45,252 nucleotides of DNA from Thermomicrobium sp. Lineage in GTDB: Bacteria > Chloroflexota > Chloroflexia > Thermomicrobiales > Thermomicrobiaceae. Shown piece by piece: positions 1-45,252 of this stretch. The translations under genes and the position numbers were made by a program. The stretch lies in NCBI GenBank assembly GCA_026419575.1, contig JANZZC010000068.1, forward strand, positions 1 through 45,252, in the 5' to 3' direction. The notes under the pieces are model-generated. The model was not told the origin of the DNA. It worked only from the letters and a program-made list of their open reading frames with translations, and searched no databases. Position 1 is the stretch's first letter; each line of letters begins with the position of its first letter.

Positions 1-813
1 GCGGTCGACCGCGCGATCGAAGAGGGCGTCACGCTGGTCTCGATGGTCGGAACCATGCTCTGGCGGATGCTCGAGGAGCGGGGCGATCGACCGTACCCGT
101 CGCACCTGCGCGCGGTGCTGCTCGGCGGTGGACCGGCGCCGCGCCTGCTGCTCGATCGCGCGCTCGCGCTGCGCGTGCCGGTGCTGCAGACCTACGGCTT
201 GACGGAAACCGCCTCGCAGTTGGCGACGCTGGCGCCGGAGGACGCGCTGCGGAAGCTGGGTTCCGCCGGGAAACCGCTCTATCCGAACCGCTTGCGCATC
301 GTGCGGGAAGACGGCAGCGTGGCTCCGCCGGGCGAACCAGGCGAGATCGAGGTACAGGGGCCGGTCGTGACGCCGGGCTATTGGCGTCAGCCGGAGCGGA
401 CCGCGCGCGCGTTCCGCGACGGATGGCTGCGGACCGGGGACCTCGGTTACCTCGACGAGGAGGGCTTCCTCTACGTGCTCGACCGGCGGGACGATCTGGT
501 CGTCACCGGTGGCGAGAACGTTTATCCGGCCGAGGTCGAAGCGGTGCTCCTCGCGCACCCAGCGGTCGTCGATGCGGCCGTGATCGGGGTGCCGGATGTC
601 GAGTGGGGGCAGCGGGTGGCTGCTGCTGTCGTCGTGCGGCCGGGTACTGCGGTGACCGAACAGGAGCTCGTGGCGTGGTGCCGGGGGCAGCTGGCCGGCT
701 ACAAGATCCCGCGGGAGATCCGTTTCGTCGGTGAGCTCCCGCGCACTGCGAGTGGCAAGCTCCAGCGCTGGCGCGTGCGCGAACGCTGGGGCACGACTGG
801 GGAGATGGGCTGA
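1..813 (+). CDS. menE: o-Succinylbenzoate-CoA ligase (MenE), C-terminal part, truncated by window start
   Basis: Acyl-adenylate-forming ligase that activates o-succinylbenzoate to its CoA ester in menaquinone synthesis. The open frame runs in from base 1, so the N-terminal half with the P-loop lies outside the window; the ATG at 43 is internal. Visible in order: a LLGGGPAP segment, the adenylate-binding YGLTET motif, SAGKPLYPN, the RTGDLGYLDEEGFLYVLDR hinge region, GGENVYPAEVE, and the C-terminal catalytic lysine in RTASGKLQR. The combination LLGGGPAP + QTYGLTETASQ + SPEDxLRKxGSAGKP is the MenE pattern rather than that of a general fatty acyl-CoA ligase. A related aryl-CoA ligase cannot be fully excluded without the N-terminus. 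A menaquinone-based respiratory chain follows by inference. The gene ends in TGA and is followed by a 1-kb gene-free tract. Confidence 0.85.
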   Translation, partial: AVDRAIEEGVTLVSMVGTMLWRMLEERGDRPYPSHLRAVLLGGGPAPRLLLDRALALRVPVLQTYGLTETASQLATLAPEDALRKLGSAGKPLYPNRLRIVREDGSVAPPGEPGEIEVQGPVVTPGYWRQPERTARAFRDGWLRTGDLGYLDEEGFLYVLDRRDDLVVTGGENVYPAEVEAVLLAHPAVVDAAVIGVPDVEWGQRVAAAVVVRPGTAVTEQELVAWCRGQLAGYKIPREIRFVGELPRTASGKLQRWRVRERWGTTGEMG

Positions 814-1857
814 CCGGCGCTCGCATGCTGCTCGCAGAGCACGCTTTCTCCGTCGCGACGTTCCGTCGGTTTCCGCGGTCGTCCGGCGCTGTGCCCGCGC
901 GAGCGGGTGGCTCCCGGTAGCACCCCACGCAGGGGCGTCGCGTCGACGCTCGGGACCGTGGCGGTCGGATCGCCTCGGCGGGAACGTGCCGATGCGAGCG
1001 CTGTCGGTGCGGCCGAGTCGTGCACGGCGACGGGGCGCGAGCCTCCGCCGCCGGACCCTGGTCGGCGGCTGCCGGGACGCGAGCAGCGATCCCGATCGTC
1101 CGCTTGCCGGCGCGGGCGAGGCGCGGCTCGCGCCGGCCCCGGGACCTGCTGTCGCGCGTGCCCGCGTCCCAGCGGGCTGGTCGTCCGGGGGAGGGCCGCT
1201 ACTTCGCGGGGCCACCGGACTCGACCGGCGGGGAACGCCGCGCAGCGCGCAAACGATCTCCCTCGCACCCGGTCGCTCCCACGGCTGCACGGGAACGGTG
1301 TAGCGGAGCGGCGTAGGCTCCTCGTGCGGGCGAGAGCGGGCGCGGGACAGCGGAGCTGCTGCACTGCAGGCACGGTGGGGCGAGGTCGCCTCGTCCCTGC
1401 GCGGAGAGAGGACGGCGGAGCGGCGACGCTCGGCGGCGCAGCGCCGGATCCCATCGACTGCCGCCGATCCCCACGGTGGGGAAGAGCACGGCTGGCCTGG
1501 GTGGTTCGGGGATCGGCGCACGGAGACGGCAGCCGGATCCGTGAAACGAGGGGGTCACCGACCTGGCCGGTCCGATCGCAGCACGAGTTCGCCCGACGCG
1601 CGGTGCATCGCGAGGGCGCGCCTGTCGGGCCGACCGCGACGTCGGGACCGGCCGGGACGCTGTCCACGACGAGGTATCGGACGAGACGTGGCCGAGCGGA
1701 CACAGCGTCCGTAGCAGCTTGCGGCCCGCATCGGGGTGGACATCGGAGGGCGGTTCCCGGAGATGTCTCGGCGGTGGCCGATTGCCCGAGGACACGCGGA
1801 CACCGTACAATGCGCGGAGGCGAGAGCAGCGTCCGGGCATGCTGAACGGGGTGGGGC
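814..1857. other. Long intergenic tract, no credible gene
   Basis: About 1.04 kb between menE and the malic enzyme gene. Open frames exist on both strands, as expected in GC-rich DNA, but their translations are Arg/Gly/Ala/Pro-rich, lack any recognisable motif, have no ribosome binding site that fits, and none is preferred over its antisense partner. I see no tRNA-like cloverleaf, no tandem repeat and no transposase remnant. The only supported element is a sigma-70-like promoter near its right end (1782-1811). It could be a decayed gene, a long leader or an unannotated RNA; nothing seen decides this. Confidence 0.5.
1782..1811 (+). promoter_or_regulatory. Sigma-70-like promoter for the malic enzyme gene
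   Basis: TTGCCC (1782-1787), 18-bp spacer, TACAAT (1806-1811). The predicted transcript start near 1818 gives a leader of about 40 nt before the ATG at 1858. The hexamer matches are 4/6 and 5/6. Confidence 0.5.
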
Positions 1858-4371
1858 ATGTATCTGCTCGATCAGCCAGATGCAGCGTTGGCGTACCGGC
1901 GGCAGTATCGGGGGCTGATCGGGATCACGAGCAAGGTGCCGCTGCGCGACCGCGCGATGTTGAGCCTCGTCTACACGCCGGGAGTGGCTGAAGCCTGCCG
2001 GGTGATCAGTCAGGACGAGGTCGCTTCCTTCGACCTGACCGGTCGAGGCAACACGGTCGCCATCCTGACGGACGCGTCGGACCTCTTCGGTCCGACGCGC
2101 GCGCCGGTCGAGGCGGCGCTCCCGCTGCTCGAGGCCAAGGCGGTGCTCTTCAAGACGTTCGCCGGTGTCGACGCCGTACCGATCGGTGTCGATCTGACCG
2201 ATCCGCTCGAGATCGTCGAGGTCGCGCGTTCGCTCATCCCGACCTTCGGTGCCATCTGTCTCGATCACATCCGGGCGCCGCACAGCTTCACGATCCAGGA
2301 TCACCTCGAGAAGGCAGCGCCGATCCCGGTCTTCTCCAACCAGCATCACGGGACGGCGATCCTCGTGCTCGGAGCGCTCAAGAACGCGCTCGAGGTCGTC
2401 GGGAAGCGACTCGAGCAGGTGCGGGTCGTCATCGCCGGGGCTGGCTTGGCCGGGATCGGTGTCGCGCGCCTCCTGACGCGCGTGGGCGTCAAGGACCTCA
2501 TCGTCTGCGACCGGGCCGGCGCGATCTATCTCGGGCGACCCTACCGGATGAACTGGGCGAAAGCGTATCTCGCGAAGGAGACGAACCCGGAACGGCGCCG
2601 CGGCTCGCTCGCCGAAGTGCTGGAGGGGGCCGACGTCTTCATCGGCCTGGCGCGGGGGAACATCCTGACGCCGGAGATGGTCGCGAAGATGGCGCCGGAT
2701 CCGATCGTCTTCGCGCTCGCCCTCCCGACGCCCGAGATCGACCCGACGTTGGCGCGGCAAGCGGGAGCGGCGGTCGTGGCGACCGGCCGCTCCGACTATC
2801 CCAATATGATGGACGTCTCGCTCGTTTTCCCCGGTGTCTTCCGCGGGCTTCTGGACTCCGGTGCTCGCAATATCCGGCTGCGGACGCTCATCTACGCGGC
2901 CGAAGCGCTGGCCGGTCTCGTGCCGCCGGAGCAGCGAGGCCCGGACCACATCGTGCCGCAGATCTTCGATTTCCGGGTCGCGCCGGCGATCGCCGCCGCG
3001 GTCGTGCAGGCGGCGCTCGAGACGGGCGAGGCGACGCGGCCGGTCGACCCGCAGCAGGTCGCCGAGAATACCAGGCGGTACATCTACGAGGGGGCGTTCG
3101 AGCCGCCGCGACCCTCGAACCGACGACCGCGGTCGCTGGCCGAGCAGGCCCTGGATCTGCGCCGGCGCTACCGCGGCGTCCTGGAGATCCGCAGCAAGCT
3201 GCCGGTCCGCGATCACCACATCCTCAACCTGCTTTACCTCCCCCCGGCGGCGCTGGCACCGGTCGAGGAGGTACGGAAGCACCGCGAGGCGGTCTACGAC
3301 CTGACCGTGAAAGGAAACCTGGTCGCGATCGTGACCGACGGGAGCGCGGTGCTCGGCCTCGGCGATATCGGGCCGCAGGCCGCATTGCCGGTGATGGAGG
3401 GGAAGGCGGTCCTCTTCCAGTCGCTCGGGGGTGTCGAGGCGTTCCCGATCTGCGTCGCCGAGCGCGATCCTGAGCGGATCGTCGATATCGTCACAGCCAT
3501 CGCCCCCTCGTTCGGCGGCATCAATCTCGAGGACATTTCGGCGCCCCGGTGCTTCGAAATCGAGGCGGCGCTCAAGGAGCGCCTCGATATGCCGGTGTTC
3601 CACGACGACCAGCACGGCACGGCGATCGTCGTCTTGGCTGGCCTCATCAACGCGTTCAAGCTCCGGGGAACGCCGCTCAGCGAGGCGCGCATCGTCATCA
3701 ACGGCGCCGGAGCGGCTGGCATCGCGACGGCCAAACTCTTGCTGGTGTATGGAGTGGGAGACGTCGTCCTCTGCGACCGGCACGGCGCGATCTACCGCGA
3801 GCGGGAAGTTGGCATGAACCGCTACAAGATGGAGATCGCCCGATTGACGAACAAAGCGGGCGTGCGAGGCAGCCTCGCCGAGGTGCTCGCCGGTGCCGAC
3901 GCGTTCGTCGGCCTCTCGAGCCCGAACATCTTGACGCCGGAGATGATCCGGACGATGGCGCTCGATCCCATCATCTTCGCGCTCGCCAATCCCGATCCGG
4001 AGATTCATCCCGACCTGGCGCTTGAAGCCGGTGCCCTGGTGGTCGCGACGGGGCGCTCCGACTTCCCGAACCAAGTCAACAACTCGCTCGCGTTCCCGGG
4101 CGTCTTCCGCGGTGCGCTCGACGTGCGGGCGCGCGACATCAACGATGCGATGAAGCTGGCCGCTGCCCAGGCGATCGCCGGGTTGGTCTCGCCGCGCCAG
4201 CTGTCGCCCCAGTACATCATCCCGGACAGCCTGGATCTCAACGTTCCTCCGGCCGTCGCGGCGGCGGTCGCCCGAGCGGCGATCGAGACGGGCGTCGCAC
4301 GGGTCCAGCTGGACCCCGAGGAGATCGCGGCGCGAACCCGGGAGCTTCTCTACGAAGGGGTGCGCCACTGA
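1858..4371 (+). CDS. Tandem-duplicated malic enzyme (two malic enzyme units in one chain)
   Basis: The 837-aa chain is about twice the length of small bacterial malic enzymes and consists of two homologous units, residues ~1-415 and ~425-837. The reaction expected from the family is NAD(P)-dependent oxidative decarboxylation of malate to pyruvate. Unit 2 keeps the metal ligands ED (558-559) and DD (583-584), the GLGDIGP loop, MEGKA lysine, GAGAAG Rossmann turn, NPDPE and QVNNS. Its early substrate loop is changed to YLPPAALAP. Unit 1 keeps the canonical YTPGVAEAC loop (39-47), the lysine in LEAKA and the GAGLAG turn. It has lost the metal and malate residues: ED is DH (136-137), DD is NQ (161-162), NPDPE is LPTPE and VNN is MDV. 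Unit 1 alone is therefore very probably not catalytic. ATG at 1858 follows GGGGTGGGG. It could be an intramolecular pseudo-dimer; activity and cofactor are not deducible here. Confidence 0.85.
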   Translation: MYLLDQPDAALAYRRQYRGLIGITSKVPLRDRAMLSLVYTPGVAEACRVISQDEVASFDLTGRGNTVAILTDASDLFGPTRAPVEAALPLLEAKAVLFKTFAGVDAVPIGVDLTDPLEIVEVARSLIPTFGAICLDHIRAPHSFTIQDHLEKAAPIPVFSNQHHGTAILVLGALKNALEVVGKRLEQVRVVIAGAGLAGIGVARLLTRVGVKDLIVCDRAGAIYLGRPYRMNWAKAYLAKETNPERRRGSLAEVLEGADVFIGLARGNILTPEMVAKMAPDPIVFALALPTPEIDPTLARQAGAAVVATGRSDYPNMMDVSLVFPGVFRGLLDSGARNIRLRTLIYAAEALAGLVPPEQRGPDHIVPQIFDFRVAPAIAAAVVQAALETGEATRPVDPQQVAENTRRYIYEGAFEPPRPSNRRPRSLAEQALDLRRRYRGVLEIRSKLPVRDHHILNLLYLPPAALAPVEEVRKHREAVYDLTVKGNLVAIVTDGSAVLGLGDIGPQAALPVMEGKAVLFQSLGGVEAFPICVAERDPERIVDIVTAIAPSFGGINLEDISAPRCFEIEAALKERLDMPVFHDDQHGTAIVVLAGLINAFKLRGTPLSEARIVINGAGAAGIATAKLLLVYGVGDVVLCDRHGAIYREREVGMNRYKMEIARLTNKAGVRGSLAEVLAGADAFVGLSSPNILTPEMIRTMALDPIIFALANPDPEIHPDLALEAGALVVATGRSDFPNQVNNSLAFPGVFRGALDVRARDINDAMKLAAAQAIAGLVSPRQLSPQYIIPDSLDLNVPPAVAAAVARAAIETGVARVQLDPEEIAARTRELLYEGVRH

Positions 4372-4422
4372 GCGTGCGGTGGCGCTCGCCGGTTACGGTA
4401 AAACCGAGAGGGAGAGGCGGCG

Positions 4423-5409
4423 ATGTGGGGAACGCTCGTCGTGTTCCTGGTGACGGCCGGCGTCGTCGTCCTGACCGGCTGGGAACTGACGCGACGAGCG
4501 GAAGTCCTCGCTGAGCGTACCGGGCTCGGGCATGCCTGGGTCGGGGCGATCGTCCTCGCTGCCGCGACGTCGATGCCGGAACTCTCGGTCGATCTCATCG
4601 CCGTGCGGAGCGGGGCAGCCAATTTCGCGATCGGCGACCTGTTCGGCTCGTGCATGGTCAACATGCTGGTGCTGGCGGTCGCTGATCTTCTGACTCCTCA
4701 AGTACGGATCTTGACGCGCGTCGTGATCGATCAGGCGCTCGCCGGCGTGCTGGCGATCGTGGTTCTCGCACTGGCTGCTCTGGGGGTTGTGGCCGGTCGA
4801 GTGCTCGTCGTCGGCGGAGCGAGTTGGGCGACGTTGCTCATCGGCCTCGTCTACCTATGGGGTGCATGGCTCCTGCACGTCACCCGTCGAGCGCGCGTGC
4901 TCCCGGTACCGGTCGAAGTACCGGAGCACCAGCGCGCTCCGCTCCCGCTGATCGTGCTCCGTTTCGTGCTGGCGACCGCGGTCCTCGTCGCGGCCGCCTG
5001 GTTCCTGATCCGGTTAGCCGAAGCGTTGGTGGAGCAGCTGGGGCTGACGCAGGGCTTCTTCGGGATCGCAGTCCTCGCGGTGGTGACCTCCCTGCCCGAG
5101 GCCGTCGTTTCTGCTGCGGGTATCCGTGCTGGTTCCTACGATCTCGTCGTCGGTAACCTGCTCGGTAGCAATGCGGTCAACATGGTGATTCTGCTCGCGC
5201 TCGATCTGGCCGACGGCGGGGGGCCGCTGCTCGCTGCGGCGGAACCGACCGTGCTGGTCGGCAACTTGTTCGCGATCGTGCTCACCGCGCTCGTGGTGCT
5301 CGGAACGCTCAGCCAGGCCGAATCGCGGTACCGCCTGCTCGACCCCGGCGCCGTTCCGGTCGTCCTCGGGTACGTGGTCGGACTCGTCCTCGTGTACTCC
5401 TTCATGTAG
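4423..5409 (+). CDS. Sodium/calcium exchanger (CaCA) family membrane protein
   Basis: Integral membrane antiporter of 328 aa with about ten hydrophobic segments arranged as two inverted halves. The alpha-1 repeat reads AAATSMPELSVDLIAVRSG...GDLFGSCMVNM and the alpha-2 repeat AVVTSLPEAVVSAAGIRAG...GNLLGSNAVNM. Both contain the family's conserved TS(M/L)PE glutamate and the G(N/D)LxGS motif that line the ion site. By family it exchanges Ca2+ (or another cation) for Na+ or H+. Alpha-1 has GDLFGS where YrbG-like proteins usually have GNxxGS, so the ion preference is uncertain. The ATG at 4423 has GAGAGG upstream; the gene sits 51 nt after the malic enzyme stop. Its last 8 bases overlap the tail of the convergent P-type ATPase gene, which pairs two cation transporters at one locus. 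Confidence 0.85.
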   Translation: MWGTLVVFLVTAGVVVLTGWELTRRAEVLAERTGLGHAWVGAIVLAAATSMPELSVDLIAVRSGAANFAIGDLFGSCMVNMLVLAVADLLTPQVRILTRVVIDQALAGVLAIVVLALAALGVVAGRVLVVGGASWATLLIGLVYLWGAWLLHVTRRARVLPVPVEVPEHQRAPLPLIVLRFVLATAVLVAAAWFLIRLAEALVEQLGLTQGFFGIAVLAVVTSLPEAVVSAAGIRAGSYDLVVGNLLGSNAVNMVILLALDLADGGGPLLAAAEPTVLVGNLFAIVLTALVVLGTLSQAESRYRLLDPGAVPVVLGYVVGLVLVYSFM

Positions 5410-8191
5410 TTCTGTGCGGTGCCGCGCTCGTGAGTTCCCAGGAGGCATAGGGCCAGCGTCGGCGGATCGCTTTGTGCAGTTCCACCGCGACGACGATCGT
5501 CCCGGCGACCAGGAGCATCCGCGGCCAGAGTTCGATGGCGATCGGCTCCACCCGCAGGACATATTGCATGAACGGAAGATGCAACGCGACGACATGCAGG
5601 GCCAGAGCCGCGGTAGTGCCGACGAAAAGGAAGCGATTCGAGAGCGGCGGGATCCGGAAGAGCGACTGGGTACTCGAACGAGCGTTCCCGACCTGGAACG
5701 TTTGGAAGAGAACCACCGTCGTCAGCGCGACGGTGCGGGCGAGGTCGAGCGAGCCGTACTCGGCGAGCGTGCGTTCGAAGATCCAGAGCGTGCCGACCGT
5801 CATGACGATACCGCTCAGCGCGACCCGTTCCCAGAGGAGCGCCGAGAGGATGCCTTCGCGGCGAGGTCGTGGGCGACGGCGCATCAGGTCGCCCTCTTTC
5901 GGTTCGACGGCGAGCGCGATGTCCTGCACGCCGTTGGTCACCAGATTGACCCAGAGCAATTGCGCCGGATAGAAGGGGAGCGGAAGATCGAGGAAGATGG
6001 CCGTCGGGAGGAGGAAAACCATCGCCGCACTGGTCGAGAGCAGGAAGAACGTCGCTTTGCGCAGGTTGTCGGCAGCGGCTCGCCCTTCTTCCACCGCAGC
6101 GGCGATCGTGACGAAGTTGTCGTCGGCGAGGACGATGTCCGCTGCCTCCCGGGCGACGTCGGTCCCGCTCCGTCCCATCGCGACGCCGACGTCGGCGGCC
6201 CGGAGCGCGGGCGCGTCGTTGACGCCGTCTCCGGTCACGGCGACGGTTTCGCCGAGCGCTTGTAAGGCACGGACGATCCGCAGCTTCTGTTCCGGCTCGA
6301 CGCGCGCGTAGACGTTGACGGTACGCACCCGGTCGCGGAGCGCGTCGTCGTCGAGGCGAGCGAGGTCGCGGCCGGTGAGCACGGGGCTTCCCGGCGGCGC
6401 GATCCCGAGCTCGGCGGCGATGGCCGCCGCGGTCTCGGCGTGATCGCCGGTGATCATCAGGACGCGCACGCCGGCAGCGTGGCACTGCACGATCGCCTCC
6501 TTGACGCCTGATCGGGGTGGGTCCCAGAGGGCCACTAGCCCGAGGAAGACGAGGCCGCTCAGGTCAGCGAAGGCTCGCTCGTCCCGTTCCGTCGTCTCTC
6601 CGGTGGCGACGCCCAGGACGCGGAAGCCGCGGCGGGCCAGCGATGCCGCGGCCTCGAGGACAGTGGCGCGATCGAGCTCGACCGCGCCAGCGTCGCTCAA
6701 CCAGTGGGAACACATCTCCAGAACGCGTTCCGGTGCCCCCTTCACGAACACGATCGGCCGTTCGTCGGTCGCGCAGAGGATCGCGGCGAAGCGGCGTTCC
6801 GGCTCGAACGGAAGCACAGCGACCTGCGGGAAGCGCTGGCGCAGCTCGGACACGTCGGCCAGTGTCCGCTGAGCGGCGACGAGGAGCGCGATGTCGGTCG
6901 GATCGCCGACGCCGAGCTGGTCGTCATGCGGATCGCTGGCGAGTTGCGCTTCGTTGGCCAGCGCGCCACCGAGAAGGACGAGCTCGTGCGGTGCCAGGCG
7001 CTGGAGGAGCGTCCCGAAAGCGAGGCGTTCCGGGAGTTCGATGGTCCGCGTCACCGGCTCGGTGGGGCCGGTGGAGATTTCGCGTTCGTGGCCGGCTGCC
7101 CAGACGAAGCGTAGCGTCATCCGGTTTTCGGTCAGGGTGCCCGTCTTGTCGGATCCGATCACGGTGGTGCTCCCGAGCGTCTCGACGGCAGGCAGATGGC
7201 GGACGATCGCGTTGCGTCGTGCCATCCGCTGGACGCTCACCGCGAGCACGATCGTCAGGATGACCGGCAGGCTTTCCGGTACGATGGCGACGGCCGCACC
7301 GACCGCGAAGGCGAGTACCGTCCCGAGTGCGTCGCCTCGTGCGATGCCGAACGCGGCGATCGCGAGAATGCCGAGGAGAACGAAAAGCGTGATGGTTCGC
7401 GCGAAGCGGGCGAGCTGCTGCTGGAGGGGTGTCACCGGCGCGGCCTCGCGTTGCGCGATCGCACCGATACGACCGACCTCCGTGCGTGGTCCGGTCGCCA
7501 CGACGACGCCGCGGCCGCGGCCGCTGGTGACGACGGTGCCGAGGTAGGCCATCGAGGTGCGATCCGCGAGGGGCGTCTCCGGGTCGACCGGGTCGACCCG
7601 CTTGGCGACCGGGACCGATTCGCCGGTCAATACCGACTCGTCGATCATCAGGGCGACCGCCGTGATCAACCGGAGATCGGCCGGGACGCGCGTGCCCGAT
7701 TCGAGCACCACGATGTCCCCGGGCACGAGTTCGGTGCTCTCGACGACTCGCTCGATACCGTCGCGGAGAGCTCGGGCTTTCGGAGCGAGGTACCGCATGA
7801 GCGAGCGGATCGCCGATTCGGCCCGCCACTCCTGGACGAATCCGAAGAAGGCGTTGATCGCGAGTGCCGCGACGATGACGCTCGCGTCGATCCATTCCCC
7901 GAGGGCGGCTGCGACGACCGCGGCGAGGAGGAGCGCGACGACGAGCGGGCTGGCGAACTGACGGATCAGGATGACCAGCGGGTTGGGTGGCGGTATTTCG
8001 GCCAAGCGGTTGGGCCCGAAGACGGCGAGGCGACGCCGTGCTTCGACCGAGGTGAGGCCTTGCGGGGAACTCGCGAGCGCCTGCAACGCTTCCTCGGCGG
8101 GAAGCGCGTGCCACGGCAGGTCGAGCGGGAGCGTCGGCGGCCCACCGGTCGGGCGCGTTACGGGCGTTCCGTCTTCACGGATTCCTATCAT
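5402..8191 (-). CDS. P-type cation-transporting ATPase (P2-like), specificity unclear
   Basis: Membrane pump of 929 aa that couples ATP hydrolysis to cation transport. Visible parts are an N-terminal cation-ATPase domain, the actuator TGES (189-192), TM4 motif VPESLP (304-309), phosphorylation site SDKTGTLT with Asp348, KGAPE nucleotide-binding region, TGDGVNDAPAL hinge and six C-terminal helices. Compared with SERCA, the TM4 Glu is kept, but TM5 reads STSAAM where SERCA has SNVGE (Asn and Glu lost), and TM6 reads WVNLVTNG where SERCA has WVNLVTDG (Asp to Asn). Ca2+ site I would thus be missing, so the ion could be Ca2+ with one site, Mg2+, K+/Na+ or another. The ATG at 8191 overlaps the stop of the upstream USP-CBS gene (ATGA); a longer open frame upstream is an Arg-rich artefact inside that gene. 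Confidence 0.85.
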   Translation of the reverse strand: MIGIREDGTPVTRPTGGPPTLPLDLPWHALPAEEALQALASSPQGLTSVEARRRLAVFGPNRLAEIPPPNPLVILIRQFASPLVVALLLAAVVAAALGEWIDASVIVAALAINAFFGFVQEWRAESAIRSLMRYLAPKARALRDGIERVVESTELVPGDIVVLESGTRVPADLRLITAVALMIDESVLTGESVPVAKRVDPVDPETPLADRTSMAYLGTVVTSGRGRGVVVATGPRTEVGRIGAIAQREAAPVTPLQQQLARFARTITLFVLLGILAIAAFGIARGDALGTVLAFAVGAAVAIVPESLPVILTIVLAVSVQRMARRNAIVRHLPAVETLGSTTVIGSDKTGTLTENRMTLRFVWAAGHEREISTGPTEPVTRTIELPERLAFGTLLQRLAPHELVLLGGALANEAQLASDPHDDQLGVGDPTDIALLVAAQRTLADVSELRQRFPQVAVLPFEPERRFAAILCATDERPIVFVKGAPERVLEMCSHWLSDAGAVELDRATVLEAAASLARRGFRVLGVATGETTERDERAFADLSGLVFLGLVALWDPPRSGVKEAIVQCHAAGVRVLMITGDHAETAAAIAAELGIAPPGSPVLTGRDLARLDDDALRDRVRTVNVYARVEPEQKLRIVRALQALGETVAVTGDGVNDAPALRAADVGVAMGRSGTDVAREAADIVLADDNFVTIAAAVEEGRAAADNLRKATFFLLSTSAAMVFLLPTAIFLDLPLPFYPAQLLWVNLVTNGVQDIALAVEPKEGDLMRRRPRPRREGILSALLWERVALSGIVMTVGTLWIFERTLAEYGSLDLARTVALTTVVLFQTFQVGNARSSTQSLFRIPPLSNRFLFVGTTAALALHVVALHLPFMQYVLRVEPIAIELWPRMLLVAGTIVVAVELHKAIRRRWPYASWELTSAAPHRTT

Positions 8192-9555
8192 CGGCGCGTT
8201 CGCTCCTGAGCGATCGCCTTCAGGATGTCGTGGCGCGTCACGATACCGACGAGTTTTCCGTCGCGGACGACCGGTACGTGGCGCACGTTCGCCTCGACCA
8301 TCCGCTGGGCGAGTTCGCCGAGCGTCGTCTCTTCGCTGGCTGTCAGCTCGGGCTCGTGCGCGACGGCACCGGCCTTTAGGTTCCGGGCCTCGGCGTAGAG
8401 TTCCTCGAGCCGCTGCGGATCGATCCAACGGCCGAACAGCTGCGGAGCCTGGAAGGCCGAAAACGGAATCGGGCGCTCCTCCATCAGGAAGTCCTCTTCG
8501 CGAATCAGGCCGATCAACTTGCCGTCCGGTGCGACGACGGGGATCGCGCCGATCTGGTGCTCGAGCATGAGTCGCGCGACCTCTTCGAGCGTCGCGTCCG
8601 GTCCGACCGTGATCGGGTTCGGGGTCATGATGTCGCGAACCCGCAGCGGTTCGACGGTTTCCGGCGTTTCCTCGATCGCGCGGCGAACGGCGGGTGGCCG
8701 GTGCAGGAGCAGCGGGACCGTCGTCGCGTGCAGGACGTGCTCCGCGGTCGATCCGAGGAGGACGCGACGGACACCGCTCATGCCGTGCGTGCCCATCGCG
8801 ATGAGCCCGACGTGTTGGCGCACCGCTTCGGCGGCGATCGTCTCCGCTACCTGCCCCTGGGCCACGCTCCAGGTGACGCGGTAGCCGCGGGCACGCACGC
8901 GTTGGGCGACTCCCTCGAGGTAGGTCTCCCAGCGGGCCGGATCTTCATCGTCGACGAGCACGTGGAGGAGATGGAGCGCGATCGCGTCGCGGTCACGTCC
9001 GAGCAGTTCGAGCGCCGTATCGATCGCTTCTTCGGCCAAGGCCGATCCGTCCAACGGGACGAGCACCGGGGAGAGCGGCACGTGCGCGTTGGGAGGCGGG
9101 ATCGGGACGCCAGCTCGCACGACGATCGTCGGCTGGTGCGCGCGCTGGACGACCGAGAACGTCACGCTTCCGACCAGGAGACGAGCGATGCCGAGTCGGC
9201 CGTGACTGCTCAGGACGAGCGCAGCCGCACGCTGCTCGTCGGCGAAGGCGACGATCGACTTGGCTGGTTCGCCGAGCCGCACCTCGACGCGGCAGCGGAC
9301 GCCGGTCACCGCTGCGGCGAGCTTCTCGATCGCCTGGCGGCGCTGCTCGAGCCAGCGTTGGACCAGGCGGTCGACCTGCTCGCCCTCGGCCTCGAGATAG
9401 GAGCGCAGCGACTCGGTGATTTCGACGACGGAGAGCAGCACGAGTTCGCTCCCGAGCCGTTCCGCGACCGCGCGTCCGTAGGGAATCGCGCAGTGCGTCA
9501 CGCGTTCGGGATCGAGGTACGTCGGGAGCACCGGAACGACGACTGGCCCCTGCAT
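8188..9555 (-). CDS. Universal stress protein with two USP domains and a CBS pair
   Basis: Soluble protein of 455 aa. USP domain 1 (~1-145) ends with SSHGRLGIARLLVGSVT. USP domain 2 (~155-300) ends with GTHGMSGVRRVLLGSTAE, the G-2x-G-9x-G-S/T nucleotide-binding pattern of ATP-binding USPs. The C-terminal ~150 residues form two CBS motifs (VRDIMTPNPITVGPDATLEEVARLM... and a second ending VRHVPVVRDGKLVGIVTRHDIL), which usually bind adenine nucleotides. The fusion suggests an energy or nucleotide sensor. It is translationally coupled (4-nt ATGA overlap) to the P-type ATPase downstream, so regulation of that pump is a reasonable inference. The start was placed at the ATG at 9555 because GGGAGGGGAGGAG lies 6 nt upstream; an upstream in-frame codon at 9609 would precede the predicted transcript start. 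Confidence 0.88.
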   Translation of the reverse strand: MQGPVVVPVLPTYLDPERVTHCAIPYGRAVAERLGSELVLLSVVEITESLRSYLEAEGEQVDRLVQRWLEQRRQAIEKLAAAVTGVRCRVEVRLGEPAKSIVAFADEQRAAALVLSSHGRLGIARLLVGSVTFSVVQRAHQPTIVVRAGVPIPPPNAHVPLSPVLVPLDGSALAEEAIDTALELLGRDRDAIALHLLHVLVDDEDPARWETYLEGVAQRVRARGYRVTWSVAQGQVAETIAAEAVRQHVGLIAMGTHGMSGVRRVLLGSTAEHVLHATTVPLLLHRPPAVRRAIEETPETVEPLRVRDIMTPNPITVGPDATLEEVARLMLEHQIGAIPVVAPDGKLIGLIREEDFLMEERPIPFSAFQAPQLFGRWIDPQRLEELYAEARNLKAGAVAHEPELTASEETTLGELAQRMVEANVRHVPVVRDGKLVGIVTRHDILKAIAQERTRR

Positions 9556-9599
9556 GAACCGCTCCTCCCCTCCCACGGTTTTCTGCCGCACTCGCTCGT

Positions 9600-9628
9600 A
9601 GCCTAACACGTTCCGTGACCGACGTCAG
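9600..9628 (-). promoter_or_regulatory. Promoter of the USP-CBS / P-type ATPase operon
   Basis: On the minus strand: CTGACG (9628-9623), 17-bp spacer, TAGGCT (9605-9600). The -10 hexamer is identical to those upstream of both KtrB genes in this window. The predicted start is near 9593, leaving a leader of about 38 nt to the ATG at 9555. Confidence 0.5.
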
Positions 9629-9750
9629 GGAACGGCATCTCCCGCGCCTGCACGCGGGGAGAAAGCGGTGCTCCGGCCGAAGAGCGCTGGCGAGCGATGC
9701 AGTCGACGATCGTCACGAGTGCCTCGGCTGGCGAAACGGGTCGTGCAGTG

Positions 9751-9762
9751 TAATATTGTAAT
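9751..9762 (+). promoter_or_regulatory. AT-rich -10-like element before the RHH-like protein gene
   Basis: TAATATTGTAAT lies about 30-40 nt upstream of the ATG at 9792 and is one of the very few AT-rich stretches in the window. No convincing -35 hexamer was found at the right distance, so this is only a partial promoter call. Confidence 0.3.
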
Positions 9763-9791
9763 CGGCGCAATCGACAGAAGGAGCGAGAACG

Positions 9792-10316
9792 ATGGCGCAG
9801 GATCGGTTCGCTCGAGAAGTGCAAGCCTGGTTCGTCGGCCGGTTGCCGGAAGGCTGGTTCGTCGAGCCGCCGGAAATTCGCTACGACCGCGACGAGATTC
9901 TCGTCGTCGGCCGGCTGTCCGAACCCTCGCTCCCGGAGGGAGCGACCGAAGAGGAGCGACAGGCCGCGTGTGTCGCACGGATCCAGCGGTTCCGCGAGGA
10001 GACGCGCGGCCAACGGATGCGGATCGCGAGCGAGGCGGAGTACCGGTTCGGACGGAAGGTCTCGTGGGGCGCTGCCTGCGGCCCAGTACGGCAGCTCTTC
10101 ACTGTGCTGAGCGTGCCGGTGATGACCCGCTTGCGGCTCGCCGAGCGGCAGGTACTGGACACGCTCGTCGAGGCCGGGATCGCGCGCAGCCGGAGCGAGG
10201 CGCTGGCCTGGTGCGTCCGCCTGGTCGGCCGCCATCAGGCGGAATGGCTCGAGGAGCTGCGGCAGGCGCTCGTCCGTGTCCAGGAACTCCGGCAGGCGGG
10301 CCCGGAGGTCGAGTGA
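9792..10316 (+). CDS. Conserved hypothetical protein with ribbon-helix-helix-like C-terminus
   Basis: Protein of 174 aa with no signal peptide or membrane segment. The N-terminal ~55 residues (WFVGRLPEGWF, EILVVGRL) look like a small alpha/beta unit and are followed by an Arg/Glu-rich helix. The C-terminal ~60 residues read VMTRLRLAERQVLDTLVEAG followed by IARSRSEALAWCVRLVG. This is the strand-helix-helix pattern seen in ribbon-helix-helix DNA-binding or oligomerisation modules. I recognise it as a conserved actinobacterial/Chloroflexota type but cannot name a function. It starts at ATG with AGAAGGAG upstream and is followed 44 nt later by a cytoplasmic HtrA protease gene in the same direction, so the two probably share a transcript. 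A transcriptional regulator or adaptor role is inference only. Confidence 0.6.
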   Translation: MAQDRFAREVQAWFVGRLPEGWFVEPPEIRYDRDEILVVGRLSEPSLPEGATEEERQAACVARIQRFREETRGQRMRIASEAEYRFGRKVSWGAACGPVRQLFTVLSVPVMTRLRLAERQVLDTLVEAGIARSRSEALAWCVRLVGRHQAEWLEELRQALVRVQELRQAGPEVE

Positions 10317-10360
10317 ACGATCGCGCAGAGCGAGTTTCCGAACGAGTGGAGGGTCATCGA

Positions 10361-11401
10361 ATGCTGCGTACGATGTTCTCGGTGCGACCCATCGTCGATC
10401 AGGGTGAAGGTTTCGCGGCCGCCGGCACGGCGATGCCAGCCGACCCGGAGACGCTCCTCGATGCGTTCTCCCAGGCGGTGGTTCGGGTCGTCCAGAGCGT
10501 CGCGCCGGCCGTCGTCGGTCTGCAGGTCGTGCGTCCGGTCGCGACCCCGCAGCGGGTCGCCGAGGTGCCCGGCGCGGGATCGGGCTTCCTCATCACGCCG
10601 GACGGGTACCTGCTCACGAACAGCCACGTCGTGCACCGTGCTCGCCGCATCGTGGTCTCGCTGGCCGACGGGACGGAGCTCCCGGGGACGCTCGTTGGCG
10701 AGGATCCGGCGACCGACCTCGCGCTCGTGCGCGTACAGGCTTCCGGGTTGCCGGTGGCCGAACTCGGCGACTCGGATCGTCTGCAGGTCGGGCAGCTGGT
10801 GATCGCGATCGGCAACCCGCTCGGGCTCCAGGCAAGCGTCGTGACGGGCGTCGTTTCCGCTCTCGGCCGCTCCCTGCGGGGCCCGGACGGCCGGTTGATC
10901 GAGAATGTCATCCAGACGGACGCGCCGCTGAACCCCGGCAACTCGGGCGGGCCGCTCGTCGATACTCGCGGTAAGGTGGTCGGCGTCAATACGGCGATCG
11001 TCGCGGGCGCCCAGGGGCTGAGCTTCGCCGTGCCAGCGAACACCGCGGAGTGGGTCGTCGGTCAGCTGCTGCGCGAGGGACGCGTGCGTCGGGCCTGGCT
11101 CGGCATCGTCGGCGAACTCCGCGCGGTGCCGGGACGCTTCGTCCCTGAGCGCGGAGAGCCGCGGGCAGCGGGGATCGTCGTGCTCCAGGTAGTCGCGGGG
11201 AGCCCGGCGGAGCGGGCCGGTCTCCGGCCGGGCGACGTCATCGTCAGCCTGGACGGTGTCCCGGTCCGGTCGCCGACCGACCTGCAGCGGGCGCTCAGCC
11301 GGGCAGCGATCGGCAGCGTCGTCACGCTCGGTATCGTGCGGCAAGGCAAGTTGCTCGCGCTGCAAGCCGAGCTCGCGGCCGAACCGGCGCGCGAACGCTA
11401 G
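10361..11401 (+). CDS. HtrA/Deg-like serine protease with one PDZ domain, apparently cytoplasmic
   Basis: Peptidase S1C of 346 aa. The catalytic triad is visible as His89 (LLTNSHVV), Asp119 (ATDLALV) and Ser195 (PGNSGGPL), followed by a PDZ domain (~250-340) with GSPAERAGLRPGDVI. The family degrades misfolded proteins, normally in the periplasm. Here the first 30 residues (MLRTMFSVRPIVDQGEGFAA...) have no hydrophobic signal or anchor, so the protein is predicted to stay in the cytoplasm, unlike the lipoprotein HtrA at 16293-17447. The ATG at 10361 follows GGAGGG at good spacing; the frame stays open further upstream but only by passing out of frame through the preceding gene. Its TAG stop lies in a CTAG shared with the stop of the convergent MFS gene. 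Confidence 0.87.
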   Translation: MLRTMFSVRPIVDQGEGFAAAGTAMPADPETLLDAFSQAVVRVVQSVAPAVVGLQVVRPVATPQRVAEVPGAGSGFLITPDGYLLTNSHVVHRARRIVVSLADGTELPGTLVGEDPATDLALVRVQASGLPVAELGDSDRLQVGQLVIAIGNPLGLQASVVTGVVSALGRSLRGPDGRLIENVIQTDAPLNPGNSGGPLVDTRGKVVGVNTAIVAGAQGLSFAVPANTAEWVVGQLLREGRVRRAWLGIVGELRAVPGRFVPERGEPRAAGIVVLQVVAGSPAERAGLRPGDVIVSLDGVPVRSPTDLQRALSRAAIGSVVTLGIVRQGKLLALQAELAAEPARER

Positions 11402-12657
11402 CGCAGGCGGGCGACCTCGGGGAACAGCCGCTGCGCGACCAGGGTGAACGCGAGCGCGATGCTCGCTGCTCCGGCGACGGCGAGCGGTACACCGATCAGG
11501 TCGCCGATCCCGCCGAGCGCCATGGTGCCGAGCGGCATGAGCCCCATCGGGATCAGCGTGTAGAGCGCCATCACCCGGCCGCGGAACTCGTCGGCGACGG
11601 TCAGCTGGATGAGCGTGTTCGTGAGCGCCATGAGCAACGTCTGGCTGGCACCGATGAGGAAGAGCAGTACCGCGGAGAGCGTCACCCAATGCGAGAGCGC
11701 GAAGGCGATTAAGCTCGCCGCGAAGACGATGTTGACGGCGAAGAGCCAATGCCCGCGCTTCCCGCGAGCCCCGAGGTGCCCGACGAGGAGCGCGCCGCTC
11801 AGCGCACCGGCGCCGTTGATGCCCATCAGCGTCCCGTACCCGGCAGCACCGGTGTGCAGGACGTCGCGGGCGAAGACCGGCATGAGCTGGAGGTAGGGGC
11901 GACCCAAGAACGTGGGCACGGCCAGCAGCGTCAAGAGCCCCAGCAGCCGACGGTCCCGCCGCACCGCGCGGAGTCCCCGGCGCACGTGCAGCGACAGCGA
12001 GGCGTTGCCGGTCCTGCTCGGCGGCGAGGGGGCGAGCGTCCAGACGGCCCAGATGACCGGAAGATAGCTCAGGCCGTTGAGCACGAAGGCCCAACCGGTA
12101 CCCGCCGCTGCGACCAGGAGGCCAGCGAGCGACGGCCCGACGACTGCAGCCGCGTTCCAGGCGGCCGAGTTGAGGCCGACCGCGGACGCGACCCGCTCCG
12201 TGCCGACGATGCTCGGCACCATCGCCTGGCGCGCTGGGTTGTCGAACGCCATGACGGTAGCGGTAGCGGCGGCGATCGCCAGGATGTGCCAGGGGCGCAC
12301 GACGCCGGTGAGATCGAGCACACCGAGGAGGAGAGCGAGCGCTGCCGCGAACGACTGCGTCACCAGGAGGATGCGTCGTCGGTCGACCCGATCGGCGACC
12401 GCGCCACCGACCAACGTGATCGTGAGCGTCGGCACAGAGCGGAGGAGCCCGTACAAGCCCAGGTAGAGGGGCAAGTCGGTGAGCGCCAGGATGAGCCAGC
12501 CTTGGGCGACCAGCTGCAACCAGCTGCCGACGTTGGAGACGAGCATGCTCGCCCAGAAGCGCCGGTAGGCAGGGACGGCGAGCGCGCTGCGATCGAACGC
12601 CTCGCGGAGGCGGGAAAGACGCGAGATCGCCGACGCAGCTGGCCGCCCAGTTCCCAT
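11398..12657 (-). CDS. MFS transporter (MFS_3 / EntS-like exporter family)
   Basis: Integral membrane protein of 419 aa with about 12 hydrophobic segments. The loop between helices 2 and 3 carries the MFS signature region GGAVADRVDRRRILL, and TM1 starts with RRFWASMLVSNVGSWLQLVAQGWL, typical of the MFS_3 ('transmembrane secretion effector') group that includes enterobactin exporter-like proteins. Substrate unknown. The start at ATG 12657 has GGAGGG 6 nt upstream; earlier in-frame codons lack a ribosome binding site. It is monocistronic as far as seen: a gene-free tract lies upstream and the tail touches the convergent HtrA gene with a shared CTAG double stop. Confidence 0.85.
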   Translation of the reverse strand: MGTGRPAASAISRLSRLREAFDRSALAVPAYRRFWASMLVSNVGSWLQLVAQGWLILALTDLPLYLGLYGLLRSVPTLTITLVGGAVADRVDRRRILLVTQSFAAALALLLGVLDLTGVVRPWHILAIAAATATVMAFDNPARQAMVPSIVGTERVASAVGLNSAAWNAAAVVGPSLAGLLVAAAGTGWAFVLNGLSYLPVIWAVWTLAPSPPSRTGNASLSLHVRRGLRAVRRDRRLLGLLTLLAVPTFLGRPYLQLMPVFARDVLHTGAAGYGTLMGINGAGALSGALLVGHLGARGKRGHWLFAVNIVFAASLIAFALSHWVTLSAVLLFLIGASQTLLMALTNTLIQLTVADEFRGRVMALYTLIPMGLMPLGTMALGGIGDLIGVPLAVAGAASIALAFTLVAQRLFPEVARLR

Positions 12658-13668
12658 GGTTAGCCCTCCGGACAGCGTCCCGCGGCTACGGTGCCGAGTT
12701 CGTGCGGCCGGGACTCGTGTGCCAGCGGGCAATCATAACAGCGACGCCCCGGTGGGGGTATGGCTCCCGCCCACGGCAAGTACCCGCTCGCTGCGTCTCT
12801 CCCGCCTCCCTCAGCGGGGCGTCCCGGCCTGCGCCCGTTCGCGACAGCGAGCGGGATCAGTCGTCGCGCAGCTCCGGACGCCGCAGCCAAGGTGCACCGG
12901 TCGCGCCTCGCCCGCTCGACGCTCGGGTGGCTCGCTAGCCGGGCACAGCCGACAGGGATCGCTGCGAGGGGCGAGCGGCGCGCCGGCAGCGTCGACCATG
13001 AGACCCGATCGATTCCCGCGGAGCGGACGCGGCGGCCGCCCATCGGAGCGGGACACGCACCGCTCGAGCGTACCGCCGAGCGCGGTATGCCGAGAGGCCC
13101 CCTTCCGATCCGTTCGGGTCGGGCGCTCCCGACCGCTGGAGGGAACCGGGGTGGTCGGCACGTGCCGGTGGGTGCGATGCCGGCGACGTTCCCGAACGAG
13201 CCCGGTCGGGTGACGCCCGCCTCGTCCGACCGGGCCGGGGACGTGATCTGCACCTGCACCGGCCATGACCGTCCTCGGCGAGATGCTCCGCGCTTCCTCC
13301 CGCTGCCACGCGGTACCCCCGCTCCTGTGCGGTCACCGGAGCGGGTAGCGGTCTCCGCGCGTGCCGCGGGCAGCAGCGCGGGTGCAACGATCTCCTGCGC
13401 TGGGCGACGAGGGGCGTGCCGGCCAGGGCAGGCAAGCTCGTTCGAGCGTGTGCGGGCAGCCGCGCCCCTGCGTCGCTCGTGCCCGGCTCCGTCTTTCCGG
13501 TACGGACGCCGGAATGGACGCAAGATCTCCGCGGAGCGTGCGCCTCGGCCGCGGCCGGGGTAACGGGCGCGCGCCCATGCGTCCGTCGGAGCGAGCGCCG
13601 GCACGCTGGCCCCGGTAGGGCGCCCCGCGGCCCCGGCGAGGCGTCCGGGAGGCGCCGGATGCGCCCGA
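12658..13668. other. Long intergenic tract, no credible gene
   Basis: About 1.0 kb between the starts of the MFS gene and the end of the carboxypeptidase gene (both minus strand). Translations in all frames are Arg/Ala/Gly/Pro-rich with no motif and with equal-length antisense frames. No tRNA, tandem repeat or insertion-sequence signature was seen. The MFS promoter must lie near the left end but no clear hexamer pair was found. Confidence 0.5.
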
Positions 13669-14640
13669 CTACGGGGTCGGTTCGCTTCCGGTCGCGGCGG
13701 CGACCCACTCGATGAGGGCGCGGGTGTCCCCGTAGCGGTCCTGACTGCCCAGGACGACGGCGACGTAGAGACGCTCGTCCCTCGTGCGCCAAGCAGCGAT
13801 CAGGCACTGCCCGGCCTCCGGCGTGGTACCGGTCTTGATGCCGACGACGCCCAACTGGCCCAGCAGTTGGTTCGTGTTCTCGAGTTGGAGCACGCGCGCA
13901 TCGGGACCGCCCACTCGGACGGCTGCCTGCCGCAAGGCGACGATCGCCGAAAGCTCCGGATCTTCGAGCAGCGCACGGGCGAGGCGAACGAGATCGGCAG
14001 CGCTCGTCACCTGACCCGGGGCATCGTCGCCGTCCGGGGTGCGCACGACGGTCTGCTCGAGACCGAGCTCGCGCGCCTTGGCTTGCATCGCTGCGAGGAA
14101 CCGTGCTTGCGGTGGTTGGCCGCTCGGCTCCGCGAGCCGTTCGCCCGCGACGCGCGCCAGTACCCGAGCCGCATCGTTCCCCGAGGGCAGCAAGAGGCCG
14201 ATCAGGAGGTCGTGGACGGTGACAGTATCGCCGGCAGCGAGTCCCATGGAGGACTCGACCGCCGGATCGACGACGTCCTCGGGACGAACAGTCACGATCT
14301 CCTCCGAGGGCAGCAGGTCTCGGACGGTGAGCGCGGTCAAGAGCTTGAGCGTGCTCGCCGGGGGGCGGGGCGTCTCGCTGGCTCGTTCCATGAGGACGCG
14401 ATCGCCGGTGAGGTCGACGACGATGGCTGCCTGGGCGGTCAGCGCTGGCGGTGCCGGGGTGGGCGATGGGGTCGGTGTGGGCGGTGGCGGTGTGGGTGAC
14501 GGTGCGGCAGTGGGTGCAGGAGACGGAGAGGAAGACGACGTCGCGTACCATGCCAGGGTGACGCCAGCGATCGCGATGCTGACCGCGAAGAGCAGGAAGG
14601 CGACCCCGAACTCTCGCAGCAGTCGCACCGCTCCGCTCAC
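13669..14640 (-). CDS. Serine-type D-alanyl-D-alanine carboxypeptidase (peptidase S11, PBP5-like)
   Basis: Cell-wall enzyme that trims the terminal D-Ala of peptidoglycan stem peptides. The 323-aa product has an N-terminal membrane segment (~8-33), a Pro/Ser/Thr-rich linker (~35-67) and the S11 domain. All three active-site motifs are present: SxxK as Ser96-Thr-Leu-Lys99, SGN at 153-155 and KTG at 269-271. The C-terminal beta-domain of classical PBP5 is absent, so this is a short, N-terminally anchored form. I chose GTG 14640 because it overlaps the stop of the upstream gene (GTGA) and begins just before the membrane helix; a longer frame reaching 15030 is shadow. It is the last gene of the HtrA - methyltransferase - MpaB-like operon, consistent with an envelope role. 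Confidence 0.85.
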   Translation of the reverse strand: MSGAVRLLREFGVAFLLFAVSIAIAGVTLAWYATSSSSPSPAPTAAPSPTPPPPTPTPSPTPAPPALTAQAAIVVDLTGDRVLMERASETPRPPASTLKLLTALTVRDLLPSEEIVTVRPEDVVDPAVESSMGLAAGDTVTVHDLLIGLLLPSGNDAARVLARVAGERLAEPSGQPPQARFLAAMQAKARELGLEQTVVRTPDGDDAPGQVTSAADLVRLARALLEDPELSAIVALRQAAVRVGGPDARVLQLENTNQLLGQLGVVGIKTGTTPEAGQCLIAAWRTRDERLYVAVVLGSQDRYGDTRALIEWVAAATGSEPTP

Positions 14641-15497
14641 CGGGGCGCTCCAGCGCGTGCGAACCGATCGGGTGGCATCGGCAGCGGCAGGCCTGCTCGT
14701 GCTTCCGGCCAGTGCCGTACCGCCTCCGGAAGACTGCGCCAGATCGTGCGCAACCGCTGGCACCAGCGGTCGAAGCGTCGTCGGTCGTCCGGCGTCCAAG
14801 GAAGGGCGTACGCTTCGCGGAGCCAGTCGGGCAGCAGCCCGATCGTCGACCAGCGCCACAGACGCACGGCCGGGGCGAGCCACCGAGGGTGCGGCGGCTC
14901 GAGCACGCTCATCGCCAGACGGCGCGCGAGCGGGGTCACGCCGATCGTGCCGCTCTCGCGCGCTCGCAGGATCGCTGCCTCGAGTTCCCGCCAGGAGCGC
15001 GGGAACATCCCACGCGGTACCCCCAGCCAACGTTCCATCGCGGTCGCCCCCAGGCAGTACTGGTCGCGCAGCTCCGGGGCCAGCGGCGCGACGAAGCGCT
15101 CGTAGGCCACGATCGTCGCTTCGACCGTCGTCACGTGGACCCAGGCGAGGAGCTCCGGGTCGTGGGCCGAATAGGGCGTTCCGGGCGGGAAGCGGCCGAG
15201 TGGCTCCCGCAGGGTTCCCCGCACACGGTCGTGCGTCCGGGCGATCCGCTCGGCTGCCGCGATCGCGGCAGCGGGGGGACCGAAGGTCAGCGCGCGCATG
15301 GCGCGGACCGTCGCGTCGAGGCGACGCAGGGCGGACCGGTGGTCATCGGCGAAATGCGAGTGCTCGGCGACGCCAGCAGCGACAAGCGGGTGGGCGAGCT
15401 GCGCGAGGATCGCGCGCCCCCAGCCGAGGACGACGATCCGCTCGGCGTTGACGCACTGGACCACAGGTCGGGTGGTGGATCGTGCGGACCTGCTCAC
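14637..15497 (-). CDS. Oxygenase MpaB-like / DUF2236 family protein
   Basis: Soluble protein of 286 aa. Near the N-terminus it shows the family's conserved core: an Arg-containing helix (GWGRAILAQLAHPLVAAGVAEHSHF, residues 26-49) with His36, His46 and His48, then LRRLDATVRAM. DUF2236 members include MpaB (mycophenolic acid cleavage) and are related to latex-clearing protein, where conserved histidines and arginines serve a haem site; function here is unknown. GTG 15497 was chosen as start because it overlaps the preceding TGA (GTGA) and lies just before the conserved region; an open extension upstream to 15764 is Arg-rich and sits inside the methyltransferase gene. It is translationally coupled on both sides. 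It could equally be a non-enzymatic family member. Confidence 0.75.
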   Translation of the reverse strand: MSRSARSTTRPVVQCVNAERIVVLGWGRAILAQLAHPLVAAGVAEHSHFADDHRSALRRLDATVRAMRALTFGPPAAAIAAAERIARTHDRVRGTLREPLGRFPPGTPYSAHDPELLAWVHVTTVEATIVAYERFVAPLAPELRDQYCLGATAMERWLGVPRGMFPRSWRELEAAILRARESGTIGVTPLARRLAMSVLEPPHPRWLAPAVRLWRWSTIGLLPDWLREAYALPWTPDDRRRFDRWCQRLRTIWRSLPEAVRHWPEARAGLPLPMPPDRFARAGAPR

Positions 15498-16282
15498 GGC
15501 TGTCGTGGCTCGCCTCCGACGACGAGCGGCTCGGTCGCTTCCTCTTCCGTTCGCACGACCAGCAGGAGCCGCGGTGACCAGAGTTCGTAGGGTGCGCCGT
15601 CGTCGTTGCCCCAGTACTCGAGCGCCGAGCAGCCCACCCGCCGGCAGAGCTGCGCGAGTTCGCTCGCCGCGTAGAGCCGAAGCGTCCGTTCCGCCTGCTC
15701 GCGTGTTCCGTCCGGCCAAAGCAGTTGCCAGTCGATCCGCAGCGTCCCGGCCGGTAGTTCCCACCGCTGTTGGACGAGCACGAGGAGTCGGTCGAACGTT
15801 CCCCAGAGGCGCTCGACGAAGTCGCGAACCAGGAGTTCGCGGTTGGGCAGTTCGAGGACGATGGTGCCTCCCGAACGGACGGCAGCCAGGAGCGCGCGGA
15901 GGAGCTCCTCGTCGTCCGCCTCGCGTCCGGTCGTCCCGAGGACGAGCCCGGTCGCCAGGACGAGATCAAAAGCGCGTCGGAACGGAAGCCGGTGAGGATC
16001 GCGGCGGAGCCAGTGCACCGGGGCAGGGCTGCTCCCGATCCGCTGGCGGAGGTGCTCCAGCAGCGAGGCGAGCGGTTCGACGACCGTCGGATGCACGCCG
16101 CGGGCGGCCAGTTCACCGACGAGCTCCGCGGTCGGTGCGAGTACCAGCACGTCGCTGCCGCTGCGGAGGAGGTTTCGTTCCCGGAGCGTGTCGAGCAATC
16201 GGCGACGCGCCGGGTCGACCGGCGCGGGCCGACCGAACCCACGGATGAGTTCCTCGAAGATGACTTCACGCGGGCTCGTCAT
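15494..16282 (-). CDS. Class I SAM-dependent methyltransferase-like protein
   Basis: Soluble protein of 262 aa. The order of elements fits a Rossmann methyltransferase: a first strand VLVLAPTAELVGELAARG, an acidic residue ending strand 2 (VVEPLASLL), FDLVLATGLVLG as motif-IV-like strand, then SGGTIVLELPNRELLV and a C-terminal region about side-chain geometry (LAQLCRRVGCSALEYWG) typical of small-molecule methyltransferases. The usual glycine-rich motif I (GxGxG) is replaced by APTAE, so SAM binding may be altered or lost. The substrate is unknown. It starts at ATG 16282 with GAGGAGG upstream, 10 nt after the HtrA lipoprotein gene, and its TGA overlaps the GTG of the next gene. Confidence 0.65.
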   Translation of the reverse strand: MTSPREVIFEELIRGFGRPAPVDPARRRLLDTLRERNLLRSGSDVLVLAPTAELVGELAARGVHPTVVEPLASLLEHLRQRIGSSPAPVHWLRRDPHRLPFRRAFDLVLATGLVLGTTGREADDEELLRALLAAVRSGGTIVLELPNRELLVRDFVERLWGTFDRLLVLVQQRWELPAGTLRIDWQLLWPDGTREQAERTLRLYAASELAQLCRRVGCSALEYWGNDDGAPYELWSPRLLLVVRTEEEATEPLVVGGEPRQP

Positions 16283-16292
16283 CCGAACCTCC

Positions 16293-17447
16293 TCACTGGA
16301 CGACGGGCGCGGTCCCCAGGGTGACGCGGACCGATTCCTCGCGGCCGCTGCGGTTGACGACGATCGTGACGGTGTCGCCGGGCTGGTGCGCTGCGAGCGC
16401 CGCCTTGAGATCGTCGCCGCTCGCGATGTCGCGGTCGTCGAAGCGGACGATGATGTCGCCGGGGCGGATGCCCGCCTGGTCGGCCGGACCGCCGACCTCG
16501 ACGTCGATGACGAGCACGCCGCGGTTGACCGCGAGGCCGTATGCGGCTGCCAAGGCTGGCGTCACCGAGACCGAGGTAATCCCGAGGTACGCCTGGGGCC
16601 GTGCCTCCAGGAGCTGTTGGACGATCTCCTTCGCCTTGTTGATGGGGATCGCGAAGCCGATCCCTTCGGCCGTCTGGATCTTCGCCGTGTTGATTCCGAC
16701 GACTTCGCCGCGCAGATTCACGAGCGGACCGCCGGAGTTGCCCGGGTTGATCGCGGCATCCGTCTGGATGAGGGGACCGAAAGCCGCTTCGCCCGGCGAG
16801 GGAGCGATCGTCCGGTTCAAAGCGCTCACGACGCCGGCGGTCACGGTCGGACCGCCTTCCAGCCCGAGGGCGTTCCCGATCGCGACGACCCACTGACCGA
16901 CACGCAACTGATCGCTATCGCCGAGCGTCGCGACCGGAAGGTTCTCGCCGTCGATCTTCACGACGGCGATGTCGTTCGCTGGCGAGCGACCGATGACGCG
17001 GCCGGTGAATTGCCGTCCGTCGCCGAGGACGACCTGGATCTCCTGCGCCCCAGCGATCACATGGTCATTGGTCAGGATGTACCCGCGCGAGTCGAAGATG
17101 ACCCCGGAACCGACTCCCTGCTGGATCTGGCCAAAACCGAAGAGACTCGGCACGATCGAGCGGACGGCCACGTAGACGACGGCAGGCGTCACCTGTTGGG
17201 CGACGCTCTCGATCGCCGTTTCGAAGTCGCTCCCGGTCGACGGTGCCGGCGCCGCGACGGGCGTGCTGACCGGCGTCGTTTCGGCACGAGCGAGCGACGC
17301 CGGGGTGCTCGTCGGGGCGCTCGCCGCCGTCGCAGTGACCGTGATGCCCGGCGAACTCGGGGCGACGCGGGCGCCGAAACAGCCGCCGAGGAGCCAGCCG
17401 GCCAGGAACGCGAGGAGCACCGTGATGCCCAGCGTACGCCGTCGCAT
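16293..17447 (-). CDS. HtrA/DegP-like serine protease, predicted lipoprotein, one PDZ domain
   Basis: Peptidase S1C of 384 aa. The N-terminus is a basic MRRR start, hydrophobic core and a lipobox-like LGGC with Cys23, then a Thr/Pro/Ala-rich tether (~30-72). The protease domain carries His129 (ILTNDHV), Asp159 (ANDIAVV) and Ser238 (NPGNSGGPL); a PDZ domain (~285-375) follows with GGPADQAGIRPGDII. Function by family: envelope protein quality control outside the membrane. ATG 17447 has GGAGGGAGGG 7 nt upstream; the longer frame to 17564 has none and would run into the divergent sigma gene. It heads an operon of HtrA, methyltransferase, MpaB-like protein and carboxypeptidase, and is divergent from an ECF sigma gene. 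A possible -10 (TAGGAT at 17488-17483) lies upstream without a clear -35. Confidence 0.88.
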   Translation of the reverse strand: MRRRTLGITVLLAFLAGWLLGGCFGARVAPSSPGITVTATAASAPTSTPASLARAETTPVSTPVAAPAPSTGSDFETAIESVAQQVTPAVVYVAVRSIVPSLFGFGQIQQGVGSGVIFDSRGYILTNDHVIAGAQEIQVVLGDGRQFTGRVIGRSPANDIAVVKIDGENLPVATLGDSDQLRVGQWVVAIGNALGLEGGPTVTAGVVSALNRTIAPSPGEAAFGPLIQTDAAINPGNSGGPLVNLRGEVVGINTAKIQTAEGIGFAIPINKAKEIVQQLLEARPQAYLGITSVSVTPALAAAYGLAVNRGVLVIDVEVGGPADQAGIRPGDIIVRFDDRDIASGDDLKAALAAHQPGDTVTIVVNRSGREESVRVTLGTAPVVQ

Positions 17448-17506
17448 GGTTCGAACCCTCCCTCCGTCGCTCCCGGTGCTCAATCCTACGCCGACCGCTC
17501 GGGGCG

Positions 17507-17512
17507 TATGAT
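17507..17512 (+). promoter_or_regulatory. -10 element directly before the sigma factor gene (possible leaderless transcript)
   Basis: TATGAT (5/6 match) ends 5 nt before the GTG at 17518, so a transcript starting at the usual distance would begin at or next to the start codon. No recognisable -35 was found 16-18 nt upstream. Confidence 0.4.
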
Positions 17513-17517
17513 AAGGG

Positions 17518-18132
17518 GTGTCGAGTCGAGACACGGGTGCAACGTGCGCGATGGACGACGACACGCTCGCGGCGAGCGATGGGGAACTGATCGCACGGCT
17601 CCGCAGTCGCGATCGCGCGGCGCTCGCTGCGCTCTACGATCGCTATGCACGCTCGGTCTACTCGCTCGCGCTCAGCATCGTGCGCGATCGAGCGGTCGCC
17701 GAGGACATCACGCAGGAACTCTTCTTGCAGCTCTGGCAGTATCCCGAACTCTACGATGCCGAGCGTGGCCGATTCGCTCCCTGGTTCCTGCGGGCGGCCC
17801 GGAACCGTGCCATCGACGCGCTGCGACGGCGTCAACGCGACCGGCGTCTCGGCGAGCGACTGCACGGTGCGTCGGTGGACGAGCGTGACGATCCGGACGA
17901 CGCGGCGGTCGCGGGCGAGGAGGCGGCGCGCGTCCGCCGGACGCTGGCGGATCTCGACGGCGAGCAGCGACAGGTCATCGAGCTGGCTTATTTCGGCGGC
18001 CTGACGCAACGGGAGATCGCCGAGCATTTGGGGATACCGCTCGGTACCGTCAAGACGCGGGTGCGGACGGCGCTGCGGCGACTGGCGGACGCATTGGCGA
18101 GAGAGCGAGAGCCATGGAGCGACACGCGCTGA
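17518..18132 (+). CDS. ECF-family RNA polymerase sigma factor (SigK/RpoE type)
   Basis: Alternative sigma factor of 204 aa. Region 2 reads ALYDRYARSVYSLALSI..AEDITQELFLQLW and includes the -10-recognition segment; region 4 reads LDGEQRQVIELAYFGGLTQREIAEHLGIPLGTVKTRVRTALRRL with its helix-turn-helix. The start is uncertain. GTG 17518 lies at a likely leaderless position just after a TATGAT box, while ATG 17551 gives a shorter protein but has no ribosome binding site; both begin before region 2. The 3' end overlaps the anti-sigma gene by 19 nt. It probably drives a stress or envelope regulon, and the head-to-head HtrA operon is an obvious candidate target (inference). Confidence 0.9.
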   Translation: MSSRDTGATCAMDDDTLAASDGELIARLRSRDRAALAALYDRYARSVYSLALSIVRDRAVAEDITQELFLQLWQYPELYDAERGRFAPWFLRAARNRAIDALRRRQRDRRLGERLHGASVDERDDPDDAAVAGEEAARVRRTLADLDGEQRQVIELAYFGGLTQREIAEHLGIPLGTVKTRVRTALRRLADALAREREPWSDTR

Positions 18133-18860
18133 GCGAGCGCGCGCCGGAACTGGTCGAGTACGCGCTCGGCGAGCTCGAGCCGGCCGAAGCGGAGCGTCTC
18201 GCCCGTCACCTCGAGACGTGCGCAGCGTGCCGGGAAGCGCTGCGGCGGATCGAGGAAGCGCTCGGCTGGCTGGGGACGGTCGTGCCGCAGCACGACCCGC
18301 CGCCGGCACTCCGGGCACGCGTGCTGGCTGCTGCCGGAGGGAGCGACCGGAGCCGCTGGCGACTCGCCTGGGCGCGTGGGCTCCTCGCTGCCGCGTTCGG
18401 CTTGCTGCTCGTGGCGTTGCTGTTCGCGGTCGCCCGTGCCGACCGCCGGGCCGAGGAGCTCGCGGGCCGAGCGATGACCGCCGCGGAGGTGCTCGCGACG
18501 GCGGACTGGTCGACGGAGATGCGCGGGGAGCAGCCGAGCCTGCCGAGTGTGGTCGGGCAGGTCTACCTCGAACGCGAAGGGCAGCGCGCCGTCGTCGCGC
18601 TGGAAGGGCTCCCGGCGCCGGCGCGCGGCACGGTCTACCAGCTCTGGCTGATCCGGGGGGACGGTCAGCGCGAGGACGGTGGGGTTTTCGTCCCCGATGC
18701 GCGCGGCCGGGCACTGCTCGTGGTCGAAGCAGCGGCCGCATGGACGAGCTATCGGGGGATGGGAATCACGCGGGAGCCCGCGCCCGGCGGCAGCCTGCAG
18801 TCGACCGGCACGCGTGTCGCCGGGTGTAGCTGGGATTGGGAAGCGTGGCGTTCGTCGTGA
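18114..18860 (+). CDS. RskA-type anti-sigma factor (zinc-finger, single transmembrane helix)
   Basis: Membrane-bound partner that holds the adjacent ECF sigma factor inactive. The 248-aa product has an N-terminal cytoplasmic anti-sigma domain with the HxxxCxxC zinc motif (His32, Cys36, Cys39), one membrane helix (~88-108) and an extracytoplasmic RskA domain containing GTVYQLWLIRGDGQ and the GxxxxREPAPGGS ending typical of that family. In RskA systems, proteolysis of the outer domain frees the sigma factor; the signal here is unknown. ATG 18114 overlaps the sigma gene by 19 nt, so they are translationally coupled. A perfect palindrome follows the stop and may terminate transcription. Confidence 0.88.
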   Translation: MERHALSERAPELVEYALGELEPAEAERLARHLETCAACREALRRIEEALGWLGTVVPQHDPPPALRARVLAAAGGSDRSRWRLAWARGLLAAAFGLLLVALLFAVARADRRAEELAGRAMTAAEVLATADWSTEMRGEQPSLPSVVGQVYLEREGQRAVVALEGLPAPARGTVYQLWLIRGDGQREDGGVFVPDARGRALLVVEAAAAWTSYRGMGITREPAPGGSLQSTGTRVAGCSWDWEAWRSS

Positions 18861-18883
18861 GCGTGCGGACGCCGGGGAGGAAA

Positions 18884-18913
18884 CAGCGGCACCCCGCGCG
18901 CGGGGTGCCGCTG
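18884..18913. terminator. Perfect 30-bp palindrome between convergent genes, candidate bidirectional terminator
   Basis: The left arm (18884-18898, CAGCGGCACCCCGCG) is the exact reverse complement of the right arm (18899-18913), with no spacer. It lies between the anti-sigma stop (18860) and the stop of the solute-binding protein gene (18940), which face each other. It lacks a T-run, so it would be a non-canonical GC-only terminator; a protein-binding palindrome is the alternative. Confidence 0.6.
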
Positions 18914-18939
18914 CTGCCGGCGATGCGCTGCGGCGGCGC

Positions 18940-20784
18940 TCAGTGCTTGAGGATCTTGTAGTAGTCGTAGTGCCGGATGAAGATGTTCCACTCCGGCGTG
19001 AAGTCGCCGTTCCGGTTCCGCGGCAGGTTGGTGACCCACGGCTTCATGAGGCCGTAGTTCCACGGATTGTAGACGTAGATCGCGGCCGCGTCTTCCAGTT
19101 GGATGAGCTGGGCCTGGTAGTAGAGCTGGTACCGCTTCTGCGGATCTTGCTCGCCGTTGGCTTGCAGGACGAGTCGGTCGAACTCGTCGTTCGTCCAGGA
19201 GTGGCGGTGACCGGTCGGTGCCTTGGAATACCAGACCTGGAAGAGCGTGTTCGCCGGGTCCGGATAGTCGACGTACCAGCGCACCCACATGAGCGGGATC
19301 TCGTGCTTCCACATCCGCTCGTAGGTCTCGCGCGGCTCGCCGACGATGTGCTCGAGTTCCATGCCGAGCACTTCCTTGAGCATCTGGATGATCGCCGCTG
19401 CCGCTGCCTTCGGGGCGTCGCCCTCCTCGCGGTGCGTGAGCGTGAGCCCCTTCGGCCAGTTCTTTCCGCCTTCGTAGGGCGTTCCCTTGAGCCACTGGCG
19501 GGCCTTGTCCGGGTTGTACTCGGTGAGTTCGCGGATCTTGTCGTCGGGCTCGATGAAGTACGGCATGCCCGGCGGGGTGAACGTGTAGGCGACCGTCGCC
19601 AAACCCTTCAGCACCTGCTTGACGATCGTCTCGCGATCGATGGCGTGCGCCATCGCCCTCCGCACTTCCTTGAGGTTGTAGGGCTCGAAGTTCGGATCGG
19701 GGACGAGGTACCAGGTGCCGAAGAGGTTGAACTGCTTGTACTCCTTGCTCAGCTGGGGATCGGAGCGCACCCGGTCGAGCTGCCCGAGCGGACCGCGCCA
19801 CATCCAGTCGATCTCGTTGTTCTCGTAGGCCTGGAGCACCGCTTCGCTCGGGATGATCGGTCGCTCGACGCGCTGGAGGGTGATGTTCTTGGCGTTCCAG
19901 TACTTGTCGTTCTTCTCCAGGACGACGATCTTGTCGTGCTCCCAGCGGACCAGCTTGAACGGCCCGTTGCAGACGATGTTCTCGGCCTCGGTCCACTTGT
20001 CGCCGTACTTCTCGACCGAGGGGCGATGCGCCGGGGCCGCGGCGATGTAGGCGGCCAGGATCGGGAAGTACCCGCGGGGACCCTCGAGCGTGACTTGGAG
20101 CGTGTAGTCGTCGAGCGCCTTGACACCGACATCGTCCCGGGTCACGCCTGGTTTCTGGGTGTTGAAGGCCTCGGCGTTCTTGATGTCGTAGAGGAAGCCA
20201 GCGTAGGGGGCTGCCGTCGCCGGATCGAGCTGCCGCTTCCAGGACCATTCGTAGTCGTGCGCCGTGACCGGGTCGCCGTTGCTCCAGTAGGTGTCCTTGC
20301 GCAGGTAGAACGTCCAGACCGAGGCGTCCTCGTTCGGCTCCCAGCGTTCGGCGATGTCCGGCACGACCTCGAGGTCCGGCGTGAACATCCCGAGCATCGC
20401 GAAGCAGGCGGGGTCTCCCTCGCAGTACAGGTCGCGGTTGAAGTCGAAGCTCTGCGGGTCGCGTTCCATGTTGGTCCGGAAGACTTGCTCGGCGGCGAGC
20501 TCGCCTTCGACTTCCGTCGGCGTCGGCGCTGCGGTCGGTGTGGGGCCGACGGCGCGCGGCGGCGTGGGGGTCGGGACCGGCGGCGGTGTCACCGCGGCGG
20601 CGGGCGTGGGCGTCGCTTCCGGACTGCGTTGGCAGGCAGCCAGCGCGAGCGCCGTGCCGGTCGCGCCGCCGACGGCACCGACGATGCGCACGAACTCGCG
20701 CCGATCCATGTTGATGGCTTGGAAGCGTTTCCAGAGGAGCGCCACCTGTTCGGGGTCTTCCCACCAGCGGAGTTTGTCGCTCAT
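18940..20784 (-). CDS. Dipeptide/oligopeptide ABC transporter solute-binding lipoprotein (SBP family 5)
   Basis: Extracytoplasmic binding protein of 614 aa for peptides or a similar substrate. The N-terminus is unusual: 25 hydrophilic residues (MSDKLRWWEDPEQVALLW...) precede a twin-arginine-like motif DRREFVRIVGA (Arg28-Arg29), a hydrophobic segment and the lipobox LAAC, suggesting Tat export of a lipoprotein. A Pro/Thr/Ala tether (~58-100) leads to the SBP_bac_5 fold, with LRKDTYWSNGDPVTAHDYEWSWKR and NLKEVRRAMAHAIDRETIVK as family landmarks. ATG 20784 has GAGGAGGAGG upstream; the internal Met26 just before the RR lacks a ribosome binding site. It is the third gene of an operon after two permeases; no ATPase genes are in the window. 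Confidence 0.9.
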   Translation of the reverse strand: MSDKLRWWEDPEQVALLWKRFQAINMDRREFVRIVGAVGGATGTALALAACQRSPEATPTPAAAVTPPPVPTPTPPRAVGPTPTAAPTPTEVEGELAAEQVFRTNMERDPQSFDFNRDLYCEGDPACFAMLGMFTPDLEVVPDIAERWEPNEDASVWTFYLRKDTYWSNGDPVTAHDYEWSWKRQLDPATAAPYAGFLYDIKNAEAFNTQKPGVTRDDVGVKALDDYTLQVTLEGPRGYFPILAAYIAAAPAHRPSVEKYGDKWTEAENIVCNGPFKLVRWEHDKIVVLEKNDKYWNAKNITLQRVERPIIPSEAVLQAYENNEIDWMWRGPLGQLDRVRSDPQLSKEYKQFNLFGTWYLVPDPNFEPYNLKEVRRAMAHAIDRETIVKQVLKGLATVAYTFTPPGMPYFIEPDDKIRELTEYNPDKARQWLKGTPYEGGKNWPKGLTLTHREEGDAPKAAAAAIIQMLKEVLGMELEHIVGEPRETYERMWKHEIPLMWVRWYVDYPDPANTLFQVWYSKAPTGHRHSWTNDEFDRLVLQANGEQDPQKRYQLYYQAQLIQLEDAAAIYVYNPWNYGLMKPWVTNLPRNRNGDFTPEWNIFIRHYDYYKILKH

Positions 20785-20869
20785 CGTACCTCCTCCTCTC
20801 AGGGTGATCCGTTCACTGTCTGACTCGCTGGCACCGATGGCGGTCTCCCGGTCGTCGCTGCACCCCCTC

Positions 20870-21796
20870 TCACTCGCGCTTGCGCGTCCGCGGGTCGAGC
20901 GCGTCACGGAGTCCGTCGCCGAGGAAGGTGAAGCTGAGCATCAGGAGTGCGATGAGGATCGTCGGGAAGATCGGCATGTACCAGTAGGACGTGATGTACT
21001 GCTGGGTCTCGCCGGCCATCTTGCCCCAGCTCGGTCGTGGCTCGGGGATTCCGATGCCGATGAAGCTGAGCGCGGCCTCGGTGAAGATCGCCTGCGGGAT
21101 GCCGAAGGTCAGCGCGACGATGATTGGCGAGAGCGCGTTCGGGAGGAGATGCCGCGTGACGATGCGCCAGGGCGAAGCGCCGGCCGCCCGGGCGGCGACG
21201 ACGAAGTCGCGCTCGCGCAGGGCGAGGAACTCGGCGCGCGTCAACCGGGCGAGCGTGACCCAGCCGGTGACACCGATTGCGATGAAGATGTTCTGCATGC
21301 CGCGGCCGAGCGCCGACATGATGAGGATCACGAAGAGGAGCTGCGGGAAGGCGTACATCACGTCGACGAACCGCATCAGGATCGCGTCGACCCGCCCGCC
21401 GAGGTACCCGGCCAGGGCACCGATCGGCACGCCGATCAGGAACACGATCACCTGCGCGCCCAATCCGACGGCCATCGAGACCTGGGCGCCCCAGATGAGG
21501 CGGCTCAGCATGTCGCGCCCGACGAGGTCGGTGCCGAGCGGGTATTTCCCGGTCCAGGTCGGGAACTGGGAGACGGCCGTGAAATCGGCCTTGTCGTACG
21601 GGTAGGGAGCGAGGATCGGCGCGAAGATCGCCATGACGGTGAAGAGGACCACCATGACGAGCCCGAACATCGCCAAACGGTTCGCCAGGAGGCGCTGGAG
21701 CGCGTCGCGCCAGAGCGTCCGATGCGGACGGGCGGCCCAGAGGAGGGCATCGAGCCGCTCCGCTCGTCCGGTCGTCCCAGCTCCGGTCGTGGCCAT
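20870..21796 (-). CDS. Peptide ABC transporter permease (DppC/OppC type)
   Basis: Inner-membrane subunit of 308 aa with about six hydrophobic segments and an N-terminal cytoplasmic stretch followed by OppC_N-like RLLANRLAMFGLVMVVLFT. The cytoplasmic EAA loop, which docks the ATPase, reads FVVAARAAGASPWRIVTRHLLPN. The APYPYDKADFTA..YPLGTDLVGRDMLSRLIWGAQVS segment is typical of DppC/GsiD. ATG 21796 has GGAAGGAGC upstream. It lies 28 nt after the DppB-type permease gene and 85 nt before the binding-protein gene. Confidence 0.9.
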   Translation of the reverse strand: MATTGAGTTGRAERLDALLWAARPHRTLWRDALQRLLANRLAMFGLVMVVLFTVMAIFAPILAPYPYDKADFTAVSQFPTWTGKYPLGTDLVGRDMLSRLIWGAQVSMAVGLGAQVIVFLIGVPIGALAGYLGGRVDAILMRFVDVMYAFPQLLFVILIMSALGRGMQNIFIAIGVTGWVTLARLTRAEFLALRERDFVVAARAAGASPWRIVTRHLLPNALSPIIVALTFGIPQAIFTEAALSFIGIGIPEPRPSWGKMAGETQQYITSYWYMPIFPTILIALLMLSFTFLGDGLRDALDPRTRKRE

Positions 21797-21824
21797 CGCT
21801 CCGCTCCTTCCACCGCGTGCGTGC

Positions 21825-22757
21825 CTACGCCAAGCGGATCCGTGGGTCGACGACGCCGTAGAGGATGTCGACGACGATGTTCATGATGGCCAGGAAGGCT
21901 CCGTAGATCAGGATGACCGCCATGATCATCGGGTAATCGCGAGCGATCAGACTGTCGACGAAGAAGCGTCCCATCCCGGGAACCCGGAAGATCTTCTCGA
22001 CGAACGGCGAACCGGTGCCGATCGCTGCGAACATCGGTCCGAGGATGGTGATCGGCGGGATCAGCCCGTTCTTGAGGACGTGCCGGACGATGACCTGCCG
22101 GTCGCTCAGTCCCTTGGCGTAGGCGGTGCGGACGAAGTCCTGGCGGAGCACTTCGACCATGCTCGCTCGCGTGTAGCGAGCGATGATGCCGATCGGCCCG
22201 AGAGCCAGCGCGATCGTCGGCAGGACCCAATCGATCGGCGAGTCCCAGCCGCCCGTGCGCGGGATGAGCGGAATCAGGAGGACGAGGGTCACGATGAGGA
22301 ACAAGGCGAGGATGAAGTTGGGTACCGCAACGCCGAGCGTCGCGACGAAGCTGCAGAGGTAGTCGACCGGGCCGTTCTGGTTGATCGCGGCGATGACGCC
22401 GAGCGGGATACCGACGAGGATGGCCAACGCCATCGCCATGATGCCGAGGTGGAGCGAGACCGGGAGCGTGCTCGCCATGATGTCGCGCACTTCACGGGTC
22501 TGGTACTGGTAGGAGTACCCGAAGTCCAGCGTGAAGATGTTGCGCAGGTAGGTCAGATACTGCTGCCAGAGAGGCTTGTCGAGCCCGTACTTGCGGGCGA
22601 GCGCTTCCTGGGCCGCCGGTGGGAGCGGATTGGCCTGCGGGGCGCGCGGCTGGAGGGGGCTTCCCGGCGTCGCATGCATGATGATGAAGGTGATCAGCGA
22701 AATCGCGATCAACGTCGGAACGACCATCAAAAGCCGGCGAACGATGTACTGGGCCAT
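21825..22757 (-). CDS. Peptide ABC transporter permease (DppB/OppB type)
   Basis: Inner-membrane subunit of 310 aa beginning MAQYIVRRLLMVVPTLIAIS, a standard DppB N-terminus. The membrane segments and the EAA loop (DFVRTAYAKGLSDRQVIVRHVLKNGLIPPITI) are intact, as is the ending YGVVDPRIRLA. ATG 22757 follows GAGGAG; a longer in-frame start at 22835 would fall at the predicted -10 box and is rejected. It is the first gene of the operon DppB - DppC - binding protein, transcribed from a strong-looking promoter about 80-105 nt upstream. Confidence 0.9.
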   Translation of the reverse strand: MAQYIVRRLLMVVPTLIAISLITFIIMHATPGSPLQPRAPQANPLPPAAQEALARKYGLDKPLWQQYLTYLRNIFTLDFGYSYQYQTREVRDIMASTLPVSLHLGIMAMALAILVGIPLGVIAAINQNGPVDYLCSFVATLGVAVPNFILALFLIVTLVLLIPLIPRTGGWDSPIDWVLPTIALALGPIGIIARYTRASMVEVLRQDFVRTAYAKGLSDRQVIVRHVLKNGLIPPITILGPMFAAIGTGSPFVEKIFRVPGMGRFFVDSLIARDYPMIMAVILIYGAFLAIMNIVVDILYGVVDPRIRLA

Positions 22758-23073
22758 CGTCGACTCCTCGCCTGCCGCTGGGGTCCGCTGCTCGTCGGTG
22801 CCGAAACCGTCCTGTTGCGCAGCCTGCGCCTGCACACTACCACAGGAGCGGAATCATTGTCAACGGTGCTCACCGGACGGTACGAAGCAGCACGCTCGGA
22901 CACCGAATGTGCCGCATTCGGCGGTCGTTATCGACGGCGGTGCTCCGAACGCCGCTCGACCGGAAGCATGCCGGTCGCGAGGGGAACCGGTCCGTTGCAG
23001 GGTGCCGGAACGAGCGACTGCCGGGCCGTGCACCGTGCACGACCCGGCAGAGTTACGGGGTGACGAGCGCTGC
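22758..23073. other. Intergenic region between the reductase and the Dpp operon
   Basis: 316 nt. The left part (22758-22863) is the Dpp leader and promoter. In the remainder (22864-23073) I see no gene, hairpin with T-run or repeat; it must hold the 3' end of the reductase transcript. Confidence 0.5.
22834..22863 (-). promoter_or_regulatory. Sigma-70 promoter of the Dpp-type operon
   Basis: On the minus strand: perfect -35 TTGACA (22863-22858), 18-bp spacer, TAGTGT (22839-22834). The predicted start is near 22827, giving a leader of about 70 nt to the DppB ATG at 22757. Confidence 0.6.
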
Positions 23074-24102
23074 TCAGTCGGCCGAGGCCGCCGCGGCGCG
23101 CTCGCGCTTCTCCATGACGTTCGTGGAGTGGCCAGCGTCGAGACGAGCCGAGGGATCGATATGGACGACGGCGTGGTTGACGGCCGTGATGGCCTCGGCG
23201 ACGCCGGTCGCGATGAGCTTGAACTTGCCCGGATAGACGGCGACGTCCCCGGCCGCGAACACTCCCGGAATGCCGGTGCTCATCGTCCGCGGATCGACGA
23301 CGATGCCGTTGCGTTCGATCGTGAGCCCCCAGGTCTTGAGCGGCCCGAGATCGGCCGCGAAGCCGATCGCGATGATCAAGGCCTGCGCCGGGAAGACGAG
23401 TTCCTCGCCGGTCCGCGTCTGGTGCACGACCACTTCCTCGAGCCACGCGTTCCCGCGCACTTCCTTGACTTCATAGAACGGATAGTAGAGCGTTACCGGC
23501 GACTCGTGCAGCTGCTGGACCGAACGCTCGTGCGCGCGGAACTTGGAGCGGTGGACGAGGGTGGTCGAGCGGGCGAGCGGATGGACGGCGAGCGCCCAGT
23601 CCACGGCGGAATCGCCTCCCCCGACGATCACGACGTCCTTGTCGCGGAACTCCTCGAGCGAGCGCACGAGGTAGGTCACGCCCCGTCCCTCGAACTCGCG
23701 GACGCCCGGCGCCTCCAGTCGCTTGGGCTCGAACGAGCCAACGCCCGCGCAGATGATCACCGTGCGCGTGAAGTGCTCGCCCTTGTCCGTCGTCAGACGA
23801 TAGCACCCGGCGTCGTCGAGCCACTCGAGCGTTTGCGCGGTCTCGCCGAGGCAGGGAACCGCACCGGTCGAGAGCCCCTGTTCGACGGCCCCTTTGACGT
23901 AATCCTTGGCCAGGATCTTCGGGAAACCGGCGATATCGTAGATGTACTTCTCCGGATAGACGGCGATGAGCTGTCCCCCGAGCTCGGGCAGGGAATCGAT
24001 GATCTTCGTCTTGAGGCCGCGCATCCCCGCGTAGAAGGCGGCGAACAGCCCGACCGGCCCACCGCCGATGATCGTGGTATCGAAGACTTCGCCCTGCGTC
24101 AT
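23074..24102 (-). CDS. Ferredoxin-NADP reductase, YumC / thioredoxin reductase-like type
   Basis: FAD flavoprotein of 342 aa that moves electrons between ferredoxin (or flavodoxin) and NAD(P)H. The N-terminal FAD Rossmann turn is IIGGGPVGLFAAFYAG; the NAD(P) turn is VVIVGGGDSAVDWAL; the C-terminal FAD motif is GVFAAGDVAVYPGK. The redox CxxC of thioredoxin reductase is missing between the two Rossmann domains (GGDSAVDWAL is where the NADPH domain starts), and the C-terminal extension NVMEKRE is typical of type-2 ferredoxin-NADP reductases. ATG 24102 was chosen because GGAGGTGAT lies 8 nt upstream; the ATG at 24129 would place that site inside the gene. It is divergent from the KtrB gene, with 168 nt between starts. 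Confidence 0.88.
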   Translation of the reverse strand: MTQGEVFDTTIIGGGPVGLFAAFYAGMRGLKTKIIDSLPELGGQLIAVYPEKYIYDIAGFPKILAKDYVKGAVEQGLSTGAVPCLGETAQTLEWLDDAGCYRLTTDKGEHFTRTVIICAGVGSFEPKRLEAPGVREFEGRGVTYLVRSLEEFRDKDVVIVGGGDSAVDWALAVHPLARSTTLVHRSKFRAHERSVQQLHESPVTLYYPFYEVKEVRGNAWLEEVVVHQTRTGEELVFPAQALIIAIGFAADLGPLKTWGLTIERNGIVVDPRTMSTGIPGVFAAGDVAVYPGKFKLIATGVAEAITAVNHAVVHIDPSARLDAGHSTNVMEKRERAAAASAD

Positions 24103-24197
24103 CGTTCGTATCACCTCCGCACCGCTCATGGTGCACCCGTCTCCCGAACACCGTCGGTCGGAAGCGGGTTCCTACCGGGAACCGTACGTCCCCGGAG

Positions 24198-24203
24198 AGT
24201 ATA
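24198..24203 (-). promoter_or_regulatory. -10 element for the ferredoxin-NADP reductase gene
   Basis: TATACT on the minus strand (24203-24198), about 95 nt upstream of the ATG at 24102. No good -35 was found. It lies back-to-back with the KtrB promoter (24208-24237). Confidence 0.4.
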
Positions 24204-24207
24204 GCGA

Positions 24208-24237
24208 TTGACGCGCGCGACGACCATCCCCTAGGCT
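24208..24237 (+). promoter_or_regulatory. Promoter of the first KtrB gene
   Basis: TTGACG (24208-24213), 18-bp spacer, TAGGCT (24232-24237) followed by T. The predicted start near 24244 leaves a short leader to ATG 24271. Both hexamers recur before the second KtrB gene. Confidence 0.55.
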
Positions 24238-24270
24238 TGCCGGCAGCCGCGGAGGATCGACGCGGGGACG

Positions 24271-25716
24271 ATGGAACGGCTGAGGCACCCGAGTCGTCCG
24301 CAACAACAGGTTCGTCGTCCGGGCGATCGGATCGTCCGGCGAGCAGTCGCGCCCCGCGAGGCGGTGCGCCTGCCACGGCCGCGCGCACCGCGGCGCCCGC
24401 GACCGATCGCGGTGCGCCTGGCAGTCGGCTTCGCGCTGCTCATCCTCGCCGGTACCGCGCTCCTGAGCTTGCCCTTCGCTTCGGCCGACGGACAACGCGT
24501 GCCGCTCGTCGACGCTCTGTTCACGGCGACGTCGGCCGTCTGCGTCACCGGGCTCGTCGTCCGCGACACGGCGACCTCGTGGAGCGGTTTCGGTCAGGCC
24601 GTCATCCTGCTGCTCATCCAGCTGGGCGGTTTCGGGTTCGCGACGAGCGCGACGCTGCTCCTCGCGCTGCTCGGGATCCGTCCCACGCTGCGCGACCGCT
24701 TGGCCTGCGGGATGAGTCTCGGCGAGCCCGGACCCGGCGGTGTGGTGCGTTTGCTCCGCCGCCTGGCGGTGCTGACGCTGGCGATCGAGCTGGCCGGTGC
24801 GCTGGTGCTCCTGCCCACGAGCATCGCCGTCACCGGGTCGGTCGGACACGGTCTCTGGTGGGCGCTCTTCCACAGCGTCTCGGCGTTCAACAACGCGGGG
24901 TTCGATATCGTCGGTGGGTTCCGCTCGCTCGTACCCTACCAGCACGCTCCGCAGGTGCTCTTGCCGATCGCGGCGCTCGTGATCGCCGGTGGCCTGAGCT
25001 TCGCGGTCCTCTCGGATGTCGCACGCGAGCGCCGCTGGGGCCGACTCACGCTGGACTCGAAGATCGTGCTGGCCACGACCGGACTCCTCCTCGTCGTCGG
25101 GACGCTCCTCCTCTTGGTGTTCGAGTGGAACAATCCGTACACCCTGGGCCGTCTTGGGCTGCGCGATCGGCTCGTCAACGCCTTCTTTCACGCCGTCGTC
25201 CCGCGCACGGCCGGATTCAACTCGCTCGACGTCGCCCACCTCCGGGACGAATCGCTCTTCACGACGATCGGCCTCATGTTCATCGGCGGAGCCAGCGGCT
25301 CGTTCGCCGGCGGGATCAAGGTGCAGAGCTTCGCGGTCCTCGTCCTCGCCGTGTGGACGGTACTCCGCGGCCGACCGCATGTCGCGGCGTTCGGTCGTGA
25401 GATCCCGGCCGAGTTCGTGTACCGGGCCATGGCTATCGCCCTACTGGCGGTCGCGTTAGTGTTCGCGAGCAGTTTCGTCGTTTCGCTGGTGGAGCCGTTC
25501 GGCCTGCTCGCTCTCTGGTTCGAGGTCACGTCGGCGTTCGGGACGGTGGGGCTCAGTACCGGCATCACCCCGGAGCTCCACTCGGTCAGCAAACTGGTGC
25601 TCGTCGCGACAATGTTCGTCGGGCGGCTCGGACCACTCACGCTGGCGCTGGCGCTGGCGGAACGGGCACGTCCCGAGCCGGTCCGCTATGCGCGTACCGC
25701 GGTCGCCCTCGGCTGA
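24271..25716 (+). CDS. ktrB: Potassium channel-like transporter subunit KtrB/TrkH (copy 1)
   Basis: Membrane subunit of 481 aa for K+ uptake with four pore-loop repeats. Each pore loop keeps its selectivity glycine: SAVCVTGL, SAFNNAGF, VPRTAGFN and SAFGTVGLS. The GASGSFAGGIK segment between repeats is also standard. A basic N-terminal leader of about 45 residues (RHPSRP...VRRPGDR.VRR...RLPRPR) precedes the first helix and is shared with copy 2. ATG 24271 lies 27 nt after the predicted transcript start; GGAGGA is present 15 nt upstream and GGGG nearer. It belongs with copy 2 and KtrA downstream but is separated from copy 2 by 437 nt. Confidence 0.9.
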   Translation: MERLRHPSRPQQQVRRPGDRIVRRAVAPREAVRLPRPRAPRRPRPIAVRLAVGFALLILAGTALLSLPFASADGQRVPLVDALFTATSAVCVTGLVVRDTATSWSGFGQAVILLLIQLGGFGFATSATLLLALLGIRPTLRDRLACGMSLGEPGPGGVVRLLRRLAVLTLAIELAGALVLLPTSIAVTGSVGHGLWWALFHSVSAFNNAGFDIVGGFRSLVPYQHAPQVLLPIAALVIAGGLSFAVLSDVARERRWGRLTLDSKIVLATTGLLLVVGTLLLLVFEWNNPYTLGRLGLRDRLVNAFFHAVVPRTAGFNSLDVAHLRDESLFTTIGLMFIGGASGSFAGGIKVQSFAVLVLAVWTVLRGRPHVAAFGREIPAEFVYRAMAIALLAVALVFASSFVVSLVEPFGLLALWFEVTSAFGTVGLSTGITPELHSVSKLVLVATMFVGRLGPLTLALALAERARPEPVRYARTAVALG

Positions 25717-26016
25717 AGCGCGCTCCTGGGCGGCAGCCGGGCTGCCGAGGTAGGGTCGACGAGGCTGGCTCGGTGGCGTGCCCCTCGCGACGGGCAGGGC
25801 GACGGGCGCGCCGATCCGGTCGGATCGGGTGGGATGTAGGCGTCGCGAGCAGCCAACGGGAACGACCGTCGTGCGCTGGTCCGAGCGGAGCGCGGGTGGC
25901 GAGGGCGCCGACGGGTGGGCGCACCGGGCCGACCGTCGCTCCGCACGGAGGCGCAGGCGTGCGCGGTGGCCGCGGCTCCCGCGCGGCGAACGTGCGCCCG
26001 CGGCACGGTGTGCTGC

Positions 26017-26062
26017 TCTCCGGAGGGGGCCAGGGAGGGCCGCGACGTTCGCCCTCCGGAGA
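26017..26062 (+). terminator. Hairpin between the KtrB genes, candidate terminator or attenuator
   Basis: TCTCCGGAGGG (26017-26027) and its exact reverse complement CCCTCCGGAGA (26052-26062) enclose a 24-nt loop. It lies 300 nt after the first KtrB stop and just before the second KtrB promoter. There is no T-run, so termination is only suggested; the first arm itself contains a ribosome-binding-site-like GGAGGG. Confidence 0.4.
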
Positions 26063-26070
26063 ATGCCGAG

Positions 26071-26099
26071 TTGACGGCGAAACTCGAACGACGTAGGCT
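26071..26099 (+). promoter_or_regulatory. Promoter of the second KtrB gene
   Basis: TTGACG (26071-26076), 17-bp spacer, TAGGCT (26094-26099) followed by T. Hexamers are identical to those before the first KtrB gene. The predicted start is near 26106, which excludes the in-frame GTG at 26103 as translation start and supports GTG 26154. Confidence 0.55.
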
Positions 26100-26153
26100 T
26101 CAGTGCGCGTCCGTGCGGACGGGTGGCTCGAGGCCCGAGAGCAGGCGACCACG

Positions 26154-27602
26154 GTGGAACCTGCACCGCGACATCCCAGTCGTCCACCGGTATCCGTGCG
26201 ACGCCCCGGCGATCGGACGATCCGGCGCGAGGCTATGCCGAGCGAGGTCGTACCGCTCCGGTTGCCGCGCCGCAGGAGAGTGGCGGTACCGCTGCTCGTC
26301 GCTCTCTGGGTCGGTGCTGGGCTGCTGACGATCCTCGGCATGCTCCTCTTGCGTTGGCCGGTGACCTGGCAGGCTGGCCAGAGCGTGACCTGGGGGCAGG
26401 CGATCTTCGTCGCCGTCTCGGCGATCTGCACCGCTGGTCTCGCGCCGGTCGATATCGCGACCACCTGGAATCGCCTGGGGCAAGCGGTCCTGGTGGTGCT
26501 CGTCGCGATCGGCGGCGTGGGGTACGTCGCGACCGCGACGCTCCTCCTGGCCGGCATCATGCGACGGACGATCGTCTACGAGGCCCATCATGTGCTCGGC
26601 ATGCGGCTCGGCGAGGAGCAGCTCGGCGAGCTCCGACCGTTGCTGCGTCGTCTCCTGCTGGCGACCGCGGTCATCCAACTCGCCGGTTTTCTCGCCCTGC
26701 TCGTGCCCAGCTGGCGCGCCCATGCCGATCGTGGGGAGGCTGTCTGGTGGGCCTTCGCGACTGCTGTCACGGCCTTCCACAACGCGGGCTTCGACTTCGA
26801 GCCCGGTATCGGAGGGTTCGCTACCTACCAACGGTCTCCGCTCGTGCTTCTCCCGATCGCGCTCCTGGTCCTGCTCGGTGCGACCGGCTTCCCGGCATTG
26901 TCGGACGTCGTCGCGCGGCGTTCCTGGCGGCGCCTCTACCCGGATACGCGGCTCGTCCTGTTGACGACCGCGGCGCTGTCGGCCACCGGGATCTTCGGCA
27001 TCTGGTTGTTGGAGCGAGCGAATCCAGCGACGTTGGGAGGCCTCCCGTGGCCGCAGCAGCTGCTCGACGCGTTCGCGCTGACGGTGAGCCGGACCGGCGG
27101 GCCACGCGTCGTCGAGACGCGCATGCTCTCCGAGGAAACGTCGTTCCTCCTCGGCGCGCTCACGTTCATCGGTGGAGCGAGCGGGTCGGTCGCGGGGGGC
27201 GTGAAGCTGCAGACCTTCAGCTTGCTCCTGCTCGCCATCTTCGCGACGGTTCGCGGTTCCCGTCATGTCGTCGCCTTCGGGCGAGAAGTACCGCACTGGC
27301 AAGTCTTTCGCGCGCTGGCGATCGCCGTCTTCGCGCTCGTGGTCACCTTCGCGGGAACGGTGGCGCTGGCGGCCCAAGCGCCGTACGACCTCCCGGTGAC
27401 CTGGCTCCTGGTCGTCCAGGCGTTCGGGCTCGCTGGCGCGGAGAGCCAGCTCGTCGCCGGTCTCGGTGCCGGCGGTCAAGCGACGCTCGTGCTCCTCATG
27501 GTCCTCGGGCGCTTCGGCCCGTTGGTCCTGGCGCTGGCGTTCGCGACGCATGTCCAGCGAGAACTCGTGCATTACGCGCCGGAATCGGTCCGGCTGGGCT
27601 AG
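26154..27602 (+). CDS. ktrB: Potassium transporter subunit KtrB/TrkH (copy 2, diverged pore)
   Basis: Membrane protein of 482 aa homologous to copy 1. Pore-loop glycines remain, but the contexts have changed: SAICTAGL, TAFHNAGF, VSRTGGPR (usual RTAGFN) and QAFGLAGAES (usual SAFGTVGLS). Loops 3 and 4 are therefore unusual, while GASGSVAGGVK between them is intact. It may form a heteromeric pore with copy 1, have altered ion selectivity, or be regulatory (inference). I placed the start at GTG 26154 because the leader then aligns with copy 1 (VEPAPRHPSRP..VRRPGDRTIRR versus MERLRHPSRP..VRRPGDRIVRR) and because the predicted transcript starts near 26106. The ribosome binding site is weak. Met at 26235 is the fallback start. 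KtrA follows after 9 nt. Confidence 0.87.
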   Translation: MEPAPRHPSRPPVSVRRPGDRTIRREAMPSEVVPLRLPRRRRVAVPLLVALWVGAGLLTILGMLLLRWPVTWQAGQSVTWGQAIFVAVSAICTAGLAPVDIATTWNRLGQAVLVVLVAIGGVGYVATATLLLAGIMRRTIVYEAHHVLGMRLGEEQLGELRPLLRRLLLATAVIQLAGFLALLVPSWRAHADRGEAVWWAFATAVTAFHNAGFDFEPGIGGFATYQRSPLVLLPIALLVLLGATGFPALSDVVARRSWRRLYPDTRLVLLTTAALSATGIFGIWLLERANPATLGGLPWPQQLLDAFALTVSRTGGPRVVETRMLSEETSFLLGALTFIGGASGSVAGGVKLQTFSLLLLAIFATVRGSRHVVAFGREVPHWQVFRALAIAVFALVVTFAGTVALAAQAPYDLPVTWLLVVQAFGLAGAESQLVAGLGAGGQATLVLLMVLGRFGPLVLALAFATHVQRELVHYAPESVRLG

Positions 27603-27611
27603 GAGGCGGAG

Positions 27612-28262
27612 ATGCGCAAACAGTTCATGGTGCTTGGGGTCGGTCGGTTCGGAAGCGCTGTCGCGATCGAGCTGGAGCGGCTGGGACACGAGGTGCTCGC
27701 GATCGATCGTTCCGAGCGTGCTATCGAGGCGGTCGCGGACTACGTGACGCACGCGGTCACGGCCGACGTGACCGATCTCGAAGTGCTGCAGACGCTCGGC
27801 GCGCAGGATTTCGACGCAGCCGTCGTCGCGATCGGGGCGGACGAACGTTCGAGCATCATGGCCACCGTGCTCTTGAAGAAGCTCGGCGTCCGCTTCGTCC
27901 TCGCCAAGGCGCAGAACCAGCTGCACGGCGATATCCTCACCATGGTCGGGGCGGACCGTGTCGTCTATCCGGAACGGGAGACGGGGATCCGAGTGGCGCA
28001 TAGTCTGACGATGCCGCTCGCCAAGGACTACTTCGACGTCGGTCCCGGATACGGGCTCGCCAAGGTCGTCGTCGACGAGCGGATGGCCGGCAAGACGCTG
28101 GAGGAGTTGGACCTGCGCGAGCGCTTCGGAGTGACGCCGCTCTTCCTCCGTCGTGGCGATCAAGTCATCATGAACCCGCACCGCGGTGAACGCTTGCGCC
28201 TCGGCGACGAATTGACGATCGCTGGGCGTGACGAGCAACTGCAGCAGGTGCTCCTTCTCTAG
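27612..28262 (+). CDS. ktrA: KtrA/TrkA cytoplasmic regulatory subunit (RCK domain)
   Basis: Soluble ring-forming subunit of 216 aa that gates KtrB in response to nucleotides. The RCK_N Rossmann domain starts FMVLGVGRFGSAVAIELERLGHEV (GxGxxG, with Asp at the end of strand 2 in VLAIDRSE) and the RCK_C domain covers ~135-216. An NAD(H)/ATP-binding role is family knowledge. ATG 27612 follows GGAGGCGGAG and lies 9 nt after the second KtrB stop, so these two are cotranscribed. One RCK subunit for two KtrB genes suggests it serves both. Confidence 0.9.
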   Translation: MRKQFMVLGVGRFGSAVAIELERLGHEVLAIDRSERAIEAVADYVTHAVTADVTDLEVLQTLGAQDFDAAVVAIGADERSSIMATVLLKKLGVRFVLAKAQNQLHGDILTMVGADRVVYPERETGIRVAHSLTMPLAKDYFDVGPGYGLAKVVVDERMAGKTLEELDLRERFGVTPLFLRRGDQVIMNPHRGERLRLGDELTIAGRDEQLQQVLLL

Positions 28263-28314
28263 CGGATCGGTGAGCGACGAGCGTGCCGTCAGGGAGCGAA
28301 GGAAGGGGAAAGCA

Positions 28315-29094
28315 GTGCGACTGGCGCGGATCCTCGTGGACGGTGTGTCGACCCCGGTGCTCGTGGAGGACGGGATCGCCTACGAAGCGCTCGGCGACTG
28401 GTTCGGTGGGCGACCGCAGCGTGGTCGGGCACTCGGTCCGTTCGAGTCGTTCCCGGTGTTGCCGCCGATCGAGCGACCCAGTAAGATCATCGCGGTCGGC
28501 TTGAACTATGCGGCGCACGTCACCGAGAACGACCCGACCCGCAAGATCCCCGACGAGCCGGTGCTCTTCCTCAAGCCGCCGAGCGCGCTGCTCGGGCACG
28601 GTGGGACGATCCTCTTGCCGCCGGGCAATCGGATCGACTACGAGGCGGAACTGTGCGTGGTGATCGGGCGGCGAGCCCGGCGCGTGCGCGAGTCGGAAGC
28701 GCTGGACTACGTGCTCGGCTACACGTGCGGCAACGACGTGAGTCACCGCGACCAGCAGTACAAGGACGGCCAGTGGGTACGGGGCAAGGGATACGACACC
28801 TTCTGTCCGCTCGGCCCCTGGATCGAGACGGAGGTCGATCCGAGCGACCTGGCCATCGTGTCGCGCCTCAACGGGGAACTGCGGCAGAACTCGCGGACCA
28901 GCCAGATGCTCTTCCCGCCGGCGTTCCTGATTTCCTTCATCTCGAACGTGATGACGCTCGAGCCGGGAGACGTGATCATGACCGGCACGCCGTTCGGGGT
29001 CGGGCCGATGGTCCCCGGCGACGTGATCGAGGTCGAGATCGAGGGGATCGGCGTCCTGCGCAATCCGGTCGGGGCGCGCGACGACCGGCGCTGA
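28315..29094 (+). CDS. Fumarylacetoacetate hydrolase (FAH) family protein
   Basis: Metal-dependent C-C bond hydrolase or decarboxylase/isomerase of 259 aa, the family of 2-hydroxyhepta-2,4-diene-1,7-dioate isomerases. The motif KIIAVGLNYAAHVTEN starts the catalytic domain. Metal ligands are visible as the ExE in DYEAELCVVIGR and the Asp in CGNDVSHRDQQ. The lysine in RGKGYDTFCPLGPW and the GDVIMTGTPFGVGP loop are also intact. GTG 28315 has GGAAGGGG 6 nt upstream; in-frame codons back to 28228 overlap the KtrA gene and are rejected. The gene is 53 nt after KtrA and 12 nt before the HD gene. Substrate unknown; an acylpyruvase role is possible. Confidence 0.88.
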   Translation: MRLARILVDGVSTPVLVEDGIAYEALGDWFGGRPQRGRALGPFESFPVLPPIERPSKIIAVGLNYAAHVTENDPTRKIPDEPVLFLKPPSALLGHGGTILLPPGNRIDYEAELCVVIGRRARRVRESEALDYVLGYTCGNDVSHRDQQYKDGQWVRGKGYDTFCPLGPWIETEVDPSDLAIVSRLNGELRQNSRTSQMLFPPAFLISFISNVMTLEPGDVIMTGTPFGVGPMVPGDVIEVEIEGIGVLRNPVGARDDRR

Positions 29095-29106
29095 AGGGAG
29101 CGAGCG

Positions 29107-29736
29107 GTGGCCGACTCTGCCGAGCTCCTTCGCTTCATCCAGCTGCTCGGCCGCCTGAAGACGCTCCGTCGGCAGGGATGGATCGACCGCGGGGTGCGCG
29201 CGCCCGAGTCGGTGGCCGAGCACAGTTTCCGGCTGGCCGCGATGGGCTGGGTGCTGGCGCAGGAGCGCCCGGATCTGGACGCCAGCCGGGTCGCGATCCT
29301 CGGTCTCGTCCACGACGTGGCCGAGGCGCTCGCTGGTGACCGAACGCCGTTCGACCGCGCCCTCGCGGCCGGTTTCGAGCCAGCGGAGCTCTTCCGGCAG
29401 CGACCCGTCTACGATCCCGAGTACGAGGCGCGCAAGACGAAGGCCGAGCGGGAAGCGATCCGGGAGATGGCCCGGCTCGTGCCAACCTCGGCCGGCAGTG
29501 AGCTCGTGGCAGCCTGGGAGGAGTACGAGGCGGGCGAGACGCCGGAGGCGCGCTTCGTGCGCCAGCTCGACAAGCTCGAGACGGTGCTGCAGGCGCTCGA
29601 GTATCATGCGCAGCAACCGGAGTTGATCATCGATTCGTTCGTGCTCGGCGCGCTCGACGTGGTGACCGATCCGATGCTCCGAGAACTGCTCGAGCGCGCG
29701 CTGGCCGAGGCGCAGTGGACGCCGTCGAGCGAGTGA
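29107..29736 (+). CDS. HD-domain phosphohydrolase (YfbR/HDDC2-like 5'-deoxynucleotidase)
   Basis: Soluble metal-dependent phosphatase of 209 aa. The HD residues are present in order: His in ESVAEHSFR, the HD pair in LGLVHDVAEAL and a later Asp in RQLDKLETVLQALEY. The ESVAEHSF / HDVAEA / DKLE spacing is that of the YfbR/HDDC2 group, which dephosphorylates deoxynucleoside monophosphates. GTG 29107 has GAAGGGAG upstream and lies 12 nt after the FAH gene, so the two are probably cotranscribed. No functional link between them is evident. Confidence 0.85.
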   Translation: MADSAELLRFIQLLGRLKTLRRQGWIDRGVRAPESVAEHSFRLAAMGWVLAQERPDLDASRVAILGLVHDVAEALAGDRTPFDRALAAGFEPAELFRQRPVYDPEYEARKTKAEREAIREMARLVPTSAGSELVAAWEEYEAGETPEARFVRQLDKLETVLQALEYHAQQPELIIDSFVLGALDVVTDPMLRELLERALAEAQWTPSSE

Positions 29737-29775
29737 CGGGCACGGCGGAGGCGGCTCGGGCGAGAGGAGGGGGCG

Positions 29776-31110
29776 ATGCCGCTGCTCGGCGAGCTCGCGA
29801 TCATCCTGGCGCTGCTCCTGGTCAACGGTTCACTGGCGGCTGCCGAAATCGCGGTCGTCTCCGTGCGTCGCGCCCATTTGCACGCGTTCGCGGACGAAGG
29901 GAACGTCGCCGCTCGGGTGGCATTGCGCCTCTTGGAGGAACCGTCGCGTTTGCTCGCGACGATCCAAGTCGGCGTCACCCTGGCGACGTTCTTCACCTCG
30001 GCGGTGGGTGCCGTGTCGCTGGCCGAGCCGCTCGGACGCTTCCTGGCGCGGCTGTCGATCGGCCAGCAGCAGGCCTCGGCGCTCGCCTTGATCGTGGTCA
30101 CCGGCGGGCTCTCGCTGGTCAGCATCGTCCTCGGCGAGCTCGTCCCCAAGACGCTCGCGGTCCAGCACGCGGAGCGGCTGGCTCTGGCGAGCGCGCGCCC
30201 GTTGTTCTGGTTGTCCCGCATCGCGGCGCCGGTGGTGTGGCTCCTCTCGGGCGCGACGACGGTCGTGCTGCGCCTCATGGGTGTGCGTCATCCTGGTCGG
30301 GTACCCAGCGTGACGCGCGAGGAGCTCCTCACGCTGCTCGACGTCGCGGCGCAGGAAGGTGCGGTGAGCCGGGACGAGGCGCGCCTCGTCGAGGATGCGT
30401 TCGAGTTCGGCGAGATCACAGTCCGTACCGTGATGATCCCTCGTGTCGACATGGTCACGGTGCCCGCCTCGACGGCGCTGGAGCAGGCGGTCGAGACGTT
30501 CTTCCGCACCGGGCTCTCCCGGCTACCGGTCGTCGGCGATTCCCCCGACGACGTGCGCGGTATCTTGTACGTCAAGGACGTGTTCCGCATCGTCTGGCAG
30601 CAACCGGAGGCACGCTCGCTGCCCTGCCATCGGTTCGCTCGCCCGGCCGTGTTCGTGCCGGAGCATACCCCGGCCCGGCAAGCCTTGCAACTGCTCCGTC
30701 TCCGCCGGACGAAGATCGCGATCGTGGTGGACGAGTTCGGGGGCGTCGCTGGCCTGGTGACGTTGGAGGACCTCCTCGAGCGGATCGTCGGCGAAATCGC
30801 GGACGAGTTCGATCCCGATTACGAGCCGCTGCGCGAGATCGCGCCTGGTGTCCTGGAGGTCGATGGGCGTGTCTCGCTCGACGAGCTCCTGGATCGGTTG
30901 GAGCTCGACGAGGAGGAGCTCGGGGCGGAGTTCGAAGCAGAGTCGGTCGGTGGCGTCATCATCGAGTGCCTGGGGCGCTTTCCCGCGGTCGGGGACGTCG
31001 TCGAACTGGGGCCGCTCCGCCTCGAGGTCCGTTCGATGGAAGGGCATCGCGTCCGGCTGGTTCGCGTCACCTATCGACCCGCGGGCGAACAGGAAGCGCA
31101 GAACGCGTGA
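29776..31110 (+). CDS. CNNM/CorC (hemolysin C-related) membrane protein with CBS pair
   Basis: Membrane protein of 444 aa. An N-terminal DUF21/CNNM domain (~1-175) with three to four helices contains LVNGSLAAAEIAVVSVRR and VLGELVPKTLAVQHAERLA. It is followed by a CBS pair (VRTVMIPRVDMVTVPAS..., then KIAIVVDEFGGVAGLVTLEDLLE) and a C-terminal CorC_HlyC domain (EFEAESVGGVIIECLGRFPAVGD). Such proteins are linked to Mg2+ (or Co2+) efflux. ATG 29776 follows GAGGAGGGGG. It sits near other cation-handling genes (Ktr, P-type ATPase), though each is in a separate unit. Confidence 0.9.
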   Translation: MPLLGELAIILALLLVNGSLAAAEIAVVSVRRAHLHAFADEGNVAARVALRLLEEPSRLLATIQVGVTLATFFTSAVGAVSLAEPLGRFLARLSIGQQQASALALIVVTGGLSLVSIVLGELVPKTLAVQHAERLALASARPLFWLSRIAAPVVWLLSGATTVVLRLMGVRHPGRVPSVTREELLTLLDVAAQEGAVSRDEARLVEDAFEFGEITVRTVMIPRVDMVTVPASTALEQAVETFFRTGLSRLPVVGDSPDDVRGILYVKDVFRIVWQQPEARSLPCHRFARPAVFVPEHTPARQALQLLRLRRTKIAIVVDEFGGVAGLVTLEDLLERIVGEIADEFDPDYEPLREIAPGVLEVDGRVSLDELLDRLELDEEELGAEFEAESVGGVIIECLGRFPAVGDVVELGPLRLEVRSMEGHRVRLVRVTYRPAGEQEAQNA

Positions 31111-31112
31111 CC

Positions 31113-31141
31113 TTGTTGGCGCCGCGCCGGTCGGTTACACT
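31113..31141 (+). promoter_or_regulatory. Sigma-70-like promoter before the small membrane-anchored protein
   Basis: TTGTTG (31113-31118), 17-bp spacer, TACACT (31136-31141). It lies just after the CorC-like gene; the predicted start near 31148 leaves about 32 nt to GTG 31180. Confidence 0.5.
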
Positions 31142-31179
31142 CCAGCTGTCGATCAGCGGTTCGATCGGGGAGGCGCGCG

Positions 31180-31686
31180 GTGGAGAGGGCGTTGCAGCAG
31201 CCGGCTCGTCTCGTCGTGTCGGTCGGCGGCATCCTGCTGGTGCTCGTTCTCCTCACCGTGGTCGCGGTGCTCCTGGTCGAGCGACGCAGTCCCCCGTCCT
31301 ATCCACCCGGGTCACCGGAACAGGCCGTCGTGGCCTACCTCGAAGCGCTCCGGGCCGGCGACCGCGAGGCGGTGCTGGCCGCGCTCTCCAGCCGAGCGCG
31401 CGAGGAACTGGAACGTCGCGAGCGACTCGAGCCGTACTACGACTTCGATGCCGAACTCCGCGGGGCCAGCCAGGCGCTCCGGGACGCGCGCGTCCGGATC
31501 GACCGCGTCGAAGCGCGCGGCGATCGCGCGACCGTGACCTTGACGATCGAGCGGGCGAGCGCTGATCTCCAGCCTGGGTTCCCCTTCCCGATGCTCGGCG
31601 GCGGGACCTACAGCTACGAGCGGCTGCTCTCTCTCGTCCGCGAGGACGGCGCCTGGAAGGTCGACGAACTCGCTTTCTACCTCTAG
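31180..31686 (+). CDS. Membrane-anchored protein with NTF2/DUF4878-like domain, function unknown
   Basis: Protein of 168 aa with an N-terminal membrane helix (~11-34) and a short Pro-rich linker (SPPSYPPGSPE). The outer domain begins QAVVAYLEALRAGDREAVLAALSSRAREEL and ends VREDGAWKVDELAFYL. That start-and-end pattern is typical of NTF2-like, DUF4878-type lipoprotein or membrane-anchored domains that bind small ligands. GTG 31180 has GGGGAGG upstream. The six-repeat membrane protein gene follows 21 nt later, so the pair may work together. No more specific function can be supported. Confidence 0.65.
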   Translation: MERALQQPARLVVSVGGILLVLVLLTVVAVLLVERRSPPSYPPGSPEQAVVAYLEALRAGDREAVLAALSSRAREELERRERLEPYYDFDAELRGASQALRDARVRIDRVEARGDRATVTLTIERASADLQPGFPFPMLGGGTYSYERLLSLVREDGAWKVDELAFYL

Positions 31687-31707
31687 CCCAGCGAAGGGAG
31701 CGACACG

Positions 31708-33339
31708 ATGGCGATCGCGCGGCGGCTCTACTTCTACCTCGTCGCTGGAGCGGCGCTCGCGCTGTGGACGGTCGGCACGGTGTGGCTCCTGCGTGCGCTC
31801 TTCATCGCCCTCTGGGAACTCCTCGCCCAGCCGGCGATCGTGACCGATCCGGAGGTGTTCCGCCGACAGGTGAGCGTGAGCGTGGCGTTGCTCGTCGTCG
31901 GTTTCCCGATCTGGGTGGTCCACTGGTGGCTCGTGCAACGGAGCCTGCGCGACGACAACGAGCGGCGTTCGGCGATCCGCGCCTTCTTCTTCACGGCCGT
32001 CCTGCTCGTTACGTTCGGCTTCTGGCTGAGCAGCGCGACCGAGTTCCTCCGCCTGCTCCTGCTCCGGCTGTCCGGACTCGGCGGTGCACCGGAAGCCGGG
32101 CCGGTACGGATGCTCGAGGAGCTCGCTGTCCTGCTCCCCACGCTGGCTGTCTGGGTCGCCCACGCCCGGGTGGCGCGCGCGGAGCATCGGTCGTTGCCGC
32201 TGCACGGCCCGGCCGACTGGTTCCCTCGGTTGTACGCCTACGGCGCGGCAGCGGTCGGCTTGTCGCTCTTGGTGGTGGGTGCCGCCGGCCTGCTGGAGAC
32301 CGGACTCGCTGCCCTCTTCGGCGGGAGTCCGGTGTTCGGGAGCTTCCGCTGGCAGCTGGCGACCGACACTGCACTGGCGGTCGCTGGACTCGTCGCGTGG
32401 TCGCTCCACTGGGGCGAATCGCTCGGCCTCGTCGCTGGGCCGGCACCGGCGGCTGACCGTGAGCGCCGTGCGTCGCTCCGCTGGATCTACTTGGGCTTCG
32501 TGGTCTTCGCGAGTCTCGCGGGCCTCTTGGTGGCACTGGCGGTCCTGCTCGAGACCGTGCTGCGATGGGCGCTCGGGGTGACGGAGCTGACCGGAGCCTC
32601 GCTCGCCCGCGCGCTGCTCGATCCACTCGCGTGGGCGCTGCCGCTCGCGCTCGTCTGGTGGTATCACCGGACGACGATGCAGCGCGAAGCGAGCGTGCTC
32701 GCCGCACGACCGCAGGTCGGCGCGGACTGGGCGTTCGGCGTGACGCGAGCGCTCCTCTACCTGGCGGCGTTCGCTGGGCTGGCGTTCGCTGTCTTCGGGG
32801 TCGGGGCGCTGCTCGGCTTCTTCCTCCGCGTCCTGGTCGCTGCGGTGAGCGGGACGACGATCGGCCCCTGGCGCGACCAACTCGCCTTCGTGCTCTCGAC
32901 GGCGCTCGTCGGTGGTGCAGCCTGGCTCTGGTTCTGGCGCCAGGTGCTCCGCCGTACGCTCGACGATCCGGGGGCCGAGGCGGCGAGTCTGAGCCGGCGC
33001 GTCTACCTCTACGGGACGCTGGGGCTCAGCGTGCTCGTCATCCTCGGTGCCGCTGGCGTGGTGGTGTACCGACTCGTGACCTGGTTCCTCGGGATCAGCA
33101 CGGCCTCGGCCGCGCTCAGCGCGGCGGCGCCGGCGCTCGGATACACGATCGTCGCTGCTGCCGTGCTCGCCTTCCATCTGGCGATCCTGCTCGCCGATGC
33201 GCGCACGGCGGCACAGCGACCGGTGACCCGAACGGTCCAGCTCGTCCTGCGTCTCCCGCCCGACTCGGATCCCGATGCGGTCCTGCGGGACCTGGCCGAT
33301 CGTTTGCCGCCCGGCGCGGTGCTCGAACGCGCTACCTAG
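31708..33339 (+). CDS. Polytopic membrane protein with six tandem two-helix repeats (DUF5671-like)
   Basis: Integral membrane protein of 543 aa with about 12 hydrophobic segments and no catalytic motif. It is built from six repeats of 70-85 residues, starting near residues 5, 87, 173, 257, 346 and 430. Four begin with (P/R)R(L/V)Y.Y or a close variant (RRLYFYLV, PRLYAYGA, LRWIYLGF, RRVYLYGT). Most end in an aromatic/His/Arg patch after the second helix (VHWWLVQRS, AHARVARAE, SLHWGESL, WWYHRTTMQ, WFWRQVLRR, AFHLAILLA). The C-terminal ~40 residues are soluble. The fold resembles DUF5671 membrane proteins of unknown function. ATG 31708 follows GAAGGGAG; the TAG stop lies in a CTAG shared with the convergent NTPase gene. 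Confidence 0.7.
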   Translation: MAIARRLYFYLVAGAALALWTVGTVWLLRALFIALWELLAQPAIVTDPEVFRRQVSVSVALLVVGFPIWVVHWWLVQRSLRDDNERRSAIRAFFFTAVLLVTFGFWLSSATEFLRLLLLRLSGLGGAPEAGPVRMLEELAVLLPTLAVWVAHARVARAEHRSLPLHGPADWFPRLYAYGAAAVGLSLLVVGAAGLLETGLAALFGGSPVFGSFRWQLATDTALAVAGLVAWSLHWGESLGLVAGPAPAADRERRASLRWIYLGFVVFASLAGLLVALAVLLETVLRWALGVTELTGASLARALLDPLAWALPLALVWWYHRTTMQREASVLAARPQVGADWAFGVTRALLYLAAFAGLAFAVFGVGALLGFFLRVLVAAVSGTTIGPWRDQLAFVLSTALVGGAAWLWFWRQVLRRTLDDPGAEAASLSRRVYLYGTLGLSVLVILGAAGVVVYRLVTWFLGISTASAALSAAAPALGYTIVAAAVLAFHLAILLADARTAAQRPVTRTVQLVLRLPPDSDPDAVLRDLADRLPPGAVLERAT

Positions 33340-33875
33340 AGGGAACCCCCGCGTTGCCGCTCGAGATCGGCGAAGGCATGGAGCAGCGCGACCGCGAGGA
33401 GCTCCACCCGGTCGCGTCGCCCGCCGCTCACGACGGCGACCGTGCCACCGTGCTCGTTGACCGCGGTACCGAGGACGGCAGCGATGGCGGTGGAGAGCTC
33501 GTCCCCTGCCAGGACGCGGGCGGCGACCGCCGGCGGCAGCGGGAACCGCTCGGCACCGCCGATCCCGATGCGTTCCATCCGGTCGACGACGACCGCCCAG
33601 CTGACGACGAACAGGCGCGCGAACGGGCCGGCGGCGACGCCGGATTCGATACCGATGCCGTAGTCGGCGTCGAACCGTGCGCGCACGACGCTCGCTCGTT
33701 GCCAGGCGCCGTGCACGGTCTCCTCGTCGCCGAGCGGCTGCTCGCGGACGCCGCTCGGCACCGCGGCCGTCCGGAGTTCCCAGTCCGTCCAGAAGAGGGG
33801 AGCGACACGCTCGACGGCTGCGCGCTTGGCTGGTTGCTGCGAACCGAGCGCGAGAACGGGACGACGCGGCGCCAT
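33336..33875 (-). CDS. Inosine/xanthosine triphosphatase (DUF84, YjjX family)
   Basis: Soluble house-cleaning NTPase of 179 aa predicted to hydrolyse non-canonical purine triphosphates (ITP/XTP). Family landmarks are LALGSQQPAKRAAVERV, AVPSGVREQPLGDEETVHGAWQRA, the acidic YGIGIESGV strand, and LPPAVAARVLAGDEL. Length is close to YjjX (about 170 aa). ATG 33875 lies 3 nt after the ABC permease stop, with GGAGG 12 nt upstream inside that gene. It is therefore the last gene of the ABC exporter operon. The stop shares CTAG with the convergent membrane protein gene. Confidence 0.8.
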   Translation of the reverse strand: MAPRRPVLALGSQQPAKRAAVERVAPLFWTDWELRTAAVPSGVREQPLGDEETVHGAWQRASVVRARFDADYGIGIESGVAAGPFARLFVVSWAVVVDRMERIGIGGAERFPLPPAVAARVLAGDELSTAIAAVLGTAVNEHGGTVAVVSGGRRDRVELLAVALLHAFADLERQRGGSL

Positions 33876-33878
33876 CGA

Positions 33879-34952
33879 TCAGGCGACCTCCCGGCGGAGC
33901 GTCGTCATCGCCAGCACCAGCATCAGCACCGCGAAGATCACCAGGACGAGCACGTGGGCCCCCAGGTCCTCCAGTCCTTGTCCCCGCAGCATGACGGCCC
34001 GCAGAGCGTCGTTGGCCCAGGTCAAGGGGAGGACGCGCGAGATCCACTGGAGCGGTCGCGGGAGGGTTTCGACCGGCCAGATGATCCCGGAAAGCAGCCC
34101 CTGGAGCGAGATGACCAGCGGGATGAACTGCACGACCTGGAGTTCCGTGCGCGCGAAGGTGGAGAGGAAGATGCCGAGGTTCACGGCACCGAGCGTGAGG
34201 ATCACGGTCAGGACGATGACCAGCCAGAGCGAGCCGACGGTATGGACACGCAGCACGTAGACGGTGAAGAGGACCATCACGATCGACTGGATGAGCGCGT
34301 AGAACGCGAAGCCGAGCATGTAGCCGACCGCGATCTCGGCGCGATCGAGCGGCGAAACGACGAGACGCTCGATGCTGCCTTGGAGGCGCTCGCGCAGGAA
34401 CGAGACGGAGGTGAGGAGGAAGACGAAGAAGAACGCGAAGAACCCGATGAAGACCGGTGCGAACGTGTCCAGCTCGTCGAACTGCGGGCTGCCGGTGACA
34501 TAGTCGATCTCGAGCTGCGGTGGACGAGCGGCGGAAGGGAGTTGCTCCATCGTCGTCCGTGCGAGCGCTTGGTTGACGACAGCCGCGATCTGGCGGGCGC
34601 GTCCCGGCTGGGAGCCGTCGAGGAAGAGCTGCGCGGTGAGTCCGGTGTTGCCGGCCGAGAGTACCAGCGCCCCGGCGGCGTGGCCCGAGCGGACGCGGTC
34701 GACAGCGCGGTCGGCGGGAAGCCGCTCGACCTGCACCGACAGGTCGGAGAGCGTGGCGACGAACCGCTCGGTCAGCGGGCTCTCGGGTGCGCTGACGACC
34801 AGTGTGACCGTGTGGGCGCTGCCCCGGTACACGTACCCGAGCAGCGAGAGGATAACGATCGGGGCGAGGAAGATGAGCGCCAGCGTCCGCCGGTCGCGCC
34901 GGATCTGCCGGATGATGCGGACAGTGATAGCGAGCACCCGTTGCCAGCTCAT
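33879..34952 (-). CDS. ABC-2 type exporter permease
   Basis: Membrane subunit of 357 aa. After one N-terminal helix (RTLALIFLAPIVILSLLGYVY) comes a long extracytoplasmic domain (~45-165), then five helices with the ABC-2 landmark SFLRERLQGSIERLVVSPLDRAEIAVGYMLGF and the typical ending LPLTWANDALRAVML. This layout fits ABC-2 drug or lipid exporters of the YbhR/DrrB group; the substrate is unknown. ATG 34952 overlaps the ATPase stop by 4 nt (ATGA), so the subunits are translationally coupled. Confidence 0.87.
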   Translation of the reverse strand: MSWQRVLAITVRIIRQIRRDRRTLALIFLAPIVILSLLGYVYRGSAHTVTLVVSAPESPLTERFVATLSDLSVQVERLPADRAVDRVRSGHAAGALVLSAGNTGLTAQLFLDGSQPGRARQIAAVVNQALARTTMEQLPSAARPPQLEIDYVTGSPQFDELDTFAPVFIGFFAFFFVFLLTSVSFLRERLQGSIERLVVSPLDRAEIAVGYMLGFAFYALIQSIVMVLFTVYVLRVHTVGSLWLVIVLTVILTLGAVNLGIFLSTFARTELQVVQFIPLVISLQGLLSGIIWPVETLPRPLQWISRVLPLTWANDALRAVMLRGQGLEDLGAHVLVLVIFAVLMLVLAMTTLRREVA

Positions 34953-35719
34953 CGGGGCGGCTCCACAGGGAGGACTGGATGACCGGCCAGGACGAGGAAA
35001 GCGTCCTCGAGCGAGTCTTGGCCGGTGAGGGCGCGGAGGGCAGCCGGGGTATCGCTCGCGAGCAGGCGGCCGCCGCGGAGGAACCCGAGCAGGTCGCAGC
35101 GGTCAGCTTCGTCCATGCTGTGCGTGGAGATGAGCAACGTCGTTCCGCGCGCCGCGAGCGCGCGGAACCGCTCCCAGAGCGTCCGGCGGAGGAGCGGGTC
35201 GAGACCGACGGTCGGCTCGTCGAGGACGAGGAGTTCCGGCTCGTGCAGGAGCGCGACGGCGAGCGACGCACGCTGCAGCATGCCGCCGGAGAAGTGATAG
35301 AGCGGATGGTCGAGCCAGGCCAAAAGGTCGAGGTCGGTGGCGAGTTCCTCGATCCGTTGCTCGAGAACTCGGCGCGATACCTGGTAGACGGCGCCGAAGA
35401 ACCGCAGATTCTCGCGCAGGGTGAGGTCCGGGTACAGCGCGGGGGCCTGAGGCATGTACCCGATGCGTCGGGCGACCCGTCGATTGGGCATCGGTGTGTC
35501 GAAGACGAAGAGGCGGCCCTCGCTCGGTTTCAAGGCGCCCACCACCATACGGAGGAATGTCGTCTTGCCCGAGCTGCTCGGGCCGAGGAGACCGTAGATC
35601 ACGCCGCGCGGGACGACGAGCGACAAGCGGTCGACGGCGCGGAGCGGCCCGAAGATCCGCGAGACCCCCTCGGCGAGAACGGCTGCGTCCAGTTCCCCTG
35701 TCGTCGAGCGCTCCGGCAT
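34949..35719 (-). CDS. ABC-2 type exporter ATPase
   Basis: Nucleotide-binding subunit of 256 aa. Walker A is GPSSSGKTT, the Q-loop is YMPQAPALYPDLTLRENL, the signature is FSGGMLQRASLA, Walker B is LLVLDEPTVGLD and the H-loop is LISTHSMDEA. GPSSSGKTT differs slightly from the common GPNGAGKTT. ATG 35719 was chosen because the protein then begins just before the family domain; the ribosome binding site (GAGAGG) is modest. An open extension upstream to 35899 is Arg-rich and unsupported. It heads the operon ATPase - permease - NTPase. Confidence 0.87.
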   Translation of the reverse strand: MPERSTTGELDAAVLAEGVSRIFGPLRAVDRLSLVVPRGVIYGLLGPSSSGKTTFLRMVVGALKPSEGRLFVFDTPMPNRRVARRIGYMPQAPALYPDLTLRENLRFFGAVYQVSRRVLEQRIEELATDLDLLAWLDHPLYHFSGGMLQRASLAVALLHEPELLVLDEPTVGLDPLLRRTLWERFRALAARGTTLLISTHSMDEADRCDLLGFLRGGRLLASDTPAALRALTGQDSLEDAFLVLAGHPVLPVEPPR

Positions 35720-35895
35720 CGGGCCCGGCCTCTCGATCGCGATCCCGCTCTCCGCCGCACGAGGACGCCGTGCATCCGAAGGATAACGGATCGCCGCGAC
35801 GTCGTGGCGAGAGACACGACCAGCGGCTGCCCGACGTGGGATCGGTCCGCGACGACCACTACAGGCGAAGAATCGGGTCCGCTCCTGAACGACCT

Positions 35896-36330
35896 TCATG
35901 TCAGGCCGACGTACCGGAGGACGGCATCGGTACGTTCACCCAGCACCTGGCGTGCCTGCTCGTAGACGCGGTCGATCGTCTCGAAGAGCGGAAACTCCGC
36001 GTCCCAGGCGACTTCCATGACGTCCGCGGGCAGCATCGCACGGAGTACGCGCGCGACGTACGCGCAGAGATACACATCGTCGACGAATCCCCGCGGGCCG
36101 TAGATTTCTTCCGGCTCGACGTCGTACGGGACGACGAAGTACGCCAGCGCTGCGCAGACGAGCTGCCGTGCTGTCGCGTGGACGCGGGGATCCTCGAGGA
36201 GATTGGTCAGGAAGCGGAACAGGTCAGGGGCGAGAAGAACGATCTCATCCACGTCGCCCCGATAGCCGCGGACATGGTCGACGAGGAGTTCGTAGAAGCC
36301 GCGGTAATCCAGGTTCCGTGGGCGAGCCAC
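35896..36330 (-). CDS. DUF1232 (YkvA-like) protein
   Basis: Protein of 144 aa of unknown function. The central segment CAALAYFVVPYDVEPEEIYGPRG..DDVYLCAYVARVL matches the DUF1232 pattern (ALxYxxxPxDxxPE...G..DD), which is often weakly hydrophobic. GTG 36330 is the supported start: GAAAGGAG lies 7 nt upstream, inside the last codons of the helicase gene, and the stop of that gene is only 2 nt before. A longer in-frame reading to 36966 is antisense-type Arg-rich shadow within the helicase. The coupling to the helicase suggests cotranscription; a shared function is not established. Confidence 0.75.
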   Translation of the reverse strand: MARPRNLDYRGFYELLVDHVRGYRGDVDEIVLLAPDLFRFLTNLLEDPRVHATARQLVCAALAYFVVPYDVEPEEIYGPRGFVDDVYLCAYVARVLRAMLPADVMEVAWDAEFPLFETIDRVYEQARQVLGERTDAVLRYVGLT

Positions 36331-36332
36331 TC

Positions 36333-39119
36333 TCAAGCTCCTTTCGTCATGGCCGGGCAGAACGCCGCGACCTCGCAGGCCACGCAGTGCGTGCCCGGAT
36401 GCGGTGGGAAGTTCCGGGCTGCGATGCCGTCCCAAATCGCAGCGAGTTCGGCCTGGATGCGGGCGCGCTCCTCGTCGCTCCACCCCCACGATTCTTCGCG
36501 ATCGTCTGCCAGGAGGTGAACGGTGAGGCGACCGACCGGCCGCTGCACCGCCTGCTCGAACGCCGCCGCGTAGAGGCGAAGTTGGAAATCGGGCCGAATG
36601 AGCGCGATACCGGCCGTCGCGCGCGTCTTGAAGTCCACGAGTTCGAGCGTCGCGTCCGGGCAGGCGCGGACGAGGTCGATCCGACCGGTCACGAGCCCGT
36701 GAGGAGCAGGGTAACAGAACTGCTGCTCGACCCCGACGATCCGTTCGAACGTCCGGTGCCAGTTCGTGACGTAACGGATCACCGCCGTGCGTCCAGTCTC
36801 GTACAGCCCTTCGAGTCGAGCGGACGCGTGACGGGAGAGCGGCTGCCAGTATCGGTCGAACAGGTCCGCGGCGAACTCTTCGTCGACCGGTTGCCCGGCG
36901 AGGACCCGGCGATGCAGTGCAGCGAGCGTGAGATGGATCGCGTTGCCGAGCTGGACAGTCGGCCATGCCGGGAGCTCGAACCCCGCTTCGTAGAGTAGGT
37001 AGAAACGCAGTGGGCAGGTCGCATAGGTGACGATCGCCGATGTGCCGAGCTCGCGTCGTCGGGTTCGGTCCCGGGTGCCGGCGAGCGAAAGGCGTGGTAC
37101 TGGCGGGGCGCTGGTTCGTTCGGCAGTGAGTCCCATCTCGTCGAGGAAGCGTGAGGGGCGGGAACGCTGGCGCCGGATCCGGGCGGGAGCGCTGAGGACG
37201 AGCAGGTCACGGGCGCGCGTCAGGGCCACGTAGGCCAGACGTCGCTGGTCGCTGAGCGCTTCCTCCGGGTCGGTTAGGCGTCGCGCCGCGATCTCGGGCG
37301 GCGTCACCTGCGGGAGGAGTTCCGGAGGAATGCGGAACCGGGCCGGGCGCTCCCGGCCGGGCAATCGGCCTTCGACCAGCGACGCGAGGATGACGACCGG
37401 GAACTCGCGGCCTTTTGCCTGGTGGATGGTCATGACCTGGACGGCGTCCTCGTCTTCCGGCTCGACTTCGTCGAGCGAACGTTCCGGGAGACTGCGGAGA
37501 AACTCGCCGAACCGGAACGGAGCGGCGGATCGTTCCTGCCGATCGAAATCGGCAGCGAGACGCGAGAACTGGGCGAGATTCAGCACGGCGCGCGTGTCGC
37601 CACGTTCGATGCAACGGGCGACGTATCCGCTGCGGGCGAGGATCTCGTCGATGAGGACGAGGATGGAACCGTGCTGCCTGGCCTTCACGCGTCGTCGCAG
37701 CGCGACGAGACCGGCGAGCAGGCTGCGATCTCGCTCGTCGGTGATGCCGAGTGCTTCGAGCCCGCGCTCGTCCAACTCCCAGATGTTGCCGGCGAAGGCT
37801 GCCAGACGGTCGACCGTCTCCGGTGTCAGAGCGAGTACCGGCCCGGCGAAGTGGTCGGGTCGCCAGCTCGACGGCCAACCGAGCGCGACGATCAGGTCGC
37901 GCAGCTGCTGGATATCGGGTCGATCGAAGAAGCCACCGTTTCCTGTCGCCACGGCTGGAATGCCGCGCGCGGCCAGCGCTGCGAGAAGCGGCTGCGCGTA
38001 GTAGCGCACGCTGCGGTAGAGCACGGCCACGTCGCTCCAGCGCTCGATCGCTCCTTCGGCACGGAGGGTCGCGATCAGCGCTGCGAGGCGCTCGCCTTCG
38101 TCGTCGACGTCGTCGCTCGTCACGAGCAGGACCTCGGGGCCGTCGCCGCGCACGGCTTCGATCGTCTTCGCATAGCGCAGGGGATTGTGCGCGATGAGAC
38201 GAGATGCGACCTGCACGATCGGCCGCCGCGAGCGGAAGTTGTGCGAAAGCTCGATGCGACGCGCCTGCGGGTACAGTTCGGGAAATCGGAGGAAATTGGC
38301 GACCGTCGCACCACGGAACCGGTAGATGCTCTGGTCGTCGTCGCCGACGACGCACAGGTTCATCTCGGGTGCGGCGACGATTCCGAGGATGAGGTCCTGG
38401 AGGATGTTCGTATCCTGATGCTCGTCGACGATGACGTGCTGGAAACGGGACTGGACCGTTGCCCGGACTTCGTCATCCTCGCGGAGAAGCCGGTAGGCTT
38501 CGCGTTGAAGTCCGGGAAAGTCGAGCCAGCCCGACTCGTCGAGGAGCCGCCGGTAGCGGCAATAGGCAGCGGCGACAGCCAGTGCCTCGGGATCGTCACT
38601 TTTCGACGGAAGATGCACCACGAGCGCCTCGGGATCCACGAGGTCCTCGCTGTAGGCGTTGAAGGCGGCGATGACGTCAGCGATGTACTCCCCGAGACGA
38701 CCGCGTGGCTGATTCAAGCCCAACGCTTCGACGTGCGCGAAGACGAAGAGATGCTGGAGATGCTCGTCGAGGATCCGGAGCGGCTGACCGAACGGATGCC
38801 GATCCGGGAACTGCTCGAGCAGCCACTGGCAGAAGCCGTGGATCGTGGCGATGAGCAACCGCTCGACCTGCGGACCGAGGAGGGATGCCAAGCGGACGCG
38901 CAGCTCCTCGGTAGCCTTGCGCGTGAACGTCGTGAGCAGGATCGCTTCGGGTTCGATGCGCCGCTCGAGGACCAAGTAGGCAGCGCGACGCAGCATCACC
39001 TCGGTCTTCCCGGCCCCCGGACCGGCGATGACCAGGAGTGGACCGCGCTCGTGCGTGACCACTGCCTGCTGTTCGGGAGTGAGACCTTCGAGGAGGCTCT
39101 GGCGTGACGGTGCGGCCAT
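36333..39119 (-). CDS. UvrD/PcrA-family helicase fused to PDDEXK nuclease with predicted Fe-S cluster
   Basis: Superfamily 1A DNA helicase of 928 aa. Motifs in order: Q-motif region LTPEQQAVV, Walker A AGPGAGKT (Lys38), motif II DEHQDTN (His where Tyr is usual), motif III VVGDDDQSIYRFRGA, motif V VQVMTIHQAKGREFPVV and motif VI LAYVALTRARDLL. The C-terminal ~230 residues form a PDDEXK nuclease: GRIDLV then LELVDFKTR, the DxK pair. Four cysteines fit the AddB/Cas4-type Fe-S arrangement, one upstream (YATCPLRF) and three at the end (HCVACEVAAFC). The protein thus joins unwinding and nuclease action in one chain, as in AdnB/RecB-like enzymes, and probably acts in DNA break repair. ATG 39119 follows CTGGAG; an ATG at 39170 is the alternative. 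Confidence 0.88.
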   Translation of the reverse strand: MAAPSRQSLLEGLTPEQQAVVTHERGPLLVIAGPGAGKTEVMLRRAAYLVLERRIEPEAILLTTFTRKATEELRVRLASLLGPQVERLLIATIHGFCQWLLEQFPDRHPFGQPLRILDEHLQHLFVFAHVEALGLNQPRGRLGEYIADVIAAFNAYSEDLVDPEALVVHLPSKSDDPEALAVAAAYCRYRRLLDESGWLDFPGLQREAYRLLREDDEVRATVQSRFQHVIVDEHQDTNILQDLILGIVAAPEMNLCVVGDDDQSIYRFRGATVANFLRFPELYPQARRIELSHNFRSRRPIVQVASRLIAHNPLRYAKTIEAVRGDGPEVLLVTSDDVDDEGERLAALIATLRAEGAIERWSDVAVLYRSVRYYAQPLLAALAARGIPAVATGNGGFFDRPDIQQLRDLIVALGWPSSWRPDHFAGPVLALTPETVDRLAAFAGNIWELDERGLEALGITDERDRSLLAGLVALRRRVKARQHGSILVLIDEILARSGYVARCIERGDTRAVLNLAQFSRLAADFDRQERSAAPFRFGEFLRSLPERSLDEVEPEDEDAVQVMTIHQAKGREFPVVILASLVEGRLPGRERPARFRIPPELLPQVTPPEIAARRLTDPEEALSDQRRLAYVALTRARDLLVLSAPARIRRQRSRPSRFLDEMGLTAERTSAPPVPRLSLAGTRDRTRRRELGTSAIVTYATCPLRFYLLYEAGFELPAWPTVQLGNAIHLTLAALHRRVLAGQPVDEEFAADLFDRYWQPLSRHASARLEGLYETGRTAVIRYVTNWHRTFERIVGVEQQFCYPAPHGLVTGRIDLVRACPDATLELVDFKTRATAGIALIRPDFQLRLYAAAFEQAVQRPVGRLTVHLLADDREESWGWSDEERARIQAELAAIWDGIAARNFPPHPGTHCVACEVAAFCPAMTKGA

Positions 39120-39507
39120 CGTGCGGCTCCAGGCGGATCGAATGGTACAGGATGTCTCCCGTTCGATCATTACGGTAACGATCGGACCGTGCAAGAGGGG
39201 GAGGCGAAGAGGGAAGGCTCGCGGGTGGCTGCCCCGCGGACGGTCGGCGGCGGACGGCCAGCCTCTGCGGTCCGATCCTCCGTTCTGCTGAACGCGGAGC
39301 GGTCACGGTCAGCGTTCCGCGAGGCTGTGCCCTCGACGGGCGTGCGAGCGCCATGCCGTGCCCTCGAGTCAGCGAGCCGAGGTGCGCTGCACCACGGATC
39401 CGTGACCGTGAAGCGGGCGAGTCCCGCGAACGGAAGCGGGCGGTCGCTGTCCGCCCCTCGGGTGATCGGGCTGGTGGGTGTGGCGAGGTCACCTCGGCAG
39501 GCTGCGT
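39120..39507. other. Intergenic region between VOC protein and helicase genes
   Basis: 388 nt. It must hold the helicase promoter at its right-hand start end (weak TTGCAC/TAATGA-like pair on the minus strand near 39170-39195, not convincing) and the VOC transcript end. I see no gene, repeat or strong hairpin. Confidence 0.45.
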
Positions 39508-39990
39508 TCAGCCTGGCGTGGCGATCGGCTCCAGGAACAGCGTCGCTCTGCGATTCCACTCCGACTGGGGGTGCCGATCCTCGAGCCGGACGCATTCCGC
39601 CTGGAGTTCGGGCGGTAGCGTCTCGATGCTCGGCCAGTCTACTTCGATCAGGTTGCCGGCCGGATCGCGCACGTAGAGCTGGACGTTGCCGTTGGGGAGT
39701 TCGACCAGCCAGTGCGTGAAGGTTTCGCCGTCGAGGCAACCGCGGTCGCGTGCCTTCTCGTAGACTGCGACCAGGTCGTCGACCGTCAGCGCGAAGTGCG
39801 CGTAGCGGCGCGCTTCCTCCGGTCGCTCGAAGATGTGGAGCTGGAGGTCGCCGACCCGGAGCCACTGGACTGGATGGCCGAAGTTCGGCGTCGGGATCCG
39901 CTCGAGGCCGAACACCTCCTCGTAGAAGCGCACCGATTCCTCGAGGTCCTTCGCCACGATGCTCACGTGGTTCAAGTTCCGTGCGGGCAT
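39508..39990 (-). CDS. VOC (glyoxalase/dioxygenase) superfamily protein
   Basis: Metalloenzyme-like protein of 160 aa with two beta-alpha-beta-beta-beta units. Unit 1 starts NLNHVSIVAKDLEESVRFYEEVFGLERI with a His metal ligand; unit 2 includes AHFALTVDDLVAVYEKARDRG and the C-terminal metal Glu in YVRDPAGNLIEVDWP. Family members are glyoxalases, extradiol dioxygenases and resistance proteins; the substrate here is not deducible. ATG 39990 follows GAGAGGAG. Upstream lies an extended -10 element; about 800 nt of gene-free DNA separates it from the aminotransferase gene. Confidence 0.85.
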   Translation of the reverse strand: MPARNLNHVSIVAKDLEESVRFYEEVFGLERIPTPNFGHPVQWLRVGDLQLHIFERPEEARRYAHFALTVDDLVAVYEKARDRGCLDGETFTHWLVELPNGNVQLYVRDPAGNLIEVDWPSIETLPPELQAECVRLEDRHPQSEWNRRATLFLEPIATPG

Positions 39991-40789
39991 GGTTTCCGCT
40001 CCTCTCGCGCTCGTACCGGTGCGAGGTGACGGCTGGAGTGTAGCACGCAGCGCCGGAAGCTGGGGAAGCGTCCGTGGGCTGCTCGTGCTGCTCGCTTGCG
40101 GCGACCGAGAGGCGCTCGACTGGGCATCCGGCCGATGGCGATGGCGGGAAATCACGAGAAGAGGGCGAGCTCGATGCTTCCGAGGGCTGGTGGGAACACC
40201 ATCGTGTCGCCAGCTCCACCGCGCAGTCCGACGATGACGGCGCATCCCATACGTAGCGCGAGCACCCGGCCGACGACCGAGAGACAGCTGACTACGATCC
40301 CCTCGAACAGAGAGCGGAACACGAGTGGCCGCCGCTTGAGCCGCTGGTTCGGGCGTCGACTGGATGGCAGCACGGCCGACGAGGTAGGACGAACCTGCGA
40401 GCGATCGCTGCGGTCGTCGGCGGGGCGGTCGCGAGGACGCGTCGCGTACTGCCGCCTCGTGCCGCGAGGACGAGCGCTCCTGGGGCGATCGTCGTGCTGG
40501 TGGGGCGCGGGTCTCTCCGACTCAAGCGAACCGGCACCCGCTGAGTGGGCTGCTCGGGTGCGACCTCCCGAGTGCTCTGGGAACGCGGTCGAGGGCTGCC
40601 GGGCGAGCGACAGCGGGTGCCGAGTGCCCGGCTGCACGAGTCTCGGCCGTCCCAGCTGGACGTTCGAGGCGTGCCTCACCGCTCCCGGGCACTGGAGGTA
40701 CCTGAGCGCGATGCACCCGGGGAGCGCCGCGGGTAGCTGGCGAATCGGCGCGGTTCCGTATGCACGGCGATGTCCCTGCGATTGAGCCG
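39991..40789. other. Long intergenic tract, no credible gene
   Basis: About 0.8 kb between the VOC start and the aminotransferase stop. Apart from the VOC promoter element (40037-40045) nothing is supported: frames are short or Arg/Ser-rich, without motifs or ribosome binding sites, and no tRNA or repeat was seen. Confidence 0.5.
40037..40045 (-). promoter_or_regulatory. Extended -10 promoter element for the VOC gene
   Basis: TGCTACACT on the minus strand: a TGn extension followed by TACACT (40042-40037), about 47 nt upstream of ATG 39990. The -35 region is poor, as is common with extended -10 promoters. Confidence 0.45.
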
Positions 40790-42079
40790 TCACGTGCCGC
40801 TCACGATGCGCAACCCGTCGGCCAGCACGGCCAGCGCCCGCTCCAGCTCCTCCCAGGAGATCACCAGCGGAGGCTGGATGCGGACGACGTTCCCCTCTTG
40901 CCCGCCGACACCGATCAAGACGCCGTGTTCGCGGCAGTAGGCCCGCAGCGCCGCTGCTTGCTTGGCCGCGGGCTCCTTGGTCCGACGGTCGGTGACGAGC
41001 TCCACCCCGATCATGAGTCCGATTCCGCGGACATCGCCGATGAGTTCGTGCTCCGTTGCCAGCTCCCGCAGCTGGGCGAGCGCCTGTTCTCCCTTGCGGG
41101 CGGCCTGGCCGGGCAGGTCCTCTTCCAGCATGACGTCGATGTTGGCGAGGGCTGCGGCACAGGAGACCGGATTGCCGCCGAAGGTCGAGAGGTGCTCGCC
41201 GGGCTGGAAGGCATCGGCGATCTCGGCGCGAGCGATGCAGGCCGACAGCGGGAAGCCGTCGGCGATCCCCTTGGCCAGCACCATGATGTCGGGCTCGACG
41301 CCGTAGTGCTCGATCGCGAAGAGTTTGCCGGTGCGGCCGAACCCGCTCTGCACCTCGTCGACGATGAAGAGGATCCCGTAGCGGTCGAGGATCTCTTTGA
41401 CGTAGCGGAAGTAATTGGACGGCGGCACGATGATGCCGCCCTCGCCCATGACCGGCTCGGCGATGAAGGCAGCGACGTTGCCGGAGGTCTGGTACTTGAT
41501 CGCCCACTCGACCATCTCGGCGCAGCGCTGGGCGAGCACCTCGGGATCGTCGGTACCGAAGGGGTTGCGGTAGAGGTACGGCGCTGGCGCGAAGGCGACC
41601 CCCGGGAGATAGGGACCGCCGCGCTTCTTGCGCAGCATGTTGCCGGTGACCGAGAGCGTCCCGACGGTCCGGCCGTGGAAGGAGTGGGTGAGCGCGATGA
41701 ACTCGTTCTTGCCGGTGTACGCCTTCGCCATGCGGAGCGCCGTTTCGATCCCCTCGGCGCCGCTGTTGCCGAAGAACGTCTTCTTCAGCCGGCCCGGGGT
41801 GATCTGGGCGAGCCGCTCGGCGAGGTCGGCGACGACCGGGACGTGATAGATGTAGCTCGCCGCGTGGACGAGCTTGTCGGCCTGCGCCTTGGCGGCGGCG
41901 ATCACCCGTGGGTGGCAGTGCCCGGCATTGGTGACGGCGATCCCCGCGAAGCAATCGATGTAGGCATGCCCGGCAGCGTCGTAGACGGTCGCGCCGCTCG
42001 CGCGGTCGACGACGACCGGCTCGACGCTCGCCACGAAGCTGGTGCAGACGTACTCGCGGTACTTCTCGATCGTTCCCAT
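40790..42079 (-). CDS. Class III PLP-dependent aminotransferase
   Basis: Soluble transaminase of 429 aa (GABA/ornithine/alanine-glyoxylate group). The catalytic lysine lies in DIMVLAKGIADGFPLSA; the PLP-phosphate and ring contacts are visible as FFGNSGAEGIETALRMA, FHGRTVGTLSVTG, IAEPVMGEGG and FIVDEVQSGFGRTG; STFGGNPVSCAAAL follows. The GIADGFPLSA context resembles alanine-glyoxylate or 4-aminobutyrate aminotransferases, but the substrate cannot be fixed from motifs. ATG 42079 follows GAGGAGC; the in-frame Met 99 nt upstream would precede the likely promoter. TACAAT sits about 50 nt upstream. Confidence 0.9.
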   Translation of the reverse strand: MGTIEKYREYVCTSFVASVEPVVVDRASGATVYDAAGHAYIDCFAGIAVTNAGHCHPRVIAAAKAQADKLVHAASYIYHVPVVADLAERLAQITPGRLKKTFFGNSGAEGIETALRMAKAYTGKNEFIALTHSFHGRTVGTLSVTGNMLRKKRGGPYLPGVAFAPAPYLYRNPFGTDDPEVLAQRCAEMVEWAIKYQTSGNVAAFIAEPVMGEGGIIVPPSNYFRYVKEILDRYGILFIVDEVQSGFGRTGKLFAIEHYGVEPDIMVLAKGIADGFPLSACIARAEIADAFQPGEHLSTFGGNPVSCAAALANIDVMLEEDLPGQAARKGEQALAQLRELATEHELIGDVRGIGLMIGVELVTDRRTKEPAAKQAAALRAYCREHGVLIGVGGQEGNVVRIQPPLVISWEELERALAVLADGLRIVSGT

Positions 42080-42126
42080 CGCGTTGCTCCTCGGAATCGG
42101 GCGAACCTCCGCATCCATCCGGCCGC

Positions 42127-42132
42127 ATTGTA
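42127..42132 (-). promoter_or_regulatory. -10 element for the aminotransferase gene
   Basis: TACAAT on the minus strand (42132-42127), 5/6 match, about 48 nt upstream of ATG 42079. No matching -35 was found at 16-18 nt. Confidence 0.4.
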
Positions 42133-42224
42133 GCCGGTAGGCACGATCGCGGGGACCCACGCCGGACCGTCGCCGCACGCGGAGCTCCCGGTGGTGCCGG
42201 GCGCGGACCGCCGAGGCGTCCGGC

Positions 42225-43217
42225 TCAGAGCGGGAGGAGCGCGTACCGCCCGTCGCTCGCGACGAGCTCGCCGATGTCGACGAGGTGCTCGAGGTGCGCG
42301 ATCGTCTCGGTCAGGGCGAGGAAGCGCTGGAAGGGATCGAGTCGGGGCCAGCTGTCGCGACGTCCCATCCAAGCGAGCCGCGTCGCGACCTCGTACGCCG
42401 TCTTCGGTCCATCGGCCAGAACGGTGAGAACTTCTTGCAACCGCTCGCGGTGATGGACGAGCAACTCCTCGATGCGCGGTCGTGCCTCGCCGAAAGGTTG
42501 CCCGTGTCCGGGTAGCGTTCGTTCGACGGGCAGCTGGCGGATGCGCTCCAGCGACGCCAGGTACGAGGAGAGCGGCTTGTCGTGCCGGTGCGGCAGCGAA
42601 CCGACATGGGGGCTCGTGTCGGGCAGGATGTGGTCGCTGGCGATGAGCAGATGCCGAGCCGGCTCGTAGAGGCAGAGCAGGCCGGGCGCGTGGCCGGGCA
42701 CCCAGAGAACGCGGAAAGTGTAGGGTGGCCAGACGAGGGTTTCCTCGCCGGTGACCGGCCGATCGAGGGTGACGGCACAGGCGCGCCGCTGGAACGTGCG
42801 GCTGATCTCTCGAAACGCGGTGCGCTCGGTCTCGGGAACGCCCGCTCGTGCGAACCACTCGTCGAGCGCACCGTTCGGCGAGGACTCGCGGTGCGCTCCG
42901 GACGCTTCCTCGGGATGCGCGTAGCAGCGCAGCGGAGCAGCTTCGCGGAGACGGACGAGGAGGCCGCAGTGGTCGGGGTGGGCATGCGTGAGGAAGAGCG
43001 TGCGGAGGTCGGCAGGGGCGACGCCGAGGGTACGGAGTGCCTGGAGGAGCGTCTCGTAGGCCTCGGGCGTGTCCGGACCGCAGTCGATGAGGATCGGCCC
43101 GGCATCGGAGAGAACGAGGTAGACGTTGACGTGGCCGAGCGGATGGCGCGGCCAGAGCGGTAGGGCGATCCGGAAGAGCTGCGGTGCCTCCTCGGTGATC
43201 GGGACAGATCGCGTCAT
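42225..43217 (-). CDS. MBL-fold metallo-hydrolase with C-terminal winged-helix domain
   Basis: Soluble hydrolase of 330 aa. The metal motif HxHxDH reads LTHAHPDHCG, followed by VPGHAPG and a late DH in IASDHILP; the domain ends with VERTLPGHGQPF. The last ~75 residues (LTVLADGPKTAYEVATRLAW..LALTETIAHLEHLVDIGELV) resemble the small winged-helix domain of LACTB2-like proteins, which act on RNA or thioesters. A thioesterase or general hydrolase role is open. ATG 43217 has CAGGAG 8 nt upstream; an ATG 18 nt earlier is less well placed. It lies 141 nt after the CoA ligase gene, in the same direction. Confidence 0.85.
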   Translation of the reverse strand: MTRSVPITEEAPQLFRIALPLWPRHPLGHVNVYLVLSDAGPILIDCGPDTPEAYETLLQALRTLGVAPADLRTLFLTHAHPDHCGLLVRLREAAPLRCYAHPEEASGAHRESSPNGALDEWFARAGVPETERTAFREISRTFQRRACAVTLDRPVTGEETLVWPPYTFRVLWVPGHAPGLLCLYEPARHLLIASDHILPDTSPHVGSLPHRHDKPLSSYLASLERIRQLPVERTLPGHGQPFGEARPRIEELLVHHRERLQEVLTVLADGPKTAYEVATRLAWMGRRDSWPRLDPFQRFLALTETIAHLEHLVDIGELVASDGRYALLPL

Positions 43218-43358
43218 CGCGGACTCCTGTCGCATACCGGCAACTGGCGTACAACATCACGGCGCTCGAGGATACCGGAACCGACCGCGCTCGAATCGTG
43301 ACGAGCACGTCTGCTGGAGGCAGCCGCCAGTGGTCCACCCAGCCGCAGTCACCGTGCA

Positions 43359-44693
43359 TCAGCGTGCGCGTTCGTCGACGATCCGACGCGCCTTGTAGTC
43401 GCTGCGCGGTAGCGCTCCCGGCGGGCAGGCTTCGACCTGGACGTGCACCCCGAGCGCGGCGTGGAGCGCTGCGGCCAGCCGCTCGACGGGAACCGGTACG
43501 CCGGGCGAGACCGGCTCCACGCGGACGACGAGTTCCGGGCGTTCCCAAGCGCCGCGCAGCACGAGCTGGAACTCGTCGGCGAGCTCGGGGAACCCGTGCA
43601 CCACGCGCTCGACGGCCGACGGGTAGACGTTGACGCCGCGGTAGACGATCATGTCGTCGACCCGGCCTTCGATGCTGGCGAGGAGCACGACGCTCGCGCA
43701 GCCGCAGGCTGGCTCCGGATCGACGCGAGCCAGATCCCCCGAGCGGTAGCGCAGGAGCGGCTGCGTGTCGCCGATCAGGTTCGTGAAGACGAGTTCGCCG
43801 AGTTCCCCTGGTGGAACCGGATCACCAGTGCGCGGGTCGACGACTTCGGTGAGCACGGCGTCGCACGGGATGTGGAGCCGTGAGTTGTCCGGACACCCAC
43901 CACCGTAGCCGAAGATCTCGGTCATCCCGTACGTCTCGATGACCGCGACCTGCTCGCCCCAGAGCTGCCCGATGCGTCGAACCGTGTGCGCTTCGGAGGC
44001 ACCGGGCTCGAAGCCGGTCGTGAGCGCCCGGATCGAGTCGACCTCTCGGAACGGCATGCCCATCTCCTCGGCGAGACGGCCGAGATAGAGGAGGTACGAG
44101 ACGGTACCGGTGACGACGGTCGGACGGAGCTCGTGGATGAGCCGCACCTTCTGCTCCGAGCGGTATCGGCCGAGGCCGATGCGCACCGTGCCCGGTCGAC
44201 GCTCCGCCTCCATACCGAGCGTCGGGCCGAAGAGCCCATCCGTCGGGTGGAGCGAGACGACGATGGTCGGGTAGGCGTCTCCCGCTGTGCTCCAGTAGCT
44301 CCGGCGCCGGACCAATTGGGCGCACAGTTCCCAGTCGCGGTGGGAGAGGAGGCGTTTGAGGGGGCGGCCGGTGGTACCGGAGGTGGCGAAGGCGCGGTAC
44401 CAGGTGGAGGGGTGGGAGCAGGTGTAGCTGCCGAAGGGTGGGTGCGCCTCCTGGTCGGCCTGGAGCTCGGCCTTGGTGGTGAAGGGGAGGCGGCGGAGGT
44501 CGTCGAGGAAGCGGATGTCCTCGGGACGGACGCCGGCGGCGTCGAACTTGCGGCGGTAGAAGGGGCTGGAGTGGTAGACGTACTCGACCATGGCCTGGAG
44601 GCGCTGGAGCTGGAGGGTGCGGACGGCCTCCGGAGGCAGGCGGTCGAGAGCGGGGTTGCTGGTGTCGTACCAGGGCAGCTGCTTCGGGAGCAT
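43359..44693 (-). CDS. Phenylacetate-CoA ligase (PaaK)-like adenylate-forming enzyme, codon-usage mosaic
   Basis: AMP-forming CoA ligase of 444 aa. The phosphate loop reads FATSGTTGRPLK, the adenine motif ETYGMTEIFGYGGG, and a RSGDLARVD and GVNVYPSAVE region follow, with the C-terminal lysine in PRSDYKARRIVDE. Overall length fits PaaK (about 435 aa); the acid substrate may be phenylacetate or another aryl or alkyl acid. ATG 44693 lies 6 nt after the amidohydrolase stop. Codons 1 to about 120 use almost only C-ending codons (all 9 Thr are ACC, no TCG, no CGG). From about codon 121 (near 44330) to the stop, CCG, ACG, TCG and CGG become common, as elsewhere in the window. The gene is in frame throughout, so it is probably functional. 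Confidence 0.87.
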   Translation of the reverse strand: MLPKQLPWYDTSNPALDRLPPEAVRTLQLQRLQAMVEYVYHSSPFYRRKFDAAGVRPEDIRFLDDLRRLPFTTKAELQADQEAHPPFGSYTCSHPSTWYRAFATSGTTGRPLKRLLSHRDWELCAQLVRRRSYWSTAGDAYPTIVVSLHPTDGLFGPTLGMEAERRPGTVRIGLGRYRSEQKVRLIHELRPTVVTGTVSYLLYLGRLAEEMGMPFREVDSIRALTTGFEPGASEAHTVRRIGQLWGEQVAVIETYGMTEIFGYGGGCPDNSRLHIPCDAVLTEVVDPRTGDPVPPGELGELVFTNLIGDTQPLLRYRSGDLARVDPEPACGCASVVLLASIEGRVDDMIVYRGVNVYPSAVERVVHGFPELADEFQLVLRGAWERPELVVRVEPVSPGVPVPVERLAAALHAALGVHVQVEACPPGALPRSDYKARRIVDERAR

Positions 44694-44699
44694 GGATGC

Positions 44700-45252
44700 T
44701 CAGGCCTCCTTCCAGGGGCCCTCGACGGGGCGGAAGAGGCGGCGGTGGGGGAGCCGGTCTTCCAGGCGGAAGATGCGGACGGCGTTCCCGCCGAGGATCA
44801 GGTTGAGGTCGTCCTGGGGAATATCGAGCTTGAGGAACTGGCGGAAGCTCCAGCCCCAGTAGTCGACCTGGTGGCGGGGGATGCCCCACTTGCGGATCTG
44901 CTGGGGGAAGGAGCGGGGGTGCGGGGCGGGGCGCCAGTAGAAGGGCATGGAGGCGCCCCAGTCGGTACCGAAGAGGAGCTTTTCCGGGCCGACGTTGGGG
45001 TCGGCGAGGGCCTTTTCGATGAGCTCGGCCCACCAGAGGCCGACCTCGAGGAAGACGTTGTCGAAGGCGCCGGCGACGTGGAGGGCCTCGTCGACCCAGC
45101 GTTCGAGGTAGCCGGCCTGGAGGCCGCCGTGGTCGAGGATGAGGGGAACATCGGGGAACTCGGCGGCCAGGTCGGCGACCCAGAGGATGTGGATGGTCTC
45201 GGGCATGGCGTGGTGGGTGAGGGGGTAGCCCTGGACGACGCCGGTGTGGATG
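44700..45252 (-). CDS. Amidohydrolase family (amidohydrolase_2) protein, partial at window end
   Basis: TIM-barrel metal hydrolase or decarboxylase; the frame runs off the right edge (codons IHTG..GYPLTHHAMPE continue upstream of Met at 45206), so this is the C-terminal ~183 residues. Visible landmarks are the strand IHTG, LILDHGGLQAGYLERW with a conserved His, and KLLFGTDWGASMPFYW with the family's Asp. The ending FxLxIPxxDLxxILGGNAxRIFRL is typical of this group, which includes ACMS and resorcylate decarboxylases. Together with the PaaK-like ligase 6 nt downstream it suggests aromatic-acid metabolism (inference). Codons are almost entirely C-ending, like the first part of the ligase gene and unlike the rest of the window. 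Confidence 0.8.
   Translation of the reverse strand, partial: IHTGVVQGYPLTHHAMPETIHILWVADLAAEFPDVPLILDHGGLQAGYLERWVDEALHVAGAFDNVFLEVGLWWAELIEKALADPNVGPEKLLFGTDWGASMPFYWRPAPHPRSFPQQIRKWGIPRHQVDYWGWSFRQFLKLDIPQDDLNLILGGNAVRIFRLEDRLPHRRLFRPVEGPWKEA

Follow-up and report, generated by a model that had tools for sequence, protein, structure and literature searches.

The question raised by this locus is whether a protein built of two malic enzyme (ME) units, each lacking active-site motifs that the other retains, forms one active site between its halves, or whether the first half has become an allosteric pseudoenzyme. The window (the whole stretch of DNA that was analysed) comprises 45,252 nucleotides of a Thermomicrobium sp. 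contig (JANZZC010000068.1, positions 1 to 45,252; assembly GCA_026419575.1), and the gene is a single open frame on its forward strand (1858-4371; 837 amino acids).

Two stretches each of PF00390 (malic; 112.8 bits) and PF03949 (Malic_M; 146.9 bits) were found in the 837-amino-acid protein using Pfam, both families scoring above the curated cut-off and PF00390 doing so in each half; this bears out the preliminary description of two ME units head to tail in one chain. Unit 1 (U1) and unit 2 (U2) are 50.5% identical (BLAST). Small MEs are the best solved relatives by sequence, with U2 as the better-matching half (residues 416-815 against 5CEE, the small, or minimal, ME of 'Candidatus Phytoplasma' AYWB; E 1.3e-123). 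No PTA domain was matched in the protein in Pfam or NCBIfam at E 0.001, and PRK12861 (NADP-dependent malic enzyme), at 663 bits, stayed below its cut-off of 1178. Of 36 matching PDB sequences none bears the name of a double ME, and only MaeB hybrids come near 837 amino acids in length. Rfam gave no match in the window at gathering scores. The features of the gene are summarized in Table 1.

Table 1. Positions in the window of the two malic enzyme units and of their active-site elements.
Feature	Position	Strand	Remarks
U1, residues 1-415	1858..3102	+	ME unit; predicted Tyr-loop donor, own site degenerate
U1 YTPGVAEAC (Y39-C47), catalytic-Tyr loop, kept	1972..1998	+	YTPGV in 118/118 U1 covering the loop; predicted to act in the site of U2
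U1 K94, catalytic-lysine equivalent, kept here	2137..2139	+	lost in several lineages
U1 D136-H137 in place of metal-site E-D	2263..2268	+	motif alignment
U1 N161-Q162 in place of metal-site D-D	2338..2343	+	first Asp lost in 121/121 U1
U1 L289 in place of Asn of NPxPE	2722..2724	+	motif alignment
U1 M318-D319-V320 in place of VNN	2809..2817	+	motif alignment
Linker, residues 412-426, last U1 helix to first U2 helix	3091..3135	+	least confidently modelled part of the chain interior
U2, residues 416-837 and stop	3103..4371	+	ME unit with intact metal/malate/nucleotide side of the site
U2 YLPPAALAP (Y460-P468), changed loop	3235..3261	+	Y[T/S]PGV absent in 123/123 U2; predicted to face the dead site of U1
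U2 K516, catalytic lysine	3403..3405	+	K in 122/122 U2 covering this place
U2 E558-D559, metal site	3529..3534	+	121/121 each
U2 D583-D584, metal site and lysine partner	3604..3609	+	121/121 each
U2 N711 of NPxPE	3988..3990	+	117/117
U2 V740-N741-N742, malate/nicotinamide side	4075..4083	+	N741 and N742 in 116/116

All motif residues reported earlier for the window were found as described: U1 keeps YTPGVAEAC and has lost the metal-site ED and DD, the Asn of NPxPE and VNN, all of which U2 keeps. Judged as a small ME, U2 has the full set of catalytic Lys, metal E-D-D-D, NPxPE Asn and VNN and U1 has not; the YTPGV or YSPGV loop, expected in the unit bearing the catalytic residues, is absent from U2 and sits in U1. 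Replacement of the U2 loop by YLPPAALAP holds for the YTPGV motif, but the Tyr itself (Y460) is retained, as it is in 113 of 123 tandems (H in 7, F in 2, C in 1); what was lost is therefore the TPGV part, and the reading that U2 lost its Tyr was rejected.

The motif comparison covered 123 distinct tandem frames, the window included, after removal of 19 duplicate fetches; 12 of the 123 were incomplete at a tested place and were set aside. In 111/111 complete tandems YTPGV is found in U1 and the residues K, E, D, D, D, N, N and N in U2, and likewise in 111/111 U2 is without Y[T/S]PGV and the U1 site is changed. Each half thus lacks what the other has, and two equal active sites per dimer are not what these sequences describe; one site is depleted on both sides. 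The 14 tandems fetched later (of 20 found) all fit the pattern, one with YSPGV in U1, and within Thermomicrobiales (47 tandem frames fetched, 43 complete) the reciprocal losses are seen in 43/43. Conservation of the U1 changes, on which the preliminary description had made its reading depend, therefore extends to relatives both close and distant. The U1 equivalent of MaeB D174, the Asp that positions the catalytic lysine, is gone in 121/121 U1; the depth of decay varies, with two of eight residues changed in 3/121 and at least six changed in 75/121. At the lysine position of U1, K is found in 92, R in 14, V in 9, N in 3 and A in one (119 U1), and the loop Tyr is kept in 118/118. Single MEs keep every motif residue in 99/99 rows (from 95 loci, not fully deduplicated, a few having been re-fetched; a 100th row, L130, was left out as a piece of a frame-broken tandem). 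As judged from sequence, reciprocal loss is an old and conserved trait of the family.

Retention was also assessed in 50 non-redundant tandems (<80% alike) at 81 columns that are near-invariant in single MEs, with the limits of the swapped segment placed by analogy with the Entamoeba histolytica enzyme. In the segment (10 columns) 0.89 of the columns are kept in U1 and 0.65 in U2, whereas in the body (71 columns) the values are 0.68 and 0.97; the partition of losses between segment and body gave a Fisher p of 0.012 on few columns (2/0 versus 1/20). In single MEs the GK motif that opens the entangled segment has a near-invariant Lys; this Lys has been lost from both halves (L20 and V441 here, 1915-1917 and 3178-3180; retention 0.00 and 0.02 in the 50 tandems), a double loss that may reflect an interface reshaped for the pairing of U1 with U2.

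Other tandem MEs in Chloroflexota, proposed earlier as a check, were found: in a sample of 400 genomes of the phylum 128 matched at E 1e-100, and 14 of these matches cover both units (12 within the order, and G345 and G379). Other genomes of the genus carry the tandem at 94-97% identity. In the order, 52/61 genomes match, some as contig-end fragments or with frame breaks, and the nine without a match are 67-93% complete; the tandem is also present in two other families of the class (G089, G090). Among the best 80 of at least 595 loci, five further full-length tandems bear the record labels Proteobacteria, Vampirovibrionales, Chloroflexi, Deltaproteobacteria and unclassified bacterium, and a frame-broken tandem lies in a Nitrospirae bin. 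Sets of relatives, with the starting genome counted in each, yielded the tandem in 18/97 genomes for the Vampirovibrionales genome and in 10/98, 31/99, 19/99 (11 in common with the 31/99 set), 3/97 (one being the frame-broken starting genome) and 20/98 (one showing U2 alone, at the end of a contig) for the others. The occurrence in several phyla and the patchy spread suggest transfer or repeated loss. No description of a tandem, fused or double ME was found in the open-access PMC literature, judged partly by title, and the double ME is apparently an ancient, undescribed form present in several bacterial groups.

The complete record of the 918-kb plasmid of T. roseum DSM 5159 (NC_011961.1) carries the tandem at 94% identity with the same key residues, in an 837-codon frame that is open throughout (L239:8001-10514). 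The PLSDB gene table, which describes itself as incomplete, has an entry for the C-terminal half alone (TRD_RS15155, WP_041437577.1), as 'NADP-dependent malic enzyme'. Upstream of the gene in the window lies a stretch of about 1 kb (814-1857; 75% G+C). Two long frames from it contained no Pfam domain, and nine loci of the same family, together with the T. roseum plasmid, match it only near its ends; in T. roseum the two genes are 122 bases apart. One strand of G089, from family f12 of the class, carries two consecutive double MEs (L127:702-4960), of which one is cut by the contig end and has Phe for the U2 loop Tyr. The tandem MEs of L129, L130 and L056 contain frame breaks and are pseudogenes or assembly errors.

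In two trees (quick searches) U1, U2 and the single MEs form three groups, each on one side of a branch (support for U1 99 and 100, both starred; for U2 91 and 90, unstarred; for single MEs 98, starred, and 94), which points to one ancient fusion. Separate fusions were rejected in the two lineages tested, using quick trees with the active-site columns removed: a clade uniting U1 and U2 of seven Thermomicrobiales tandems lowers the log-likelihood by 124.9 units (p-AU 8.4e-7), and one uniting those of four Vampirovibrionales tandems lowers it by 73.6 (p 0.004). Because the loss of the U1 Asp and of the U2 loop is common to all tandems covering these places, both losses probably date from the origin of the family; some lineages later lost the lysine, more acids or part of the motif. 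A locus of a Clostridiales MAG (L036:4971-7409) holds closely related single ME genes head to tail; as a younger fusion it was ruled out, being two separate complete genes 60 bases apart, and the pair could have the look of a pre-fusion stage.

Solved relatives suggest how the losses map onto the active site. The small ME homodimers of AYWB (5CEE), Thermotoga maritima (TM0542, 1VL6) and E. histolytica (3NV9) share with the tandem the catalytic residues and, as predicted for the tandem, the fold and the swapped Tyr loop. For the E. histolytica enzyme a composite site is described, with Lys120 NZ at 2.8 Å from Tyr65' OH across chains (PMC11944484), and for MaeB a swapped helix of the opposing monomer is described as the supplier of the tautomerisation residue Y52 (PMC7902834). 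The hybrid MaeB of B. bacteriovorus and E. coli is likewise a long two-part chain with an ME part and Y52 acting in trans, according to the same source, but its second part is a regulatory PTA domain and its ME part is complete in each subunit, whereas the second part of the tandem is itself an ME. If the YTPGV Tyr is donated to the partner site, as in small ME dimers, a fused dimer would have two mixed sites, of which the U1 loop with the U2 body would be intact and the U1 body with the U2 loop dead. The pieces kept belong to the one site and the pieces lost to the other, and of the two readings offered in the preliminary description the composite active site is hence the better supported. 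U2 does not appear to be complete without YTPGVAEAC, as by the structures of its relatives its own loop would point to the dead site.

We conclude that the protein is very probably an asymmetric ME dimer, fused into one chain and sharing a single composite active site, a reading that is well supported by conservation in the family and by published dimer structures and from which activity and chain pairing are predicted. U1 would pair with U2 in the swapped way, and its Tyr39 would enter the pocket of U2 (K516, E558, D559, D583, D584, N711, N741, N742) and complete the NAD(P)+-dependent oxidative decarboxylation of malate, yielding pyruvate and CO2. The U1 body and the U2 loop would make up a dead mirror site; after the fusion, selection would have maintained just one site of the pair, leaving both parts of the other to decay together. 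The subunits of a small ME homodimer are identical and form two composite sites, whereas those of the tandem are fused and unequal and, as judged from sequence, one site is gone.

Large ('eukaryotic-type') MEs, for example human ME2, perform the same chemistry. In metazoan MEs the Tyr region is described as lying within one chain (PMC11944484), and in large MEs the Tyr meets the Lys and metal residues in one chain, as is proposed for the tandem; in large MEs, however, it comes in cis from one ME unit, and in the tandem it is predicted to come from a second, fused one. AlphaFold placed both units of the whole chain confidently, in a one-chain U1-U2 arrangement (best pLDDT 90.0, pTM 0.90; mean pLDDT of the five models from 90.0 to 56.0; alignment of 6 rows; possible recall of dimers from training). 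All 387 residues of the 5CEE chain superpose on U2 at 1.1 Å with 50% identity, so the loop segment of U2 itself stands in the swapped place. With VIA-align, the alignments of 29/31 large-ME entries begin at model residue 23-25 and end at 834-837 (26-30% identity); these entries thus use the N-terminal segment of U1 and the C-terminal part of U2, with the switch point inferred from the first and last aligned residues that the program reports. The remaining two (1do8, 7mf4) were matched to U1 alone (20-22% identity), and for six full-length MaeB entries the best fit is to U1, or to U1 and the start of U2. On a single-ME control model (alignment of 11 rows; pLDDT 72.0, pTM 0.76; residues 1-60 at 33-46) human ME2 entries start at residue 127-151, compared with 96-97 on the tandem, and 28 of the 29 large-ME entries start later in the solved chain, the exception being 6urf, which starts earlier. 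The segment missing in the control is taken by us to span Tyr112 of human ME2. In these models, a lone single ME leaves its N-terminal segment unplaced and the U1 segment appears to fill the place of the cis Tyr.

The composite site might also form between chains, with U1 swapping with the U2 of another chain in a dimer of tandems that has two working sites. This is a sub-case of the composite reading, with overlapping odds; it predicts the same motifs, so that sequence cannot discriminate, and prokaryotic MEs can be dimers or tetramers, as stated in PMC11944484. Since the one-chain arrangement folds confidently with a linker of about 15 residues, we consider the interchain pairing unlikely.

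That U1 is an allosteric or structural pseudoenzyme only, with U2 pairing with the U2 of a second chain and using its own Y460 loop, would be in keeping with the retained U2 Tyr (113/123), from which a U2:U2' dimer might still draw its Tyr, and with the appended PTA domain that is described as regulating the ME part in MaeB (PMC7902834). A pure regulator, however, would not need the YTPGV that U1 keeps in 118/118 despite decay of its pocket, U2 is without Y[T/S]PGV in 123/123 and without the Tyr in ten, and the best model is one confident U1-U2 arrangement; we therefore regard this alternative as highly improbable. Of the earlier proposal of a pseudoenzyme, the absence of a site of its own in U1 stands, but U1 appears to be more than a regulator, namely a needed donor. 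Slightly less probable again is that the fused protein is no longer an ME and has changed its substrate, e.g. to another 2-hydroxyacid: the loop and the mirror site have indeed been rebuilt, but the eight U2 residues (lysine, metal, NPxPE, VNN) are present in 111/111 complete tandems, and this frame holds the only PF00390 matches found in its genome (estimated 90.9% complete). An artefact of assembly or annotation (merged neighbour genes or a decayed duplicate), which the half-length PLSDB entry and the frame breaks of L129, L130 and L056 might suggest, is scarcely credible given the uninterrupted frame in T. roseum DSM 5159 and in more than 100 other loci, with key residues conserved in both halves.

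The fused dimer with one composite site leaves the fate of the mirror site to be considered. In Thermomicrobiales K94, D136, N161, H163 and D319 are at 100% (22 non-redundant U1), and the dead-site residues vary outside the order. A special constraint on the dead site within the order was not borne out (12 residues against random U1 columns, p 0.099; U2 loop, p 0.20). The fold of phosphofructokinase-1 is unrelated to that of malic enzyme. The eukaryotic enzyme is nevertheless described as another product of tandem duplication and fusion, in which one half keeps the active site and the sites of the other have diverged (PMC2990764), and by this precedent a regulatory role of the dead site is possible. 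The effector sites of phosphofructokinase-1 are known, whereas that of the tandem ME is putative at most; it could consist of D136, S160-N161-Q162-H163-H164 and D319 of U1 and the PPxAL loop of U2. That an entangled dimer became, by fusion, one entangled polypeptide with a lone catalytic centre, and that in Thermomicrobiales its mirror site was rebuilt as an effector-binding regulator, as in eukaryotic phosphofructokinase, is a tentative suggestion that we hold to be rather doubtful as a whole.

The tandem appears to combine a known fold and known chemistry in an unusual architecture. The half-length tabulation of the T. roseum gene as malic enzyme is a caution for annotation. On the trees, a homodimer was fused once, long ago, and lost exactly one of its sites, a natural experiment on enzyme symmetry. 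The decay of both contributors to one site, with the other fixed across several bacterial groups, is independent evolutionary evidence for the trans-acting Tyr of small MEs. In such a one-site enzyme the halves are separately mutable, and a 'pseudoenzyme' half can be an indispensable donor.
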